A stretch of 64,000 bases of DNA from Secundilactobacillus kimchicus JCM 15530 (lineage in GTDB: Bacteria; Bacillota; Bacilli; Lactobacillales; Lactobacillaceae). Of this stretch, positions 1-64,000 are shown in pieces. The stretch lies in NCBI RefSeq assembly GCF_001433995.1, contig NZ_AZCX01000001.1:186001-250000 (forward strand). The letters run 5' to 3'. The translations under genes were made by a program, and so were the position numbers. The notes under the pieces were generated by a model. That model saw nothing but the letters and a program-made list of their open reading frames with translations, was not told where the DNA came from and searched no databases. Positions within the stretch are counted from its first letter, which is position 1, and each line of letters starts with the position of its first letter.

Positions 1-2090
1 ACGCATTAAAAGCGACTTATGAAAAGTGGGTAATGCCCACTGATACACTAGAGGAATCGATTCGAAAGAAACTTTTTGGTCATGCGGACCGGTTGCTCTT
101 AGACGATAGCAAGTTACCGGAAGAACAGTTGAAATCACTCCTCAAATTGGCGAGTGGCGGAAAGGTGACGGTGTCGTATGCCGTTCGAGATCGTGGGAAC
201 GTTAAAACGATCACGATGATTGAACCTGCCATGGCCGCCGATAAACTGCAGGCCGCCAAAGCAACATTACGATCAACGGCCAAAAAGCAGGCGGTGCTGC
301 TCGATTATTTCATCACTCATCCAGAGCCGATTGCCCAACGTGAGCTCGAAAAAGCGTTAGCAGTGAGTTCAACCATTATCAAGACTGCTGAAAAAAATGG
401 GTGGCTCGTCAAAAAAGCGGTCGAAGTTTACCGCGACCCCCTTGCGACAGCAGTGACACCAACCCGGGCACTTACCTTAAATGAGGCTCAACAAACGGCA
501 GTTTCAGCGCTTAAAACCGCTACGAATGACCACAAAGCGGCCACCTATTTACTTGAAGGAGTAACTGGGAGTGGGAAAACCGAAGTTTACTTACAGGCGA
601 TTGATAATGCACTTCAAAACGGACAATCCGCGTTAATGCTGGTGCCTGAAATTTCGCTAACCCCCCAAATTGTGGGTCGGGTTCGAGGACGCTTTGGGCA
701 ACGTGTTGCCGTGTTGCATAGCGGGTTATCCGCTGGCGAACGATACGATGAATGGCGTCGAATTGAACGCGGAGAAGCAACCGTTGTTGTCGGGGCTAGA
801 TCCGCTATTTTCGCACCACTTGAAAATATTGGCATTATCATTATTGATGAAGAGCATGAGGCAACGTATAAACAAGAGGATAATCCACGTTACCACGCGC
901 GCGACATCGCGATTTGGCGGGGGCGCTACCATCACTGTCCCGTCGTGCTTGGTAGTGCAACCCCGTCACTTGAAAGTCGAGCCAGAGCACAAAAGGGTGT
1001 CTATCAGCAGTTATTATTGCCCCACCGAATCAACGCTTCAGCACTTCCGAAAGTCACGGTCGTTGATATGACGCAGGAACTTCAAAACCATGCTGAAAGT
1101 AATTTTTCGACGGCGCTTCTTAGTGCGCTTAAGCAACGCATGGCAAAGGGCGAGCAAAGTATTTTAATGCTAAATCGCCGTGGTTATTCGTCTTTTGTGA
1201 TGTGCCGGGACTGCGGCTTTGTGCTGAAATGTCCAAATTGCGATATATCACTGACCCTCCACATGGATACCAAAACGATGAAATGCCACTACTGTGGGCA
1301 TGAGGAACCAATCCCTAACGTTTGTCCTCAGTGTCATAGTCGTAAGATTCGATACTATGGAACGGGTACCCAAAAAGTTGAAACCGAGTTGAAGGAGGTT
1401 CTACCTGACGCTCAAGTCATTCGGATGGATGTCGATACGACCCGCCGAAAGGGCGCGCATGAGCGATTACTCAATAAGTTTGGTCGTCAAGAGGCCGATA
1501 TTTTACTGGGCACTCAAATGATTGCGAAGGGATTAGACTTTCCCAACGTCACCTTGGTGGGGGTGCTGAACGCGGATACGGGGTTGGGGTTACCGGATTT
1601 TCGGGCGAGTGAGCGAACGTTTGACCTGCTAACGCAAGTCAGCGGCCGGGCTGGTCGAGCTGATAAGCCAGGTCAAGTTTTTATTCAGACTTATAATCCA
1701 GATCACTATGCGATTCAGCTTGCTAAGGATCAAAACTACGAACGATTCTTCCTGACAGAAATGCAGATGCGACATCGCGGGCATTATCCGCCGTACTACT
1801 ATTCCGTTAAACTGACAGCAAGTTCGGGAGACGAACGGCAGGCCGCTGAAGCGATGATTAAAATCGTCCGGCAAATCAAAAAGACGTTGAGTCCAGCTGC
1901 CATTATGCTGGGGCCAACTCCTGGTGCGGTGGCTCGAGTTAACAACCGGTACTATTACCAATTAGTTATTAAATACAAACAAGAACCAGCGCTGGATCAA
2001 GCGCTATTTGAAATTCTGACTGAATATCAGTCAACTGGGCGGATGGGTTTACAAATTGCCATCGACCGAAATCCGATGAGTTTTATGTGA
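1..2090 (+). CDS. priA: Primosomal protein N' (replication restart helicase PriA), 5' end cut by window
   Basis: Superfamily 2 DNA helicase that restarts stalled replication forks by recognising fork structures and loading the primosome. The frame is open to the window edge (codons from base 3 read ALKATYEKW before the first ATG at 33), so the true N-terminal DNA-binding part lies upstream; about 695 residues are visible of a usual length near 800. Seen: Walker A GVTGSGKT (about 558-581), DEEH box (about 846), and paired zinc-binding cysteines (CRDCGF, CPNC, CHYCG, CPQC) at about 1203-1340 inserted between the helicase lobes. The helicase motif with QVSGRAGR follows at about 1636. fmt follows after 25 bases, as in most lactobacilli. 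Confidence 0.97.
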   Translation, partial: ALKATYEKWVMPTDTLEESIRKKLFGHADRLLLDDSKLPEEQLKSLLKLASGGKVTVSYAVRDRGNVKTITMIEPAMAADKLQAAKATLRSTAKKQAVLLDYFITHPEPIAQRELEKALAVSSTIIKTAEKNGWLVKKAVEVYRDPLATAVTPTRALTLNEAQQTAVSALKTATNDHKAATYLLEGVTGSGKTEVYLQAIDNALQNGQSALMLVPEISLTPQIVGRVRGRFGQRVAVLHSGLSAGERYDEWRRIERGEATVVVGARSAIFAPLENIGIIIIDEEHEATYKQEDNPRYHARDIAIWRGRYHHCPVVLGSATPSLESRARAQKGVYQQLLLPHRINASALPKVTVVDMTQELQNHAESNFSTALLSALKQRMAKGEQSILMLNRRGYSSFVMCRDCGFVLKCPNCDISLTLHMDTKTMKCHYCGHEEPIPNVCPQCHSRKIRYYGTGTQKVETELKEVLPDAQVIRMDVDTTRRKGAHERLLNKFGRQEADILLGTQMIAKGLDFPNVTLVGVLNADTGLGLPDFRASERTFDLLTQVSGRAGRADKPGQVFIQTYNPDHYAIQLAKDQNYERFFLTEMQMRHRGHYPPYYYSVKLTASSGDERQAAEAMIKIVRQIKKTLSPAAIMLGPTPGAVARVNNRYYYQLVIKYKQEPALDQALFEILTEYQSTGRMGLQIAIDRNPMSFM

Positions 2091-2115
2091 TTTTATTTTA
2101 GGAGGCTACCAATTT

Positions 2116-3063
2116 ATGACATCAATTGTATTCATGGGAACACCAGCGTTTTCAGCCCCCATTTTGGAGAGTTTATTCAAAGCAGGTTATGATATCAAAG
2201 TCGTGGTGACACAGCCAGATCGACCAGTAGGCCGCAAGCACGTTTTGACCGCATCGCCGGTTAAAAAAGTCGCCGTAGCCCACCAGGTTCCAGTTTTGCA
2301 GCCGGCGAAAATTAGTGGTAGCGATGAGATGCAACGGGTCATCGACCTTGCACCTGATTTTATTGTGACCGCTGCTTTTGGCCAGTTTTTACCGACTAAG
2401 TTATTAAATGCCGTTAAAGTTGCGGCCATCAACGTTCACGCCTCATTATTACCCAAATACCGGGGTGGGGCACCCGTTCACTACGCAGTGATGAACCATG
2501 ACGCCGAAACCGGCGTTTCCATCATCTACATGGTTAAGAAGATGGATGCTGGTGATATTATTTCCCAACAGGCTATTCCAATCGAACCGACTGATGATGT
2601 GGGGACGATGTTTGATAAACTCAGTATAGTCGGGCGCGACTTGCTCTTGGAAACGATTCCCAAAATGCTCACGGGTGAGATTAAACCGGTTGCTCAGGAT
2701 GAATCGGCTGTGACATTTTCGCCCACCATTAAACCGGAAGAAGAGCAGGTTGATTTCACCCAGTCGGCGACGCTCGTAGACGCCAAGGTCCGCGGTTTGC
2801 GGCCGTTTCCAACGTCATTCATTGTCTTGGGCGGTGTCCGTACCAAACTTTGGGAGGTTGCAGTTTTACCTGAAACGACCGCGCTGGGCCCGGGGCAAGT
2901 CGTTCGAAAAGAAAAGCACGAACTTGCCATTGCGACCGGTGATGGCGGTGTTGTGGCCTTAAAGAAGCTTCAACCAGCGGGAAAGCCCCAACTTAGTATT
3001 ACCGACTATTTAAACGGGTCGGACTTACCCTTCGAAGTTGGTGAACAGGTGGTTGATCTATGA
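2116..3063 (+). CDS. fmt: Methionyl-tRNA formyltransferase
   Basis: Transfers a formyl group from 10-formyl-THF to Met-tRNAi for translation initiation. The 315-residue length is normal. Seen: N-terminal formyltransferase fold with the hallmark HASLLPKYRGGAP (about residues 111-123, containing the catalytic region) and a C-terminal OB-like domain from about residue 205. Start ATG 2116 is preceded by AGGAGG at 2100-2105. The stop overlaps the rsmB start by four bases (ATGA), so the two are translationally coupled. Its formyl donor is supplied by Fhs, encoded near 58749 in this window. Confidence 0.97.
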   Translation: MTSIVFMGTPAFSAPILESLFKAGYDIKVVVTQPDRPVGRKHVLTASPVKKVAVAHQVPVLQPAKISGSDEMQRVIDLAPDFIVTAAFGQFLPTKLLNAVKVAAINVHASLLPKYRGGAPVHYAVMNHDAETGVSIIYMVKKMDAGDIISQQAIPIEPTDDVGTMFDKLSIVGRDLLLETIPKMLTGEIKPVAQDESAVTFSPTIKPEEEQVDFTQSATLVDAKVRGLRPFPTSFIVLGGVRTKLWEVAVLPETTALGPGQVVRKEKHELAIATGDGGVVALKKLQPAGKPQLSITDYLNGSDLPFEVGEQVVDL

Positions 3064-4406
3064 AAAAGCCAGATAATAACCCCCGATCACTTGCTGTAAC
3101 GGCGCTTGTTAAAGTGAAAGGCGGGGCCTATTCGAACCTCCAATTGAATCATTTGATTACGGAAGCGCACCTCAACTCAAACGACGTGAATCTATTGACA
3201 ACCATTGTTTATGGGGTGATTCAACACGACATGACGCTGGATTTCTGGCTGAAACCGTTTATTAAAAATCCCAAGAAAGTAGCTGATTGGGTGTTCGTTC
3301 TTTTAAAAACTGCCGTGTACCAATGGCAATATTTGGAGCGGGTACCTAAGCGGGCCATTTTTGATGAAACCATTAAAATTGCGAAGCAACGGGGGCATGA
3401 AGGAATTCGCCGATTTGTGACAGGTGTTTTGCATACGATGGATCGTAACGGGCTACCAGATGCGAGTCAACTTAAATCACCAGTTGAACGGTTGGCAATC
3501 ACGTATTCTATGCCAGAATGGCTCATTCAGACCCTGAACCAGCAGCTTGGAGAAACTAAAACCAATGCGATTTTAGCCACAATTAACCGACCGGCGAACC
3601 AATCTATTCGGGTCAATACTGCCAAGATAACCGATGATGACGCTCGGGTGGCTCTAGTTGCCGAAGGGTATGAGGTGAAGCCAAGTCTGGTTGCCGACCA
3701 TGCCTTTGTTTTAAGCGGGCGGCCCGCGAGCCATTCAAAATTGTTCAAATCTGGAGCCGTCACGATTCAAGACGAAAGCGCCATGTTGCCAGCCCAGGCC
3801 ATGGAATTTGACCCGAGTGCCATGGTGTTAGACGCTTGTGCGGCGCCTGGCGGCAAAACGGGGCAGCTGGCAGAACGAATTGATGCGCAAAAAGGTGGCA
3901 CCGTTGTGGCCCTTGATATTCACGCTCACAAGATTCGTCTTATTCAAAAAAATGCTGAGCGGTTGGGGGTCAGTTCCCGGGTTACTCCGGTAGCGCTTGA
4001 CGCTCGCAAAGTTGATGAACAGTTTGAGGATGCCACTTTTGAGGCCGTTTTAGTCGATGCACCGTGTTCAGGAATTGGCCTCATTCGCCGAAAACCAGAG
4101 ATTCGGTATGGAAAGCAACTAGCGGATAGCCAGCGTTTAGCCCAAGTGCAATTAGATATTCTCAATGCGGTTGCCAAAAAAGTTAAAATTAACGGTATAA
4201 TCACTTACAGTACCTGTACGATTTTGAATCAGGAAAACCGGGATGTCGTTGCGGCTTTCTTGGATCAGCACCCTGACTTTCAGTCGGTCCGTGTGACGAC
4301 GGCTCAAGGACTAAAACAGGATCGCGCAGCAGACTATTTAGAAATTTACCCGGATGACTATGGTTCAGATGGCTTTTTTATTAGCCAGTTTAAACGGGTT
4401 AAGTAA
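3060..4406 (+). CDS. rsmB: 16S rRNA (cytosine-967-C5)-methyltransferase RsmB
   Basis: SAM-dependent methyltransferase of the NOL1/NOP2/sun family acting on 16S rRNA. Seen: an N-terminal NusB-like RNA-binding domain (residues 1-140), SAM-binding DACAAPGGKTGQ (about 258-269), motif IV DAPCSGIG and motif VI YSTCT with the two family cysteines. Length 448 is typical. It overlaps fmt by ATGA and is followed 15 bases later by the phosphatase gene. A second, distinct family member (RsmF-like) lies at 34944. Confidence 0.96.
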   Translation: MKKPDNNPRSLAVTALVKVKGGAYSNLQLNHLITEAHLNSNDVNLLTTIVYGVIQHDMTLDFWLKPFIKNPKKVADWVFVLLKTAVYQWQYLERVPKRAIFDETIKIAKQRGHEGIRRFVTGVLHTMDRNGLPDASQLKSPVERLAITYSMPEWLIQTLNQQLGETKTNAILATINRPANQSIRVNTAKITDDDARVALVAEGYEVKPSLVADHAFVLSGRPASHSKLFKSGAVTIQDESAMLPAQAMEFDPSAMVLDACAAPGGKTGQLAERIDAQKGGTVVALDIHAHKIRLIQKNAERLGVSSRVTPVALDARKVDEQFEDATFEAVLVDAPCSGIGLIRRKPEIRYGKQLADSQRLAQVQLDILNAVAKKVKINGIITYSTCTILNQENRDVVAAFLDQHPDFQSVRVTTAQGLKQDRAADYLEIYPDDYGSDGFFISQFKRVK

Positions 4407-4421
4407 TGGGGGACCAAAAGC

Positions 4422-5168
4422 ATGCAAGTTGCATATCAAACAGCAATCGGAAAGCGACGCTCGGATAACCAAGATAACGTCGGCGTTTTCACAAATCGAG
4501 CTGGCGTCACCCTCGCCATCATCGCTGACGGAATTGGCGGTAATCAGGGCGGCGACGTCGCTTCTGATATGGCGGTTTCTCATTTTGGTCACGATTTTGA
4601 GGTTACTGATTTTACCCATTTTGACGCCGCTTCTGCTTGGCTTAAAGCGCAGGTTAACACTGAAAATGACTTGATTTATAAACAGGCACAAGAATTTGCG
4701 GATTTAAAGGGTATGGGGACAACCGTGGTGATTGCCATGGTTTTTGAAACCGAACTATTAATTGGTAACATTGGGGACAGTCGGGCCTACCTCCTACGTA
4801 AAGCAGATTTTAGCCAGTTAACTGAGGACCATTCGTTGGTCAACGAGTTAGTGAAACGGGGCGAACTGTCTAAGCAAGCAGCTAAAGTGCATCCCCAAAA
4901 AAATGTGATTACCCGATCGTTAGGTGTCGGCACCAGTGTTCAAATCGATCTGCGCTACCAAGAACTTACCGCGGGCGATCAGCTGTTGCTGTGCTCAGAT
5001 GGCTTGACCAATATGGTGAGTGATTCTGACATCATGCAGGTGTTACAACGGCCATTGCCGTTGGCAACTAAGTGTGATGAACTCATACAAATGGCCAATG
5101 CCGCTGGCGGCCTTGACAATATTTCGGTCATCATTATTGATCATGAGCCGGAGGTGAGCGACCGATGA
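4422..5168 (+). CDS. stp: PP2C-family Ser/Thr protein phosphatase (partner of PrkC)
   Basis: Metal-dependent PPM/PP2C phosphatase that reverses phosphorylation by the adjacent PASTA kinase. Seen: the PP2C metal-binding motifs RSDNQD (about residues 10-15), ADGIGGNQGGD (about 38-48), GDSRAYL and the late GLDNIS motif. Length 248 is standard. The start at ATG 4422 has a weak GGGGG-type Shine-Dalgarno. The stop overlaps the prkC start (ATGA), giving the usual phosphatase-kinase gene pair. Confidence 0.96.
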   Translation: MQVAYQTAIGKRRSDNQDNVGVFTNRAGVTLAIIADGIGGNQGGDVASDMAVSHFGHDFEVTDFTHFDAASAWLKAQVNTENDLIYKQAQEFADLKGMGTTVVIAMVFETELLIGNIGDSRAYLLRKADFSQLTEDHSLVNELVKRGELSKQAAKVHPQKNVITRSLGVGTSVQIDLRYQELTAGDQLLLCSDGLTNMVSDSDIMQVLQRPLPLATKCDELIQMANAAGGLDNISVIIIDHEPEVSDR

Positions 5169-7144
5169 AACCAAACTACACGTTAAACGGGCGGTATCGC
5201 ATTATTCGGTCACTTGGTGAAGGCGGTATGGCCAACGTTTATCTAGCTCGCGACCTGATTTTAGACCGGGACGTATCCGTTAAGCTGCTTCGCTTGGACT
5301 TGCGGGATGATCCACAGACGGTTAAACGGTTTCAGCGTGAAGCACTGGCTGCAACTGAGCTGGTTCACCCCAATATTGTGAGCGTGTACGATGTTGGGGA
5401 AGAAAATGGCATGCAGTACCTCGTGATGGAATATGTTGAGGGGATGGACCTAAAAGCCTATATCAAGCAACATTTTCCAATTCCGTATCAAGAAGTTATC
5501 AATATCATGGAACAGGTTCTATCCGCCGTTGAAGTGGCCCATGAGCATAATATTATTCATCGGGACTTGAAACCCCAAAATATTTTAATCGACCAACACG
5601 GAAATGCTAAAATTACCGATTTTGGGATTGCGGTAGCGCTGTCTGAACATACGTTGACGCAAACCAATACCGTTTTAGGGTCCGTTCACTATCTATCACC
5701 AGAACAAGCGCGTGGTGGTATGGCCACGAAACGGTCAGATATTTATTCGCTTGGGATTATTTTATATGAATTATTGACTGGCACTGTGCCATTTAAGGGT
5801 GAAACGGCTGTCTCGATTGCGATTAAGCACTTTCAATCCGAGGTACCCTCGGTCCGTGAATTTGATCCACGGATCCCACAGGCCTTAGAAAACGTGGTAT
5901 TGAAAGCCACTACAAAACGACCGGAAAATCGGTATGGCACGGTTCAAGAGATGGCAGAGGACCTTGAAACGTCGCTTTCTCCGCGTCGTGCCAGTGAACC
6001 GCGATATTCGCCAGACGCCGAAGACGATGGTGAGACCAAGGTATTGGATAAGGCCGCCCTGATGGCCCCAGAGTCCCAAGCAGAAACGGTTTCTGAGCCC
6101 GCTGACAAGTCCGGAAATAAGAAGAAAAAACGGCCAAAACGATGGTGGTTAAAATGGGTGATTGGTGCCCTAGGAGTACTGCTGGTGTTTTTAGGGATCG
6201 CATTATGGCTTGGGAGTCGGCAATCAGTCAGTGTACCTGACGTGTCAGGCATGAACCTTTCGAGTGCTCAGCAGTCAATTAAGGGCGCTAATTTGAAGGT
6301 TGGCGAGATTCAACGGCAAAATAGTTCTTCTGTGAAGAAAAATCGGGTCATCAAAACGAATCCTGAAGCTGACGAATCGGTTAAAGAAGACGCTAGCATT
6401 GATATTTTTGTGAGCAGTGGACCAAAAATGTTGACCCTTGATAACTATGTCGGCCAGTCTTATACGAAAGCCGCAGCCGAGTTGCGGGCCCAGGGCGTGA
6501 CAGTTAAAAAACAAAATCAATCCTCAAGCGACGTTCCAACTGGAACTGTGATGAGTCAAAGTCTTGAATCTGGGAGTAAGGTTGAGCCCAAGAAGACCAC
6601 GATTACCTTTACTGTTTCAGCGGGTCAAAAGTCAGTTGAATTGGCTGATCTGGTTGGCCGCACAAAATCAGATGTGCAAGCCTATGCAAGTGAGCAGTCC
6701 TTGAATGTTTCCTTTAATTACCAGTATTCTGATGAGGATAAAGACACGGTGATTGATCAGTCACCAGCAGCTGGGAGCATCGTTAAAGAAGGCACTAGTA
6801 TCACCGTTACGCTCTCACGAGGAAAACAACAAATGACGCTTGATCAGTTTAATGTGTCAGTTGAAATTCCATTCTCTTCAAAATCTAGTGAAAGTAGTTC
6901 TGAAAGCGATAGCGAGTCTGATTCAAGTAGCTCGTCCAGTGACACATTGACGAATACCATTCAGATTTATATCCGTGATAAGGACCACGACTACACGACC
7001 GTGTACAAACAGCTCACGATCGCCCAAAATGCGACCGTGACACTGCCATTTTCGGTTGCTGCAGGGAAGAGTGGTGGCTACCGTATTTTACGTGATGGTC
7101 AGGTTATTATGTCTGACAATCACGTCACTAAAAATTCACATTAA
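5165..7144 (+). CDS. prkC: Membrane Ser/Thr kinase with PASTA repeats (PrkC/PknB/StkP type)
   Basis: Receptor kinase sensing cell-wall precursors and phosphorylating division and wall-synthesis proteins. Seen: glycine loop GEGGMANVY (18-26), Lys40, HRDLKPQN with Asp134, DFG at 152-154 and an APE-like SPEQARGG segment. A basic juxtamembrane stretch (KKKKRPKR) precedes one membrane segment at about 330-352. Three PASTA repeats (about 355-555) are followed by a serine-rich linker and a C-terminal domain of about 80 residues that B. subtilis PrkC lacks. Coupled to stp by ATGA overlap. GpsB, a known partner of such kinases in Gram-positives, is encoded at 51138. Confidence 0.97.
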   Translation: MKPNYTLNGRYRIIRSLGEGGMANVYLARDLILDRDVSVKLLRLDLRDDPQTVKRFQREALAATELVHPNIVSVYDVGEENGMQYLVMEYVEGMDLKAYIKQHFPIPYQEVINIMEQVLSAVEVAHEHNIIHRDLKPQNILIDQHGNAKITDFGIAVALSEHTLTQTNTVLGSVHYLSPEQARGGMATKRSDIYSLGIILYELLTGTVPFKGETAVSIAIKHFQSEVPSVREFDPRIPQALENVVLKATTKRPENRYGTVQEMAEDLETSLSPRRASEPRYSPDAEDDGETKVLDKAALMAPESQAETVSEPADKSGNKKKKRPKRWWLKWVIGALGVLLVFLGIALWLGSRQSVSVPDVSGMNLSSAQQSIKGANLKVGEIQRQNSSSVKKNRVIKTNPEADESVKEDASIDIFVSSGPKMLTLDNYVGQSYTKAAAELRAQGVTVKKQNQSSSDVPTGTVMSQSLESGSKVEPKKTTITFTVSAGQKSVELADLVGRTKSDVQAYASEQSLNVSFNYQYSDEDKDTVIDQSPAAGSIVKEGTSITVTLSRGKQQMTLDQFNVSVEIPFSSKSSESSSESDSESDSSSSSSDTLTNTIQIYIRDKDHDYTTVYKQLTIAQNATVTLPFSVAAGKSGGYRILRDGQVIMSDNHVTKNSH

Positions 7145-7160
7145 TAGTTACTGCAATTTA

Positions 7161-7197
7161 AAACCAGTTCTTTTATAATGAAGGGGACTGGTTTTTT
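7161..7197 (+). terminator. Intrinsic terminator after prkC
   Basis: AAACCAGTTC pairs with GGACTGGTTT-type bases at 7185-7194, followed by six T. The 14-base loop contains TATAAT (7174-7179). The T tract runs to within three bases of the ATG at 7201, one reason to reject that ATG as the rsgA start. Confidence 0.75.
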
Positions 7198-7218
7198 AAT
7201 ATGGAAAGGGATGAGCAC

Positions 7219-8097
7219 TTGGCAGAAGGCCAAATTAGACAATCACTGAGTGGTTTCTACGATGTTGTCGACGACGCAGGAAACGAATACCGGACCCGGG
7301 CCCGTGGTAATTTTCGAAGTCGGAAGATTACGCCCCTTGTTGGCGATCGAGTTGAATTTAAAGAGGGGTACCTGTTAGCTGTTCTGCCGCGTCGTAACGC
7401 GCTAGTGCGACCACCAGTAGCAAATGTTGATCAGGCGATTGTGGCAAGTGCTGTCGTGTCACCCGAATTTTCAGCAAATTTATTGGATCGCCAATTATTG
7501 GCACTGGAAATTGCGGGCATTCAGCCAGTTATCTACTTTACTAAAACCGACTTGTTACCAATCGAACGCCACCAGGAATTTGAAACACTGGCGGCGAACT
7601 ATCGAAAAATTGGCTACGTGACAGTTTTACCAGATCGCGCTTTTGACGACGCCAGTTTGACGCTGATTCGTCAGCAATTGGCAGAGAAAATTAGTGTTTT
7701 TATGGGCCAGACTGGGGCGGGGAAGTCGACACTGCTGAACCACCTGGCGCCAGAGCTAAATTTGGCCACGGGGGAAATCTCCAGTGCCCTCAACCGCGGG
7801 AAGCACACGACACGACGAGTGAGTCTTTTAGCCATTGCCGATGGACTCGTTGCTGACACACCAGGATTTTCGTCCTACGAGGCATTTAACGTTGATGCTA
7901 AGGCTCTGGGGAGTTATTTCCCTGAGTTCGCGGCAGCGTCAGTTCATTGCCGTTTTCGGGGCTGTGTCCACGTTAATGAACCTGGCTGCGCGGTTAAGGC
8001 TGGCGTCGCGGATGGCACGATTATGCAAAGCCGGTACGATAATTATTTACTTCTTTACCAAGGTATCAAAAATCAAAAACCAAATTATAAGAAATGA
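7219..8097 (+). CDS. rsgA: Small ribosomal subunit biogenesis GTPase RsgA (YloQ)
   Basis: Circularly permuted GTPase that checks late 30S maturation. Seen: an N-terminal OB fold, then the permuted G motifs: G4 FTKTDL, G1 GQTGAGKST, G3 DTPGF. A C-terminal zinc knuckle (CRFRGCVHVNEPGC) follows. I choose TTG 7219 (protein begins LAEGQIRQ) because GAAAGGG at 7204-7210 sits at a proper distance, whereas the in-frame ATG at 7201 lies directly behind the terminator with no ribosome site. With TTG the protein has 292 residues. rpe follows after ten bases. Confidence 0.95.
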   Translation: MAEGQIRQSLSGFYDVVDDAGNEYRTRARGNFRSRKITPLVGDRVEFKEGYLLAVLPRRNALVRPPVANVDQAIVASAVVSPEFSANLLDRQLLALEIAGIQPVIYFTKTDLLPIERHQEFETLAANYRKIGYVTVLPDRAFDDASLTLIRQQLAEKISVFMGQTGAGKSTLLNHLAPELNLATGEISSALNRGKHTTRRVSLLAIADGLVADTPGFSSYEAFNVDAKALGSYFPEFAAASVHCRFRGCVHVNEPGCAVKAGVADGTIMQSRYDNYLLLYQGIKNQKPNYKK

Positions 8098-8107
8098 GGC
8101 CTTTTTC

Positions 8108-8758
8108 ATGAAAATTGCACCATCTATTTTGAGCGCAGATTACGTTAATTTACAAAAGGACATTGAAGTTGTCGATGCAGCTGGAGCAGAGTTCCTCCAC
8201 ATCGATGTAATGGACGGTTCGTTTGTTCCAGCAATCTCCTACGGTCCAGGTTGGGTGAAAGCAATTCGGCCGATCACTAAAATGACACTTGATGTTCACT
8301 TAATGGTTGAAAATCCAGAGCGTTACGTCGAAACCTTTGTGGCAGCCGGGGCCGATATTGTTGGGGTTCACGTTGAAGCAACCCAACACATTCACCGGGC
8401 CTTGCAATTGATTAAAAACGCGGGGGCCAAGGCTGAAGTCGTCATTAACCCTGGAACTCCTGTTGAAGCCATCAAACCTGTGTTATACATGGTTGATCAA
8501 GTCTTAGTAATGACGGTTAACCCTGGCTTTGGCGGTCAAAAATTCTTGCCCGAAACATTAAAGAAGATTACCCAGTTGGACCAATTAAAGCAAACCGAAG
8601 GATACGATTTCGATATTGAAGTTGACGGCGGGGTGAAGGATAATACCATTAAAGATTGTGCAGCAGCTGGTGCAACGGTTGCCGTTGCCGGCTCTTACGT
8701 CTTTGATGCGGCCGATCCTGCAGCAATGGTCCAAACCTTAAAGGATGCGACGAAATAA
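8108..8758 (+). CDS. rpe: Ribulose-phosphate 3-epimerase
   Basis: Interconverts ribulose-5-P and xylulose-5-P; xylulose-5-P feeds phosphoketolase in heterofermenters. A TIM-barrel protein of 216 residues starting MKIAPSILSAD. Seen: metal-binding HIDVMDG, HLMVENP, VNPGFGGQ and DGGVK motifs. The frame is open far upstream into rsgA, but ATG 8108 is the family start, and GAGG overlapping the rsgA stop (8096-8099) is its ribosome site. The rsgA-rpe-thiN order is conserved in Bacilli. The thiN start follows the stop with no gap. Confidence 0.96.
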   Translation: MKIAPSILSADYVNLQKDIEVVDAAGAEFLHIDVMDGSFVPAISYGPGWVKAIRPITKMTLDVHLMVENPERYVETFVAAGADIVGVHVEATQHIHRALQLIKNAGAKAEVVINPGTPVEAIKPVLYMVDQVLVMTVNPGFGGQKFLPETLKKITQLDQLKQTEGYDFDIEVDGGVKDNTIKDCAAAGATVAVAGSYVFDAADPAAMVQTLKDATK

Positions 8759-9406
8759 ATGACAGTTTTCAATTTATTGGTTGGCGGCCCAACTAGCGAG
8801 TGGCCAGACACATTAAAAGCTGGGACGGTTACCGGCCAATGGATTGGCGGTGACCGTGGGACGTTGCGGTTATTAGATCTTGGCATTGATCCCGTTGTTG
8901 CTATCGGAGACTTTGATTCACTTAGTCAGTCCGAGTATGAGCGGGTCAGAGCACACGTTGGTGACATTCGAGCAGCTGTCCCTGAAAAGGACGAGACTGA
9001 CACGGAACTTGCGGTTACCGTCGCATTTCGCGACTATCATGCCACTCAGTTGAACATTTATGGTGCAACGGGCGGACGTCTCGACCATTTGTTGGCAAAC
9101 TTGTGGTTGGTTTTAAAACCGCGGTATCGCCAACACGCCCATCAGATTCGATTTATCGATCGGCAAAATACGGTGACCTTCTACTTGCCAGGAAACCATG
9201 AGATTCAAAAAGAACCCGACAAAAAGTATTTGGCATTCGTGCCACTTGAAGCGGTTGCCAATTTAACCTTACCGGACGAAAAATACCAGTTAGATCATGA
9301 AATGGTGCCGTATCCGATTTCCTATGCTAGTAATGAGTTTATGGGGTCAAGTGGCCATTTTAGTTTCACATCGGGGCTCTTGGCAGTGATTCAGAGCAAA
9401 GACTAG
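8759..9406 (+). CDS. thiN: Thiamine pyrophosphokinase
   Basis: Transfers pyrophosphate from ATP to thiamine to form the TPP cofactor, which phosphoketolase requires. 215 residues. Seen: catalytic-domain motifs GDFDSLS (about 54-60) and PEKDETDTE (about 79-87), then GATGGRLDH. The C-terminal small beta domain binds thiamine. It starts at ATG 8759 immediately after the rpe stop, so it depends on coupling with rpe. Last gene of the operon, followed by a strong hairpin. Confidence 0.94.
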   Translation: MTVFNLLVGGPTSEWPDTLKAGTVTGQWIGGDRGTLRLLDLGIDPVVAIGDFDSLSQSEYERVRAHVGDIRAAVPEKDETDTELAVTVAFRDYHATQLNIYGATGGRLDHLLANLWLVLKPRYRQHAHQIRFIDRQNTVTFYLPGNHEIQKEPDKKYLAFVPLEAVANLTLPDEKYQLDHEMVPYPISYASNEFMGSSGHFSFTSGLLAVIQSKD

Positions 9407-9422
9407 ACGTTAAACCAATCAA

Positions 9423-9462
9423 AAAGGGAGGTGGACTTGGATTTCCAAGTTCACCTCCCTTT
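9423..9462 (+). terminator. Long hairpin after thiN
   Basis: AAAGGGAGGTGGACTTGG pairs with CCAAGTTCACCTCCCTTT across a short loop (one G-T pair). The T tract is short on the plus strand, but A residues before it would give a T tract for minus-strand transcripts. It lies between convergent thiN and rpmB. Confidence 0.7.
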
Positions 9463-9487
9463 AAATGTAAAGCCGGGTTTAGGGAAC

Positions 9488-9513
9488 AAAAAAAGCCAGG
9501 CGGCTGCCTGACT
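9488..9513 (-). terminator. rpmB terminator
   Basis: On the minus strand AGTCAGGC / AGCC / GCCTGGCT is followed by seven T (complement of A 9488-9494): a compact intrinsic terminator 15 bases after the rpmB stop. Confidence 0.85.
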
Positions 9514-9527
9514 CTCATATGCAGTAA

Positions 9528-9713
9528 TTAAACACGGGTAACTTTGCCTGACTTCAAAGTCCGGGCTGAAACCCAAACCTTCTTAGGCTTACCGTCTACA
9601 AGGATACGGACTTTTTGCAAGTTTGGCTTCCATGAACGCTTTGATGAGTTCAAGGCGTGAGAACGTTGGTTGCCAAAGTGGGTCCGTTTGCCGTTAATAA
9701 AATCCTTTGCCAT
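9528..9713 (-). CDS. rpmB: Large ribosomal subunit protein bL28
   Basis: 61-residue basic ribosomal protein ([20 protein letters not shown]). No CxxC zinc motif is present, so this is the zinc-independent C-minus form. A single-gene transcript with its own promoter (9766-9794) and terminator, divergent from asp23, as in other lactobacilli. The ribosome site AAGGAGG lies just before the ATG. Confidence 0.97.
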
Positions 9714-9765
9714 TGGGAGATCCTCCTTTAAGACTGATCTTTTTCGTTTTTTAACTCACTAGAAT

Positions 9766-9794
9766 AATTTAGCATACGGTTGCGGGAAAAGCAA
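9766..9794 (-). promoter_or_regulatory. rpmB promoter
   Basis: Minus strand: -35 TTGCTT (complement of 9789-9794), 17-base spacer, extended -10 TGCTAAATT with the hexamer at 9766-9771. About 50 bases before the rpmB start. Confidence 0.7.
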
Positions 9795-9827
9795 TACTTT
9801 CTTTCAAGTATTTTTACTTGACAGTGA

Positions 9828-9883
9828 TTGCACTTCTTGACAAGTTTGCTATAATTTAAATTTGGCGGCGCTTGTGGTAAACT
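9828..9883 (+). promoter_or_regulatory. Probable asp23-fakA promoter region
   Basis: Two candidates. One is TTGCAC (9828-9833), 16 bases, TATAAT (9850-9855). The other is an extended -10 TGGTAAACT (hexamer 9878-9883), identical to the rplS promoter core. Two TTGACA hexamers (9818, 9837) lie at wrong distances for either. Start mapping would decide between them. Confidence 0.5.
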
Positions 9884-9923
9884 ATATGAGCGTTAAGACT
9901 AGCATGCAAGGAGGCTTTCTTAG

Positions 9924-10286
9924 ATGGCCGTTAAAATTAAAACTCAGCACGGGATGATTGACATTGATAACGATGTGATCGCAACCGTTGTTGGTGGTGC
10001 TGCAACTGACAACTACGGGGTTGTTGGGATGGCAAGTAGAAATCAAATCAGAGACAACTTAAACGATATTTTGAACCGTGAAAACTACGCACGGGGCGTC
10101 GTTGTGCGCCAGGAAGAAAACGGGGTCGCCGTTGACGTCAACATTATTGTGAGCTATGGCACCAAAATTTCGGAAGTTTCTAAAACGGTACAATCAAAAG
10201 TGAAATATAATCTTGAGTCCATGTTGGGCATCACTGCAAATTCGGTAAATGTTACCGTTCAGGGTGTTCAAGTTTTGGGTGATTAG
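9924..10286 (+). CDS. Asp23/Gls24 family protein (YloU)
   Basis: 120-residue member of the Asp23/Gls24 family, cytoplasmic envelope- or stress-associated proteins of unproven biochemical role. Seen: the family core VGGAATDNYGVVGMAS near the N terminus and a C-terminal VNVTVQGV strand. It precedes fakA by 22 bases, a pairing (yloU-yloV) conserved through Firmicutes, which suggests a link to fatty-acid use or envelope state. AAGGAGG lies about ten bases before the ATG. Confidence 0.93.
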   Translation: MAVKIKTQHGMIDIDNDVIATVVGGAATDNYGVVGMASRNQIRDNLNDILNRENYARGVVVRQEENGVAVDVNIIVSYGTKISEVSKTVQSKVKYNLESMLGITANSVNVTVQGVQVLGD

Positions 10287-10308
10287 TAGAGGGAATGGGA
10301 GGATCAAT

Positions 10309-12009
10309 TTGTTGCAAATGAAAGAAATTTCGAACCGCGAGTTCGTAAAAATGGTTGAGGCCGCTTCAACGTTCCTCGATCAAAACGCTGAGTTCGTTAA
10401 TTCGTTAAACGTGTTCCCCGTTCCTGACGGTGATACTGGTACTAACATGAGTTTATCGCTCGATAGCGGGCTAAAGTACGTTAACGAATCGGCTAGTACA
10501 GCGGTCGGTGATTTGGCTGGTGCCCTGGCGAAGGGGTTATTAATGGGCGCCCGCGGGAACTCTGGGGTTATTTTGTCACAAATCTTTCGGGGTTTTTCAA
10601 AGAGCGTTAACGGCAAGACGACGCTGTCAGCTAAGGATTTAGCCGCAGCGTTTGCAGCGGGCGCTGAAACAGCTTATAAGGCTGTGATGAAGCCAACTGA
10701 AGGAACCGTTTTAACCGTTGTCCGCGAGGCAGCAAAAGCCGCTCGTGATACTGCGGCTAGCTCGGATGATATTGTTGAAGTCATGGACGCTACCTACAAG
10801 GCTGCTGACGCGGCACTAGCAACGACACCAGACTTATTGCCAGTTTTGAAGCAAGTAGGCGTCGTTGATTCTGGTGGGCAGGGGTTAACGTTCGTTCTCC
10901 AGGCCTTTGACGATGTGCTGAATGGCAAGGAAATTAAGTTTGACAAAAAGCACCAACCTAACCCGACGGAAATGGACGAAATGGTCGATGCTGAGCACCA
11001 CCGTAGTGTTCAAGGGAAATTAGACCCGAATGATATTGTTTACGGGTACTGCACTGAAATCATGCTTCGGCTTGGTAAGGGTAAGCAAGTTGACCAAAAA
11101 TTTGACTATGATAAATTTTACAATTACCTGGCCGGTCTTGGGGATTCATTACTCGTTGTGAACGATGATGAAATTGTTAAGGTGCACGTGCATACTGAAC
11201 ACCCTGGTAAAGTGATGGCCTGGGGTCAAGAATTTGGTGATCTAGCTAAGGTTAAGGTTGACAACATGCGGCTTCAGCAAGAAACCATCATGAAGGAAGA
11301 CCAACAAGAAGAATCAGCAGAAGCTACCCCACTTCAAGGTTCAACTGAAACTCCCGAAACGGCAATCATCACGATTGCGGCCGGCGATGGCATCAAAACG
11401 TTGTTTGAAAGCCTCGGGGCTACCACGGTTATTAGTGGGGGACAGACGATGAATCCAAGTACCCAAGATATCGTTGATGCTATTCAAGCAAGTGGTGCCA
11501 AACAAGCGATTGTGTTACCGAACAATTCCAACATCTTCTTAGCGGCTGAACAAGCTCAAAAAGTGGTGGGGGTTCCGACCGTTATCGTTCACAGTCGCTC
11601 AATCTCACAGGGGATGACCGCACTGTTGGGCTATGAAGCTGAAAATTCCTTGGCGGATAATCAAAGCGCCATGGAGGAAAATTTGAGTACTGTTAAGAGT
11701 GGGGAAGTGACCCACGCTGTTCGCGATACGACCGTTGACGGTTTCGACATTAAGGAGGGCGACTTCATGGGCATTATCGATGGTAAAATTGCCGTCGTGA
11801 CCGCCGATCTTGAAGAAGCCGCCATTCAGATGACCAATAAGATGCTAGACGACGATAGCGAAATTGTGACCATCATTTATGGCGAAGACACCACCGAAGC
11901 AGTCGCAGAAAAAATACAAAGTGCAGTTTCGGATATGGACGATGAGCTTGAAATTGAAATTCATGAGGGTGACCAACCGGTTTACCCATTCATTATTTCT
12001 GTCGAATAA
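10309..12009 (+). CDS. fakA: Fatty acid kinase catalytic subunit FakA (DAK2-domain, YloV)
   Basis: Phosphorylates FakB-bound fatty acids to acyl-phosphate for PlsX/PlsY phospholipid synthesis. Seen: DAK2 nucleotide-binding domain with VPDGDTGTNMSLS and GARGNSGVILSQ (first 200 residues), then the middle and C-terminal DegV-like domains. The frame is open upstream, but GGGAGG at 10297-10302 points to TTG 10309 (next in-frame ATG 10318), giving 566 residues. plsX, acting on the same intermediate, is encoded two genes downstream. No fakB is in this window. Confidence 0.94.
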   Translation: MLQMKEISNREFVKMVEAASTFLDQNAEFVNSLNVFPVPDGDTGTNMSLSLDSGLKYVNESASTAVGDLAGALAKGLLMGARGNSGVILSQIFRGFSKSVNGKTTLSAKDLAAAFAAGAETAYKAVMKPTEGTVLTVVREAAKAARDTAASSDDIVEVMDATYKAADAALATTPDLLPVLKQVGVVDSGGQGLTFVLQAFDDVLNGKEIKFDKKHQPNPTEMDEMVDAEHHRSVQGKLDPNDIVYGYCTEIMLRLGKGKQVDQKFDYDKFYNYLAGLGDSLLVVNDDEIVKVHVHTEHPGKVMAWGQEFGDLAKVKVDNMRLQQETIMKEDQQEESAEATPLQGSTETPETAIITIAAGDGIKTLFESLGATTVISGGQTMNPSTQDIVDAIQASGAKQAIVLPNNSNIFLAAEQAQKVVGVPTVIVHSRSISQGMTALLGYEAENSLADNQSAMEENLSTVKSGEVTHAVRDTTVDGFDIKEGDFMGIIDGKIAVVTADLEEAAIQMTNKMLDDDSEIVTIIYGEDTTEAVAEKIQSAVSDMDDELEIEIHEGDQPVYPFIISVE

Positions 12010-12021
12010 AAGCAGCGTTAA

Positions 12022-12061
12022 AAAGTGGCGGTTACTCAATCAGTGGCCGGCACTTTGTTTT
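12022..12061 (+). terminator. Hairpin between fakA and recG
   Basis: AAAGTG...CACTTT (12022-12027 / 12051-12056) with an inner stem GGTTACT / AGTGGCC and a 2x2 internal loop, followed by a T-rich run. Could attenuate recG transcription. Confidence 0.55.
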
Positions 12062-12090
12062 GTAAATTTAGGGGAAAGAAGGGGAATGAC

Positions 12091-14121
12091 GTGAAGTTAA
12101 CGGATTCAGTTGCAACGTTGCCAGGAGTTGGTCCTAAGCGGCTGGCGGCCCTAGCGGCGCTCGGGATCGATACCATCGAGTCACTGCTGACGTACTACCC
12201 CTTCCGCTACGAAGATCTCAGCGTTAAACCGCTCAACGAACTAACCGATCAAGAGCAAGTGACGCTAAAAGGGATTGTCGCTGCCCCGCCGACTTTGACC
12301 CACTTTGGCCGCCGGAAATCTCGGCTTAATTTTCGGTTATTGATTGGTCAAGATATCGTTCCAGTGACGTTTTTTAACCAACCTTGGCTTCAAAAATCCG
12401 TGGCTGCTGACGCACCATTGATGGTTTATGGTCGGTTTGACGCCAAACGAATGGCGTTAAACGGCATGAAAATCATTGGGACCAATCCGGATGATCCAAT
12501 GGCGCCAATTTATCCGGCTAACGCTAACATTCGTCAGACGACGATCCGCCAGTTGATCGTCGCCGCTTGGGAACAGTATCAAACGGCAATTGAGGCAATC
12601 ATTCCGCCCGCTATTGTCGCCCACTATCATTTAATGGACCGCCGGCAAATGATTCACGACATGCATTTTCCTGCTGACAGTGATGCGGCCTCTCAGGCTC
12701 GACGGAGCGCAAAATTTGAAGAGTTTTTTCTATTTCAGATTCGGTTGCAGGCATTAAAGCACCGCGATCAAACGCAGCAAGGCATTGCGATTAATTACGA
12801 CAATGAACAGCTGAAACGACTCATTTCGACGCTTCCCTACGAATTAACCGGTGCTCAAAAACGGGTTGTCAACGAGATTTGTCTTGATTTGAAACGACCC
12901 ATTCACATGAATCGGTTACTTCAAGGAGATGTTGGGAGTGGCAAGACTGTTGTGGCCGCATTGGTAATGTACGCAGCGATTACGGGCGGTTTTCAGGCCG
13001 CCCTGATGGCGCCAACCGAAATTCTGGCCGAACAACATGCTAATAACCTGCAGGCAATTTTTGACGGATTCCCAGTTAATATTGCGCTACTGACCGGTTC
13101 GACTAAGGCGGCAGCCCGGCGAGAAATTTTACCACGGATTGAAAACGGTGAAATTAACCTGATTGTCGGAACTCACGCCCTGATTCAAGACACGGTCAAC
13201 TACCATCAATTAGGTCTGGTGGTCATTGATGAACAACACCGATTTGGAGTTGGTCAACGGCAAGCGTTACGCGAAAAGGGAATGAATGCAGATGTTTTGG
13301 CGATGACGGCAACACCAATTCCGCGAACCTTAGCGATTACTAGCTATGGTGAAATGGATGTATCCGTTATCGATGAACTTCCTGCGGGTCGAAAACCGGT
13401 CACAACGCGGTGGATTAAAGACGCTCAAATCGACTCGGCTGTTCAGTTCGTCAAGGCCCAGCTGGCCGCGGGTCATCAATCCTATGTTGTCACGCCCCTG
13501 ATTGAAGAATCAGAAGCGGTGGATATGCGGAACGCCCAGGCGATTTATGAACGATTTTCAACGTTATTTTCGCCGACATACCAAGTGGGGCTGCTCCATG
13601 GCCGCATGCGAAATGATGAAAAAGAAGCTGTGATGACGGCGTTTAAGGCCAAAGATTTTCAGGTGCTTGTGGCGACCACCGTTATTGAAGTTGGTGTGGA
13701 TGTGAAAGATGCTACCGTGATGATGATTTACGATGCGGATCACTTTGGGTTAGCCCAGCTTCATCAATTACGGGGTCGCGTCGGTCGGTCTGATCAACAA
13801 GCCTACTGCATTCTAATTGCTGATCCGAAAAACGAGTATGGCGTCCAGCGAATGGAAGTCATGACTCAGACTAACGATGGGTTTGTCCTGTCGCAAAAGG
13901 ATCTTGAGTTACGTGGTGCGGGTGATGTTTTGGGTAAGAAGCAGTCTGGGGTACCTGATTTTAAAGTTGGCGATCCGGTTGCTGATTTAACCATGCTCAG
14001 CGTGGCCCAGCAAGAGGCTAAAAAGCTGACCGATGATGCCGATTGGCAGACCCAGCCAACCAATCAGGTTCTTGTGCACTATCTAAATGCGCAGTCAGAT
14101 CACGAGTATATGTTTGATTAA
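12091..14121 (+). CDS. recG: ATP-dependent DNA helicase RecG
   Basis: Branch-migrating helicase that reverses stalled forks and processes recombination intermediates. Seen: N-terminal wedge/OB domain (first 150 residues), Walker A QGDVGSGKT, DEQH box (VVIDEQHRFG), motif TATPIPRTLA and the C-terminal QLRGRVGRSDQQ. The start is GTG 12091 (VKLTDSVATLPGVGPKR), chosen for the GAAGGGG ribosome site six bases upstream; the frame is open to 12025 but without such a site. 676 residues, the usual size. Confidence 0.96.
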   Translation: MKLTDSVATLPGVGPKRLAALAALGIDTIESLLTYYPFRYEDLSVKPLNELTDQEQVTLKGIVAAPPTLTHFGRRKSRLNFRLLIGQDIVPVTFFNQPWLQKSVAADAPLMVYGRFDAKRMALNGMKIIGTNPDDPMAPIYPANANIRQTTIRQLIVAAWEQYQTAIEAIIPPAIVAHYHLMDRRQMIHDMHFPADSDAASQARRSAKFEEFFLFQIRLQALKHRDQTQQGIAINYDNEQLKRLISTLPYELTGAQKRVVNEICLDLKRPIHMNRLLQGDVGSGKTVVAALVMYAAITGGFQAALMAPTEILAEQHANNLQAIFDGFPVNIALLTGSTKAAARREILPRIENGEINLIVGTHALIQDTVNYHQLGLVVIDEQHRFGVGQRQALREKGMNADVLAMTATPIPRTLAITSYGEMDVSVIDELPAGRKPVTTRWIKDAQIDSAVQFVKAQLAAGHQSYVVTPLIEESEAVDMRNAQAIYERFSTLFSPTYQVGLLHGRMRNDEKEAVMTAFKAKDFQVLVATTVIEVGVDVKDATVMMIYDADHFGLAQLHQLRGRVGRSDQQAYCILIADPKNEYGVQRMEVMTQTNDGFVLSQKDLELRGAGDVLGKKQSGVPDFKVGDPVADLTMLSVAQQEAKKLTDDADWQTQPTNQVLVHYLNAQSDHEYMFD

Positions 14122-14138
14122 GAAGGGAAGTTAACAAA

Positions 14139-15179
14139 GTGAAAATTGCAGTTGATGCTATGGGCGGCGATTACGCCCCACAAGAGGTCGTTAAGGGAAT
14201 CGAACAAGCCCGTGACCGTTATGCTGACGTGACGTTTGACTTATACGGCCAAACGGACAAGGTGCAGCCCCTGATTCAAAATTCAGAGCGAATCACCGTT
14301 GTTGACGCTCCTGAGGTCATTGAAATGGGCGATGAACCCGTCCGTGCCCTTCGACGAAAGAAACAGTCCAGTATTGTATTAGCTGCAACAGCGGTAAAAG
14401 AGGGCCGCGCAGACGCCTTTTTCTCAGCTGGGAATACTGGCGCTGTCCTGGCGGCTGGTTTGCTAATTATCGGCCGAATTAAGGGGATCGAACGTCCCGG
14501 ATTAACCACTACTTTGCCGGTGGTGGTGCCTGGGGACCAAGACCAATTCTTAATGTTGGACGTTGGTGCAAATGCGGACACGAAGCCGTTTAATTTGTAT
14601 CAGTACGCAGTTATGGGGAACTACTATGCGCAAAATGTGATGGGTCTTCAAAATCCGCGAATTGGACTGCTAAACAACGGGACTGAGGATGATAAGGGAG
14701 ACATGGTTCATCGCGCCGCCCACGATGCGCTAGCCCAAGCCTCAGATTTAAACTTCATTGGCAACGTCGAATCCCGTGAGCTCCTTAATGGGGTGGCTGA
14801 CGTCGTCATTACGGATGGTTTCACTGGTAACGCGGTTTTGAAAAATACCGAGGGCACGGCACTTTCAATGCTTAAACTGCTGAAGGATAGTATTATGACG
14901 GGCGGCTTATCCAACAAGATGGGCGCTTTAATGCTTAAAGGCGCCTTTAAAACCGTTCAAAATAAAATGGACTACTCAAAATACGGTGGCGCTGTATTAC
15001 TGGGTGTTAAGGCGCCGGTTGTTAAGACGCATGGATCATCTAAAGCGGTTACGATTGCTAATACCATTGGTCAAATTAAAACGATGATAGACCAGCAAGT
15101 TGTGCCACACGTGGTCGATTATTTTGATGCCCATGCCGACGAGATGGCACAAGCTAAAGAATCAATGAGTCAGAAGTAA
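14139..15179 (+). CDS. plsX: Phosphate acyltransferase PlsX
   Basis: Makes acyl-phosphate from acyl-ACP and Pi, the first committed step of Gram-positive phospholipid synthesis; peripheral membrane. 346 residues starting at GTG with MKIAVDAMGGDYAPQE. Seen: the family signatures DAMGGD, FFSAGNTGA and the late VVITDGFTGNA. It starts 17 bases after recG and is followed by acpP, its substrate carrier, after about 75 bases. Confidence 0.96.
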   Translation: MKIAVDAMGGDYAPQEVVKGIEQARDRYADVTFDLYGQTDKVQPLIQNSERITVVDAPEVIEMGDEPVRALRRKKQSSIVLAATAVKEGRADAFFSAGNTGAVLAAGLLIIGRIKGIERPGLTTTLPVVVPGDQDQFLMLDVGANADTKPFNLYQYAVMGNYYAQNVMGLQNPRIGLLNNGTEDDKGDMVHRAAHDALAQASDLNFIGNVESRELLNGVADVVITDGFTGNAVLKNTEGTALSMLKLLKDSIMTGGLSNKMGALMLKGAFKTVQNKMDYSKYGGAVLLGVKAPVVKTHGSSKAVTIANTIGQIKTMIDQQVVPHVVDYFDAHADEMAQAKESMSQK

Positions 15180-15254
15180 TCACTGAAAAATGCTGTGTTT
15201 GCATGGTGATTGTGATAAACTTAGGTCTGAATTATGTTTGAGTGAGGGATAAGA

Positions 15255-15500
15255 ATGTCAAAAGATGAAGTGTTTAACCAAATTGCCGACATCATTGCCG
15301 AGCGGTTTGAAATTGATCGTGAAACAATCAAGCCAGAGCTGAACTTTAAGACGGATCTGGACGCAGATTCGATCGATTTCGTGGAGTTTATTTTAGAGCT
15401 GGAAGACACGTTTAATGCCGAGATTTCCGATGAAGACGCGGAAAACTTGAACACTGTTGGTGAAGCAGTTGATTACATCATGTCACACAGCAAGTCATAG
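15255..15500 (+). CDS. acpP: Acyl carrier protein
   Basis: 81-residue acidic carrier of acyl chains on a 4'-phosphopantetheine arm. The attachment Ser39 is in DLDADSIDFVEF, slightly different from the classical DSLD. Between plsX and rnc, the conserved place for the lipid-synthesis ACP. Ribosome site GAGGGAT before ATG 15255. A terminator follows immediately, so rnc is read separately or by read-through. Confidence 0.95.
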   Translation: MSKDEVFNQIADIIAERFEIDRETIKPELNFKTDLDADSIDFVEFILELEDTFNAEISDEDAENLNTVGEAVDYIMSHSKS

Positions 15501-15507
15501 GACGCTT

Positions 15508-15534
15508 GGCGGTTACTTGGGTAATCGCCTTTTT
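15508..15534 (+). terminator. acpP terminator
   Basis: GGCGGTTAC / TTGG / GTAATCGCC nine-pair stem (one G-T) followed by five T. Confidence 0.8.
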
Positions 15535-15542
15535 GCTAAAAT
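15534..15542 (+). promoter_or_regulatory. Extended -10 promoter of rnc-smc-ftsY
   Basis: TGCTAAAAT directly after the acpP terminator T tract, 18 bases before the rnc start. No good -35 is visible because that position falls in the terminator stem. Confidence 0.5.
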
Positions 15543-15560
15543 AGTTAAGGAGGATCACTG

Positions 15561-16259
15561 TTGATAAAGGGACTACCAGAACTGCTAAAAAAGCGGTTTA
15601 ATATTGTGATTAAGAACCAGGATTTACTTGACGAAGCTTTTACTCAGGCCAGTTACGTCAACGAACATCCGAACCAAAATTTAAAGTTTTACGAACGGAT
15701 TGAGTTTCTAGGTGATGCCGTTATGCAGCTAGTGGTATCTGAATACATCTATCGGCGCTATCCACGGCTACCACAGGGACGATTGACCCGGTTAAGAGCC
15801 GCTATGGTCAATGAAGAAAGCTTTGCCAGTTTTGCCCGAGAGTGCGGTTTCGATCGCTACATTCGGTTGGGCAGGGGTGAGGAAAAAGCACATGCTCGAG
15901 AACGCGACTCTCTTTTGTGTGATATTTTTGAATCGTTTATTGGCGCTTTGTACCTTGATCAAGGAGTGGAACCTGTCGTAGCATTTGCTAATCAGATTAT
16001 TTTTCCAAAACTTGATGAGGGTCGATTCGATGAGTTTTTCGACCACAAAACCGAACTTCAAGAAGTTGCGCAACAAAATGGCCCCGTTACGATTGAATAC
16101 AAATTAGTCTCGGAAGACGGCCCTGATAATGATCGGGCTTTTAAAGTAGCCGTTCTTATTGATGGCACCCGATTAGGAGTTGGGGAAGGTCATTCCAAAA
16201 AACACGCTGAGCAAGTGGCAGCCAAAATGGCTCTAACCGCCTTGAAAGCGCAAAAGTAA
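15561..16259 (+). CDS. rnc: Ribonuclease III
   Basis: Double-strand-specific endoribonuclease that processes rRNA and regulatory RNAs. 232 residues. Seen: the catalytic signature ERIEFLGDAVMQL with its acidic residues, second acidic site DIFESFIGALYLD, and a C-terminal dsRNA-binding domain ending in SKKHAEQVAAKMAL. The start is TTG 15561 with AAGGAGG at 15547-15553. smc follows after 19 bases. Confidence 0.97.
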   Translation: MIKGLPELLKKRFNIVIKNQDLLDEAFTQASYVNEHPNQNLKFYERIEFLGDAVMQLVVSEYIYRRYPRLPQGRLTRLRAAMVNEESFASFARECGFDRYIRLGRGEEKAHARERDSLLCDIFESFIGALYLDQGVEPVVAFANQIIFPKLDEGRFDEFFDHKTELQEVAQQNGPVTIEYKLVSEDGPDNDRAFKVAVLIDGTRLGVGEGHSKKHAEQVAAKMALTALKAQK

Positions 16260-16278
16260 ATGGATTGGGGAATCGGCG

Positions 16279-19200
16279 ATGAAACTCAAATCGCTAGAAA
16301 TTAGTGGATTTAAGTCTTTTGCGGACTATACCAAAATTGAATTTGAAGATGGCGTCACGGGAATCGTTGGTCCCAATGGAAGTGGTAAAAGTAATGTCAC
16401 CGAAGCTATTAAATGGGTGTTAGGTGAACAGTCAGCCAAAAACCTACGGGGAGCAAAAATGCCCGACGTCATTTTTGCCGGGACGTCGAAACGGCGGCCT
16501 CTAAACCGAGCAATGGTCACGATGATCCTCGACAATAGTGACCACTATGTCGAGTCAGATTATACCGAGGTCAGTGTCACCCGCAAGCTTTTTCGAAATG
16601 GTGACAGTCGTTACGAACTAAATGGTCAAGAATGTCGACTAAAAGACATCACTGATCTTTTTAGTGACTCAGGAATTGGCGGCAATGCCTTCTCCATGAT
16701 TTCTCAGGGCCGGGTTGAGGCTATTTTTAACAGTAAGCCTGAAGATCGTCGGTTTATTATTGAAGAGGTTACGGGTGTTTCTAAGTACAAAAGTGACAAG
16801 GAAAAAGCAAAGCGGGAACTGGAACAAACGGCGGGCTATCTGAATCGGGTCAACGACTTAGTTGTGGAACTTGAGGCCCAACTGGAACCATTAGCCCAGG
16901 AGAGTAGTCTTGCAACAGATTACGTGGCCCAAAAGCGGGACTTTGATCAATTAGATCAAACCCGCCTTGTCCTGCAGATTCAGGACCAGAAAAAAGCGCT
17001 GAAGACTGGTCAGGAAACGTTAGCCGCAAAACAAGCCCAGATTGATCGTTCCAAGGCTGCATTGGCAGATCACCATCAGGCCCTGACCGAGTTAAAAGAA
17101 CGACAAGCGAACCTCCAGACCCAAAAAGATGAGTTGCAAAATCAATTGCTCGACCTAACAAAGCGGCATCAAGAATTAGTGGGTCAGCAAGCACTGACGC
17201 AAGAACGGCAAAATCACCGCCAAGAAACAATTGCCAATTTGACTGACCGTGTTAAGACGGTGTCCGACCAGCGGGATGGGTTAACTAAACAATTGGCACA
17301 GTGTCAAGCAACTCTTAAGAAGGAACAGCAGGCACTAACGGCGGCCAAAGAGCGGGTCAAACAACTGGCACAGCAACTTGCAGCTTTAGATACAACGGCC
17401 GTGTCAAAAGAAATTGACCACTTGCAAGACGATTACATTAAGGCGATGCAAGATCTTACCAGCGTCCATAATCAGAAAGCTTATTTGCAAAAAAACCAGC
17501 ATCGTGCGGACTCTGAGTCCGACCGAGCCAACGAACAGTTACAGGCTTTAAAACAAGAATTGGCCACGCAAACGGCCAAGTTACAAGAGTGTCAACAACT
17601 CGTGGATCAAGCCCAAACAGCGCTGGAAACCGCTAAAATGCGTCAGACCGCGGCCCAGACAAATCGACAGCTGCGGCAACAAAAGGCCAATCAATTGAAT
17701 CAACAGTGGCTTAAAGCCCTCGAAGTGAGTCAGCGAGCAAAGGCCCGGGCCAAAAGTCTCGAAGAAGTTGCTGAAAACTACGCTGGTTTTTATCAGGGCA
17801 CTCGGGCCGTTTTGAAGGCGCGTAATCAGCTCAATGGTATCATTGGGCCGGTTGCTGAACTATTGCAAGTTGATAGTCGCTACACCAAAGCCGTTGAAGC
17901 GGCCATTGGAAGTCAGCAGCAAAACGTGGTAGTGGAAACCGAAAACGCCGGGAAAGCCGCGATTCAGTATCTGAACCAAAATCGGCTGGGTCGCAGTACC
18001 TTTCTACCTTTGACGACCATCCGGGCTAAGTCAGTGGATCGGCAAACGCAAAACTTAGTCAGTCAGCTGCCTGGATTCTTAGGCGTGGGGTCGACGTTAG
18101 TGACCATAGCTGGAGATGCGCGGATGCGGATTTTAGGCGACTATTTATTAGGTAACGTCTTATTTATTGATACTTTGGACCACGCGGTTGCAATTGGAAA
18201 GCAGCTTCGGCAACGATATCGAATGATTACCCTCGATGGGGATATTATTTCGGCCACTGGAGCGATGACCGGAGGACGTAGTAAACGTGATAGTGCGGGG
18301 CTTTTGACCCAGCAGCAGGAGCTTTCGACACTGAAGACGTCGATTAAGCAGATGGATGACCAGTTAACCGAAAAAAAGCGGGCCCTGGATCAACTTCGGC
18401 AAGATGATGATCAAGCAGCGCTTGATAGGCTTAATCAAGCGCTGACGACAGCGTCGACGACGTACCAAAAAAGGTTAAATCAAAGCGAGCTCATTGAACA
18501 AACGATCAACACGCTTAAACGCCAGATTAAGGCTCAAACCACCCAACAGGCACTTCAAGGCGATGAAGAAGATTTTCAACAAGCGCTTGCCGATAACGAA
18601 CGTGCTGAGGGCGAGCTAAATGCACAGGTAGCGCAGATGACGGCGGCGATGACGGCGGCCAAGGCACAATTAACTGAGAATCAAACTAAGAGTGGGTCTG
18701 TGAGTGTTGCCCTTCAGACCGAAAAGGAAACGGTCGCGGCAAAACGGGTCTCGGTTGGTCAACTTCAACGGGATGTCACTGAGGCTCAGACCCAAATTCA
18801 GGTCGCTGATGACCAACTCAGCGACTTTAAAAATCAGTTACAGGACCTGACCGCCACAACGACCAATACTTCGGCATCTGCAACGAGTTCTAAACAACAA
18901 CTGGCCGTTTTAGCTGATAAGCAACATGAGGTTGAAAGTGCGATCCAGCAAAACCAGGCGGCTTTGGCTGACCAGGCGGCAAAAATTAGCGAGTTAGAGC
19001 GAACTGTCCAGTTAGCAACTGAGACTTACAATATCGAACAAAATGAAAAGCAACAGGCTGAATTCGCCCAATCACGATTAACAACAAAACTTGATCAATC
19101 ACTTACGACGTTGAGTGAGCAATACCATGTCAGCTTGGAACTGGCTGTTCAGCAAGCCGTTGACTTACCATTAGCAACAATTCAACAACGGTTAAAATTG

Positions 19201-19833
19201 TTGAGACGGGGATTGGAAGACATTGGCGATGTCAATGTCGGGTCAATTGAAACTTATAAGCAGGTTAAAGAACGATATGACTTCTTGACCCAGCAGCAAG
19301 CAGATTTAAATGAGGCCAAGCAAAAATTATTGACGACGATGGCGGAAATGGATCAAGAAGTCATCACCCGATTCGAAAAAGCCTTTAATTTAGTGAATGC
19401 CCAATTTCAAAAAACGTTTAAACAGATGTTTGGTGGTGGTCGGGGTCGGCTCGAATTAACGGATCCTGAACACCTCCTAACAAGTGGGATTGAAATTATG
19501 GCCGAACCACCTGGAAAACGGCTCCAGAGCATGCGGTTATTATCCGGGGGTGAGCGGGCCTTAACGGCCATTACCTTGCTATTTGCTATCATTCAGGTGC
19601 AGCCTGTGCCATACTGCGTATTAGACGAAGCAGAAGCAGCGCTAGACCCCGCCAATACCGCGCGGTTTGCGAGCTATCTGAACCGGTTCCAGGATGATAC
19701 GCAATTCATTGTGATTACCCATCGAAAAGAAACCATGGTTCAAACTGACCGACTGTATGGGATTACAATGCAAGAGTCTGGAATTTCAAAACTCGTAGCT
19801 GTTGATTTAACTAAAACAGCAGAGATTAATTAA
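16279..19833 (+). CDS. smc: Chromosome segregation protein SMC
   Basis: Large coiled-coil ATPase of the SMC-ScpAB condensin that compacts and individualises chromosomes. 1184 residues. Seen: N-terminal Walker A GPNGSGKSN (about 32-40), coiled coil rich in Gln/Ala/Lys (about 170-500), hinge (about 505-660, with TGAMTGGRSK at its end), second coiled coil, C-terminal signature LLSGGERALTAI and Walker B CVLDEAEAALD. In the canonical rnc-smc-ftsY order. Confidence 0.98.
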   Translation: MKLKSLEISGFKSFADYTKIEFEDGVTGIVGPNGSGKSNVTEAIKWVLGEQSAKNLRGAKMPDVIFAGTSKRRPLNRAMVTMILDNSDHYVESDYTEVSVTRKLFRNGDSRYELNGQECRLKDITDLFSDSGIGGNAFSMISQGRVEAIFNSKPEDRRFIIEEVTGVSKYKSDKEKAKRELEQTAGYLNRVNDLVVELEAQLEPLAQESSLATDYVAQKRDFDQLDQTRLVLQIQDQKKALKTGQETLAAKQAQIDRSKAALADHHQALTELKERQANLQTQKDELQNQLLDLTKRHQELVGQQALTQERQNHRQETIANLTDRVKTVSDQRDGLTKQLAQCQATLKKEQQALTAAKERVKQLAQQLAALDTTAVSKEIDHLQDDYIKAMQDLTSVHNQKAYLQKNQHRADSESDRANEQLQALKQELATQTAKLQECQQLVDQAQTALETAKMRQTAAQTNRQLRQQKANQLNQQWLKALEVSQRAKARAKSLEEVAENYAGFYQGTRAVLKARNQLNGIIGPVAELLQVDSRYTKAVEAAIGSQQQNVVVETENAGKAAIQYLNQNRLGRSTFLPLTTIRAKSVDRQTQNLVSQLPGFLGVGSTLVTIAGDARMRILGDYLLGNVLFIDTLDHAVAIGKQLRQRYRMITLDGDIISATGAMTGGRSKRDSAGLLTQQQELSTLKTSIKQMDDQLTEKKRALDQLRQDDDQAALDRLNQALTTASTTYQKRLNQSELIEQTINTLKRQIKAQTTQQALQGDEEDFQQALADNERAEGELNAQVAQMTAAMTAAKAQLTENQTKSGSVSVALQTEKETVAAKRVSVGQLQRDVTEAQTQIQVADDQLSDFKNQLQDLTATTTNTSASATSSKQQLAVLADKQHEVESAIQQNQAALADQAAKISELERTVQLATETYNIEQNEKQQAEFAQSRLTTKLDQSLTTLSEQYHVSLELAVQQAVDLPLATIQQRLKLLRRGLEDIGDVNVGSIETYKQVKERYDFLTQQQADLNEAKQKLLTTMAEMDQEVITRFEKAFNLVNAQFQKTFKQMFGGGRGRLELTDPEHLLTSGIEIMAEPPGKRLQSMRLLSGGERALTAITLLFAIIQVQPVPYCVLDEAEAALDPANTARFASYLNRFQDDTQFIVITHRKETMVQTDRLYGITMQESGISKLVAVDLTKTAEIN

Positions 19834-19849
19834 GTGAGGAAGTGTCAAC

Positions 19850-21307
19850 GTGGGACTCTTTGATTTTTTTAAGCGAAAACCAGAAGAAACACCAAAAAGC
19901 CAAGAACCAGAGTCACAATCATCGTCTCAGGAAGCAGAAAAAGTCGCTTCAGCAGCTGAACAACCAGCATCCAGTGCTGCTTCAGCAGCTGATTTAAACG
20001 ATTCCAATCAAGCCCAAGATTCATCGCCGGCAAGTCCCGAGAAACGTCAGCCAAAGCAAGAAACAGTATCAGATTCTGAGGTGGCGGTCCCTTTGACATC
20101 GAACGCGAGTCAAGTCAGTGGACCTGCACAGACAGTACCGACCGACCATTCTGAAGCAACTGACGTAAGCAACGCAGCGGCGGATTCTGAAGGTCCTAAT
20201 CAGCCAGATGAATCAAATGCTTCTCAAACGGCCACTGATCAAAGCGACCCTTCGGCGACTACAGCAGTTTCTGAGCAATCGACAGTGGCCCCTGGTGATA
20301 CTGCTGAGGCCTCCGATTTAAAAACCGCTGCAACAACGACAACTGACGCCATCCAAGAGACGAGTCAGCCAGAGACGGAAGAGAACCGTTATGATAAAGG
20401 ACTGACCAAAACTCGGCTGTCATTTGGCGAACGTTTGAACCGCCTGCTGGCTAACTTCCGATCGGTTGATGAATCATTTTTTGATGATTTGGAAGAAACT
20501 TTGATTGGCGCTGATGTGGGCTATGAAACAGCGATGACTATTACCGACGAGCTCCGTGACGAGGTCAAGTTGCAAAATGCTAAAAAACCACGAGACGTTC
20601 AAAATGTTGTGGTTCAAAAGCTAATTGACCTATACAATCAGGCTGGTCAAGGTGAGAGTAATACCTTAGCCATGGCCGATCAAGGGCCCACGGTCGTTTT
20701 ATTTGTTGGGGTCAATGGCGTAGGTAAAACGACGACAATTGGCAAAATGGCTAACATGTTCAAGCAGCAGGGAAAAAAGGTGTTACTGGCTGCCGCTGAT
20801 ACCTTCCGGGCCGGCGCCATTGAGCAGCTCAACGAATGGGCAAAACGTGACGGTGTTGACATCGTTAAAAAGCCTGAAAAAAGTGACCCATCCGCGGTTG
20901 TTTTTGATGCCGTTAAAAAGGCCAAAGCTGAAAACTACGACATCTTGTTTGTCGACACCGCGGGCCGGCTGCAAAACAAGGCGAACCTCATGAACGAACT
21001 AGCAAAAATGAAACGGGTTATTACCCGCGAAATTCCCGCGGCCCCTCATGAAGTGTTGATTGTTTTGGACGCTACAACTGGTCAAAACGCCTTGAACCAA
21101 ACGAAGTTGTTTAAGGAAACCACAGATGTCTCCGGGATTGTGTTAACGAAGCTAGATGGTACAGCTCGTGGGGGGATCGTTCTTGCGATTCGAAATGAGA
21201 TGCACTTACCGGTTAAGTACGTCGGGTTGGGTGAAAAAGTGGATGATTTACGACCGTTTGACTCCGATGATTTTGTTCATGGGTTATTTAAAGGGTTGGT
21301 TGACTAA
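19850..21307 (+). CDS. ftsY: Signal recognition particle receptor FtsY
   Basis: GTPase that docks SRP-ribosome complexes at the membrane. It starts at GTG 19850 with [10 protein letters not shown], a short basic amphipathic membrane-targeting segment. Residues about 12-180 are a low-complexity acidic region rich in Ser, Ala, Glu, Asp and Thr. The NG domain follows, with [18 protein letters not shown] and [10 protein letters not shown]. At 485 residues it is longer than the 329-residue B. subtilis protein because of the acidic linker. Its partner Ffh is two genes downstream, beyond a terminator. Confidence 0.97.
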
Positions 21308-21329
21308 AAGCGGGTATCCCCGCTTTTTT
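21307..21329 (+). terminator. ftsY terminator
   Basis: AAAGCGGG / TATC / CCCGCTTT followed by T residues; starts in the ftsY stop codon. Confidence 0.85.
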
Positions 21330-21336
21330 GGTTTAT

Positions 21337-21365
21337 TTGACGTCTGAAAAATGGTACTCTAATAG
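21337..21365 (+). promoter_or_regulatory. Promoter of ylxM-ffh
   Basis: TTGACG (21337-21342), 17-base spacer, TAATAG (21360-21365), 32 bases before the ylxM start. Confidence 0.6.
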
Positions 21366-21396
21366 AGTGTATGACGTCGCGACGGAGGAGTGTCTT

Positions 21397-21738
21397 TTGG
21401 AAATAGAGAAAAATTATCGCATCAATTCGCTGTTTGAGTTTTATCAACCACTTTTGACTGCGAAGCAGAATAATTACATGCGACTTTACTACGGTGATGA
21501 TTATTCACTTGGAGAAATTGCGGACACTTTTTCGGTCAGCCGGCAGGCCGTTTACGACAATATTCGTCGGACTGAAAAGATTCTTGAAAACTATGAAGCT
21601 AAGTTACACTTGTATGCCGAGTTTGTGGCACGCAATCAACTCGCTGATGACATTCAGGACTACGTTAATGCACACTATGCAAACGATAAAACACTGATGA
21701 CGCTGGTGGCCAAGTTGGAATCAGCGGAAGAAGAATGA
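21397..21738 (+). CDS. ylxM: YlxM/p13-like DNA-binding protein (SRP-associated)
   Basis: Small sigma-70 region 4-like helix-turn-helix protein co-encoded with ffh in Firmicutes and reported to help SRP function. Seen: the [23 protein letters not shown] and following YDNIRRTE. The start is TTG 21397, set by GGAGGAG at 21384-21390; the frame is open to 21328 but that stretch overlaps the promoter. 113 residues. It ends 13 bases before ffh. Confidence 0.92.
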
Positions 21739-21751
21739 AAGGGTTATTTAA

Positions 21752-23200
21752 ATGGCATTTGAAGGACTAACAGAGCGACTTCAAAACGCGGTTAAAAAAC
21801 TGCGTGGTAAGGGTAAAATCAGTGAAAGCGACCTTCGTGATACCATGCGCGAAATTCGGCTTGCTTTGCTTGAAGCCGATGTTAATTTTGACGTGGTGAA
21901 GGACTTCGTTAAGGTTGTCAGGGAGCGTGCAATTGGCGCTAACGTGTTAGAAGGCCTTAATCCAGCGCAACAAATCGTCAAGATTGTTAACGAAGAACTG
22001 ACCCGAATGATGGGGGAAGAAGACGCACCATTATTGAAGTCGCCGAAGATTCCAACCATTATTATGATGGTCGGACTTCAAGGGGCAGGGAAAACGACTA
22101 CGGTTGGGAAACTGGCCAACAAGTTAAAAACGGATGCCAATGCTCGACCGCTAATGATTGCTGCCGACGTTTACCGACCAGCTGCGATTGATCAATTACA
22201 ACAGGTCGGAAACCAAATTGACGTCCCCGTCTTTCAGATGGGAACTGACGTTGATCCGGTTGAAATTGTGAAACAGGGGCTAGCCCAAGCAGAAACTAAC
22301 CACAATGATTACGTCTTCATTGATACTGCCGGCCGATTACAAATTGACGAGCAGTTAATGGATGAATTAGCACGCATCAAAGCCCTCGCAAATCCAACTG
22401 AAATTTTACTGGTTGTTGATGCAATGACGGGGCAAAATGCGGTGGCAACGGCTGAAGGTTTTGATAATCAGCTTGATGTTACCGGGGTCGTTTTAACCAA
22501 GTTAGACGGTGACACTCGTGGTGGTGCGGCGCTTTCAATTCGTGCCGTAACGGGAAAGCCGATTAAGTTTGTTGGTGAAGGCGAAAAGATGACCGACATG
22601 GACATCTTCCATCCTGATCGAATGGCCTCTCGAATTCTTGGAATGGGCGATATGTTATCGCTGATTGAACGGACTCAAAAAGAGTATGATGAGAAACAAG
22701 CGGCTGAACTGAATGAAAAAATTCGGGAAAATTCGTTTGATTTCAATGATTTCCTAGACCAGATGGAACAAATTCAAAAAATGGGGCCGATGGATCAGCT
22801 GATGAAGATGATTCCAGGGATGGCTAATAACCCAGCGCTGGCGAATGCTAACATGGACCCTAAGGACATGGAACACGTTAAGGCCGTTATTTACTCAATG
22901 ACAGCTAAAGAACGTGAAGATCCTGATTTGTTGAATCCGTCCAGACGACGGCGAATCGCAGCCGGATCTGGTCGACCAATTCAAGAGGTTAATCGGATGA
23001 TCAAGCAGTTTAACCAAATGAAAAAAATGATGAATCAAGTTTCCAAAGGCAACATGTCAGGAATTGAGAATCTCATGGGAAACGCCGGTATGGGCGGCGG
23101 CCTAGGTGGTAAAATGGGCCAGATGGCCATGAAGCGAATGTCACGTCAAATGAAGAAAAATAAGAAACGTCGTAGCAACCTTAAGCGACGTAAAAAGTAG
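21752..23200 (+). CDS. ffh: Signal recognition particle protein Ffh
   Basis: SRP54 GTPase binding signal sequences and 4.5S/6S RNA. 482 residues. Seen: N domain, G domain GLQGAGKTTTVGK, DTAGR, TKLDGDTRGG, then a methionine-rich M domain (about 300-430) with the SRP-RNA-binding SRRRRIAAGSG. The C-terminal tail is strongly basic (KKNKKRRSNLKRRKK). Followed by a terminator. Confidence 0.98.
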   Translation: MAFEGLTERLQNAVKKLRGKGKISESDLRDTMREIRLALLEADVNFDVVKDFVKVVRERAIGANVLEGLNPAQQIVKIVNEELTRMMGEEDAPLLKSPKIPTIIMMVGLQGAGKTTTVGKLANKLKTDANARPLMIAADVYRPAAIDQLQQVGNQIDVPVFQMGTDVDPVEIVKQGLAQAETNHNDYVFIDTAGRLQIDEQLMDELARIKALANPTEILLVVDAMTGQNAVATAEGFDNQLDVTGVVLTKLDGDTRGGAALSIRAVTGKPIKFVGEGEKMTDMDIFHPDRMASRILGMGDMLSLIERTQKEYDEKQAAELNEKIRENSFDFNDFLDQMEQIQKMGPMDQLMKMIPGMANNPALANANMDPKDMEHVKAVIYSMTAKEREDPDLLNPSRRRRIAAGSGRPIQEVNRMIKQFNQMKKMMNQVSKGNMSGIENLMGNAGMGGGLGGKMGQMAMKRMSRQMKKNKKRRSNLKRRKK

Positions 23201-23206
23201 TGCGTG

Positions 23207-23241
23207 ACCCGGCTGTTTTAACCAAACGGCTGGGTTATTTT
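23207..23241 (+). terminator. ffh terminator
   Basis: ACCCGGCTGTTT (23207-23218) pairs over 12 bases, with two G-T pairs, with AAACGGCTGGGT (23224-23235), followed by TATTTTG. It separates ffh from the MoxR/VWA cassette. The 35 bases between it and the next start show no promoter, so the cassette may depend on read-through. Confidence 0.7.
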
Positions 23242-23276
23242 GCATCAGTTAACCGCAAGAAAAAGGAGGCGGGAAC

Positions 23277-24437
23277 GTGCTCGGATTTAAAGCATTATTA
23301 TCAGCTATTCCGGTTGTTATTAAGGCTGGTAACGTTCCAACCATTGTCGGTGAAGCTGGAATCGGCAAGTCGGCCTTGGTGGCCGCTGTTGCCCAGCAAA
23401 TGAAGGCTAAGCAGTTTACCACAGTGGTGAGTTTGCTCGAAAAGGGCGATATTGCAATTCCAGTCCCCCCGCTGGATCAAACGGGTTATGTTAAAACGAC
23501 TCAGTATGGCACCTTGGCAGATATTCGATTTGGCTACTTCCACACCTTGATTAACATTATTGAAACCGCCGAGCAACATCCGGGGCAGCCAATTATCTGG
23601 TTTCTTGATGAGTTTAACCGTGGCAGCCAGGCCGTTCAAAGCGAGTTAATGAACCTGGTCTTACAGCGCTCAGTTAACGGCCTTCAGCTCCCTAAAGAGG
23701 TTAAGCTGGTCTTAGCAGAAAATCCCGATGCGACCATGGCTGGATTTTCACAAACCGCCTACGGTGTGACGACTGGCGATCCTGCCATCAACGATCGCAC
23801 TGTTCGCCTGGTCATGCGAGCTGATACAGAGGATTGGTTGAGTTGGGCTAAATCTCAGGTTGCGGGCCGCCCCCGTGTCATTGAACCGGTCACGCGGTTT
23901 ATCGAAGAAAATCCGGAGCTCCTTGCACCAAGTCAACATGATGATGATTTATACCCAACTCCGCGGGCCTGGGCCCGGGTGGCCGCCAATTTGAAGAGCT
24001 TAGCAACATTGCCCATTTCACAACAACTCGCTGTTCGGTATGAGTTGCTCCGCGGCGACCTCGGTGAGACGGTCGCCTCGATTTTTGACCTGTTTCTCCA
24101 GCGAACTCAAGCTGGGTTAACGGCCGAAGAAATCTATCAAGCAGATAGTGACTGGCCCGCGGTTGTGACTCGGTTTCAACAGTTCACAACTGATCAGCAA
24201 CAAACAATCTTGCTGACTTGTTTAAAGCAGGAGCAAGCGTATCCGCTGACTGTTGATCAAAATGCCCACCGGTATTTGACGTTGCTCAATCAATTACCGG
24301 CCGATGGTCAGTACGCCGTGGCTTTGGCAATGGCGGACAGACCGGACCTGTTGGAACGGTTAGCCAACGCTCAGGGCCCTGGCGCCAACGAGTTATACAC
24401 GCACCTCGTTGCAATCGGGGTGGCTAGTCTAGGGTAA
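23277..24437 (+). CDS. MoxR-type AAA+ ATPase of a MoxR/VWA cassette
   Basis: 386-residue AAA+ protein (AAA_5/MoxR-like). Seen: Walker A GEAGIGKSA (about 24-32), Walker B WFLDEFNRG (about 107-115), sensor-1-like LAENPD and an arginine-finger candidate in NDRTVRLVM; the C-terminal 180 residues match nothing I recognise. MoxR ATPases usually act as chaperones with a VWA protein, and one lies 16 bases downstream. GTG start 23277 with AAGGAGG upstream. The substrate is unknown. The location between ffh and rpsP is not part of the general Firmicute order. Confidence 0.85.
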   Translation: MLGFKALLSAIPVVIKAGNVPTIVGEAGIGKSALVAAVAQQMKAKQFTTVVSLLEKGDIAIPVPPLDQTGYVKTTQYGTLADIRFGYFHTLINIIETAEQHPGQPIIWFLDEFNRGSQAVQSELMNLVLQRSVNGLQLPKEVKLVLAENPDATMAGFSQTAYGVTTGDPAINDRTVRLVMRADTEDWLSWAKSQVAGRPRVIEPVTRFIEENPELLAPSQHDDDLYPTPRAWARVAANLKSLATLPISQQLAVRYELLRGDLGETVASIFDLFLQRTQAGLTAEEIYQADSDWPAVVTRFQQFTTDQQQTILLTCLKQEQAYPLTVDQNAHRYLTLLNQLPADGQYAVALAMADRPDLLERLANAQGPGANELYTHLVAIGVASLG

Positions 24438-24453
24438 ACATGGAGATGGTGAA

Positions 24454-25734
24454 ATGACATTAGATGATGCCCAATTAGCTCGCCTGTTACAAGCCGTGGC
24501 ACAAAGTGATACTGATATTAGTCGAAAGGCCCTTTGTCAGCGGATTTTGCAAGGGTTGACGATGAAATTGTTGGGAACTCAACGGTTTTACGGCGAATTA
24601 CTGACCCGGCTCCCCCGGCAATTTGACCCGTCACTTCCTGCAATGGTTGGACTGGGCTACAGCCCAACGCAAGGACCTCAGTTACTATTCAATCCAGCAT
24701 TTTTTAAAGCGACTAACGGTTCTCTTGAGACGCTAACGGCGGCTTTAGAGCATACGTTGTTACATTTGGTCTTTAATCATCCTAGCCGTTACGCGGCAGA
24801 ATGGCAGACTATACCAGTCATTTACGGCACAGATGTGGTGGTAAATGACAACTTAACCAACTTGCCAGACGGCGCCGTGACGCGCCAACTGCTTGCTTTT
24901 AAATACAATGTGCAGCTACCATCCAATGCCGATTCTAATGAACTTATTACGCTGTTAAAACGACAGTTGCCCGTATCATCAACGCCAAAGGGTGCCCATG
25001 CGAATGGTCAAGTCGACCAATCGAATCGCGTTGACGCGCATACCCACTGGGCCTCATTTGGCAGTCATCATGCGGCAAATGCTGTCAAGTCGCTGTTGTT
25101 GAGAGCCTGGCAAGAAACGCCGGATCACCAACGAGGATTATTGCCAGGCCGGGCTCGTCACGCCCTAGAGACGTTATTTCAGCCCGTTACGTGGGATTGG
25201 CGGCAGTTAGTAGTAGATGGGTTAGGGCGGCCAACAAATCTACGAGAATCTGCCTATAATCGGTTTAATCGTCGCCAGCCTCGGCGCCTTGAGTTACCCG
25301 GAAACCGGGTTAAATCTCAACGCCAGCTCATCATCTGTATTGATGAGTCTGGCTCAATGACAAATCAAGAAGTGGCAGAAAATCTGGGTCAGTTGCGGCG
25401 GCTTCTACCGCGCCTTGACCAACCAGTACTGTTAGTACCGTTTGATGCGGTGGTCCACACGGAAGCGATTGTTTCCCTATCAGCAGCCCAACAGGTTCCA
25501 AAGTTTCGATTTGGTGGTGGGGGGACGGCCTTTCAAGCCATTTTTGATTGGTTGCAGGAAAGTGGCTACCGCGATGGTAACGCCACTGTGCTCATCATGA
25601 CGGATGGGCACGGTGAAGTGGCAGTTGACCAACATCAAATGACCACCGTCGTTTGGGGGTTAACAACCAAAATTGGGGAGTTATCGGTCTGCCAACCTAA
25701 GGGTCGGACCGTTGCTCTGAATCGGGGTGAGTAG
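24454..25734 (+). CDS. VWA-like protein with degenerate metallopeptidase-like N-terminal domain (DUF2201 type)
   Basis: 426 residues. The N-terminal half resembles the putative metallopeptidase domain DUF2201_N: helix with EHTLLHLVFNH (His100, Thr101, His104), then VVVNDNLTNLP. The HExxH glutamate is replaced by Thr, so peptidase activity is unlikely. The C-terminal half is VWA-like with a complete MIDAS: DESGS (about residue 294), a Thr in GGGGTAFQ, and the Asp in MTDGHGE. No signal peptide or membrane segment. Sixteen bases after the ATPase; its last eight bases overlap the next gene. Probably a cytoplasmic MoxR partner; target unknown. Confidence 0.82.
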   Translation: MTLDDAQLARLLQAVAQSDTDISRKALCQRILQGLTMKLLGTQRFYGELLTRLPRQFDPSLPAMVGLGYSPTQGPQLLFNPAFFKATNGSLETLTAALEHTLLHLVFNHPSRYAAEWQTIPVIYGTDVVVNDNLTNLPDGAVTRQLLAFKYNVQLPSNADSNELITLLKRQLPVSSTPKGAHANGQVDQSNRVDAHTHWASFGSHHAANAVKSLLLRAWQETPDHQRGLLPGRARHALETLFQPVTWDWRQLVVDGLGRPTNLRESAYNRFNRRQPRRLELPGNRVKSQRQLIICIDESGSMTNQEVAENLGQLRRLLPRLDQPVLLVPFDAVVHTEAIVSLSAAQQVPKFRFGGGGTAFQAIFDWLQESGYRDGNATVLIMTDGHGEVAVDQHQMTTVVWGLTTKIGELSVCQPKGRTVALNRGE

Positions 25735-26023
25735 GACGTTAAAACCAGAAATTTTGAGGGGTCTTATTCAACATGATCCGCGGGTATTACGGGCCGTTGC
25801 AGTGGTTTACAATCGGTGGGATGAAATGGCTGCCCAAAATCCACTGACTAACGATCAAATTCAGTTGGCCGATATCGAACTCGCTAAAACGTTAGTCCCG
25901 TATTTAAAGGCGTCGCAACTTCCAGATTTTACGGACTACGCTGCTGTTGCGGCTTATATCAAGAGCCATGATAGCCAGCTCTCTCCTGGGACGATTGCGA
26001 AGTTAAAACAGCTATTTCAATGA
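25727..26023 (+). CDS. Small protein of unknown function, third gene of the MoxR/VWA cassette
   Basis: 98 residues, start GTG 25727 inside the end of the preceding gene (eight-base overlap, so translationally coupled). Predicted mostly helical, soluble, with no Cys, no signal peptide and no motif I recognise. The coupling argues it works with the VWA protein. Confidence 0.7.
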
Positions 26024-26048
26024 ATTTCAAGGTGTAAAGAAAAAAACC

Positions 26049-26077
26049 TTTACAACCCCTATAATTACTGGTATATT
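26049..26077 (+). promoter_or_regulatory. rpsP operon promoter
   Basis: TTTACA (26049-26054), 17 bases, extended -10 TGGTATATT (hexamer 26072-26077). Thirty-five bases before the rpsP start. Confidence 0.8.
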
Positions 26078-26111
26078 ATTTATCGTTGAAAGAAATCTAG
26101 GAGGTGTCATA

Positions 26112-26387
26112 ATGTCAGTTAAGATTCGTTTGAAGCGTATGGGTTCAAAGAAGCGCCCATTCTACCGAATCGTGGTTGCCGACTCACGGAGTCCTCGTGA
26201 TGGCCGGTTTATCGAAAAGGTTGGGACTTACAACCCATTGATCGAACCTGCCGAAGTTACGTTGGATGAAGAATCAATCTTGAACTGGTTGAGCAATGGT
26301 GCCCAACCTTCAGATACGGTTCGTAACATTCTCTCTAACGCCGGGATCATGCAAAAGCACCACGAAGCTAAATTTGCAAAGAAATAA
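26112..26387 (+). CDS. rpsP: Small ribosomal subunit protein bS16
   Basis: 91-residue ribosomal protein ([20 protein letters not shown]). AGGAGG upstream of ATG 26112. First gene of rpsP-khpA-rimM-trmD-rplS. Confidence 0.98.
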
Positions 26388-26397
26388 GTGATCAGAA

Positions 26398-26655
26398 ATG
26401 ACCGACTTTACTCAACTAATTAAAACAATTGTGGCACCGCTTGTGGATCATCCTGAAGCTATCCGAGTGACGCAAACCGAAAATGATCGGTTTTACGAAT
26501 ATCATTTGACAGTGGATGCGGACGATATTGGGCGGGTCATCGGTAAGCGGGGACATGTTGCCTCCGCAATCCGAACAATTGTGTACAGCGTTCGGGTCAG
26601 TGGCCCCAAGCGCGTGCGACTCGTGATTAATGATGAGTCAAAGGCTCCCGAATAA
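26398..26655 (+). CDS. khpA: KH-domain RNA-binding protein KhpA (YlqC)
   Basis: 85-residue single KH domain with the GxxG loop in [14 protein letters not shown]. It partners with KhpB (Jag) in RNA regulation of division and cell-wall growth in streptococci and lactobacilli. Ten bases after rpsP. Its last codons form the left arm of a terminator (26643-26672), so expression of the downstream genes may be attenuated here. Confidence 0.94.
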
Positions 26656-26672
26656 GCGGGGGTCTTTTTTTT
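26643..26672 (+). terminator. Intrinsic terminator overlapping the khpA stop
   Basis: GGCTCCCG (26643-26650), six-base loop, CGGGGGTC (26657-26664), then eight T. The rimM start is 19 bases downstream and no promoter fits in between, so this probably acts as an attenuator inside the operon. Confidence 0.8.
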
Positions 26673-26690
26673 ATAAAAGGAGGAATAGGT

Positions 26691-27212
26691 GTGTACTATA
26701 ACGTTGGTAAAATCGTTAACACCCACGGTATTCGCGGTGAACTGCGGATCGTCTCGACGACTGACTTTCCTGAGGAACGGTTCAAAAAAGGAAGCCAGTT
26801 AGCCGTTTTTAAAACCGAATCAGATTCGTCGCCTCTTCAGTCTGTCACGGTGGCCAGCGCGCGGCAACATAAGGGCTTTACATTGTTAACATTTGAAGGC
26901 TATGACGATATTAACGCTGTTTTGCCATTTAAAGGAACCGTTTTAAAGGTTGATGAGGCTCAGCTGACGGACAATGACCTGAGCGATGGTGAATATTACT
27001 ATCATCAGATCATCGGCCTGACCGTTGTTGATCAGGCAGGTAATAAAATTGGGACAGTTAAAGAAATAATGGCACCCGGTGCTAATGATGTCTGGGTCGT
27101 TAGTCGGCCGGGACAATCTGAATTATTACTCCCCGTCATTAAGCAGGTTGTGAAAAAAGTAGATCTTGAAAATCAGCAGGTTGTTGTTGAACTGATGGAG
27201 GGGTTAGACTAA
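26691..27212 (+). CDS. rimM: Ribosome maturation factor RimM
   Basis: 16S processing and 30S assembly factor that binds uS19. 173 residues; N-terminal RimM beta-barrel beginning [17 protein letters not shown] and a C-terminal PRC-barrel ([11 protein letters not shown] onward). GTG start 26691 with AAGGAGG ten bases upstream. Its TAA shares one base with the trmD ATG. Confidence 0.96.
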
Positions 27213-27976
27213 TGCGAATCGATGTATTGAGTCTGTTTCCCGACATGTTTTCCGGACCACTGCACGATTCAATCGTTGGAAAGGCCCTCGATCGCGATCA
27301 ACTTCAAATCGAAGTGACTGATTTCCGTCAATACTCAACCAATAAACATGGTAATGTTGACGATTATCCGTTTGGTGGCGGGGCAGGGATGTTGCTCCAA
27401 GCGCAACCAATTTTTGATGCCTTTGAGGCCACACAACGCCAAGCACAGGAGCAGGGAATTGAATCTGGGCGGGTGATCTTAATGGATCCAGCGGGTCGGC
27501 AATTTGATCAGTCAGTAGCAGAAAACTTTGCCCATGAGCGCCACCTAACGTTTATTTGTGGCCACTACGAAGGTTATGACGAACGGATTCGCTCACTGGT
27601 TACGGACGAAATCTCCATGGGCGATTACGTTTTAACTGGTGGGGAGCTGCCAGCCATGGTCATGATCGATGCGGTAACGCGCCTTTTACCCGGGGTTTTA
27701 GGCAACGCTGCGTCTGCACCGGGCGATTCCTTTTCGAACGGTTTGCTGGAGTACCCACAATACACGCGACCAGCAGAGTATCGCGGGATGGCTGTTCCGG
27801 ATGTGTTGCTGAGTGGCAACCACCAAAAGATTGCTGATTGGCGAGAACGGGAGTCACTGAAGCGAACGTTCCAGCGGCGCCCAGATTTGCTAGAAACCGC
27901 CGCCCTGACAACGGCTCAAAAACGATTATTGAACGATATTAAGCTAGAACTTGAAGAACAAGAAAATAACGCTTGA
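27212..27976 (+). CDS. trmD: tRNA (guanine-37-N1)-methyltransferase TrmD
   Basis: SPOUT-class knotted methyltransferase making m1G37 in tRNAs, preventing +1 frameshifting. 254 residues. Seen: [34 protein letters not shown] and the knot loop [11 protein letters not shown]. One-base overlap with rimM. The rplS promoter begins at its 3' end. Confidence 0.98.
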
Positions 27977-28001
27977 AGCCATTTTTGAGGTATGGTAAAC
28001 T
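27973..28001 (+). promoter_or_regulatory. rplS promoter
   Basis: TTGAAG (27973-27978), 17 bases, extended -10 TGGTAAACT (hexamer 27996-28001). Its -35 overlaps the trmD stop codon. Confidence 0.75.
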
Positions 28002-28007
28002 ATTGTT

Positions 28008-28078
28008 TGGCTGTAATTCAGTCACATTAACAACATTCCGCTGTCAGGATTGAGAATGAGTGTTGGCGAAGGGATAGA
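28008..28078 (+). promoter_or_regulatory. rplS 5' leader, probable L19 autoregulatory leader
   Basis: About 70 transcribed bases before rplS containing ACATTCCGCTGTCAGG and AGTGTTGGCGAAGGG, which resemble from memory the Bacilli L19 leader RNA. A covariance search against Rfam would confirm or refute. Confidence 0.5.
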
Positions 28079-28083
28079 TTTTT

Positions 28084-28446
28084 ATGCGTCAGAACCAATT
28101 AATTGAAAAGATCAACCAAGATCAATTACGGACAGACATTCCTGAATTCCGTGCCGGTGATACGGTCCGAGTTCACGCCAAGGTTGTCGAAGGAACTCGC
28201 GAACGGATCCAATTATTCGAAGGCGTTGTGATTAAGCGCCGCGGTACTGGAATCCAAGCAATGTACACCGTTCGTAAGATTACTAATGGTGTTGGGGTTG
28301 AACGGACTTTCCCAGTTCACTCACCACGGGTTGCTCAAGTTGAGGTTATCCGCTACGGTCGTGTCCGTCGCGCTAAGCTTTACTACCTTCGTGCATTGCA
28401 CGGTAAGGCAGCTCGTATTCCGGAAGCTCGTCGTGCCCGGAAGTAA
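28084..28446 (+). CDS. rplS: Large ribosomal subunit protein bL19
   Basis: 120-residue ribosomal protein at the 30S-50S interface. Seen: the family block [20 protein letters not shown] and C-terminal [10 protein letters not shown]. It has its own promoter and leader and a strong terminator. Confidence 0.98.
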
Positions 28447-28455
28447 GCGTCAATT

Positions 28456-28498
28456 AAAAAAGACAGGCACTGTGGTCATGCCACGGTCCTGTCTTTTT
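28456..28498. terminator. Bidirectional terminator between rplS and pepD
   Basis: AAAAAGACAGGCACTGTGG / TCATG / CCACGGTCCTGTCTTTTT, flanked by A and T tracts so it can work on both strands for the convergent genes. Confidence 0.88.
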
Positions 28499-28499
28499 G

Positions 28500-29924
28500 T
28501 TATAAATTCAGATCTTGATGGTAACTGAGGGGCGACAAAGCAGTTGCTTGGGTAATCAACTTAGCAGTCAGCGTTTTGTAGGCCTTGAGTCCCATCTCAG
28601 CTGCACGGCGACTTTCATTTGTTAAAAGGTGGGTTAGTTCGTCACCAGATAGCGTTTGTCCTGCTTGGTCGGTTTGTAAAACTAGTTCGTCAAAATCGCG
28701 AGTCAACGTCTGCTGAGTCTCGTGTAACAGTGGGCCAAATTCCTTGTAATGGGCATCGACCAAAACACCAGCCTGCTTGTAAACCCAGTAGGCTGACTCT
28801 GGCTGGTACGTTTTTGTTCCCAGCTTATAAGCAGCCGGTGTGTCTTCAATTCCAGCGTAAAAGGGAACAAAAACACTTTGAGCAGTGACGCCCATGGCTA
28901 ACCAATGCAAGCCGCTAATGGCTGGATTATTAAATGGACGGAGCTGTAGAATATGAGACTCCTGAGTTGCAGCCAAGCTAACGGGGCGAAATCGCTTCTT
29001 GTCGGCCTGAGAACCGTCCCCCAGCGGGTCGTAAACGGTTTGCTGATAGTGGGAGCCTAAAAACAATCGCGCATCAGTGAGCGATAAAAGCTGTTCTGCC
29101 TGATTAATAAAGGGCATCTCAGAACTTGAAACGGCCTGTTCGCGGTGCGGATTAAAGCATTTTTGACCGTACCAAACGCGGGGCAAATTGTAGACGCTAT
29201 CCATCGCGTTTTGGGTGCCAAAAATCTGCCGGAAATTAAATCCAGTACGGTTGGGGTTTAGATGGTTTTGGGTAACGAAGCGTTCGATGTCAGGATGCCA
29301 CATAAAGTCCTCAGAATTATTGAAGTCAATTTCTTGAATGGCCATTTGATTTGCGACCACGGCGTAACTGTCGTCCGGAATGCGTTGCGCAACCCAGTAA
29401 TGGCCCGAACCGGTTTCCATGTACCAAGCTTCAGATTGGTCGGCAAATAAAATACCATTGGACTCACAGGTACCGTACTGAGAAACAATTGCGCCCAACC
29501 GCTTAACCCCCGCTCTGGCGGAGTCAATGTAAGGCAAGGTAACGGTTACCATGGCTTCTTCACCAATCCCGTCCTTAACTAACGGATCGGCCGCCAAGAC
29601 CCGCTGATTGGCATAGGTGCTCTCGGTAGCACTCATCGCGACACCGAAGTCATTGATGCCGTCTTCCTCAAAAACGCCAAACATATCGGTCCACTCAGGG
29701 GTGGCCGTGTACTTAGCGGCATGGGTAGGCAATGGCATCGAAAAGTTGTTATCGTTTGAAGTAAAAGTTGGAGCGGGTTCGCTTATTTTGGCTGGGTGAA
29801 CAATGAAATGTTTGGGCCAAGCGGGCCTTGAGTCTTCATTTCGCCCAATCATAACAGAACCATCGATACTCGCTTTTCTACCAATTAAAATACTCGTGCA
29901 AGCCGAATAGGGATTACTTTGCAA
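28500..29924 (-). CDS. pepD: C69-family dipeptidase (PepD type)
   Basis: Ntn-hydrolase dipeptidase of peptidase family C69. Nucleophile Cys9 is in SACTSILIGRKAS, followed by GSVMIGRNED. In the family the short propeptide is removed to expose the Cys. 474 residues, no secretion signal, so cytoplasmic peptide catabolism. TTG start at 29924 with AAGGAGG a few bases upstream. Single-gene unit divergent from yitT. Lactobacilli commonly carry several paralogues, so I do not assign a letter. Confidence 0.93.
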   Translation of the reverse strand: MQSNPYSACTSILIGRKASIDGSVMIGRNEDSRPAWPKHFIVHPAKISEPAPTFTSNDNNFSMPLPTHAAKYTATPEWTDMFGVFEEDGINDFGVAMSATESTYANQRVLAADPLVKDGIGEEAMVTVTLPYIDSARAGVKRLGAIVSQYGTCESNGILFADQSEAWYMETGSGHYWVAQRIPDDSYAVVANQMAIQEIDFNNSEDFMWHPDIERFVTQNHLNPNRTGFNFRQIFGTQNAMDSVYNLPRVWYGQKCFNPHREQAVSSSEMPFINQAEQLLSLTDARLFLGSHYQQTVYDPLGDGSQADKKRFRPVSLAATQESHILQLRPFNNPAISGLHWLAMGVTAQSVFVPFYAGIEDTPAAYKLGTKTYQPESAYWVYKQAGVLVDAHYKEFGPLLHETQQTLTRDFDELVLQTDQAGQTLSGDELTHLLTNESRRAAEMGLKAYKTLTAKLITQATALSPLSYHQDLNL

Positions 29925-30052
29925 GATGATACCTCCTTAAAGTAGCTAGTATGAACAGTTTATCACGGAACGACGTGTTAGGGACATTTCTGGTGTTTCA
30001 GTTAAAAATATGATTTAATATGGCTTGTTGAATTGAGGATGGAGGCAAAAGT

Positions 30053-30946
30053 GTGCAGACAAAGATTGCAAAACAAGAGTGGGTCCTAAAGGGGTTAATC
30101 ATGGCTGGCGCGTCAATTGTCAGTGCGGTTGCGTTGAATGAATTTTTGATCCCCGGTAATATATTTAGTGCGGGCATCAATGGGATTTCTCAGCTATTAT
30201 CAATTTTAGTTTCGACGGTATTTCATATCAAATTAAATACGGGTTGGTTAATCCTGCTCTTTAACCTGCCAATTGGCCTTTTAGGCTGGTTTAAAATTGG
30301 CCGAGGGTTCACCATTTATAGTTTTGTAACAGCTTTTTTGACGTCGGTGTTAGCGATTGTGATCCCAGTTCAAGACGTATCGCATAACCCACTGCTAAGT
30401 GCTTTATTTGGGGGAATTTTGACGGGAATCGGTGTCGCCTACCCACTGAAATACGGGTTTTCAACTGGTGGGATGGACATTATCGCGGTTATCTTGGAAA
30501 AAACGACTGGCAAAACAATTGGAACATTGATGATGGCAACCAACCTCGTGATTATTTTGATTGCGGGTGCTTTTTTTGGCTGGGAAAATGCCTTATACAC
30601 GATTATTTCAATTTACGCAATGTCGCGAGTAGTGGATGCCATTCACACTCGGCACCAAAAGTTAACGGCCTTTATCGTGACCACGAAGGCCGATTCGGTA
30701 ATTGCTGAGTTGGGGAAGACGCTGATTCGTGGGGTCACCATTATGCCGGCTCAAGGCGCTTATGAACGCCGTCCAGGAGCTGTTTTAATGGTCGTCATCT
30801 CACGTTACGAACTGTACGAACTCGAACACGTGGTGAAGACCGTTGATCCGCAAAGCTTTGTGAACCTGGTTAATACAATTGATATTGAAGGCAATTTCTA
30901 CGACGAAACGGAGCAGTTAAAAGCTCGTGGTGAAACGTCGCAGTAA
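30053..30946 (+). CDS. YitT-family membrane protein
   Basis: 297 residues. N-terminal region with five or six hydrophobic segments (about residues 12-200), then a cytoplasmic DUF2179 domain (about 205-285, containing GVTIMPAQGAYERRPG). The family function is unproven; some members affect D-serine or folate-related transport. The start is GTG 30053 with a GGAGG site. Divergent from pepD; the gap 29925-30052 holds weak AT-rich promoter-like sequence that I cannot assign. Confidence 0.85.
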   Translation: MQTKIAKQEWVLKGLIMAGASIVSAVALNEFLIPGNIFSAGINGISQLLSILVSTVFHIKLNTGWLILLFNLPIGLLGWFKIGRGFTIYSFVTAFLTSVLAIVIPVQDVSHNPLLSALFGGILTGIGVAYPLKYGFSTGGMDIIAVILEKTTGKTIGTLMMATNLVIILIAGAFFGWENALYTIISIYAMSRVVDAIHTRHQKLTAFIVTTKADSVIAELGKTLIRGVTIMPAQGAYERRPGAVLMVVISRYELYELEHVVKTVDPQSFVNLVNTIDIEGNFYDETEQLKARGETSQ

Positions 30947-30949
30947 CGA

Positions 30950-30978
30950 TTGAGTTTATCACTAGAAACGGGTATAAT
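30950..30978 (+). promoter_or_regulatory. Promoter of the tautomerase gene
   Basis: TTGAGT (30950-30955), 17 bases, consensus TATAAT (30973-30978); begins four bases after the yitT-family stop. Confidence 0.8.
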
Positions 30979-31016
30979 TTGGTCATTAAGAATTTAGAAG
31001 ATGAAGGAGCTAAACT

Positions 31017-31205
31017 ATGCCAATTGTCCACATTGACCTCATTGAAGGTCGTTCGCAAGAACAACTAAAGAATCTCGTTAAAGACGTTACTGATGCCGTT
31101 AGCAAAAACACCGGAGCCCCTGAAGACCACGTTCACGTGATCTTAAGCGAAATGGCTAAAAACCGTTACAGCGTTGGTGGCGTTTTAAAGAGCGACGAAA
31201 AGTAG
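31017..31205 (+). CDS. 4-oxalocrotonate tautomerase-family enzyme
   Basis: 62-residue tautomerase-superfamily protein. Pro2 ([13 protein letters not shown]) becomes the catalytic N-terminal proline after Met removal; the family form a hexamer of such chains. The substrate in lactobacilli is unknown; no catechol-degradation genes are near. It has its own promoter and terminator. Confidence 0.92.
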
Positions 31206-31211
31206 TCTTCG

Positions 31212-31240
31212 AGGTTGAACTTTGAGTTCAACCTTTTTTT
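31212..31240 (+). terminator. Terminator after the tautomerase gene
   Basis: AGGTTGAACT / TTG / AGTTCAACCT perfect ten-pair stem followed by a run of T to 31240. Confidence 0.9.
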
Positions 31241-31250
31241 GCGATAACGC

Positions 31251-31264
31251 TGTAAGCGGTTACG
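31251..31264. promoter_or_regulatory. Candidate cre (CcpA) site upstream of glpK
   Basis: TGTAAGCGGTTACG matches 13 of 14 positions of the cre consensus TGWNANCGNTNWCA (last base G for A). It lies 35 bases upstream of the glpK -35. Confidence 0.6.
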
Positions 31265-31299
31265 TTTTTGTTAAAACCACGTTAGAATGATGATTATAT

Positions 31300-31328
31300 T
31301 TGGCGAATAGGGCTTTCTTCTGTATACT
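31300..31328 (+). promoter_or_regulatory. glpK promoter
   Basis: TTGGCG (31300-31305), 17 bases, TATACT (31323-31328), with a 60-base leader to the glpK ATG. Confidence 0.65.
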
Positions 31329-31386
31329 TAATGAAGACAAAACCAATTAGATGATGACGATTTGATTGACACGAATGGAGAATTAA

Positions 31387-32898
<1,512 letters not shown>

Positions 32899-32907
32899 TT
32901 GATAAGG

Positions 32908-32949
32908 ATACCCTCAACTCGGCGTCATAAGCGGCTGAGTTGAGGGTAT
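32908..32949. repeat. Sixteen-pair inverted repeat after glpK, no clear T tract
   Basis: ATACCCTCAACTC (32908-32920) pairs perfectly with GAGTTGAGGGTAT (32937-32949), extended inward by three pairs. It is followed by TATC rather than a T run. Probably a terminator or mRNA 3' stabiliser. Confidence 0.7.
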
Positions 32950-32979
32950 TATCAGTTATAAACAGAAGGCGGGGTTAGA

Positions 32980-33957
32980 ATGGTGATGAACGTGTTAGTG
33001 ACCGGCGGAGCTGGCTTTATTGGGAGCAATTTCGTTCACTTTTTGCTCAAACAGCCATCGGTCGACCGAATTGTTAACGTCGATGCTTTGACCTACGCAG
33101 CCAACCTAACATCCCTTAGCGATGTGGCTCAGGATAAAAGATATCGATTTGTTCATGCTGATATCAATAACACTGATAAGCTCCGTCAGTTGATCAAAGA
33201 AGAACGAATTACGCACTTAGTTAATTTTGCGGCCGAGTCCCATGTAGATCGAAGCATCATTGATGCGACACCCTTTTATCATAGCAACGTTGCCGGCGTT
33301 TTAAGTTTGTTGACAGTGGTTAAAGAAACTTCTTTGACCCGGTTTCTCCAGGTTTCCACAGACGAGGTATATGGCACGATTGGGACTCATCAGCGGCCGG
33401 TTGATGAGCAGGGTCAGATTAAACCTTCTAGCCCATATGCGGCCTCTAAAGCGGCTGCTAATCTATTTGTACTCGCTGACTTTAAAACTTATCAGACACC
33501 CGTCGTTATTTCACGATCGGCCAATAATTACGGGCCTTATCAGCATCCAGAAAAATTAATTCCCAAAACAATTCAAAACGGCTTGGCGGGGCGGCCGATT
33601 CCCGTCTATGGGAGTGGCCACCAAATTCGAGACTGGTTAGCGGTTTCAGATAATTGTGCCGCCATCTGGGCCGTTTTAACCCAGGGCGTTGACGGGCAAG
33701 TTTACAATGTGGCCGCAGGGCAAGAAGCGGCTAATCTATCAATCATTAGTCGGATTCTAAGGAGGTTGAATGCGGCCCCTGATCTAATTGAACACGTTAC
33801 TGACCGGCCGGGGCATGATTTTCGCTATGCAATGACGCATGAAAAATTGACATCGTTGACAGACTGGCACCCAAGAATATCACTTGATTCAGGACTGGCC
33901 CAAACGGTCGCTTGGTATACAAACCATCAAGATTGGCTGAAAGGATTTCGAAACTAA
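32980..33957 (+). CDS. rfbB: dTDP-glucose 4,6-dehydratase (RmlB/RfbB-like)
   Basis: Extended short-chain dehydrogenase. Seen: NAD-binding TGGAGFIGSNF, substrate and catalytic STDEVYG (adjacent Asp-Glu typical of RmlB), the YAASK catalytic Tyr/Lys pair, and SRSANNYGPYQHPEKLIP. 325 residues, slightly short. It normally makes dTDP-4-keto-6-deoxyglucose for rhamnose, but no rmlA, rmlC, rmlD or glycosyltransferase is nearby, so the final sugar is unclear. ATG 32980 or 32986 are both possible starts. Another NDP-sugar dehydratase of the same fold cannot be excluded. Confidence 0.85.
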   Translation: MVMNVLVTGGAGFIGSNFVHFLLKQPSVDRIVNVDALTYAANLTSLSDVAQDKRYRFVHADINNTDKLRQLIKEERITHLVNFAAESHVDRSIIDATPFYHSNVAGVLSLLTVVKETSLTRFLQVSTDEVYGTIGTHQRPVDEQGQIKPSSPYAASKAAANLFVLADFKTYQTPVVISRSANNYGPYQHPEKLIPKTIQNGLAGRPIPVYGSGHQIRDWLAVSDNCAAIWAVLTQGVDGQVYNVAAGQEAANLSIISRILRRLNAAPDLIEHVTDRPGHDFRYAMTHEKLTSLTDWHPRISLDSGLAQTVAWYTNHQDWLKGFRN

Positions 33958-33989
33958 AAAGCCGAGCGACACAACGTCACTCGGCTTTT
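33957..33989. terminator. Bidirectional terminator between rfbB and HAD phosphatase
   Basis: AAAAGCCGAGCGAC / ACAAC / GTCACTCGGCTTTT with one mismatch, flanked by A and T tracts, serving convergent genes. Confidence 0.85.
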
Positions 33990-33999
33990 ATGGTGCGAC

Positions 34000-34812
34000 T
34001 TATTCAGCTAGTTTCAGGTAGGTCGTGAGGTAGTCGGCGAGACCATCCTCATCGTTTGTTTCGGGGGTCACATCGTTTGCGAGCCCCTTTAAATGGTCCG
34101 TTGCATTAGCCATTGCAACGCCCCAGCCCGCATATTCGATCATCTCGTTGTCGTTGTGTTCGTCGCCGAAGGCTAGAACGTTTTCCCGCTCGATGCCGTA
34201 ATGGTGGGCGAGAAAGTCAACGCCAACTGCTTTTTGGATGCCCTTGACGCCAATTTCAACGACACTGTTAGGGCCGCCCCATGGGGCAACATCAACAAAC
34301 TCGCCAAATTGATCATTAATGTATTGAATAAGAGCCCGCTGCCGATCCTGGCGTACCGCAATGGTGAGACTAGTTGGGTTCGTCGTTAGGGTCCGCGTAT
34401 TTAAGATTTCGGTACTTTTAAGATTAGTTGGGAAAAAGCCAACAGCCACCGGATGATCTTGCTGAGCTAAAAAGAGGTTTTTTCCCTCAGCCGCGATCAT
34501 TTCGACGCCTAGTGACGAGCGGTTTCGAAGAATCTCAAAGACGATGTCCCGGCTAAAAGTGTGTTGGTATTCTTTCGACCAATAGCGGTGGGGTAAGTGT
34601 CCGAGGCCCCCATTAAAATTAATCATTGGCGTTTCCAAATGCAACTGGTCATAGATGCTTTGGGAGATGCGGTTAGGCCGCCCGGTGACAATACTGACAA
34701 TGTGGCCCGCTTTTGAAGCGCGACCGATGGTGTCAATGGTCTTTTGGGACAACCGGGCTTGGTTGTTAAGTGTGGTGCCATCTAAGTCGATAGCAATCAG
34801 TTTTCGGTTCAC
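34000..34812 (-). CDS. Cof-type HAD-superfamily hydrolase
   Basis: 270-residue HAD IIB phosphatase. Seen: motif I IDLDGTTLN (nucleophile Asp), motif II VTGRP, motif III Lys in the cap-distal half, and motif IV GDEHNDNEMIEYAG. Such proteins dephosphorylate sugar phosphates, FMN or similar; the substrate cannot be predicted. Single-gene unit. Confidence 0.9.
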   Translation of the reverse strand: MNRKLIAIDLDGTTLNNQARLSQKTIDTIGRASKAGHIVSIVTGRPNRISQSIYDQLHLETPMINFNGGLGHLPHRYWSKEYQHTFSRDIVFEILRNRSSLGVEMIAAEGKNLFLAQQDHPVAVGFFPTNLKSTEILNTRTLTTNPTSLTIAVRQDRQRALIQYINDQFGEFVDVAPWGGPNSVVEIGVKGIQKAVGVDFLAHHYGIERENVLAFGDEHNDNEMIEYAGWGVAMANATDHLKGLANDVTPETNDEDGLADYLTTYLKLAE

Positions 34813-34943
34813 AAAAACACGTCCGTTTCCAAATAAAATCGTGGTTCTAACTTACCACAAATGATGATGAAATGCACGAGTTGATAGCCTTGGTGCCAAT
34901 TTTGAGCTATACTCTTAATGTATCTTGTGTGAGGAGAATTTAA

Positions 34944-36308
34944 GTGAATTTACCAAAAGAATTTATTCAAAAATATCAAAAATTGTTGGGCGACGACGCT
35001 AAGGATTTCTTAGCAAGTTTTGAGGACCCGGCAACAAATGGATTTCGAGTGAATCCACACCACCAGTCGTTACCAGCCAATCTGAATCTGACGGACCCGG
35101 TCTCTTATTCAAAGTGGGGTTATTTTGGTAAAATTAGTGGCCGCTCAGTGGCCCACCAAAGTGGTGCTGTTTATAGTCAAGAACCAAGTGCCATGTTTGT
35201 TGGCGAAACTGCCGCTCCGACCGCTAGTCAACGGGTGCTTGACCTCTGTGCTGCTCCTGGCGGGAAAACGACCCATTTGAGTAGTTTTCTGGGCTCGACT
35301 GGTTTACTTGTCACCAACGAAATCATGGGTAAGCGTTCTAAAGTATTAGCGGAAAACGTCGAACGATTCGGGGTTGCCAACGCCTTAATTTTAAATGAAA
35401 CTCCTGAGGTTATCGCTGCCCATTTTCCGGGTTTTTTCGATACCGTCCTCGTGGATGCGCCATGTTCTGGTGAGGGAATGTTTCGAAAGGATCCGGACGG
35501 GATTAAGTATTGGTCGCCAGACTATGTTCGGGAGTGTGCTGTGCGACAGCAGACCATTTTAGCTGAAGCGGTGAAAACGTTGAAGCCTGGTGGTACACTG
35601 GTTTATTCGACCTGCACATTTGCGCCAGAAGAAGACGAACAAACCATTGCTTGGCTCCTTGAAACTTATCCGGAACTGGAAGTACTTCCAATTGATAAAA
35701 CAGCTGGAATCGTAGATGGCCACCCAGAATGGGCTGATGGGAACCCGGAGCTGACTAAAACGGCTCGGCTGTTTCCACACCTAATGCGAGGGGAAGGCCA
35801 CTTCGTTGCCAAGTTGCGCTTAACATCAGAGTTGACGGCCCCAAAGAAAAGCCGCTTGCAACGCGGTAACTTGACAAAAGACCAGAAAATGCTGCTCGAC
35901 TCATTTGTTGCAGATTCTTTACAGTCAGTTGACTGGCCGAGCCGACGGTTAATTACGTTTGGTGACCAACTCTACTTGTTACCTGAAGCTACACCGGAAT
36001 TTGGTCATTTAAAAGTTGTTCGACCAGGGCTACATCTAGGGACGTTCAAAAAAGGACGGTTCGAACCAGCCTATGCCCTGGCACTGGCATTGCCAACAGA
36101 CGCGGTACGCCATAACGTCACAATTTCAATCACTGAGTGGGCGATGGTGGTGCACGGCGATCAATTTAAGCACGACGCATTACCGGTTAAAAAAGGGTGG
36201 GTCCGACTGGTCTGTGACAATCAACCGGTTGCCTTCGCGAAAGTCGTCAACGGTGCCGTTAAAAATTTCTTCCCTAAGGGGCTTCGATTTGATGCCCATT
36301 TGAATTAG
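34944..36308 (+). CDS. RsmF-like rRNA m5C methyltransferase (NOL1/NOP2/sun family)
   Basis: 454-residue SAM-dependent RNA cytosine-C5 methyltransferase, distinct from RsmB at 3060. Seen: SAM motif DLCAAPGGKTTHLSS, motif IV DAPCSGEGMFRKD and motif VI YSTCTFAPEE with both catalytic cysteines, then a C-terminal PUA-like region (about 310-450). The target is likely 16S rRNA in the YebU/RsmF group, but the exact cytosine cannot be read from sequence. GTG start 34944 after GGAG. Followed by a perfect 23-pair inverted repeat. Confidence 0.92.
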   Translation: MNLPKEFIQKYQKLLGDDAKDFLASFEDPATNGFRVNPHHQSLPANLNLTDPVSYSKWGYFGKISGRSVAHQSGAVYSQEPSAMFVGETAAPTASQRVLDLCAAPGGKTTHLSSFLGSTGLLVTNEIMGKRSKVLAENVERFGVANALILNETPEVIAAHFPGFFDTVLVDAPCSGEGMFRKDPDGIKYWSPDYVRECAVRQQTILAEAVKTLKPGGTLVYSTCTFAPEEDEQTIAWLLETYPELEVLPIDKTAGIVDGHPEWADGNPELTKTARLFPHLMRGEGHFVAKLRLTSELTAPKKSRLQRGNLTKDQKMLLDSFVADSLQSVDWPSRRLITFGDQLYLLPEATPEFGHLKVVRPGLHLGTFKKGRFEPAYALALALPTDAVRHNVTISITEWAMVVHGDQFKHDALPVKKGWVRLVCDNQPVAFAKVVNGAVKNFFPKGLRFDAHLN

Positions 36309-36316
36309 TAAAAGAG

Positions 36317-36365
36317 ACTATACAAAAAGCGTTAATTCAAGTTGAATTAACGCTTTTTGTATAGT
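36317..36365. terminator. Perfect 23-pair bidirectional terminator
   Basis: Left arm 36317-36339 and right arm 36343-36365 are perfectly complementary with a three-base AGT loop; the arms contain AAAAAGCG and CGCTTTTT. It sits between convergent rsmF-like and fni, five bases from the fni stop. Confidence 0.85.
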
Positions 36366-36370
36366 GCAAA

Positions 36371-37396
36371 TTATAAATTTCTTTCGTGTTTGTAGTCTAA
36401 TAATTCGTTTGTATATACCAAATGAAGACGATTTAAGTCGGCCAGTTTTGAACTACCAGTTAGCAACAGCAGTTTTTTAAAGTCGGCTAACCAAGTTGCT
36501 AGCCAAGCTTCGGTTGTTTCGTAATCCGTCGAAATGAGTTGGTGAAGCAGTTCGCCAGCCATGCCGACATATTCAGCGCCCATCGCTAAACTTTTGATCG
36601 CGTCAAGAGGGGTTTGAATGCCGCCACTAACAAATGCGGTGGGGGCATCCGGAACCGCCCCTAGCTCGAGCAGCGACTCGGCAGTCGTTTGACCCCAATC
36701 TGTCAGGTAGTCTAGTTCTTTACCAGATCGACGAAAGTTTTCAATCATGGCAAAGTTGGTGCCACCACGGCCACTGACATCAACGTATTGCACACCGAGT
36801 TTGGCTAAATCAACGACGGTTTCCTTGGCCATCCCAAACCCGACCTCTTTAACAATCACCGGGATATCCAGTTTGGTCACCAACTGAGCAATATTTTGCC
36901 GCCAATAAAATTCAGTGTCACCCTCAGGCATAATTAATTCTTGAGTTGCGTTAACGTGTAATTGAATCGCGTCGGCTGCGACCATATTAATGGCGGTCTG
37001 ACAATCTTGTAGCGAGTGATCAGCGCCTAAATTGGCAATGACCACGCCATCCGGGTTTTCATCGCGAACAATGGCAAACGTTTTAGCCTGTTGTGGTTCG
37101 CTGAATGCAACACTTTGAGATCCAACCGCCATTGCCAAATGAAAATGGGCCGCCAATTTTGCTAACTGCGCATTAAATTGGCCAGTTTTGGGACTTCCAC
37201 CCGTCATTGCTTCAATGAAAACTGGGAAGGCCAATTTCTTACCAGCAAAGGTTGTCGTGGTCTCAATCTGCGAAAGACTCAGTTCTGGCAAACTTTGGTG
37301 AATAATCCGAACTTGGGCAAACGTGGTTGATGGATGATGAAATTTTTCGGCAAGAGAGACATGTTCGTCCTTGCGATGAACGTGCTTTGAAGTCAT
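36371..37396 (-). CDS. fni: Type 2 isopentenyl-diphosphate delta-isomerase
   Basis: FMN- and NAD(P)H-dependent TIM-barrel isomerase interconverting IPP and DMAPP. 341 residues. Seen: MTGGSPKTGQFN, AVGSQSVAF, the QLHVNATQELIMPEGD segment with metal/substrate residues, and GRGGTNFAMIE. Last gene of the mevalonate operon; overlaps mvaK2 by four bases. Confidence 0.95.
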   Translation of the reverse strand: MTSKHVHRKDEHVSLAEKFHHPSTTFAQVRIIHQSLPELSLSQIETTTTFAGKKLAFPVFIEAMTGGSPKTGQFNAQLAKLAAHFHLAMAVGSQSVAFSEPQQAKTFAIVRDENPDGVVIANLGADHSLQDCQTAINMVAADAIQLHVNATQELIMPEGDTEFYWRQNIAQLVTKLDIPVIVKEVGFGMAKETVVDLAKLGVQYVDVSGRGGTNFAMIENFRRSGKELDYLTDWGQTTAESLLELGAVPDAPTAFVSGGIQTPLDAIKSLAMGAEYVGMAGELLHQLISTDYETTEAWLATWLADFKKLLLLTGSSKLADLNRLHLVYTNELLDYKHERNL

Positions 37397-38475
37397 TTCA
37401 CATCGTCCCTTTCAAAGTAAACGTTAAAGGCGAGCGGTCGAATGCCGACATCACGCCAGGCGGTTGTTAGGGCAGGCAGGTCATTTTGGACGCGCATTAA
37501 GGCGATACCACAATCGCCACCGCCAGCACCAGACGTTTTGGCGGCCCCGCCAAACGATTCAGCAATATTACATAATTGAGCCAAAAGAGGCGTTTCAATC
37601 TGGGTATGGGTAAACGCCTCCAACTGATTAAGTAGCTTGCGATTAACGGTCAGCTGATGTTGGATCTTATCCAAGTCTTGAGCTCGAAAACCACTAATCA
37701 TCTCATTTAAGCAAGCCTTCGAATTCGCAAGAAAGTGTTCATAAGCTTCTTGACGCTCCGCTTTATTGAGGGCGACGTGATCCACCAAATGGGAGGTGGA
37801 CGCTGGTGAACCAGTCCATCCAACCATGAGTTTTAAATCGGCTGGCGGCGTGAGCGGTTCAATTTCCAACCCCGGCCAAGGTTGATTGAGAAGACTGGTA
37901 AAACTATAGTTTTCCTTGGCCAACTTCAACCATTCCCGGTCGAAAGAACGATACGCAATCCAGCCGCCATAAACGCTGGCCGCGATATCGCCTAAACTGC
38001 CGTTTCCCTGGATATCAAAGTGCGCGATGGCAGCAAGTTTGAACAACTTGTCAGCGGTGACGGGGAGCTCGTAAAAAGCACAAAGCGCTTTAATCGTAGC
38101 GACCGTCACAGCAGCAGAGGAGCCCAGACCGTATTTTCGGCCATCTGCAGCATCTAGATCACTCTCCACGGTCAAGTGATAGACACCAAGCTGTTTGTGC
38201 AACGTTTTAGCATAGGTCTCTGTTACCCGAATGGCTGACAGAATGTAGTGGAACGGATTATCTCGATTATCAAACACCATTTTGCCGTCCTCACGACGCC
38301 AGTAAATGGAATTTTCTTCAAACTGAGACGATACAATACTTCCAATCGTATCGGCTTGATTAATGGACACGGTCACAAATTGATCAAGAGCCACAATAAT
38401 AGCGGGGTAGCCGGTTTCAACAACAGCGTATTCACCAGCGATATACAGTTTTCCCGGCGCTTTGACAGAAATCAT
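37393..38475 (-). CDS. mvaK2: Phosphomevalonate kinase
   Basis: GHMP kinase converting mevalonate-5-P to mevalonate-5-PP. 360 residues. Seen: N-terminal KAPGKLYIAGEYAVVE, ATP loop KYGLGSSAAVTVATI, and C-terminal KTSGAGGGDCGIAL. Start ATG 38475 overlaps the mvaD stop (ATGA). Confidence 0.95.
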   Translation of the reverse strand: MISVKAPGKLYIAGEYAVVETGYPAIIVALDQFVTVSINQADTIGSIVSSQFEENSIYWRREDGKMVFDNRDNPFHYILSAIRVTETYAKTLHKQLGVYHLTVESDLDAADGRKYGLGSSAAVTVATIKALCAFYELPVTADKLFKLAAIAHFDIQGNGSLGDIAASVYGGWIAYRSFDREWLKLAKENYSFTSLLNQPWPGLEIEPLTPPADLKLMVGWTGSPASTSHLVDHVALNKAERQEAYEHFLANSKACLNEMISGFRAQDLDKIQHQLTVNRKLLNQLEAFTHTQIETPLLAQLCNIAESFGGAAKTSGAGGGDCGIALMRVQNDLPALTTAWRDVGIRPLAFNVYFERDDVK

Positions 38476-39497
38476 GAGTTCAAGTCCTTTCCGGTGGGGT
38501 TATCAGCTTGGATGGTAACACCCGGTCCCGCAGCCGTTAGTAACACGTTAGCAGCCCCAAAGTGCGCTTGCATCCGTGGCAACAACTGTGTTTCAAGATC
38601 GGTTCGCAGACCAATAATTTTCACATTTGGGCCAGCATCAATCGTGAAGTAGTAACGACCTCCCAGCTCTTGACGCGTTTGTTGAACCAATTCAATTGCG
38701 GCTAGTGTCGCCCCGTTAAAGTATGTGAAACCAGGCTCTGCACTCAGTGTTAAAGCGTGCATACGCAACGCATTATGCTCGGTAATTTGGCCTAGTGATT
38801 CAATATCGTGAGCTTTAATTGCGACTTGGATCGCGTCAAAATCTTGTTCATTCGCTTCAATCCAAGCGGGATAAAAGGGGGAGGTAGCAACACTTCGTTG
38901 CATCCCAGTGCGACTAGAAATCTTTTTTGTTGTCTGATCCAAGACGACGGCCATCACGCCCAAATCCCAATCTGGTTGCTCATCAATTGGATAGGCGTAA
39001 GACGTGGCATCGTCGGTCCCGCGGTGCCAGGCAGCAAAGCCCCCAAATACTGACCGGCTTGCTGAACCAGAGCCACGCCGCGCTAACCTTGAAAGGTCAT
39101 GCCGGGAAAGGTTTAATCCTGCCGCACGACTTGCAGCAGCAGCTAAGGCTGCGTACCCAGACGCACTTGAAGCTAGGCCAGCTGCGACCGGCACGTGGTT
39201 CACCGTTGTCACGGCGGCCCGAAGTGAAACGTCAGCCTGAGCACGGACGAGATCCAAAAAACGGCTCATTTTTTCTTGGTCGTCATGGGACGCTAAAACC
39301 CCGTCAAAGGTGATTGTATCACTACTCAGACGGGGGTCAAAAACGACGCTTGTCGTGGTGTAAAAAGCTTTTAATGTTAAAGACAGGCTGTCAGTTTGAG
39401 GGATAATCAAAGATTGGTCGGCTTTCCCCCAGTACTTGACCAACGCAATGTTCGTGTGGGCTGTCGCCGTAATTTTCTGGTTAGTTGGCGTCGTCAT
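38472..39497 (-). CDS. mvaD: Diphosphomevalonate decarboxylase
   Basis: GHMP-family enzyme making isopentenyl diphosphate from mevalonate-PP with ATP. Seen: HTNIALVKYWGKAD, PVAAGLASSASGYAALA, and RRGSGSASRS with the conserved Ser/Arg. I choose ATG 39497: GAGGAGG lies eight bases upstream, while an in-frame TTG at 39503 would touch that site. 341 residues. It overlaps the mvk end by 17 bases. Confidence 0.95.
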   Translation of the reverse strand: MTTPTNQKITATAHTNIALVKYWGKADQSLIIPQTDSLSLTLKAFYTTTSVVFDPRLSSDTITFDGVLASHDDQEKMSRFLDLVRAQADVSLRAAVTTVNHVPVAAGLASSASGYAALAAAASRAAGLNLSRHDLSRLARRGSGSASRSVFGGFAAWHRGTDDATSYAYPIDEQPDWDLGVMAVVLDQTTKKISSRTGMQRSVATSPFYPAWIEANEQDFDAIQVAIKAHDIESLGQITEHNALRMHALTLSAEPGFTYFNGATLAAIELVQQTRQELGGRYYFTIDAGPNVKIIGLRTDLETQLLPRMQAHFGAANVLLTAAGPGVTIQADNPTGKDLNS

Positions 39498-40443
39498 AGA
39501 CAACCTCCTCGCTAAGAAATGGTTGAGTCCAAGTCTCTAAAATGTTCATTTGTTTAAGCGCGGTCGTGATTTTGGCAGCATCCTTAGCCGTTTTGGCAAG
39601 AGCAATAATACAGCCGCCCATTCCGCCACCAGTGAGCTTTGCACCCACAGCACCATTTTGGCGGGCAACTTGAATCATTTGATCCAAACGAGGATGACTA
39701 ACCCCAAGCGTTCTAAGTTCGGCTTGGGCCCGGTTTAATACTTGACCAAGGTGCAACACATCGTTTTTAAGTAACGCATCCTTTGCCGCTTCAGTCAGGG
39801 CCCCAAGATGGTTAATAGCGTGGGTTGCAAGCCGATTGTGAGCTTCTTTAAAGTCGGCAACGTGCTTGACTGCTAGACCGGTCTGACCGTGAATGCCGCT
39901 ATCTGCAACAACGAGGTAACTTGTCAGATGAAAAGGCAGGTCAACGGGGTCTTCACCCTTGTGAAACCAAACGGCCGCGTCTGCACTTGTCGTGGCCACG
40001 TCAAGGCCACTCGGGTTACCGTGGATAATATGTTCCGAAATATCCGCATCAGCTCGAAGTTGTTCATGAGTCAAAGGCTGTCCAAACGCCTGGTAGAGCG
40101 CCCGAATGATGGCAACCGCAGTTGCGGCAGACGAACCCATGCCACGTTCGGCTGGTAGGTCGCTGTGAATTTTAAGTTCAAACGCGCTATCAATAGCATG
40201 GAAGCGAGCTAGTAGCGTATCAATAAGGGCATTAATGCCTTCTAATTCAATTGGGGCAGTTTGCCGAGGGCCTGAGTAGTAACGACTCGCAAACCGCTGC
40301 TGCCCGTTGTTAAGCGGCGTGATTTTCGCCGTGGTCTTGACGGCCGGAAGCGGTAAAGCGATAGCAGGCTTTTGGTAAACAACACTGTGTTCACCAATTA
40401 AAATAACTTTTGCGTGGCTAACGCCCATTGCTTGTTTCAACAC
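39481..40443 (-). CDS. mvk: Mevalonate kinase
   Basis: First gene of the lower mevalonate pathway, phosphorylating mevalonate. 320 residues. Seen: KVILIGEHSVVY, the ATP loop PAERGMGSSAATAVA, and GAVGAKLTGGGMGGCIIAL. Start GTG 40443 with AAGGAG at the right distance (the next in-frame starts are TTG 40440 and ATG 40428). Upper-pathway genes (HMG-CoA synthase and reductase) are not in the window. Confidence 0.96.
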   Translation of the reverse strand: MLKQAMGVSHAKVILIGEHSVVYQKPAIALPLPAVKTTAKITPLNNGQQRFASRYYSGPRQTAPIELEGINALIDTLLARFHAIDSAFELKIHSDLPAERGMGSSAATAVAIIRALYQAFGQPLTHEQLRADADISEHIIHGNPSGLDVATTSADAAVWFHKGEDPVDLPFHLTSYLVVADSGIHGQTGLAVKHVADFKEAHNRLATHAINHLGALTEAAKDALLKNDVLHLGQVLNRAQAELRTLGVSHPRLDQMIQVARQNGAVGAKLTGGGMGGCIIALAKTAKDAAKITTALKQMNILETWTQPFLSEEVVYDDAN

Positions 40444-40507
40444 ATTGCTCGCTCCTTTTCGTCAAGGTTTAGTGATTGTTACCTGATTGTAATAATTGCC
40501 AACCACC

Positions 40508-40535
40508 ATATTATCATATGCGTTTTATAAATCAA
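40508..40535 (-). promoter_or_regulatory. Probable promoter of the mevalonate operon
   Basis: Minus strand: TTGATT (complement of 40530-40535), 16 bases, TAATAT (complement of 40508-40513). The rest of the 213-base gap to dinG holds no gene; a dinG promoter there is uncertain (TATGAT at 40614 lacks a good -35). Confidence 0.45.
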
Positions 40536-40656
40536 ACGCTAGTGCTGGATCGTTACCAAATGTTAATGGCCACTAGCTAAGATTGTGACTCGCCAATCAG
40601 TGGGCGAGTGTAGTATGATGTTAGTTAGTATACAGTAGAGATTTGGTGAACTTGAT

Positions 40657-43467
40657 ATGGATGCAAATTCAGTGTACGCGGTTGTCGATATCGAAACAAC
40701 CGGAACCAATGTGGCGGAAGGAAACCGCACGATTCAAATTGGGTGCGTACTTGTTCAAAATGGTCGGATCATTAATCAATTTTCAAGTGATGTGAATCCT
40801 CAAATGGCGATCCCACCAGCCATTAAAAACTTAACCGGAATTAGCGATGCTCAAGTTAAAAAAGCACCGCTTTTTGATGATATTGCCGGAACATTGTACA
40901 GTTTGCTAACTGACACCGTGTTTGTGGCCCACAACGTCAATTTTGACTTTCCGTTTTTAAATGCAGAATTTGAACGAGTTGGTTATCCGGCCCTTAAAAT
41001 TGAAGCGATTGATACCGTGACGTTAAGCCAGATTCTGTTGCCGAGCCTCTCCAGTTTTCGGCTTCACGATATCACGCAGACGTTAAACATCAACCACGTC
41101 CATCCGCATTCAGCAGATGATGATGCCTTGGTTACGGCTGAATTACTGATCGTTCTCTTTAAAAAACTTCAAACGTTGCCCATTGTGACGCTCCAACGCA
41201 TGGTTGAAATCGGGGCGGAACTGCCGCAAAATACGGCCGCCGTTTTTGAATGGGCGCTGACTGGTGCAAAAAAACAACACAGTGCGCTACCAGACGATTT
41301 AATGGTGACAAATAGCATGGCACTCCGGCGCGTCCGGCAATTAAGGCCAGATCACCAAACAGCGGCCAGTTATCCTAAAACAAAAAAGAGTAAACTAAAG
41401 CATTACCCGAAACAGTTTGAATGGCGGGCAGATCAGGCTAAAATGATGAACTTGATTTATCGCCATTACCAACCAGACCAGCCAGAAAATGTCCCTTTGA
41501 TCGTTGAAGCCCCAACGGGCACCGGGAAGACTCTCGGTTACATGTTCCCACTGGCTTATCTCAGCCAATCAACGGGACGTCAGGCTGTGATTGCCACCGA
41601 CACCGTCTTGCTTCAAAACCAGTTGGCCGACCAAACTGTCCCACTGCTACAGCGGATGTTACCGTTTGAAATTTCAGTGGCTGTGGTAAAGGGCAATCAG
41701 CACTACATTGACGTTTCCCGATTTGTTGAAGCCTTAGGAACGGATAGCCGATCCAAACAATCGCAGCTCATTAAGTTGCGGCTGTTGGTCTGGTTAACCG
41801 AAACGGAAACGGGCGATTTGGACGAACTGCATTTCCGAAATGATCCACCTTTCTTAGATGTTGTGCGCCATCGAGGGCTTAATCAGCTGGACGAGACCGA
41901 TGCCTTTTATGAGGTGGACTTTTTGCGCCGACTATATCAGCGACTTCCTGACGCGATGTTTGTCATCGTCAACCACGCATTTTTAGTTCAACGGGCGCAA
42001 TCTCTCGGCCGTCAGTTGCGACAGCCGTTTTTAGTCATTGACGAAGCGCAGCACCTAGCCGATTACGCCATGCGGTCTCAACGTCAACGGTTTGATTTTC
42101 AAGAAATCACCAATCTGACTCGCCACATGAATCGGCGGTTGGACGCAGATAACGAACACGGTCTAGTGAAAATCTTGACTGGTGAGCCATACCACAGTCA
42201 ACTGGCGATGCTGGCCACCTGGACGACCGAATTTGATCGCCAGTTAACGGCGTTAAGCGCGTATCTCATCAACGCCTATCAAGAACAGTTAAACGGTGCT
42301 AAGCAACAGCCTTTCGTCGAGATTGCCCTCGATAATACTGTTTGGCAAACGTTTGTTGCCAGCCGGTCCGGACTATTTGAACAGCTTCAAATTTTGATGG
42401 ATAAGCTACACGCCGGGTTGGCAACTCTCAGTGAGGCGTTTGAAAAGGAAACTGACCGTTGGTTAGTTAGCGAACGCCAATCCATGACGCAACTGCAAAC
42501 CGATTTTCATAAAATCGAGGGCAGCTGGTCGACATTAATGACCATGCAGCAACAAGAAAGCTCGGAGCAACTTATGCATTGGTTGACTGTTAGCGCTGAT
42601 CGTCAGCATCTAATTTTGACAGCGAGCTTGATTTCGGTGAAGGGATTTTTGACCAACCGGGTGTATGCGGCCTTCAAAGCACCAATTTTTACGGGCGCAA
42701 CACTCTTTTCATCAAACCGGTCACAGTACTTGTATGACGAGCTTGACTTGGACCGGAACAAGACCAAAATCCGTCGAATGAAATCTGACTTTAATTTTGA
42801 ACAGCAGGCGCAACTTTACGTTTCAACTGAAGCACCTGAAATTAGTGATACACCAGCGTATGAAACGTACTTGGCAAAGGCCCTTAAGCAGTTAATGAAG
42901 GCCAGTAACCGGCCCACGCTTGTGTTGTTTAACTCACTGAGTACGGTCGCCTCGGTTTACGAGCGGCTAACGGTGGAAGGTCCCCGGATTAACCGCGTTA
43001 TTTTAGCTCAGGGGATTTCTGGCGGTAAAGAAAAAATGATTAAACGGTTCATGGACGAAGACAATGCTGTGTTGCTTGGGGCTGCGACCTTCTGGGAAGG
43101 AATTGATCTGCCTCAGGATAAACTGCAATTGTTAGTCATTACGCGGTTACCGTTTGATGCACCCGAACAGCTTGAGGTCAAAGCGCGCTATAACCAGCTC
43201 AAGGCTGCTGGTAAGAGCCCGTTTTACAACTTAGCACTTCCCAAGGCAACGCTGCGATTAAGGCAAGGCGTTGGGCGCTTGATTCGGACCAGTGATGATT
43301 ACGGTGTTGTTGTTGTTCTTGATAGCCGACTTGCAACGCATCAATACGGTCAAACGATGTTGAAAACTTTACCAACTAGTCTGCCCGTTAAAAAGGCCGG
43401 ATTGACCGAGATTGTTAAGGGGACCCAAAATTTCTTTAAAATCCACCGAAGCAGTGCGCAGGACTAA
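40657..43467 (+). CDS. dinG: DinG-family exonuclease/helicase
   Basis: 936 residues. N-terminal DnaQ-like 3'-5' exonuclease of the DEDDh type (DIETTG at 12-17, HNVNFDFPFL, HSADDDALVT), then an XPD/DinG-like SF2 helicase with EAPTGTGKTLGYMFP and DEAQH. The segment between Walker A and DEAQH has no cysteine, so the iron-sulfur cluster of E. coli DinG is absent, as in other Firmicute members, where nuclease activity is reported to dominate. Start ATG 40657. Confidence 0.94.
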   Translation: MDANSVYAVVDIETTGTNVAEGNRTIQIGCVLVQNGRIINQFSSDVNPQMAIPPAIKNLTGISDAQVKKAPLFDDIAGTLYSLLTDTVFVAHNVNFDFPFLNAEFERVGYPALKIEAIDTVTLSQILLPSLSSFRLHDITQTLNINHVHPHSADDDALVTAELLIVLFKKLQTLPIVTLQRMVEIGAELPQNTAAVFEWALTGAKKQHSALPDDLMVTNSMALRRVRQLRPDHQTAASYPKTKKSKLKHYPKQFEWRADQAKMMNLIYRHYQPDQPENVPLIVEAPTGTGKTLGYMFPLAYLSQSTGRQAVIATDTVLLQNQLADQTVPLLQRMLPFEISVAVVKGNQHYIDVSRFVEALGTDSRSKQSQLIKLRLLVWLTETETGDLDELHFRNDPPFLDVVRHRGLNQLDETDAFYEVDFLRRLYQRLPDAMFVIVNHAFLVQRAQSLGRQLRQPFLVIDEAQHLADYAMRSQRQRFDFQEITNLTRHMNRRLDADNEHGLVKILTGEPYHSQLAMLATWTTEFDRQLTALSAYLINAYQEQLNGAKQQPFVEIALDNTVWQTFVASRSGLFEQLQILMDKLHAGLATLSEAFEKETDRWLVSERQSMTQLQTDFHKIEGSWSTLMTMQQQESSEQLMHWLTVSADRQHLILTASLISVKGFLTNRVYAAFKAPIFTGATLFSSNRSQYLYDELDLDRNKTKIRRMKSDFNFEQQAQLYVSTEAPEISDTPAYETYLAKALKQLMKASNRPTLVLFNSLSTVASVYERLTVEGPRINRVILAQGISGGKEKMIKRFMDEDNAVLLGAATFWEGIDLPQDKLQLLVITRLPFDAPEQLEVKARYNQLKAAGKSPFYNLALPKATLRLRQGVGRLIRTSDDYGVVVVLDSRLATHQYGQTMLKTLPTSLPVKKAGLTEIVKGTQNFFKIHRSSAQD

Positions 43468-43474
43468 GTCAATT

Positions 43475-43483
43475 TGCTATAAT
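43475..43483 (+). promoter_or_regulatory. Extended -10 promoter for ypmB-like gene
   Basis: TGCTATAAT, a full consensus extended -10 (hexamer 43478-43483), 28 bases before the next start; no recognisable -35. Confidence 0.6.
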
Positions 43484-43511
43484 AGAACGCAGTGAGTAAA
43501 GGAGACTGGTT

Positions 43512-44018
43512 ATGAGAAGAAAACACGCTGGCCGAAAGCGACTAACTCGGACAGGGGTGCGGGTTTTGTTAGGGGTCATTGTTGTGGCAATTGTTCTGGT
43601 TATTTGGGGCATTCACCACGCAACGCAACCACTAGTTCAAGCCCAGACTCAATCCGAGACATTAGCTAAAAAGTACGCTGGATTAAAGACAACTACCGGT
43701 TTTTATTGGACAAATCTCGATAAAACCTACTACACCGTGGCGGGGACCAATAAGCAAAACCAACCGGTCTACGTCATCGTTCCTCAAAAGGGCGGTCAGC
43801 TTCGCGTTTTGAAACAAACCAGTGGCCTGTCCCGCAATGCCGTATTGAGCCGCGTTTGGCGCCGAGAAAACCCTAAGAAGGTGCTTCAAGCCGCACTTAG
43901 CGTTTTCAATAATCAACCGGCCTGGACTGTTAATTATGTCAATCAGAAGGGCAAGTTATGTTATGAAACGCTGAGCTTTAAAACGGGTAAGACGCTTCAA
44001 AGTATTCAAAATATTTAG
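43512..44018 (+). CDS. YpmB-like membrane-anchored protein (DUF5590)
   Basis: 168 residues: basic N terminus, one membrane segment (about 15-37), extracytoplasmic remainder with PepSY-like repeats. The family is conserved between dinG and aspB in Bacilli, as here. Function unknown. It is 15 bases before the aminotransferase. Confidence 0.85.
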   Translation: MRRKHAGRKRLTRTGVRVLLGVIVVAIVLVIWGIHHATQPLVQAQTQSETLAKKYAGLKTTTGFYWTNLDKTYYTVAGTNKQNQPVYVIVPQKGGQLRVLKQTSGLSRNAVLSRVWRRENPKKVLQAALSVFNNQPAWTVNYVNQKGKLCYETLSFKTGKTLQSIQNI

Positions 44019-44033
44019 TGGGGAGGGCTTTTT

Positions 44034-45218
44034 GTGCAATTATCAAATCGGATTTCACAGATTCAACCATCCGCAACATTGAAAGTTTCAGGTAAGGCCA
44101 AACAAATGATTGCTAATGGAATTGACGTCATTAATCTTGGGATTGGTGAGCCAGATTTTCAAACGCCTGATAACATCAAGCAGGCCGCGATTGCGGCGAT
44201 TCAAACCGGTAAGGCCAGCTTTTACACACCGGCGGCCGGGCTGCCTCGGTTGCGAGAAGCCATTGCAAACGTGACGGCAACCGATTACGGCATCAGCGTT
44301 GATCAGACAAATGTGGCGGTCACAACAGGAGCCAAAATGGCACTTTATGGGACTTTCCAGGCCATTTTAAATCCTGGCGACGGGGTCCTACTTCCCGAAC
44401 CGTACTGGGTCAGTTATGCTGAGCAAATTAAGCTGGCTGGCGGTGTTCCAATGGGGATGCCAGTGACAGACGGATTTAAAGTGACCCCAGAGCTTTTGGA
44501 ACAGGCGCTGACTGCGCAGGTGAAGGTCTTACTGCTTAACAGCCCTGAAAATCCGACCGGTGTCATTTATGAGCCGGCTGAACTTCAGGCAATCGCCGAC
44601 TGGGCTGAGCAGCATCAAATTTGGGTTATTACGGATGATATTTACGGCAAATTAACGTATAACGGGGCGAAGTTCACGTCAATTGCAGCGTTAAAGGATC
44701 AATTGCCAACCAATATGATCGTCATTAATGGGGTCTCCAAGACTTATTCAATGACCGGGTGGCGAATTGGTTACGTGGTTGCTAATTCAGAACTGATTAA
44801 GGCGCTGAGTGCTTTCTTATCCCATGCAACGGGGAATCCTGCTGCCGCTAGTCAATACGCTGCCTTAGAAGCATTAACTGGACTGCAAGACGACGCAGAA
44901 ATGATGCGGCATGCGTTTGAACAACGGCTAAACACTCTTTATCCGTTATTGAACGCAATTCCAGGCTTTTCACTGGCAACTAAACCACAAGGGGCTTTTT
45001 ACTTGTTCCCAGACGTTGCAGACGCACAAGCATTGACTGGAATAGCAACAACGGGCGAATTTGTGGATCAGTTACTGACAGAAGCCCACGTGGCGGTTGT
45101 TGACGGGAACGCATTTGGTGTTGACCACCACGTGCGCCTCAGTTACGCCACAGATTTGGAAACCTTAAAAAATGCTGTTTCGCGCATCACTGAATTTATG
45201 AAGACACATACTAAGTAA
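44034..45218 (+). CDS. aspB: Pyridoxal-phosphate aspartate aminotransferase
   Basis: Class I/II fold-type I aminotransferase. 394 residues. Seen: [20 protein letters not shown], the PLP Lys in [16 protein letters not shown] and a C-terminal VRLSYA arginine that binds the substrate carboxylate. Makes aspartate from oxaloacetate, substrate for the neighbouring asparaginyl-tRNA pathway. GTG start 44034 with GGGAGGG. Followed by asnS in the usual aspB-asnS-dnaD order. Confidence 0.93.
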
Positions 45219-45235
45219 AAATGGAGGGTACCCTG

Positions 45236-46531
45236 GTGCAACAGATTAATATTGTAAACGCAAAGGACCATGTCAACGAAAAAGTAAAGATTGGTGTTTG
45301 GTTAACCAACAAACGCTCAAGTGGTAAAATCGCCTTCCTGCAACTTCGAGACGGAACGGAATTTTTCCAAGGGGTTGTTATCAAAAACAATGTGAGCGAA
45401 GAAACCTTTGAACTTGCAAAAGAATTAAAGCAAGAAACGAGTATGTGGGTCACTGGTGTTATCCATGAAGATACCCGGTCTAAATTTGGCTACGAAATTG
45501 AAGTTGAAGAAATTGAAGTTGTAGGCGAGAGCCACGATTATCCAATAACCCCTAAAGAACACGGGGTGGACTTTTTGATGGATCACCGTCACTTGTGGCT
45601 CCGCTCCAGCCGGCCGCACGCTATGATGACCATCCGAAACGAAGTCATCCGCGCCACTTATGAGTTTTTCAATGATCATGGGTTTATTAAAATGGATTCG
45701 CCAATCTTAACTGGGAGTGCACCAGAAGGAACAACTGACCTGTTCCATACCGAGTATTTCGATCGGGATGCTTATCTGTCCCAGTCTGGGCAGCTATATG
45801 CTGAGGCGGGTGCAATGGCTTTTGATAAGGTCTTTACTTTCGGGCCAACTTTCCGGGCTGAAAAATCGAAAACTCGTCGCCATTTGATTGAATTTTGGAT
45901 GATTGAACCCGAAATGGCCTTTATGCACCAGGAACAGTCACTCGAAATTCAAGAACAATACATTGCTTATCTCGTTCAAAACGTCATTGATCACTGCGCC
46001 AGTGCGTTAGAAACACTTGGTCGCGACGTTGATGTTTTGAAGAAATACACCCAACTTCCATATCCGCGAATTAGTTATGATGAAGCGATTGAGCTACTTC
46101 AAAAGAATGACTTTGACGTCGAATGGGGCGTTGACTTTGGCTCGCCAGAAGAAACTTTCCTTGCCGATCAATTTGATCAACCCGTCTTTGTTTTGAACTA
46201 TCCAAAGGCCATCAAGCCGTTTTACATGAAGCCGCATCCAACCCGCGAAGACGTGGTGATTTGTGCTGATTTGCTGGCACCAGAAGGTTATGGCGAAATT
46301 ATTGGGGGTTCTGAACGGGCTACCGACTACGACTACTTACTTGACCAGATTACAAAGGCCGGCCTTGACCCTAAAGAGTACAGCTGGTATCTAGACTTAC
46401 GGAAATACGGTAGTGTGCCGCATTCCGGGTTTGGTCTCGGACTTGAACGTGCGCTGACGTGGATTGCTGGCGAGGACCACGTTCGTGAAGCCATTCCATT
46501 CCCACGTTTGTTGAACCGGATTTACCCGTAA
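45236..46531 (+). CDS. asnS: Asparaginyl-tRNA synthetase
   Basis: Class IIb synthetase. 431 residues. Seen: N-terminal OB anticodon-binding domain, motif 2 [19 protein letters not shown], and motif 3 [11 protein letters not shown] place the start at GTG 45236 (protein starts VQQINIVNA) because GGAGGG at 45223-45228 is its ribosome site; the in-frame ATG 45221 overlaps that site. Confidence 0.96.
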
Positions 46532-46552
46532 TAAGTAAGAAAGTAGGGGAAG

Positions 46553-47281
46553 ATGATGGATGAGTTTGCAAAAGCACTTTTAGCCGAGGGCAACACAACT
46601 GTTGCCACCTTATTGGTGCGGCGGTACCGGGAACTTGGCATGACCAATGATGAATTCCTAGTTTATTTGCAGCTCAAAAGCTTTGCTGACCAGGGCGTCG
46701 CCTTCCCTGAAACTAAGGACCTGGCAGCCGCTCTCGGTAAATCAGAACAACAGGTATTTGATTTGCTACACCAAATGATTGAAAAGAAATTGATTCAAAT
46801 TCAACCGATTCAAAAGAAGGGCCAATTGGCAAGCGATGCCTATGATTTTAGTCTAATATTTGAAAAACTTGCTAAGTTGACCACCACTCAAACCACTGCG
46901 ACCGATAGTCGTCCTGTTGCTACAGGTCAATCGTCCCGACAAGCGGTTTTCCAGCAAATTGAACAGGAATTCGGCCGGCCATTGTCGCCAATTGAACTTG
47001 AGATGATTTCTCAATGGCTCGATCAAGACCATTACGAACCAGAGCTTGTCCTATTAGCCTTAAAAGAGGCGGTTTTAAGTCAAGTCTACAGTTTAAAGTA
47101 TATGGATCGGATCCTGTTAAGTTGGGAGAAGAAACATCTTAAAACGGCGGCTCAAGTTCAACAAGATAAGGCCCGCCGTGATCGGCCAAATACTTCAGCA
47201 CCGACAAGTAAACAGTCAACTGCTAATTCGCCGCATATTCCACTATTTAACATTGGCGATCAGCCGTATCACGACGTTTAA
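46553..47281 (+). CDS. dnaD: DNA replication protein DnaD
   Basis: Primosome component of Gram-positives working with DnaB/DnaI to load helicase and remodel DNA. 242 residues; N-terminal winged helix (about 1-100), Thr/Gln-rich linker, C-terminal DnaB_2 domain (about 125-200, with the YxxxILxxW-like YMDRILLSWEKK). Two adjacent ATGs are possible starts. Confidence 0.94.
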   Translation: MMDEFAKALLAEGNTTVATLLVRRYRELGMTNDEFLVYLQLKSFADQGVAFPETKDLAAALGKSEQQVFDLLHQMIEKKLIQIQPIQKKGQLASDAYDFSLIFEKLAKLTTTQTTATDSRPVATGQSSRQAVFQQIEQEFGRPLSPIELEMISQWLDQDHYEPELVLLALKEAVLSQVYSLKYMDRILLSWEKKHLKTAAQVQQDKARRDRPNTSAPTSKQSTANSPHIPLFNIGDQPYHDV

Positions 47282-47304
47282 CCGCTAATCGATCAGTATT
47301 CAAT

Positions 47305-47341
47305 AAAACAAGCCCACTTCAAACCGAAGTGGGCTTGTTTT
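47305..47341. terminator. dnaD terminator
   Basis: AAAACAAGCCCACTTC / AAACC / GAAGTGGGCTTGTTTT, perfect 16-pair stem ending in T residues. Confidence 0.88.
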
Positions 47342-47377
47342 ATTTGAGCTGGCGGATGATCTAGCAGGATGGCACTA

Positions 47378-47406
47378 AAAAAGCAGCGCTTTGAGCGCTG
47401 CTTTTT
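47378..47406 (-). terminator. pbp1A terminator
   Basis: AAAAAGCAGCGCT / TTG / AGCGCTGCTTTTT; on the minus strand it follows the pbp1A stop by a few bases and ends in T. Confidence 0.88.
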
Positions 47407-47409
47407 AAA

Positions 47410-49743
47410 TCAGTCATTATCGACACTTTTTGTTGATTCGGATTTATTTGACCCAGTTGTCGGTTGGGTGCTTGTGCTGCTATCAGTTGTGGTCCCGTTG
47501 CCGTCATCGCCGCCGTTACCACCATCACCACCGGCGCCATTTCCGCCGCTTGGTTGTTGCTCTTGGTCCACATCAGAACTTTCTCGTTGTGAGCTGGATG
47601 ACGATTGCGTGCTAGGCGTCGTGGTGACCACGCTACTAGAACTGCTTTGGATAACTGAGCTTGCGGCACTGCTTGACTGTGAAAAGGCACCTGATGAATC
47701 AGAAGAACCAGCTGCTGACGCATCACCCGGGTACCCATCAATGTAGTATTCGGTGGTACCACCTCGTTGGGTCGCAACCACACCACTTGGGGCTGTCCAA
47801 TTTTCATTTGAAGCATTTTGCTGAACGTAAGACATTTCCGACCGATAGATTTCCTGTGCAATTTTCGTTTGATCCTGAGTAATGTAACCACCCGCCGAGA
47901 ATTGCCGGTCGTAACCCGTCCAAACCGAAAGTGAAAAGTTCTTTGTATAACCGGTCATCCATGAATCCATGGCCGAGCTAGCTGGTACTTGGTTCGCAAA
48001 ATCAGAAGGGTAGGCGGTTGTCCCAGTTTTCCCAGCCTGATATAATCCCGAAATGTTAGCGGTCGTCCCTGATCCGTTGGAACTTGTCATGACACCCTTT
48101 AACATATCCGTAATCATGAAGGCGGTCGCCGGACTCATCGCCGTAGAACCTTTGCTTGCATAGGCGTGGGATTGGCCATCAGCCGTTACGACCCGGTTAA
48201 CAAGGTGCGGCTTGTAGTAAGTGCCACCGTTCGCAAAAGCTGAGTAGGCGGCTGCTTCTTGTTCCGAGGAAATATATGCGCCAATCCCGTTTTGCAACCC
48301 AAGGGGATTCTTGAATGTCATCCCTAATTTACCTAAGAAGCGGGTAGCTCGTGTGAGACCAACAGCCTCAAGGGTTCGAATGGCTGGGATGTTTCGTGAT
48401 TCAACCAATGCTTTTCGCATGGTAATGCTGCCTTCGTACTTATTGTCGAAGTCTTGAAGCTGTTTGTTGGTTCCCGCATACGTGTAAGGGGTATCTTGAA
48501 CAGCTTGATACGTCGGGTACTTCAAGTATTCAATGGCGGGGCCATAATCCATCAAAGGCTTCATGGTCGATCCACTTGACCGGTCGGTTTGAACAGCCCG
48601 ATTAAGTCCAAAGGAGACGTTACCGACCTTACGGCCACCTAACATGGCTAATACTTTCCCGTTATTTGGGTTAACTAAGGTTGCTCCAACTTGGAACTTT
48701 TTACTTGGGTAATTAACGTAGTTGTTGGAGTTAGCGATGCTATAGAGATGACGCTGGGCCGACATATCAAGGTTCGTATAGACGCGCAAACCATCGGTGT
48801 TGGTGTTGTACCCTTCCGCCTTAAGCTCGCTGTAAACTTCCTTTAGATAAGAATCAATGACCTTAGCGTTCTTTTCGTTGACTGCCGTTACACTATGATT
48901 CTTAACTAATCCCGCCTTGATACTCGTGGCCTTTGCTTCAGATGCTTGGGCACTCGTGATGGCTTTGTTTTCGGTCATTGCGTTTAAGACCTGATCACGC
49001 CGGTACTTAGCGTATTTCGGATAGTGAATTGGATCATAGCTATTAGGGCTTTGAGGCATTCCTGCCAACAGCGCAAGTTGTGGGAGTGATAGCCGGCTGA
49101 GGGATTTCCCATAATAATACTTCGCTGCCGTTTGCATCCCATAAACGCCATTACCCATGTACACCTTATTAATATAGAACTCAAGAATCTGCTGTTTGCT
49201 GTACTTTTGTTCCACCTTAATCGCTAACCAAGCTTCTTGCGCTTTACGCTTGAGCGTCCGATCAGCATTCGATGTTGAAAATACCGATAGTTTAACGAGT
49301 TGCTGCGTCAGGGTACTGCCACCTTGAAGTCCTAACGATGAACCAGTAACGTTGGAAAGTGCTGCCCCAAAAATCCGCACTGGATCAACCCCATGATGCT
49401 TATAGAATCGACGGTCCTCAATGGACACAACAGCCGATTTTAAGGTATCAGGAATATTTTTAGACTTAACGTAGTCCCGGTTTTGGGCACCAAGGCGTGA
49501 GACGACGTTGTTATTAGCGTCATACACCTTGGTGGATGTATCACTTTCAAGGGCTGAGCGCGTGATACTTGGTGCACTCTGCGCGTAATAGAAAAATAGG
49601 CCCGCTCCTAAAATGATGGCCGCTAAGAAGGCGACTAGCAACCATTTTAGGGTTTTCTTAATCCAAGGGCGACGCTTTTTAGGGCCGCCTTGGCTAGCAC
49701 GCCGGGCTGTACGGGACTCACGGTTTGATTGATTGCTTGACAT
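47410..49743 (-). CDS. pbp1A: Class A penicillin-binding protein PBP1A
   Basis: Bifunctional peptidoglycan synthase. Seen: basic cytoplasmic N terminus, membrane segment (about 28-50), GT51 glycosyltransferase with EDRRFYKHHGVD and GGSTLTQQLVK, transpeptidase with SxxK (GSTMKP), SRN (VESRN) and KTG (GKTGTTAYP). A Ser/Gly/Asp-rich low-complexity tail fills about the last 110 residues. The start is ATG 49743, preceded by AAAGGAGCG; the frame is open upstream to 49767 without a ribosome site. 777 residues. Co-transcribed with recU. Confidence 0.96.
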   Translation of the reverse strand: MSSNQSNRESRTARRASQGGPKKRRPWIKKTLKWLLVAFLAAIILGAGLFFYYAQSAPSITRSALESDTSTKVYDANNNVVSRLGAQNRDYVKSKNIPDTLKSAVVSIEDRRFYKHHGVDPVRIFGAALSNVTGSSLGLQGGSTLTQQLVKLSVFSTSNADRTLKRKAQEAWLAIKVEQKYSKQQILEFYINKVYMGNGVYGMQTAAKYYYGKSLSRLSLPQLALLAGMPQSPNSYDPIHYPKYAKYRRDQVLNAMTENKAITSAQASEAKATSIKAGLVKNHSVTAVNEKNAKVIDSYLKEVYSELKAEGYNTNTDGLRVYTNLDMSAQRHLYSIANSNNYVNYPSKKFQVGATLVNPNNGKVLAMLGGRKVGNVSFGLNRAVQTDRSSGSTMKPLMDYGPAIEYLKYPTYQAVQDTPYTYAGTNKQLQDFDNKYEGSITMRKALVESRNIPAIRTLEAVGLTRATRFLGKLGMTFKNPLGLQNGIGAYISSEQEAAAYSAFANGGTYYKPHLVNRVVTADGQSHAYASKGSTAMSPATAFMITDMLKGVMTSSNGSGTTANISGLYQAGKTGTTAYPSDFANQVPASSAMDSWMTGYTKNFSLSVWTGYDRQFSAGGYITQDQTKIAQEIYRSEMSYVQQNASNENWTAPSGVVATQRGGTTEYYIDGYPGDASAAGSSDSSGAFSQSSSAASSVIQSSSSSVVTTTPSTQSSSSSQRESSDVDQEQQPSGGNGAGGDGGNGGDDGNGTTTDSSTSTQPTTGSNKSESTKSVDND

Positions 49744-49767
49744 AGTTCGCTCCTTTAAGTAAGGCAA

Positions 49768-50382
49768 TTAAGATAGTAAATCGTCGACTGCAGATAAGTA
49801 GGGAATCACTGGATTTAAAGCATACTGAATGGGAAACGCGATTTTTTCAAAGTCGGCGATTGGAATTGACTTTCGACCCGAGTCTTGCTGATCCCAGTAA
49901 GCGATGAGATCGGAAGCCGATAATAAGTACAAACGGTTAAGTGTCACGAATTTAATTAACCCAAAGCAAACGCCCCCTTGTTTCAAGCAACTTCTCATAT
50001 GGTCAATTTGATGCTGATGAAAATTAGTGAGGGGGAAACTTGTTTTGTTGCGGGTTTCCTTAGCATCAAAGTCCACGTAACGGCCCTTATAAATGCCGTT
50101 ATAATCAGTGGTCGAAGCTTGTCTAAAATACGCTTCCTTAATGACCGCAGCACTTCTCCGCGGATAATCAACCTTCACGATCTGAATTGGAGTGGGCTTC
50201 TTATGGATGACGGCAATATCATGGCTTAAATAATAGCGATTGCTTTCGTTGAGTTCCTGTTCTAGGGTCATGCCACGGCCACCATGGAGGACTGGCTTCG
50301 CCGCGGCCTTATGATGAGCAGTCTGCCCCGCTGGCAGGTAACGCGCTCCATTGGGATAATGAATCGTCACAGTATGAATCAT
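49768..50382 (-). CDS. recU: Holliday junction resolvase RecU
   Basis: Gram-positive Holliday-junction endonuclease. 204 residues. Seen: HGGRGMTLEQELNESN near the N terminus and the nuclease core TDYNGIYKGRYVDFDAKET with the Asp/Glu/Lys metal site. ATG 50382, with GTG 50370 as an alternative (protein VTIHYPNGAR). The recU-pbp1A order is conserved in Bacilli. Confidence 0.95.
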   Translation of the reverse strand: MIHTVTIHYPNGARYLPAGQTAHHKAAAKPVLHGGRGMTLEQELNESNRYYLSHDIAVIHKKPTPIQIVKVDYPRRSAAVIKEAYFRQASTTDYNGIYKGRYVDFDAKETRNKTSFPLTNFHQHQIDHMRSCLKQGGVCFGLIKFVTLNRLYLLSASDLIAYWDQQDSGRKSIPIADFEKIAFPIQYALNPVIPYLSAVDDLLS

Positions 50383-50421
50383 CTCTTTTCCTTAGCGTAA
50401 AATTTATATTCAATTAGTGAT

Positions 50422-50430
50422 ATTATACCA
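50422..50430 (-). promoter_or_regulatory. recU-pbp1A promoter (extended -10)
   Basis: Minus strand TGGTATAAT (complement of 50422-50430), full consensus, 40 bases before the recU start; the -35 region is only T-rich. Confidence 0.65.
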
Positions 50431-50515
50431 ATTAGTGGATTAAATAAAAACTCCGAACAGAAAACATAGTTAAAACTATAACTCATCTTTGACCTAAAAG
50501 GGGGAATCTCATTCA

Positions 50516-51085
50516 ATGAAGCGGCTATGGGTAACTGGATATCGATCATACGAATTACAGATCTTTTCGGATCAAGATCCGAAGTATCAAGTCATTGATT
50601 ATGCAATACAGAAACTGATTATTCAAGCTATTTCGGATAGTGGCACCGAATGGGTGATTACGGGAGGCCAGCTTGGCATTGAACAAATGGCCGCCAAGGC
50701 AGCCTTAACAGTAAAAGCGGACTATCCAGAACTGAACGTTTCGATTTTACTACCGTTTGCCCACTTTGGTAATCAGTGGAAAGAAGAAAATCAGACTAAG
50801 CTGGCCAGTTTACTAACTCAAGTTGACTTTACTGGAACGGTTTCTAACCAAGATTATCAGTCACCACAACAGCTCCGCAATTATCAGGATTTTATGTTGC
50901 GCCACACAGACGGGGCGTTGTTAATTTACGATCCGGAACACGAGGGGAAGACCCAGTACGAATTTGACGCCATCAAAAAGTGGCAAGATAGTCATGATTA
51001 CGACTTGCGGCTCGTTGATTTTGATGAACTTCAAGAATTTTCATACGATTACCAAGAATTTTTAAATAACAGTTCCAATTTGTAA
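50516..51085 (+). CDS. ypsA: YpsA-family protein (DUF1273)
   Basis: 189 residues, SLOG/DprA-like Rossmann fold. Seen: [17 protein letters not shown] and [16 protein letters not shown], glycine-containing loops expected to bind a nucleotide-like ligand. In Firmicutes it neighbours gpsB and affects cell division when overproduced. Ligand unknown. Independent of recU, which is divergent. Confidence 0.9.
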
Positions 51086-51137
51086 CGAAATTTGGTACTA
51101 TTTTATGTGTTGGTGTGAAACAAGTGAAGAGGTGGAA

Positions 51138-51491
51138 ATGATGGCAGCAAATATTAACTTTAATCCAAAGGACATTTTGCAAAAAGAATTCAAGCAAAAA
51201 ATGCGCGGGTACGACCCAGCAGACGTTGACAGTTTCTTGGACGATGTCATTAAGGATTACGAGACATTTACAAAAGAAAATCAACGACTTGAAGAAGAAA
51301 ATGAGCGGCTCCTTGCAAAAGTTGATGAATTGACAAAACAATTGTCAGTTGGCGGTCAAGCCACTGCTCAAGCTAGCCAGCCGGCTACAAATGTGACGAA
51401 CATGGATATTTTAAAACGGTTATCAAACCTAGAACGCCATGTCTTCGGTTCACAGCTTGAAAATGGCAACAACTCTTCACACAGACTTTAA
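51138..51491 (+). CDS. gpsB: Cell-division regulator GpsB
   Basis: DivIVA-related coiled-coil protein linking PBPs and the Ser/Thr kinase to division. Seen: lipid/PBP-binding N-terminal domain [20 protein letters not shown], coiled coil (about 35-70), variable linker, C-terminal trimerisation helix ([16 protein letters not shown]). Start ATG 51138 (or 51141) after GAGGTGG; about 117 residues. Its likely partners PrkC and PBP1A are both in this window. Confidence 0.95.
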
Positions 51492-51505
51492 TTTAGTGAT
51501 CAACT

Positions 51506-51893
51506 GTGTAGATCTCGGGTAATCGCGGTCAGCATCGGCTGGCTGAGGAAAGTCCATGCTCGCACAGGCTGAGATGCCTGTAGTGTTCGTGCTCGGTGAA
51601 AAAATAAGCCGGGGGACTTCGCAAGAAGTTACGGCGGAAGAACGCGCTAAGGCTCTGCTATGCGTTAATATTCCTGAAAGTGCCACAGCGACGACGACGT
51701 TACTGGAAACGGTAACGGTGGAACGCGGTAAACCCCTCGAGCGGGCAACCCAAACTACGGTAGGGGCGCTTCACATATGGAAATGAACGAAATGTGGGGG
51801 GAGAGTTTTTACTCTCGAGATAGATGATTACCGCTACGTATCACGTGCCTGACGTTTTACGTAGTACGGAACATGGCTTACAGCGGTCTACAC
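51506..51893 (+). ncRNA. rnpB: RNase P RNA, Bacillus class (type B)
   Basis: Catalytic RNA that matures tRNA 5' ends. Seen: GGTAATCGC near the 5' end, GAGGAAAGTCCATGCTCGCAC at 51546 (conserved region I), GTGCCACAG, GGAACGCGGTAAACCCCTCG (region IV), AGATAGATGATTACCG and the 3' block ACATGGCTTACAG (region V). Ends GTGTAGA (51506) and TCTACAC (51887) pair as helix P1. Followed by a terminator. Confidence 0.95.
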
Positions 51894-51900
51894 GTCAGGA

Positions 51901-51928
51901 AGGTGGGAGGTTACTCCCACCTTTTTTT
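51901..51928 (+). terminator. rnpB terminator
   Basis: AGGTGGGAG / GTTA / CTCCCACCT followed by seven T. Confidence 0.92.
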
Positions 51929-51963
51929 ATTGGAATTTGCCGAATCATCAGGAGGCTAACAAC

Positions 51964-53091
51964 TTGGAAAAACAACAATTAACCCTATACGCAGCAACGG
52001 CCAGCGGCCTAGAGGCTTTAACTGGCCAAGAATTACGCGATTTAGGATACGATGTAGCAGTTGAAAATGGTCGGGTCAATTTTAAGGGTGACATGACAGA
52101 CGTTTTAAAAACCAACCTTTGGTTACGGACGGCCGACCGAATCAAGATCATTTTAATGACGTTTAAAGCAACAACCTTTGACGATATTTTCGATAACGTT
52201 AAAGCGTTTGGCTGGGACCAGTGGTTGTCAATGGACGCTGCCTTCCCGGTGAATGGCCGGTCAAAAAATTCGAAACTTCATAGTGTTCCTGACGTCCAGT
52301 CGGTGACCAAAAAAGCCATTGTTTCACAGATGGCTGAAGCTTACCACCGCAAAACGCGGTTTCCAGAAACAGGGGCCCAGTTTAAGCTTGAGATCGCCCT
52401 GAATAAGGATCTGGCGACGGTCACGCTAGATACTACGGGTGATAGCCTGTTTAAAAGGGGCTATCGGCAAGAAAAAGGGGCCGCACCGCTGAAGGAAAAC
52501 TTTGCGGCGGCCCTTATCCAACTAACAAATTGGCGGGCTGACCGGCCGTTAATTGATCCAATGTGCGGATCAGGAACCATCCCGATTGAAGCGGCATTAA
52601 TGGCCAAAAACGTCGCTCCTGGAATCAACCGCCATTTTGCTTGTGAAGCTTGGCATCCGGACTATGCGGCCGAACTCGTCAATTTAAAAGAAATGGCTAA
52701 GACTCAAGAAAAGGCTGTCGATTTAGACATTACAGGGTTAGATATTGATGGTTCGATGATTGATATTGCGCGATTAAATGCTAACGGGGCTGGTGTTTTA
52801 CACGACATTATTTTCAAACAGCTTGCTGTTAAGGATTTTAAAACCGATAAGCAAGATGGCGTTATCATTGTCAATCCACCTTATGGGCAACGGTTAGGCG
52901 ATCAAAAATCAGTCCGCCAGATTTATAAACAAATGGGACAAGTTTTTAAACCTTTAACGAGTTGGTCCAAATATATTTTGACGTCAGATCTCGCATTTGA
53001 AAACTTTTACGGGGCAAAGGCCACCAAGAAACGCAAACTGTATAACGGGGCGCTCAGAACGGATTATTTCCAGTTTTGGGCAACTCACTAG
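51964..53091 (+). CDS. ypsC: THUMP-domain 23S rRNA N2-guanine methyltransferase (RlmL/YpsC type)
   Basis: 375 residues with start TTG 51964, set by CAGGAGG at 51949-51955. Seen: N-terminal THUMP domain (about 5-155), Rossmann methyltransferase with DPMCGSGTIPIEAAL (SAM loop), GLDIDGSMIDIA, and catalytic NPPYGQRLG. Corresponds to the B. subtilis YpsC group; predicted to modify G2445 of 23S rRNA by homology. Ends in a terminator. Confidence 0.93.
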   Translation: MEKQQLTLYAATASGLEALTGQELRDLGYDVAVENGRVNFKGDMTDVLKTNLWLRTADRIKIILMTFKATTFDDIFDNVKAFGWDQWLSMDAAFPVNGRSKNSKLHSVPDVQSVTKKAIVSQMAEAYHRKTRFPETGAQFKLEIALNKDLATVTLDTTGDSLFKRGYRQEKGAAPLKENFAAALIQLTNWRADRPLIDPMCGSGTIPIEAALMAKNVAPGINRHFACEAWHPDYAAELVNLKEMAKTQEKAVDLDITGLDIDGSMIDIARLNANGAGVLHDIIFKQLAVKDFKTDKQDGVIIVNPPYGQRLGDQKSVRQIYKQMGQVFKPLTSWSKYILTSDLAFENFYGAKATKKRKLYNGALRTDYFQFWATH

Positions 53092-53119
53092 AAAAAAGCA
53101 TGCCGAGCATGCTTTTTTT
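53092..53119 (+). terminator. ypsC terminator
   Basis: AAAAAAGCATGC / CGA / GCATGCTTTTTTT immediately after the stop codon. Confidence 0.92.
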
Positions 53120-53120
53120 A

Positions 53121-53137
53121 TGTGATATTATATAACA
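53121..53137. promoter_or_regulatory. GlnR/TnrA-type box, distal
   Basis: TGTGATATTATATAACA matches TGTNAN7TNACA at every fixed position. It lies just after the ypsC terminator, 168 bases before the amtB start. Confidence 0.7.
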
Positions 53138-53264
53138 TGCTTGCGACAAAAATTAAAAAAATATTAGGACTAATTATAGCTGTTAATTCGCCCGAAAGAC
53201 TGTCATTTGGCCGAATTGGTTTACTAACATGGGTCATTTTTAACTAGCAAACCTTAAATTATCA

Positions 53265-53281
53265 TGTTAGAATTCATAACA
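53265..53281. promoter_or_regulatory. GlnR/TnrA-type box, proximal
   Basis: TGTTAGAATTCATAACA, another full match to TGTNAN7TNACA. It overlaps TAGAAT (53268-53273), the best -10 candidate, 23 bases before amtB, so binding would block transcription. Confidence 0.75.
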
Positions 53282-53304
53282 TTAAGAGAGAGGGAGCGGT
53301 TTGG

Positions 53305-54630
53305 ATGAACCTGGCAAACACTTCATTTATGATTCTGGCTAGTATTTTAGTTTTATTTATGACCCCGGGCTTAGCCTTTTTTTATGGGGGCCTTGTTTCA
53401 AAGCGAAATGTGGTCAACACGATGTTATCAGTTTTTGTGATGACTGGTGTCGCTATTATTTGTTGGATCGTGATTGGTTACCGGCTTAGTTTCGAAGGCG
53501 ATTTGGGCGGCGTTATCGGTCGGCCACTTCACCTCATGCTCACAGGAATAAACTTAAACGCCTTAACGGACACCCACATCCCCACCGGCGTCTATGCACT
53601 TTTTCAAATGATGTTTGCCGTCATTACTCCCGCGTTATTTGTTGGCGCTGTGGTCGGTCGGATTCGGTTTCGGTTTTTGTTAGGCTTTATCATTTTATGG
53701 TCGCTACTGGTGTACTACCCGATGGTGCATTTAGTTTGGAGCCCAAGCGGTTGGTTGGCGCGACTAGGCACCCTTGATTTTGCAGGTGGCACCGTGGTTC
53801 ATATCAACGCAGGTGTGACCGCCCTGGTCCTTTCTGCTTTCTTAGGCAAGCGGATTAAGTTTGGCGATATTCCTCATACCCACTATAATTTACCCTGGGT
53901 ACTACTTGGAACGACAATTCTTTGGATTGGGTGGTATGGATTTAACGCTGGCTCAGCATTGGCTGTCAACACCGTTGCTGTTCAAGCAACGATCACGACG
54001 ACTGTTGCCACGGCAGCGGGCATGGTGACCTGGATGATCTTAGACATGGTCATATCCGGTAAACCGACTTTAGTTGGCATCTGTACCGGGACCTTATGTG
54101 GTCTCGTTGGGATTACACCATCCGCCGGATACGTCTCCATTTCAAGTTCCTTATGGATCGGAATTGTGGCTTGCTTAGCCAGCTACGGCTTTGTGACGTT
54201 CTTGAAGGACCGGTTAGGGGTTGATGATGCCCTTGACGCCTTTGGTTGCCATGGTGTTAGCGGCATCGTTGGGAGTTTGTTAACCGGGGTGTTTGCCAGC
54301 AAAGCAGTTGATCCCCAAATTGCACTAAACGGGTTAGCTGAGGGAGGCGGTTGGCACTTACTAGGCATTCAGACTTTGGCGACTGTCGCCACTATTGTGT
54401 TGGTGGCTGTTATGACGGCTATTATCATTGTAGGTCTCAAAGTGGTTATCCGTATGCGGGTGACCCGAGCCGAAGAAGAAAGCGGATTAGATCAAGGAGA
54501 ACACGGGGAAGTGGCGGATTATACCGTCCCTGTTAGTAATAACTTGGCTGCTTACGAAAGCGACCCGAGTGAATTTGGTCATGAATTTGAAGGACAATTG
54601 GCCCGGTTAAAGCGGCCAAATCAATCATAG
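53305..54630 (+). CDS. amtB: Ammonium transporter Amt
   Basis: Amt/Mep/Rh channel with 11 predicted membrane helices, 441 residues. Seen: FFYGGLVSKRNVVNTM, FAGGTVVHINAG with pore His (E. coli His168 equivalent), GWYGFNAGSA and FGCHGVSGIVGSLL with the second pore His (His318 equivalent). The C-terminal about 50 residues are cytoplasmic. No glnK/PII gene follows; a hairpin and a Nudix gene come next. Two GlnR-type boxes upstream imply repression in nitrogen excess. Confidence 0.96.
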   Translation: MNLANTSFMILASILVLFMTPGLAFFYGGLVSKRNVVNTMLSVFVMTGVAIICWIVIGYRLSFEGDLGGVIGRPLHLMLTGINLNALTDTHIPTGVYALFQMMFAVITPALFVGAVVGRIRFRFLLGFIILWSLLVYYPMVHLVWSPSGWLARLGTLDFAGGTVVHINAGVTALVLSAFLGKRIKFGDIPHTHYNLPWVLLGTTILWIGWYGFNAGSALAVNTVAVQATITTTVATAAGMVTWMILDMVISGKPTLVGICTGTLCGLVGITPSAGYVSISSSLWIGIVACLASYGFVTFLKDRLGVDDALDAFGCHGVSGIVGSLLTGVFASKAVDPQIALNGLAEGGGWHLLGIQTLATVATIVLVAVMTAIIIVGLKVVIRMRVTRAEEESGLDQGEHGEVADYTVPVSNNLAAYESDPSEFGHEFEGQLARLKRPNQS

Positions 54631-54632
54631 CT

Positions 54633-54683
54633 AGTAAAGCACCGGTTTTCAGTATTTGATATACTGGAACCGGTGCTTTTACT
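54633..54683 (+). terminator. amtB terminator
   Basis: AGTAAAGCACCGGTT and AACCGGTGCTTTTACT form the outer stem, with CAGTAT / ATACTG inside; ends in a short T run. Confidence 0.8.
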
Positions 54684-54703
54684 GTGAATGGAGGATGATT
54701 GAT

Positions 54704-55186
54704 ATGGATCGAACGCAACCGGTGGAGCTTGTTAACATGTGTATGATCATGGATCCGGCGACTCAAAAAGTTGTCGTTCAGGATAAGACGGACGTTGCCT
54801 GGAAGTTTGGCCACACTTTTCCCGGGGGCCACGTTGAGTTGGGCGAACCGATTGAGGCCGCTATGCAACGTGAAGTTTATGAGGAAACGGGACTCACCGT
54901 TTCTCAGTTACAGAGTTGTGGTCTGGTCGAATGGTTTGATCAACCGGCAGGCTACCGAAAAATTGGCTTTTTATTTAAAACTGATCACTTCACGGGTACC
55001 CTGAAACAAAGTGCAGAGGGCCGTAATTTGTGGTTGCCATTGTCAGCATTAAACCGTGACAACACGGCCGAAAGTTTCATGGAAATGTTGGCTATTTTCA
55101 CGGGTCAAGCAACTGTTGCTACGGCGACCATTATGAACGGACCGTTAACCCTGTCAACATTAGCCAATCAATGCGACGACAAGTAG
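54704..55186 (+). CDS. Nudix hydrolase
   Basis: 160-residue Nudix protein with a complete box GHVELGEPIEAAMQREVYEE plus TGL (GX5EX7REUXEEXGU). Resembles the MutT/8-oxo-dGTP diphosphatase group of lactobacilli, but the substrate cannot be assigned. Start ATG 54704 with GGAGG ten bases upstream; an in-frame ATG at 54695 touches the ribosome site. The 3' end overlaps the convergent CPBP gene by 27 bases. Confidence 0.9.
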   Translation: MDRTQPVELVNMCMIMDPATQKVVVQDKTDVAWKFGHTFPGGHVELGEPIEAAMQREVYEETGLTVSQLQSCGLVEWFDQPAGYRKIGFLFKTDHFTGTLKQSAEGRNLWLPLSALNRDNTAESFMEMLAIFTGQATVATATIMNGPLTLSTLANQCDDK

Positions 55187-55822
55187 GTCCCAAACGCTGT
55201 GCACAATAATGCCCGGCCACAAAGAATGAGAACGGACAAAAAGCCAGCCAAATAAGTAACCTAACAGGGCGACCATGACCAAATTGATGATCATAGTATT
55301 AACGGCAATTGACGGATAGGTGGTCAAGTATCGCGGAAGGTGAATGGCCGCAAAGAGTAGGGCTTGCAAGACCAACGCCCCCTGTTGTGACTTCATCAGG
55401 CGTAGCAAACGGTTTAAAAAGTAACCGCGAAAAACCGTTTCTTCGCAAAGTCCCACAATTAAGAAATCTTGAAAAACAAAACGCCACTGAAAGCTAGCCA
55501 CCAAACCAAGGTGGTGGTGCCGCACGAGCGCCGAAAAGATCAAATAACCGGTTAGGCCAATGAGCCACAAGTAGAAGGGTAGAAACGACCAGTTGGGCTT
55601 AAAGGGGCGTTCAACCGCTAATTTGGCACGAAAGCAAGCAATCAGTATCAGGCCGGCGCCGAGCCACATCGTGAGTTTAATCACATCCAGTAGCCCTTCT
55701 TCCAACCATCCGCCAGTTAGGTTTTTGATGGGTACATTGTAGAAAATTTGAATAATAAACCACGCTAGGAAAAAGTAACCATAGTGGGTCAAAACTTGCC
55801 GAAACTCTTGCCGGTTAGTCAT
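55160..55822 (-). CDS. CPBP-family intramembrane glutamic protease
   Basis: 220 residues, seven or so hydrophobic segments. Seen: EExxxR motif CEETVFRGYF, FAAIHLP and IVHSVWD, the three active-site motifs of Abi/CPBP (Rce1-like) proteases. In lactobacilli such genes are often linked with bacteriocin immunity, but no bacteriocin gene is near. Start ATG 55822 after GGAGG. Confidence 0.88.
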   Translation of the reverse strand: MTNRQEFRQVLTHYGYFFLAWFIIQIFYNVPIKNLTGGWLEEGLLDVIKLTMWLGAGLILIACFRAKLAVERPFKPNWSFLPFYLWLIGLTGYLIFSALVRHHHLGLVASFQWRFVFQDFLIVGLCEETVFRGYFLNRLLRLMKSQQGALVLQALLFAAIHLPRYLTTYPSIAVNTMIINLVMVALLGYLFGWLFVRSHSLWPGIIVHSVWDLLVVALIG

Positions 55823-55903
55823 TACAAAGCCTCCTGAAATGGTTTCAACTTAGTGTAACACGGGGCTGTCATGAAATTTAATTAAAAAAATGTTTCAAAC
55901 TCC

Positions 55904-55932
55904 TTTACTTACAAAATGTAAGTTGATATAAT
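55904..55932 (+). promoter_or_regulatory. Nitroreductase promoter with embedded palindromic operator
   Basis: -35 TTTACT (55904-55909), 17 bases, -10 TATAAT (55927-55932). A perfect dyad ACTTACAAAATGTAAGT (55907-55923) fills the spacer, the classic position for a repressor. The form recalls HxlR/MarR-type operators, and TACA-AAA-TGTA is one base longer than the lactococcal cop box TACANNTGTA. Confidence 0.7.
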
Positions 55933-55974
55933 ACTTTCTATACTTTTGAAAAAGACAAGCGAGGGATTACCAAC

Positions 55975-56577
55975 ATGAAAGAACAATTGATTGAATTAGC
56001 TCAGAACCGCCGTTCCATCTATGCATTAGGCCGTAACGTCGCCCAAAGTCAAGATGATATCGCCGACCTGATCAAGAAGGCTGTAAAAGTTGCACCAACG
56101 GCTTTCAACAACCAAACAACTCGTGCCGTTATCCTCTTTAACGACAAGCACGAACAACTGTGGGACATCGTAGCCGATCGTTTGAAGTCGGAAGTGCCAA
56201 ACGAAGAAGCCTACCAACGGACTTTACAAAAATTAAACGGCTTTAAGTCAGCCTTTGGGACAATCTTGTTCTTTACTGATATGGATGTTGTTCACCAGTT
56301 TGAAAACGATGCGCCACTCTACGCTGACAACTTTGCCGACTGGGCAGAACAAGGCCAAGGCCATGCAACATTTGCTGTTTGGACGGCTTTAGCTGAAAAC
56401 AGCATTGGCGCAAACCTTCAACATTACAACCCACTGATTGACGATCAAGTGGCCAAGGCCTTTAATATTCCATCTAGTTGGAAGCTTCGTGCGCAAATGG
56501 ACTTCGGTTCAATTGAAGCTGCTGCTGGTGATAAGGAATTCATGGACGACGCTGATCGTTTCAAAGTCTTAAAGTAA
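55975..56577 (+). CDS. Nitroreductase family protein (Frm2/CinD-like)
   Basis: 200-residue FMN-dependent oxidoreductase. Seen: N-terminal RRSIYALGR (FMN-binding Arg region), VAPTAFNNQTTRAV, and the late SSWKLRAQMDFG. Similar in form to L. lactis CinD, a copper- and quinone-responsive nitroreductase with catalase-like activity. Probably cytoplasmic detoxification of quinones, nitro compounds or peroxide. Controlled by the dyad in its promoter. Single-gene unit. Confidence 0.9.
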   Translation: MKEQLIELAQNRRSIYALGRNVAQSQDDIADLIKKAVKVAPTAFNNQTTRAVILFNDKHEQLWDIVADRLKSEVPNEEAYQRTLQKLNGFKSAFGTILFFTDMDVVHQFENDAPLYADNFADWAEQGQGHATFAVWTALAENSIGANLQHYNPLIDDQVAKAFNIPSSWKLRAQMDFGSIEAAAGDKEFMDDADRFKVLK

Positions 56578-56621
56578 ATTAACCCGCTGCTGTCCGACTA
56601 ACGGATGACATTCGGTGACAA

Positions 56622-56682
56622 GTTATCAACAAAAACGGGCAACCCCTTTTAATCACAAGGGTTGCCCGTTTTTGTTGATAAC
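56622..56682. repeat. Perfect 24-pair inverted repeat (terminator)
   Basis: Left arm 56622-56645 and right arm 56659-56682 are fully complementary across a 13-base loop; the right arm contains CGTTTTTGTTG. Lies between the nitroreductase and the FAD oxidoreductase genes; probably an intrinsic or 3'-stabilising hairpin. Confidence 0.75.
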
Positions 56683-56738
56683 CTGAGGCGTCAACTTTTC
56701 TAAGAATTGCTAACTTACCAGGTATTTCATCCAGAATA

Positions 56739-56747
56739 TGCTAGAAT
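56739..56747 (+). promoter_or_regulatory. Extended -10 promoter for FAD oxidoreductase gene
   Basis: TGCTAGAAT (hexamer 56742-56747), 32 bases before ATG 56779; no clear -35. Confidence 0.5.
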
Positions 56748-56778
56748 GAAACCAATGAAAATAAGTGGAGGGTGCAGT

Positions 56779-57891
56779 ATGAAGCAAAAGGTAGCCATCA
56801 TTGGTGGCGGCATCATGGGCGCAAGTCTAGCATATTTTCTCGGAACACTTCCCGGTGGCGAGCAAGTGGATGTCACCCTGTATGACTCAGGAATCGGTCA
56901 AGCCACATCAAATGCGGCCGGTATCATCTCACCGTGGCTGTCGAAACGGCGAAACCAACAGTGGTACCAGCTGGCTAAGGATGGTGCGACGTTATTAATT
57001 CAGTTGTCGCGTGAAGCCAATCTTAGTAACGATATTTATCAGCAGACGGGGACCATCGTGACCCGCAGTGATGAGGCGGACTTACAACTTTTACTGCAGA
57101 CAGCTCAAAGTCGGCAGCAAGATGCGCCTGATATGGGCACCATCGAGTTGTTGAGTGCCACTGACGTTCAGGAACGGATTCCGTTACTCACCCACGCGCA
57201 ACCGGGGATCTTTATCTCCGGCGGCGCCCGGATTGACGGTGCCGCTTTTGTGACCGAACTATTACGCCAAGCTCAGACGAAAAACCTCACCTTTCTCCCT
57301 GAACAAGTGACGTTAAATGCTACAGGTGATATCATCCGATCAGCTGGCATTAAGCACTTTGATACTGTTGTGGTGCTGGCAGGTGCGCGCACCGCGGATG
57401 TATTGAAGCCCCTCGGCGTTACCGCTAAAGTCCGGCCACAAAAGGGCGAACTCATTGAACTTAACGTTAAGGATTATCCGACCCTGGAAAACATGCCAGT
57501 CTTGATGCCAGAGGGGGAACGTGATTTTATCCCGTTCGGACATGGCAAACTGATTGTCGGTGCGACCCATGACGATGAAGGTGGCTTTGACCTGAGTCGG
57601 TCACAAGCCGTTGAAACGGATCTCTTGGCGAGTGCACAACGTTTTGACGCCGATCTGACAGCGGATAATATTGCCCAGGTCAAAATTGGGACTCGGGCCT
57701 ACACCGCTGACTTTGCCCCATTTTTCGGCCAAGTTCCGCAGCACCCAAACGTCTACGTAGCGTCGGGACTCGGGTCATCAGGTCTGACAACGGGGCCTGT
57801 CATTTCAAGGTTATTAGCTAATAAAATTTTGTACGGATTAGACGATAATTGGGGCCGTTATACGAAGCCCACGAACATCTACTTCGACTAA
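56779..57891 (+). CDS. FAD-dependent amino-acid-oxidase-like oxidoreductase (DAO family)
   Basis: 370 residues. Seen: FAD dinucleotide motif IIGGGIMGASLAY at the N terminus, ATSNAAGIISPW, and C-terminal SGLGSSGLTTGP. The DAO fold covers D-amino acid, glycine and sarcosine oxidases or dehydrogenases; the substrate is unknown. Start ATG 56779 after GGAGGG; the frame is open further upstream without a ribosome site. Last four bases overlap the convergent RNase H-like gene. Confidence 0.88.
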   Translation: MKQKVAIIGGGIMGASLAYFLGTLPGGEQVDVTLYDSGIGQATSNAAGIISPWLSKRRNQQWYQLAKDGATLLIQLSREANLSNDIYQQTGTIVTRSDEADLQLLLQTAQSRQQDAPDMGTIELLSATDVQERIPLLTHAQPGIFISGGARIDGAAFVTELLRQAQTKNLTFLPEQVTLNATGDIIRSAGIKHFDTVVVLAGARTADVLKPLGVTAKVRPQKGELIELNVKDYPTLENMPVLMPEGERDFIPFGHGKLIVGATHDDEGGFDLSRSQAVETDLLASAQRFDADLTADNIAQVKIGTRAYTADFAPFFGQVPQHPNVYVASGLGSSGLTTGPVISRLLANKILYGLDDNWGRYTKPTNIYFD

Positions 57892-58283
57892 TGTAGCTGG
57901 TGGAGGGCCTGTAAAGACAAAGTATGAGCACCCATGTTTTGCTTTTCAGGGACCCAGTTTGTGACCACCAGCCCAAATTGTTGTTGGAGGGCCAAAATGT
58001 TATCAACCAGTTCTTGATAATGTTTGGCGTATTGCTTATTGAGACTGTCTGCCACCAATTGACTATCCGTATAGTATAAAACAGTCGCTTCGCCGGGCGC
58101 GTTTACCCGTTGTTGAAGCGCCTCAAATCCAGCAATCGCTGCTTTGAATTCAGAGTGATGGTTGTCGCCATCGGGTAACGGTTCTTTTAATTGAGTCTGG
58201 TGACCGTCATGAAGGATCAAGATGCCAGCGGCACTTTTCAACGTGGTGCTGTCCGTTGCCGCATCCGTATATAGTGAATACAC
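57888..58283 (-). CDS. RNase HI-like protein with His at the fourth acidic site
   Basis: 131-residue RNase H fold of the stand-alone bacterial RnhA-like group. Seen: catalytic Asp7 (YTDAATD), Glu45 (HSEFKAAI), Asp73 (YTDSQLVAD). The fourth position, normally AD, reads AH (His120). Start GTG 58283 (VYSLYTD) with GGAG eight bases upstream. Likely cleaves RNA in RNA-DNA hybrids if active. Confidence 0.82.
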   Translation of the reverse strand: MYSLYTDAATDSTTLKSAAGILILHDGHQTQLKEPLPDGDNHHSEFKAAIAGFEALQQRVNAPGEATVLYYTDSQLVADSLNKQYAKHYQELVDNILALQQQFGLVVTNWVPEKQNMGAHTLSLQALHQLH

Positions 58284-58314
58284 AAAATCAACTCCAAGAA
58301 AGGGATGTAAGACT

Positions 58315-58713
58315 ATCATAGCCCAAAAACGTCAATTTTTATATCAGCCCGGCCCTTTAATGAGTATTATTCTCTGGAGCTGGACTTTAATCGTCTTACT
58401 ATTAGCCATTATCATTGCACTCGAAGTACAGCCGCAGTTACTCTGGCTGCCTTGGGTGCTGGGATTATTCTTCGTGGCCCTGACGTGGGCACAAATCCAT
58501 TACCGCCATATTTATTTAGAAAATGGGGTTGTGCGAGTTAGTCGCGTGATGAATCACCAATGGGTGCTCATCAATCTCCACGACGTCAAAAATGTTCATG
58601 CTTCCAAATACCGCTTAGGTTTCATCTATGGCGGTAAAATTTATTCATTTATGCTACCGGCTAATTCGGTCATTGAAATTGTTAACTTAATTGAACAGGC
58701 ACAAGTTGATTAA
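58315..58713 (+). CDS. EbsA-like membrane protein, possible non-ATG start
   Basis: About 132 residues: YQPGPLMSIILWSWTLIV then two membrane segments (about residues 15-60) and a C-terminal PH-like beta domain (YLENGVVRVSRVMNHQW onward). Resembles lactobacillar EbsA-family proteins. Homology starts near IIAQKRQFLYQPG. No ATG, GTG or TTG lies there; AAAGGG at 58300-58304 precedes ATC 58315 / ATA 58318, so a non-standard start is possible. The only upstream ATG (58222) lies inside the opposite-strand RNase H-like gene; the next downstream is 58360. Confidence 0.7.
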   Translation: MIAQKRQFLYQPGPLMSIILWSWTLIVLLLAIIIALEVQPQLLWLPWVLGLFFVALTWAQIHYRHIYLENGVVRVSRVMNHQWVLINLHDVKNVHASKYRLGFIYGGKIYSFMLPANSVIEIVNLIEQAQVD

Positions 58714-58738
58714 AGAATAAGAATAAGAATAAGAAGGA
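58714..58738 (+). repeat. Hexanucleotide repeat (AGAATA)3 before fhs
   Basis: Three tandem AGAATA units (58714-58731) run into AGAAGGAG, the fhs ribosome site. Slipped-strand change in unit number would not alter the ribosome-site-to-start spacing but would lengthen the leader. Confidence 0.8.
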
Positions 58739-58748
58739 GTGCATTTAA

Positions 58749-60410
58749 TTGAACGATATCGAAATCTCCCAAGCCGCAGTGATGAGCCCCATTCAAGATA
58801 TTGCCGACCAACTTGATTTAAACGGTGATCAGATTGAACCATATGGGGCTGTCAAGGCCAAGATTAAATTACCTGTTGCTGGTCATCCCATTGATCAAAG
58901 CCATTTAATTCTTGTCACCTCCATTAACCCAACGCCAGCTGGCGAGGGGAAATCAACCGTGACGGTAGGGCTTGGGGATGCGCTCAAGCAAATCGGCAAG
59001 AAAACCGCCATTGCCTTACGCGAACCATCCCTAGGCCCCGTTATGGGACTTAAAGGTGGTGCAACCGGTGGTGGTTACGCTCAGGTGGTTCCGATGGAAG
59101 ATATCAACCTGCACTTTACCGGGGATTTTCATGCGCTTACCGAAGCGCACGACACGCTGGCAGCTTTAATCGACAACCATATCCAGCAGGGGAATGAACT
59201 TAATCTTGACCCGCGCCAAATTATCTGGAAACGGGTTTTAGATATCAACGACCGGGCCTTGCGTCAAACCGTCATTGGTTTAGGCGGCCGAACTTCAGGG
59301 GTCCCGAGACAGGACGGCTTCGATATTACGGTTGCTAGTGAATTGATGGCTATCCTTTGTTTAAGCCGCAATCTCAGTGACTTAAAACAGCGTATTAGTC
59401 AAATCGTCATCGGGTATACTTATGATAAACAACCTGTGACCGTGAGCGATTTAAAAGTGGCCGGTGCGCTAACCGTTCTGCTTAAAGACGCGATTAAGCC
59501 TAACCTTGTTCAAACCCTAGACCACACCCCGGCAATTATCCACGGTGGGCCATTCGCCAACATTGCCCACGGTTGTAACTCCGTTTTAGCAACCGAAACG
59601 GCTTTGAAACTGGCTGATTATGTTGTCACAGAAGGCGGGTTCGGAGCTGACCTGGGTGGCGAAAAATTTATGGATATTAAAACACCTGTATTGGGTAAGA
59701 CCCCCGATGCAGTGGTGTTAGTGGCGACGGTTCGAGCCCTAAAATACAACGGTGGGGTTCCTAAAGATCAATTGGAAACTGAGAATTTAGCGGCTCTCCA
59801 AGCTGGCGTGGTCAACTTACACCGTCACGTGAGAAGCATGCAACAATATGGTGTCCCCGTTGTCGTGGCTGTCAACCGATTTACCTCCGATACCGATCAA
59901 GAAATCCAGTTTTTAATTGATGATTGCCGTGATACGCTTGGGGTTAACGCGTTTGACACCACGGTGTGGGCGCATGGCGGCCAGGGGGCAACCCGACTTG
60001 CTGAGGCTGTCGTGCAAGCGGCTGATCAACCAAGTACTTTCAAGCCACTGTATGAGCCACAAGCCACCTTGACTGATAAAATGAACGCCATTGTCACTAA
60101 AATATATGGGGGGCGCAAGGTCGTGTTAGAGCCCAAGGCCGCACGCCAACTTAAAACGTTTGCGGCTAACGGATGGGATCACTTGCCTGTCTGCATGGCC
60201 AAGACCCAGTATTCCTTATCAGATGATGCCAAAAAACTGGGAGCACCGGCTGATTTTGACATTCATGTGCGCGAACTGGTTCCTAAGTTGGGAGCGGGCT
60301 TTATCGTGGCATTGACTGGCAACGTTCTCACAATGCCAGGATTGCCAAAGCACCCAGCTGCTCTTGACATGGACATCACCGAAGACGGGACGATTACCGG
60401 CCTGTTTTAA
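58749..60410 (+). CDS. fhs: Formate-tetrahydrofolate ligase
   Basis: ATP-dependent synthesis of 10-formyl-THF from formate and THF, for purines and fMet-tRNA. 553 residues. Seen: [20 protein letters not shown] (P-loop), [19 protein letters not shown], and [15 protein letters not shown] start 58749 after AAGGAG. Terminator follows. Confidence 0.97.
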
Positions 60411-60426
60411 CCAAATTCACCACGAT

Positions 60427-60451
60427 AAACCGGCAGTCTTGCCGGTTTTTT
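60427..60451 (+). terminator. fhs terminator
   Basis: AAACCGGCA / GTCT / TGCCGGTTT followed by T to 60451. Confidence 0.9.
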
Positions 60452-60459
60452 GGTACAAT
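60451..60459 (+). promoter_or_regulatory. Extended -10 promoter of lspA-rluD-pyrR-carAB
   Basis: TGGTACAAT directly at the end of the fhs terminator T tract, 33 bases before lspA. Confidence 0.55.
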
Positions 60460-60491
60460 AATGTGATAAACAAAGGGAGCGGGAATTTGAT

Positions 60492-60938
60492 ATGTTATGG
60501 TTTTTAGCGTTAGCAGTTATTCTAGTGGGCCTGGATCAGTGGGTGAAGGCTTGGATTGCGAGCCACGTCTTATATGGCACGACTCAAGTGGTTTTGCCCG
60601 GGATCTTATCACTAACTCACATTCACAACGATGGCGCTGCTTGGAGTATGTTGGCTGGGCAACAGTGGCTGTTTACAGTCGTTTCAGTTATTGCGTTAGC
60701 CGTGCTGATTTGGTTCTTTTTTAAAACGCGCTGTCAGTGGGCTTACAGCTTGGGGTTAACTTTAATGATTGCCGGTACGTTAGGTAACTTCATTGATCGA
60801 CTCCATCAGGGATTCGTTGTTGATATGTTTCAACTCGATTTTATCAATTTCCCGATTTTTAACGTTGCCGACATGTGTTTAACAGTGGGTGTGATCTGGC
60901 TGCTAATCGTGATTTTTAGAGACGGGGACCGGGGGTGA
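60492..60938 (+). CDS. lspA: Lipoprotein signal peptidase (signal peptidase II)
   Basis: Membrane aspartyl protease that removes lipoprotein signal peptides. 148 residues, four membrane segments. Seen: first catalytic Asp in GNFIDRLHQGFVVDM and the second in FNVADMCLTVG; N-terminal LDQWVKAW. Followed after four bases by rluD, the common Bacilli lspA-rluD-pyrR order. Confidence 0.96.
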   Translation: MLWFLALAVILVGLDQWVKAWIASHVLYGTTQVVLPGILSLTHIHNDGAAWSMLAGQQWLFTVVSVIALAVLIWFFFKTRCQWAYSLGLTLMIAGTLGNFIDRLHQGFVVDMFQLDFINFPIFNVADMCLTVGVIWLLIVIFRDGDRG

Positions 60939-60942
60939 ACCA

Positions 60943-61857
60943 TTGACTGAGACAACTCACTTTACCATTACAACCGAGCAGGGGCGCATCGACAAGGTGC
61001 TTGAGACCCTGATGCCGAACCAAAGTCGGTCACAGCTTAAACAAGCAATTGAAGCAAAACTGGTGCGGGTCGCAGACCACGCCGTTAAGCCCAGCTATCG
61101 GGTGGCTAGTGGCGACGTCATTACCGTGACCATTCCTGATCCGGTCGCCCTTGACCTCGAAGCTGAAGACATTCCCTTAGACATTGTTTATGAGGACGAA
61201 GATGTGATCGTCGTCAATAAGCCGGCAGGAATGGTGGTGCACCCATCAGCCGGCCATCCCAACCATACGCTGGTTAATGCGTTGTTGTACCATTCGCCAC
61301 TTTCGACAATTAACGGGACTTTCCGGCCCGGAATTGTTCATCGGATTGATAAGGATACCTCCGGGCTACTGATGGTCGCTAAAAACGACCATGCTCATCA
61401 GAGCTTGGCTAAGCAACTCAAGGACAAGACAAACCTGCGCGAGTACATTGCGCTGGTTCACGGTGTGATTAAACAAGACACTGGTACCATTGATGCCCCA
61501 ATTGGCCGATCACCAAAGGATCGCAAAAAACAGGCGATTGTCGCGGATGGTCGGCATGCGGTCACGCATTATCGAGTGCTTGAACGGTATTTGAACTACA
61601 CGCTCATCCTGTGCTGGCTTGAAACGGGACGGACCCATCAAATTCGAGTTCATATGAAGTCTATTGGCCATCCACTCGCGGGCGATCCCTTATACGGACC
61701 AAGAAAGACGATTAATGGCTCCGGCCAATTTCTACACGCTGAAAAACTTGGTTTTAAGCATCCAACAACCGGTCGTCAACTGGTTTTCGAAGCGCCATTA
61801 CCGGCTGATTTTCAAAAAGTCATCAAACGCTTAGAAGCACAGCAGAGCCCGAATTGA
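60943..61857 (+). CDS. rluD: RluD-family 23S rRNA pseudouridine synthase (YlyB)
   Basis: 304 residues: N-terminal S4 RNA-binding domain (about 10-75, RSQLKQAIEAKLVRV) and pseudouridine synthase domain with catalytic Asp in RIDKDTSGL and ETGRTHQIRVH. TTG start 60943 with GGGGGTGA. The exact uridine set is not deducible. Confidence 0.95.
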   Translation: MTETTHFTITTEQGRIDKVLETLMPNQSRSQLKQAIEAKLVRVADHAVKPSYRVASGDVITVTIPDPVALDLEAEDIPLDIVYEDEDVIVVNKPAGMVVHPSAGHPNHTLVNALLYHSPLSTINGTFRPGIVHRIDKDTSGLLMVAKNDHAHQSLAKQLKDKTNLREYIALVHGVIKQDTGTIDAPIGRSPKDRKKQAIVADGRHAVTHYRVLERYLNYTLILCWLETGRTHQIRVHMKSIGHPLAGDPLYGPRKTINGSGQFLHAEKLGFKHPTTGRQLVFEAPLPADFQKVIKRLEAQQSPN

Positions 61858-61858
61858 C

Positions 61859-61877
61859 AAATCAAGGCGATTTTTTT
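61859..61877 (+). terminator. Weak hairpin before pyrR
   Basis: AAATC / AAGGC / GATTT followed by T; only five weak pairs, so a doubtful terminator. Confidence 0.3.
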
Positions 61878-61913
61878 AAGCTAGGTTTATGAGATTTTAT
61901 TTCTAGGAGGTAG

Positions 61914-62453
<540 letters not shown>

Positions 62454-62477
62454 CCAATTCAGATTGGATTGATGGAA

Positions 62478-63551
62478 ATGACACAACGGTATTTAATCCT
62501 GGAAGACGGGAGTGTATATGCGGGAAACGGGTTTGGTGCAGGGGCCACAACGACAGGTGAGATTGTCTTTAACACGAGCATGGTCGGTTATCAAGAGGTC
62601 GTCACCAACCAAATCTACCACAATCAAATCATTGTTTACTCCCAGCCCATTATCGGTGCCACGGGAATCAGCCATGATAGCTACGAATCAATTTTACCCA
62701 CGGCTAAGGGGATGGTAGTACGCGATGTCGCAACCATTTCTAAAAACCGGCAACGTTCATTGTCGCTGGATCAATTTCTAAAGCAACATAATATTCCAGG
62801 TATCAGCGACGTGGATACCCGGCAATTAATTCGGAAGCTGCAAAGCGTTGGGACCATCAAGGGCAGCATTGTTGATGTGGCCGACGACCATGCGTTTGAT
62901 CAACTTCATGCAACGGTGTTAACAAATCAGCAGGTTGCCCAAGTTGCCACACCAAAGCCATATCCCAATCCGAACACTGGGTATAATGTCGTGGTTATTG
63001 ATTTTGGCCTTAAACACGGCATTTTACGACAATTGTCACAGCGTCACTGTAATGTGACCGTTTTGCCTTGGAATGCTGATGCTCAGGCAATCATAAGTCT
63101 TGATCCGGATGGCGTCATTTTATCCACGGGACCTGGTTCGCCCCTAGATGTACCAGAATCTGTACTGGAAATGGTCCGCACCATCCAAGAACGGATTCCG
63201 TTATTTGCCGTTGGTCTGGGGCACGAGCTTTTCGCGCTGGCCAATGGCGCCTCGATGACGCGATTGGGGACCGCACATCACGGGCCTAACCACCCAATTC
63301 GCAAAATTATTACTAATGACATTATTTATGCTGAGGAGGCCCAGGAGTACGTTGTTGACAGTGAAACGGTCGATCGAAACCGACTAATTACAACGTATTT
63401 GGATCTCATCGACGGTAGTATTCAAGGGTTGCGACACCGGGATTATCCGGCTTTTTCCGTTCAATTTTTCCCGGACGGCGCGCCTGGACCTCATGACTCT
63501 GTTGACTTATTTGACGAGTTTATGGAAATAATGGGGACACGAGAGGGGTAA
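62478..63551 (+). CDS. carA: Carbamoyl-phosphate synthase small subunit with lost glutaminase active site
   Basis: 357 residues. The N-terminal CPSase_sm domain (about 1-130: RYLILEDGSVYAGNGFG, GYQEVVTN, VDTRQL) and a C-terminal class-I GATase fold (about 168-350) are both full length. The nucleophile motif GxCxGH reads AVGLGHE: Gly (codon 63213-63215) replaces the catalytic Cys. The catalytic His of QFHPE is Phe (codon 63468-63470, QFFPDG); the Glu is Asp. The glutamine-binding NHG segment reads EAQEY. So glutamine hydrolysis should be impossible, while structural parts (AHHGPNHP, PGPHDS, DFGLKHGIL) persist. The reading frame is intact, so not a simple pseudogene. Start ATG 62478 chosen (alternatives TTG 62469, ATG 62472; weak ribosome sites). 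One base separates it from carB. Confidence 0.9.
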   Translation: MTQRYLILEDGSVYAGNGFGAGATTTGEIVFNTSMVGYQEVVTNQIYHNQIIVYSQPIIGATGISHDSYESILPTAKGMVVRDVATISKNRQRSLSLDQFLKQHNIPGISDVDTRQLIRKLQSVGTIKGSIVDVADDHAFDQLHATVLTNQQVAQVATPKPYPNPNTGYNVVVIDFGLKHGILRQLSQRHCNVTVLPWNADAQAIISLDPDGVILSTGPGSPLDVPESVLEMVRTIQERIPLFAVGLGHELFALANGASMTRLGTAHHGPNHPIRKIITNDIIYAEEAQEYVVDSETVDRNRLITTYLDLIDGSIQGLRHRDYPAFSVQFFPDGAPGPHDSVDLFDEFMEIMGTREG

Positions 63552-63552
63552 C

Positions 63553-64000
63553 ATGGCTAACGACATTCAAAAAATTCTGATTATTGGCGGTGGGCCAACC
63601 GAAATTGGCCACGAAACCGAGTTAGACTCGGGAACCGTCCAAATCATTCAAGCGTTTCAAAAGCTTGGTATTCGCTCACTTTTAATTGATAATAACCCGT
63701 TTTCGGTGGCCCTAGAGTCTGTCCAGCCGACGAATATGTTTATTCAATCGGTGACCACCGAAAACGTCACTCGAATTATTGAACGCGAACAGCCGGATGC
63801 TATTTTACCCACAGCCGGCGGTGTCTCAGCCATCAGCGTCTGTCAAGAATTGCAGGAAACTGGGGTATTAGCTGAAAACAACGTTCAATTGCTGGGCATC
63901 CCGTCTGAGTCGCTCAGTGTAATTAATAACCCAGAACGCATTAATGCCGTTTTGGCCCAAATGAACCTGCCAGTCATTGAATCTGAGTCGGTCGGAACGT
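63553..64000 (+). CDS. carB: Carbamoyl-phosphate synthase large subunit, divergent, 3' part beyond window
   Basis: 149 residues of about 1060 visible. The pre-ATP-grasp start is recognisable (KILIIGGGPTEIGHETELDSGTVQ, LPTAGGVSAIS) but departs from usual CarB in ways seen by eye. GxGPIxIGQ is GGGPTEIGH, EFDYSG lacks a residue (ELDSG), NSNPAT is NNPFS, and GGQTALN is GGVSAIS. A conserved Arg (PERI) at the ATP-site region persists. ATP-binding, carbamate and IMP/UMP-binding regions lie outside the window. It follows carA by one base, so they are coupled. Confidence 0.85.
   Translation, partial: MANDIQKILIIGGGPTEIGHETELDSGTVQIIQAFQKLGIRSLLIDNNPFSVALESVQPTNMFIQSVTTENVTRIIEREQPDAILPTAGGVSAISVCQELQETGVLAENNVQLLGIPSESLSVINNPERINAVLAQMNLPVIESESVGT

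Follow-up and report, generated by a model that had tools for sequence, protein, structure and literature searches.

The 64,000-nucleotide window from Secundilactobacillus kimchicus JCM 15530 (the whole stretch of DNA analysed) carries, directly downstream of pyrR, a CarA-like gene and a CarB-like gene whose products have lost the catalytic residues of carbamoyl phosphate synthetase (CPS). We refer to the two as pCarA and pCarB, and to the pair as pCarAB. The pair is predicted, with near certainty, to be inactive as a CPS. It is an enzyme homologue that has lost its catalytic residues and is kept by selection, and hence a putative pseudoenzyme. Tentatively, we favour the reading that pCarAB is a pseudo-CPS complex with a regulatory role linked to PyrR.

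Genomic context of pCarAB

The unit lies among genes on the same strand (Table 1). The gene called rluD here encodes a product that scores above the cut-off of TIGR00005; its score against the RluD model is below that model's cut-off. Complete pCarB extends beyond the end of the window and has 840 aa (L003:3554-6076, corresponding to G000:C1:249553 onward). It is followed on the opposite strand by an RqcH/EfbA-like gene, the best NCBIfam match of which is under the cut-off. On the far side of pCarB, tetrahydrofolate riboswitches (RF01831, above the Rfam cut-off) were observed in two genera, at L138:1087-1187 (-) and L140:9646-9740 (-).

Table 1. Genes and pCarA motifs in the window; residue equivalents are numbered as in E. 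coli CarA
Feature	Position	Strand	Remark
fhs (formate-tetrahydrofolate ligase)	58749..60410	+	frequent neighbour of the unit
lspA	60492..60938	+	conserved neighbour
rluD (RluA-family pseudouridine synthase)	60943..61857	+	conserved neighbour
pyrR	61917..62453	+	sole PyrR gene found in the genome
pCarA	62478..63551	+	CarA-like small subunit of 357 aa that lacks the glutaminase residues
Nucleophile elbow AVGLGHE	63213..63227	+	GGT 63213-63215 (Gly) at Cys269; GAG 63225-63227 (Glu) at Gln273
EAQEY segment	63339..63347	+	GCC CAG GAG (Ala-Gln-Glu) at Asn311-His312-Gly313
QFFPDG	63468..63476	+	TTC 63468-63470 (Phe) at His353; GAC 63474-63476 (Asp) at Glu355
pCarB	63553..64000	+	CarB-like large subunit, first 448 bases in the window; both kinase sites lost

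Loss of glutaminase residues in pCarA

The initial annotation, made from the window alone, had described an intact carA frame in which three glutaminase motifs read AVGLGHE, EAQEY and QFFPDG, and had counted at least three substitutions behind the Cys and His changes. Codon-level alignment with E. coli CarA (from NC_000913) bore out all of this: the frame is unbroken from ATG 62478 to the stop codon at 63549-63551 (the mechanical ORF begins at TTG 62469 and gives 360 aa), the three motifs are as read, and one base change for Cys to Gly plus two for His to Phe make three. In addition, Ser47 is replaced by Ile; Lys202, Gly241, Gly243 and Leu270 are retained.

Across 77 aligned pCarA rows, which count one genome twice (L072 and L166), position 269 is Gly in every row and position 273 is Glu in 76. 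His353 is absent from all 77, being replaced by Phe in 65, Ser in 10, Leu in 1 and Asn in 1. Cys269 or His353, the residues by which a glutamine-dependent CPS is recognized, is thus retained in no pCarA row. All 18 canonical CarA sequences in the same alignment retain Cys, Gln and His. A further 18 canonical pairs all have Cys269, Gln273 and His353 together with Glu299 and Arg303 of the large subunit; at the other sites these pairs depart from the canonical residue only twice, with a Gln at 313 and a gap at 129. Judged from these alignments, neither chance nor decay is enough to account for the residue loss in pCarA.

An alternative Cys/His pair was also sought by conservation, and none was found. 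The sole conserved Cys corresponds to E. coli position 214; it is present in 67 of the 77 rows, is the only Cys in more than 60% of them, and is Cys in E. coli as well. The window pCarA passes two NCBIfam cut-offs for CPS small subunits (429 versus 221 and 354 versus 307 bits), so that automatic annotation will probably name it as an enzyme. The AlphaFold2 model of this protein was poor (pLDDT 64.8, pTM 0.57) and hence was not used.

Loss of both ATP-grasp sites in pCarB

Because the window ends inside pCarB, the dead large subunit had escaped the earlier reading. Relative to E. coli CarB, pCarB of this genome carries Arg129 to Pro, Arg169 to Lys, Gln285 to His, Glu299 to Lys, Asn301 to Thr and Arg303 to Tyr; Glu215, Gly241, His243 and Arg306 are still present. 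Among 76 pCarB rows, the first ATP-grasp site retains Glu299 and Arg303 in none, Arg129 in 1 and Asn301 in 8, and position 299 is Lys in 73 and Arg in 3. The 17 canonical CarB sequences in this alignment keep Glu299 and Arg303. Other residues of the first pocket, namely Lys/Arg at position 169, Glu215, Gly241 and His243, are mostly retained in pCarB. In the second ATP-grasp site, none of Arg715, Gln829, Asn843 and Arg845 is retained in any of the 76 rows (position 715 is a gap in this alignment; in a different one, of 14 rows, it is occupied by Thr or Ala).

The second half of the protein is also shortened. In 34 selected pCarB rows, gaps take up 69 of the 82 columns of the second ATP-grasp lid (E. 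coli 675-756), with the placement of the deletion varying between alignments, and all 140 columns of the allosteric domain (E. coli 934-1073); L079 was omitted from the pCarB alignments. Pfam finds one CPSase_L_D2 stretch in pCarB versus two in the genome's other CarB, and both NCBIfam large-subunit cut-offs were failed by all three pCarB proteins tested. The AlphaFold2 model of pCarB from L. brevis CD0817 was good (pLDDT 84.6, pTM 0.88). Chain A of 1a9x, the large subunit of E. coli CPS, was its best PDB match, with 26% identity and a TM score on the query of 0.88. According to this model, pCarB retains the CPS fold.

In human CPS1, the nucleophile has been lost and the enzyme is ammonia-dependent, with a synthetase half that still works. 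The initial annotation had proposed that the window CarA belongs to such an ammonia-dependent synthetase, and the missing glutaminase residues are indeed what it has in common with CPS1. All 76 pCarB rows have lost the kinase sites, and a canonical pair exists elsewhere in the genome. Loss of the glutaminase together with both kinase sites excludes this proposal at the level of sequence, and we give it hardly any chance.

A canonical CPS elsewhere in the genome

The presence of a second, canonical carA/carB had been suggested as a check, and such a pair is found on another contig (C12), with intact catalytic residues and scores above the NCBIfam cut-offs. Its CarA falls outside the pyr-operon type on the CarA tree, in a group (100/98) that we take to be the arginine type; no arg gene was seen beside this carA. 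The working CarB (L004:6170-9241) has 1023 aa and no separate Pfam allosteric domain, and its NCBIfam matches end at about residue 965. The same contig carries an 831-aa frame (L004:52-2547) in which a hydrophilic C-terminal part comes after about 550 residues of repeats rich in Leu, Pro and Gly; this frame is either a real gene or an antisense artefact.

Distribution, origin and selective constraint

Within the genus of the window, pCarB is present in 15 of 15 genomes, in one of them in pieces. Of the 79 best-matching loci from named records, 46 are of the pCarAB type: 14 from Secundilactobacillus, 1 from Lentilactobacillus kribbianus and 31 from Levilactobacillus or unclassified Lactobacillus. 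Levilactobacillus brevis ATCC 14869 (L081) carries the locus. In the family as a whole, pCarB occurs in at least 139 of 251 Lactobacillaceae genomes and in 20 of 40 genera; this is a lower bound, as the matches listed reach about E 4e-143 and one genome (G019) appears only in the order-wide search. The pCarB class was assigned by open frame and coverage, and the genome lists for overlap counts were compiled by hand. Outside the family, no pCarB is among the listed matches in 295 genomes of the order (E up to 1e-135, a limit at which a more diverged pCarB would be missed); the matches listed there are to CarB frames of full length, about 1058-1103 aa. The question raised earlier of whether the change is clade-wide can thus be answered in the affirmative, with pCarB in 20 of 40 genera and near-fixed replacements in the aligned rows.

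A CarA tree was built with 34 of the 77 pCarA sequences (the window, 30 fetched and 3 named). All 34 form a single group (100/100) within the pyr-operon type (98/85), and the closest sequences are some of the family's own PyrAa proteins, with less support (88/93). We read pCarAB as an old paralogue that arose when a pyr-operon CPS was converted, once and long ago, in its ancestral position on the chromosome, as judged by comparison with the gene order of B. subtilis.

pCarA and pCarB are adjacent in all 46 named and all 30 fetched loci, and both are under strong constraint. By the Nei-Gojobori method, restricted to pairs with dS of 0.05-1.5 and with upstream extensions left untrimmed in some frames, median dN/dS was 0.012 (6 pairs) and 0.020 (211 pairs) for pCarA, 0.018 (1 pair) and 0.030 (46 pairs, highest 0.088) for pCarB, and 0.042 (12 pairs) and 0.019 (1 pair) for canonical CarA and CarB, respectively. 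The impression given in the initial annotation that the subunit is maintained is thereby upheld: the ratios reflect strong purifying selection and no pseudogene decay. We accordingly consider it extremely improbable that these genes are pseudogenes on their way out or products of sequencing or assembly error. Lost catalytic residues and a shortened second half would suit such an origin, and broken copies do exist (split frames in L079/G013 and one stop in G173), but the latter sit in assemblies of at least 120 contigs, and elsewhere frames are open in 20 genera, dN/dS is 0.012-0.030 and the replacements themselves are conserved.

Persistence in genomes without the pathway

Of the 251 family genomes, 211 were found to have PyrB and 207 the C-half of canonical CarB, the latter counted as any match at E 1e-25 or better, fragments included (as in G008). 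Among the 139 pCarB genomes, PyrB was not detected in 24 and the canonical C-half was not detected in 28; neither was detected in 22. In G008, residues 1-234 of carA abut residues 782-1019 of carB (L207:4967-6387), so that one internal deletion has cut the canonical pair; pyrR-pCarA-pCarB is intact in this genome.

These genomes bear on whether pCarAB serves a real CPS as a regulator or decoy subunit, with pCarA or pCarB pairing with canonical CarB or CarA. The retained CPS fold and the 111 of 139 pCarB genomes that match the canonical CarB C-half are compatible with such pairing. The 28 genomes without this match, the intact pCarAB beside the cut canonical pair of G008, and the maintenance of pCarA and pCarB as a pair all argue against it, and we regard it as quite unlikely. 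An obligate partnership with a real CPS was down-weighted on the same evidence.

PyrR-type RNA elements were found in 13 of 14 searched genomes that lack PyrB and keep pCarB; six are above the Rfam cut-off and two are weak (G008, G072). NCBIfam families identify the genes behind two such elements (L233, L237) as nucleobase transporters, and others look permease-like by eye. PyrR therefore still has work in these genomes. Conversely, up to 89 genomes (an upper bound) have PyrB and canonical CarB and no listed pCarB, indicating that PyrR control does not require pCarB.

Association with PyrR

pyrR is directly upstream of pCarA in all 46 named records and in 25 of 30 fetched loci, or 71 of 76 together. 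In the 30 fetched loci, from 19 genera, rluD is always upstream of the unit, with pyrR in between in those 25; the five loci without an adjacent pyrR all belong to two genera (codes g3 and g6; g-numbers denote genera throughout). Four searched genomes without pyrR beside pCarAB have PyrR at another place (G016, G055, G089 and G140). PyrR also occurs in genomes without pCarAB, and three genomes (G122, G083 and G217) have one PyrR beside pCarAB and a second in the pyr operon. On a PyrR tree with weak basal support, 22 of 27 PyrR proteins encoded beside pCarAB are separate from those of pyr operons (80/77, weak), and 5 of 27 fall on the pyr-operon side.

In the genome of the window, PyrR-type RNA elements precede pyrB-pyrC, a uracil-permease-like gene and pyrF-pyrE, and none was found before the window's pyrR-pCarAB with Rfam or a hairpin model. 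In an Rfam scan of window positions 55000-64000, the only matches were to microRNA families, below threshold, and fell on a hairpin near 56600-56700. This strong hairpin (56602-56698), which draws several such families below their cut-offs on both strands, is probably a terminator or a small palindromic repeat.

The hairpin model (41 bases) was derived from 25 PyrR elements away from pyrR-pCarAB loci and run on 77 loci, 76 of them with pCarAB, covering 1.02 Mb (L055, L079 and L162 left out). At E up to 0.1 it gave eight matches, each just upstream of a pyrR. Three are at canonical pyr operons (L150, L167 and L161). The remaining matches lie between rluD and pyrR at 5 of the 76 pCarAB loci, in four genera that do not include that of the window: L149 (28.9 bits, g20), L252 (25.5, g5), L148 (22.4, g38), L157 (21.3, g19) and L147 (21.0, g38). 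Three of these five are weak (E 0.03-0.07, the E-values being rough), and the L252 element is also matched by Rfam at 40.9 bits, below the cut-off. With this 41-base model no hairpin was found at 71 of 76 pCarAB loci, and with Rfam at its cut-off a PyrR element was found in 0 of 10.

We also considered that pCarAB is a pseudo-CPS with a role unrelated to PyrR, such as new chemistry, a scaffold, or storage or sensing of another metabolite, and that its position was inherited from an old pyr operon. The unit persists without an adjacent pyrR in 5 of 30 fetched loci and in 24 genomes without PyrB. Moreover, in some genera (L161, g33) pyr-operon genes are found at the same lspA-rluD position, so that the pCarAB neighbourhood may be a relic. 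Set against this are the arrangement pyrR-pCarA-pCarB in most loci, even where a second PyrR is in the pyr operon, and the PyrR-type hairpin at some of these units. We hold a role unrelated to PyrR to be a serious contender, though on the whole a doubtful one.

Discussion

Of the two readings that the initial annotation offered, an ammonia-dependent CPS fell with the large subunit, and a regulatory or scaffold protein fits what we found: the unit is clade-wide, under purifying selection, kept without the pathway and mostly linked to pyrR. The sequences themselves show that both subunits have lost catalytic residues, that the pair has a single origin, is under constraint and is encoded by adjacent genes, and that it is frequently linked to pyrR. 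In the reading that we tentatively favour, a pyrimidine-type (pyr-operon) CPS lost its glutaminase and the two kinase half-reactions on one occasion, early in the history of the family, leaving a two-subunit pseudo-CPS that retained the CPS fold and is maintained for a job other than carbamoyl phosphate synthesis. The remodelled first ATP-grasp pocket of pCarB might bind a nucleotide or another CPS ligand without turnover, and pCarAB, acting as a sensor or adaptor, might tune PyrR or the pyrimidine-uptake genes that PyrR controls. The fuller version, in which the whole synthetase was converted once, early in Lactobacillaceae, into a PyrR-partner metabolite sensor for pyrimidine and perhaps also bicarbonate, is conceivable and, as it stands, rather unlikely.

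As a candidate for controlling PyrR at the protein level, pCarAB is open to experimental test. If the sensor reading is true, it would be an unrecognized protein arm of pyrimidine sensing that outlives its pathway of origin. As a family-wide two-subunit pseudo-CPS kept also in species that have lost the pathway, it offers a clean natural case of a metabolic enzyme becoming something else. Models built on such names to describe what lactic acid bacteria need in the way of pyrimidines, arginine and CO2 would count this non-working synthetase as an enzyme.

We know of no account of PyrR with a CarAB-like partner, and none was found in the open-licence literature. Pseudoenzymes are a known kind; a family-wide CPS with both subunits dead did not appear in searches of the open-licence literature, which is no proof of its being undescribed. 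Nor did the literature searched, PMC3582564, PMC7839403, PMC9963975 and PMC10609543 among it, show an account of dead or truncated CarAB in lactobacilli.

With the bacterial glutamine-dependent CPSs (E. coli CarAB and the pyr-operon CarAB of Lactobacillales), pCarAB shares two subunits, the domain order of the first half, the fold and pyr-type descent. It differs from them in lacking the glutaminase nucleophile and His, the ATP-grasp sites, most of the second lid and the allosteric domain. Human CPS1, which is among the structural matches of the L. brevis pCarB model, resembles pCarAB in the loss of the glutaminase; unlike CPS1, with its working synthetase half, pCarAB has lost the synthetase half too. 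Compared with the PyrR attenuation system (PyrR and RF00515), the PyrR gene precedes pCarAB in most loci, and the hairpin is found in 5 of 76. Finally, PMC3582564 describes a second PyrR in Lactobacillus plantarum, PyrR2, reported to answer to inorganic carbon; some of the present genomes likewise have two PyrR proteins, the second being encoded beside pCarAB.
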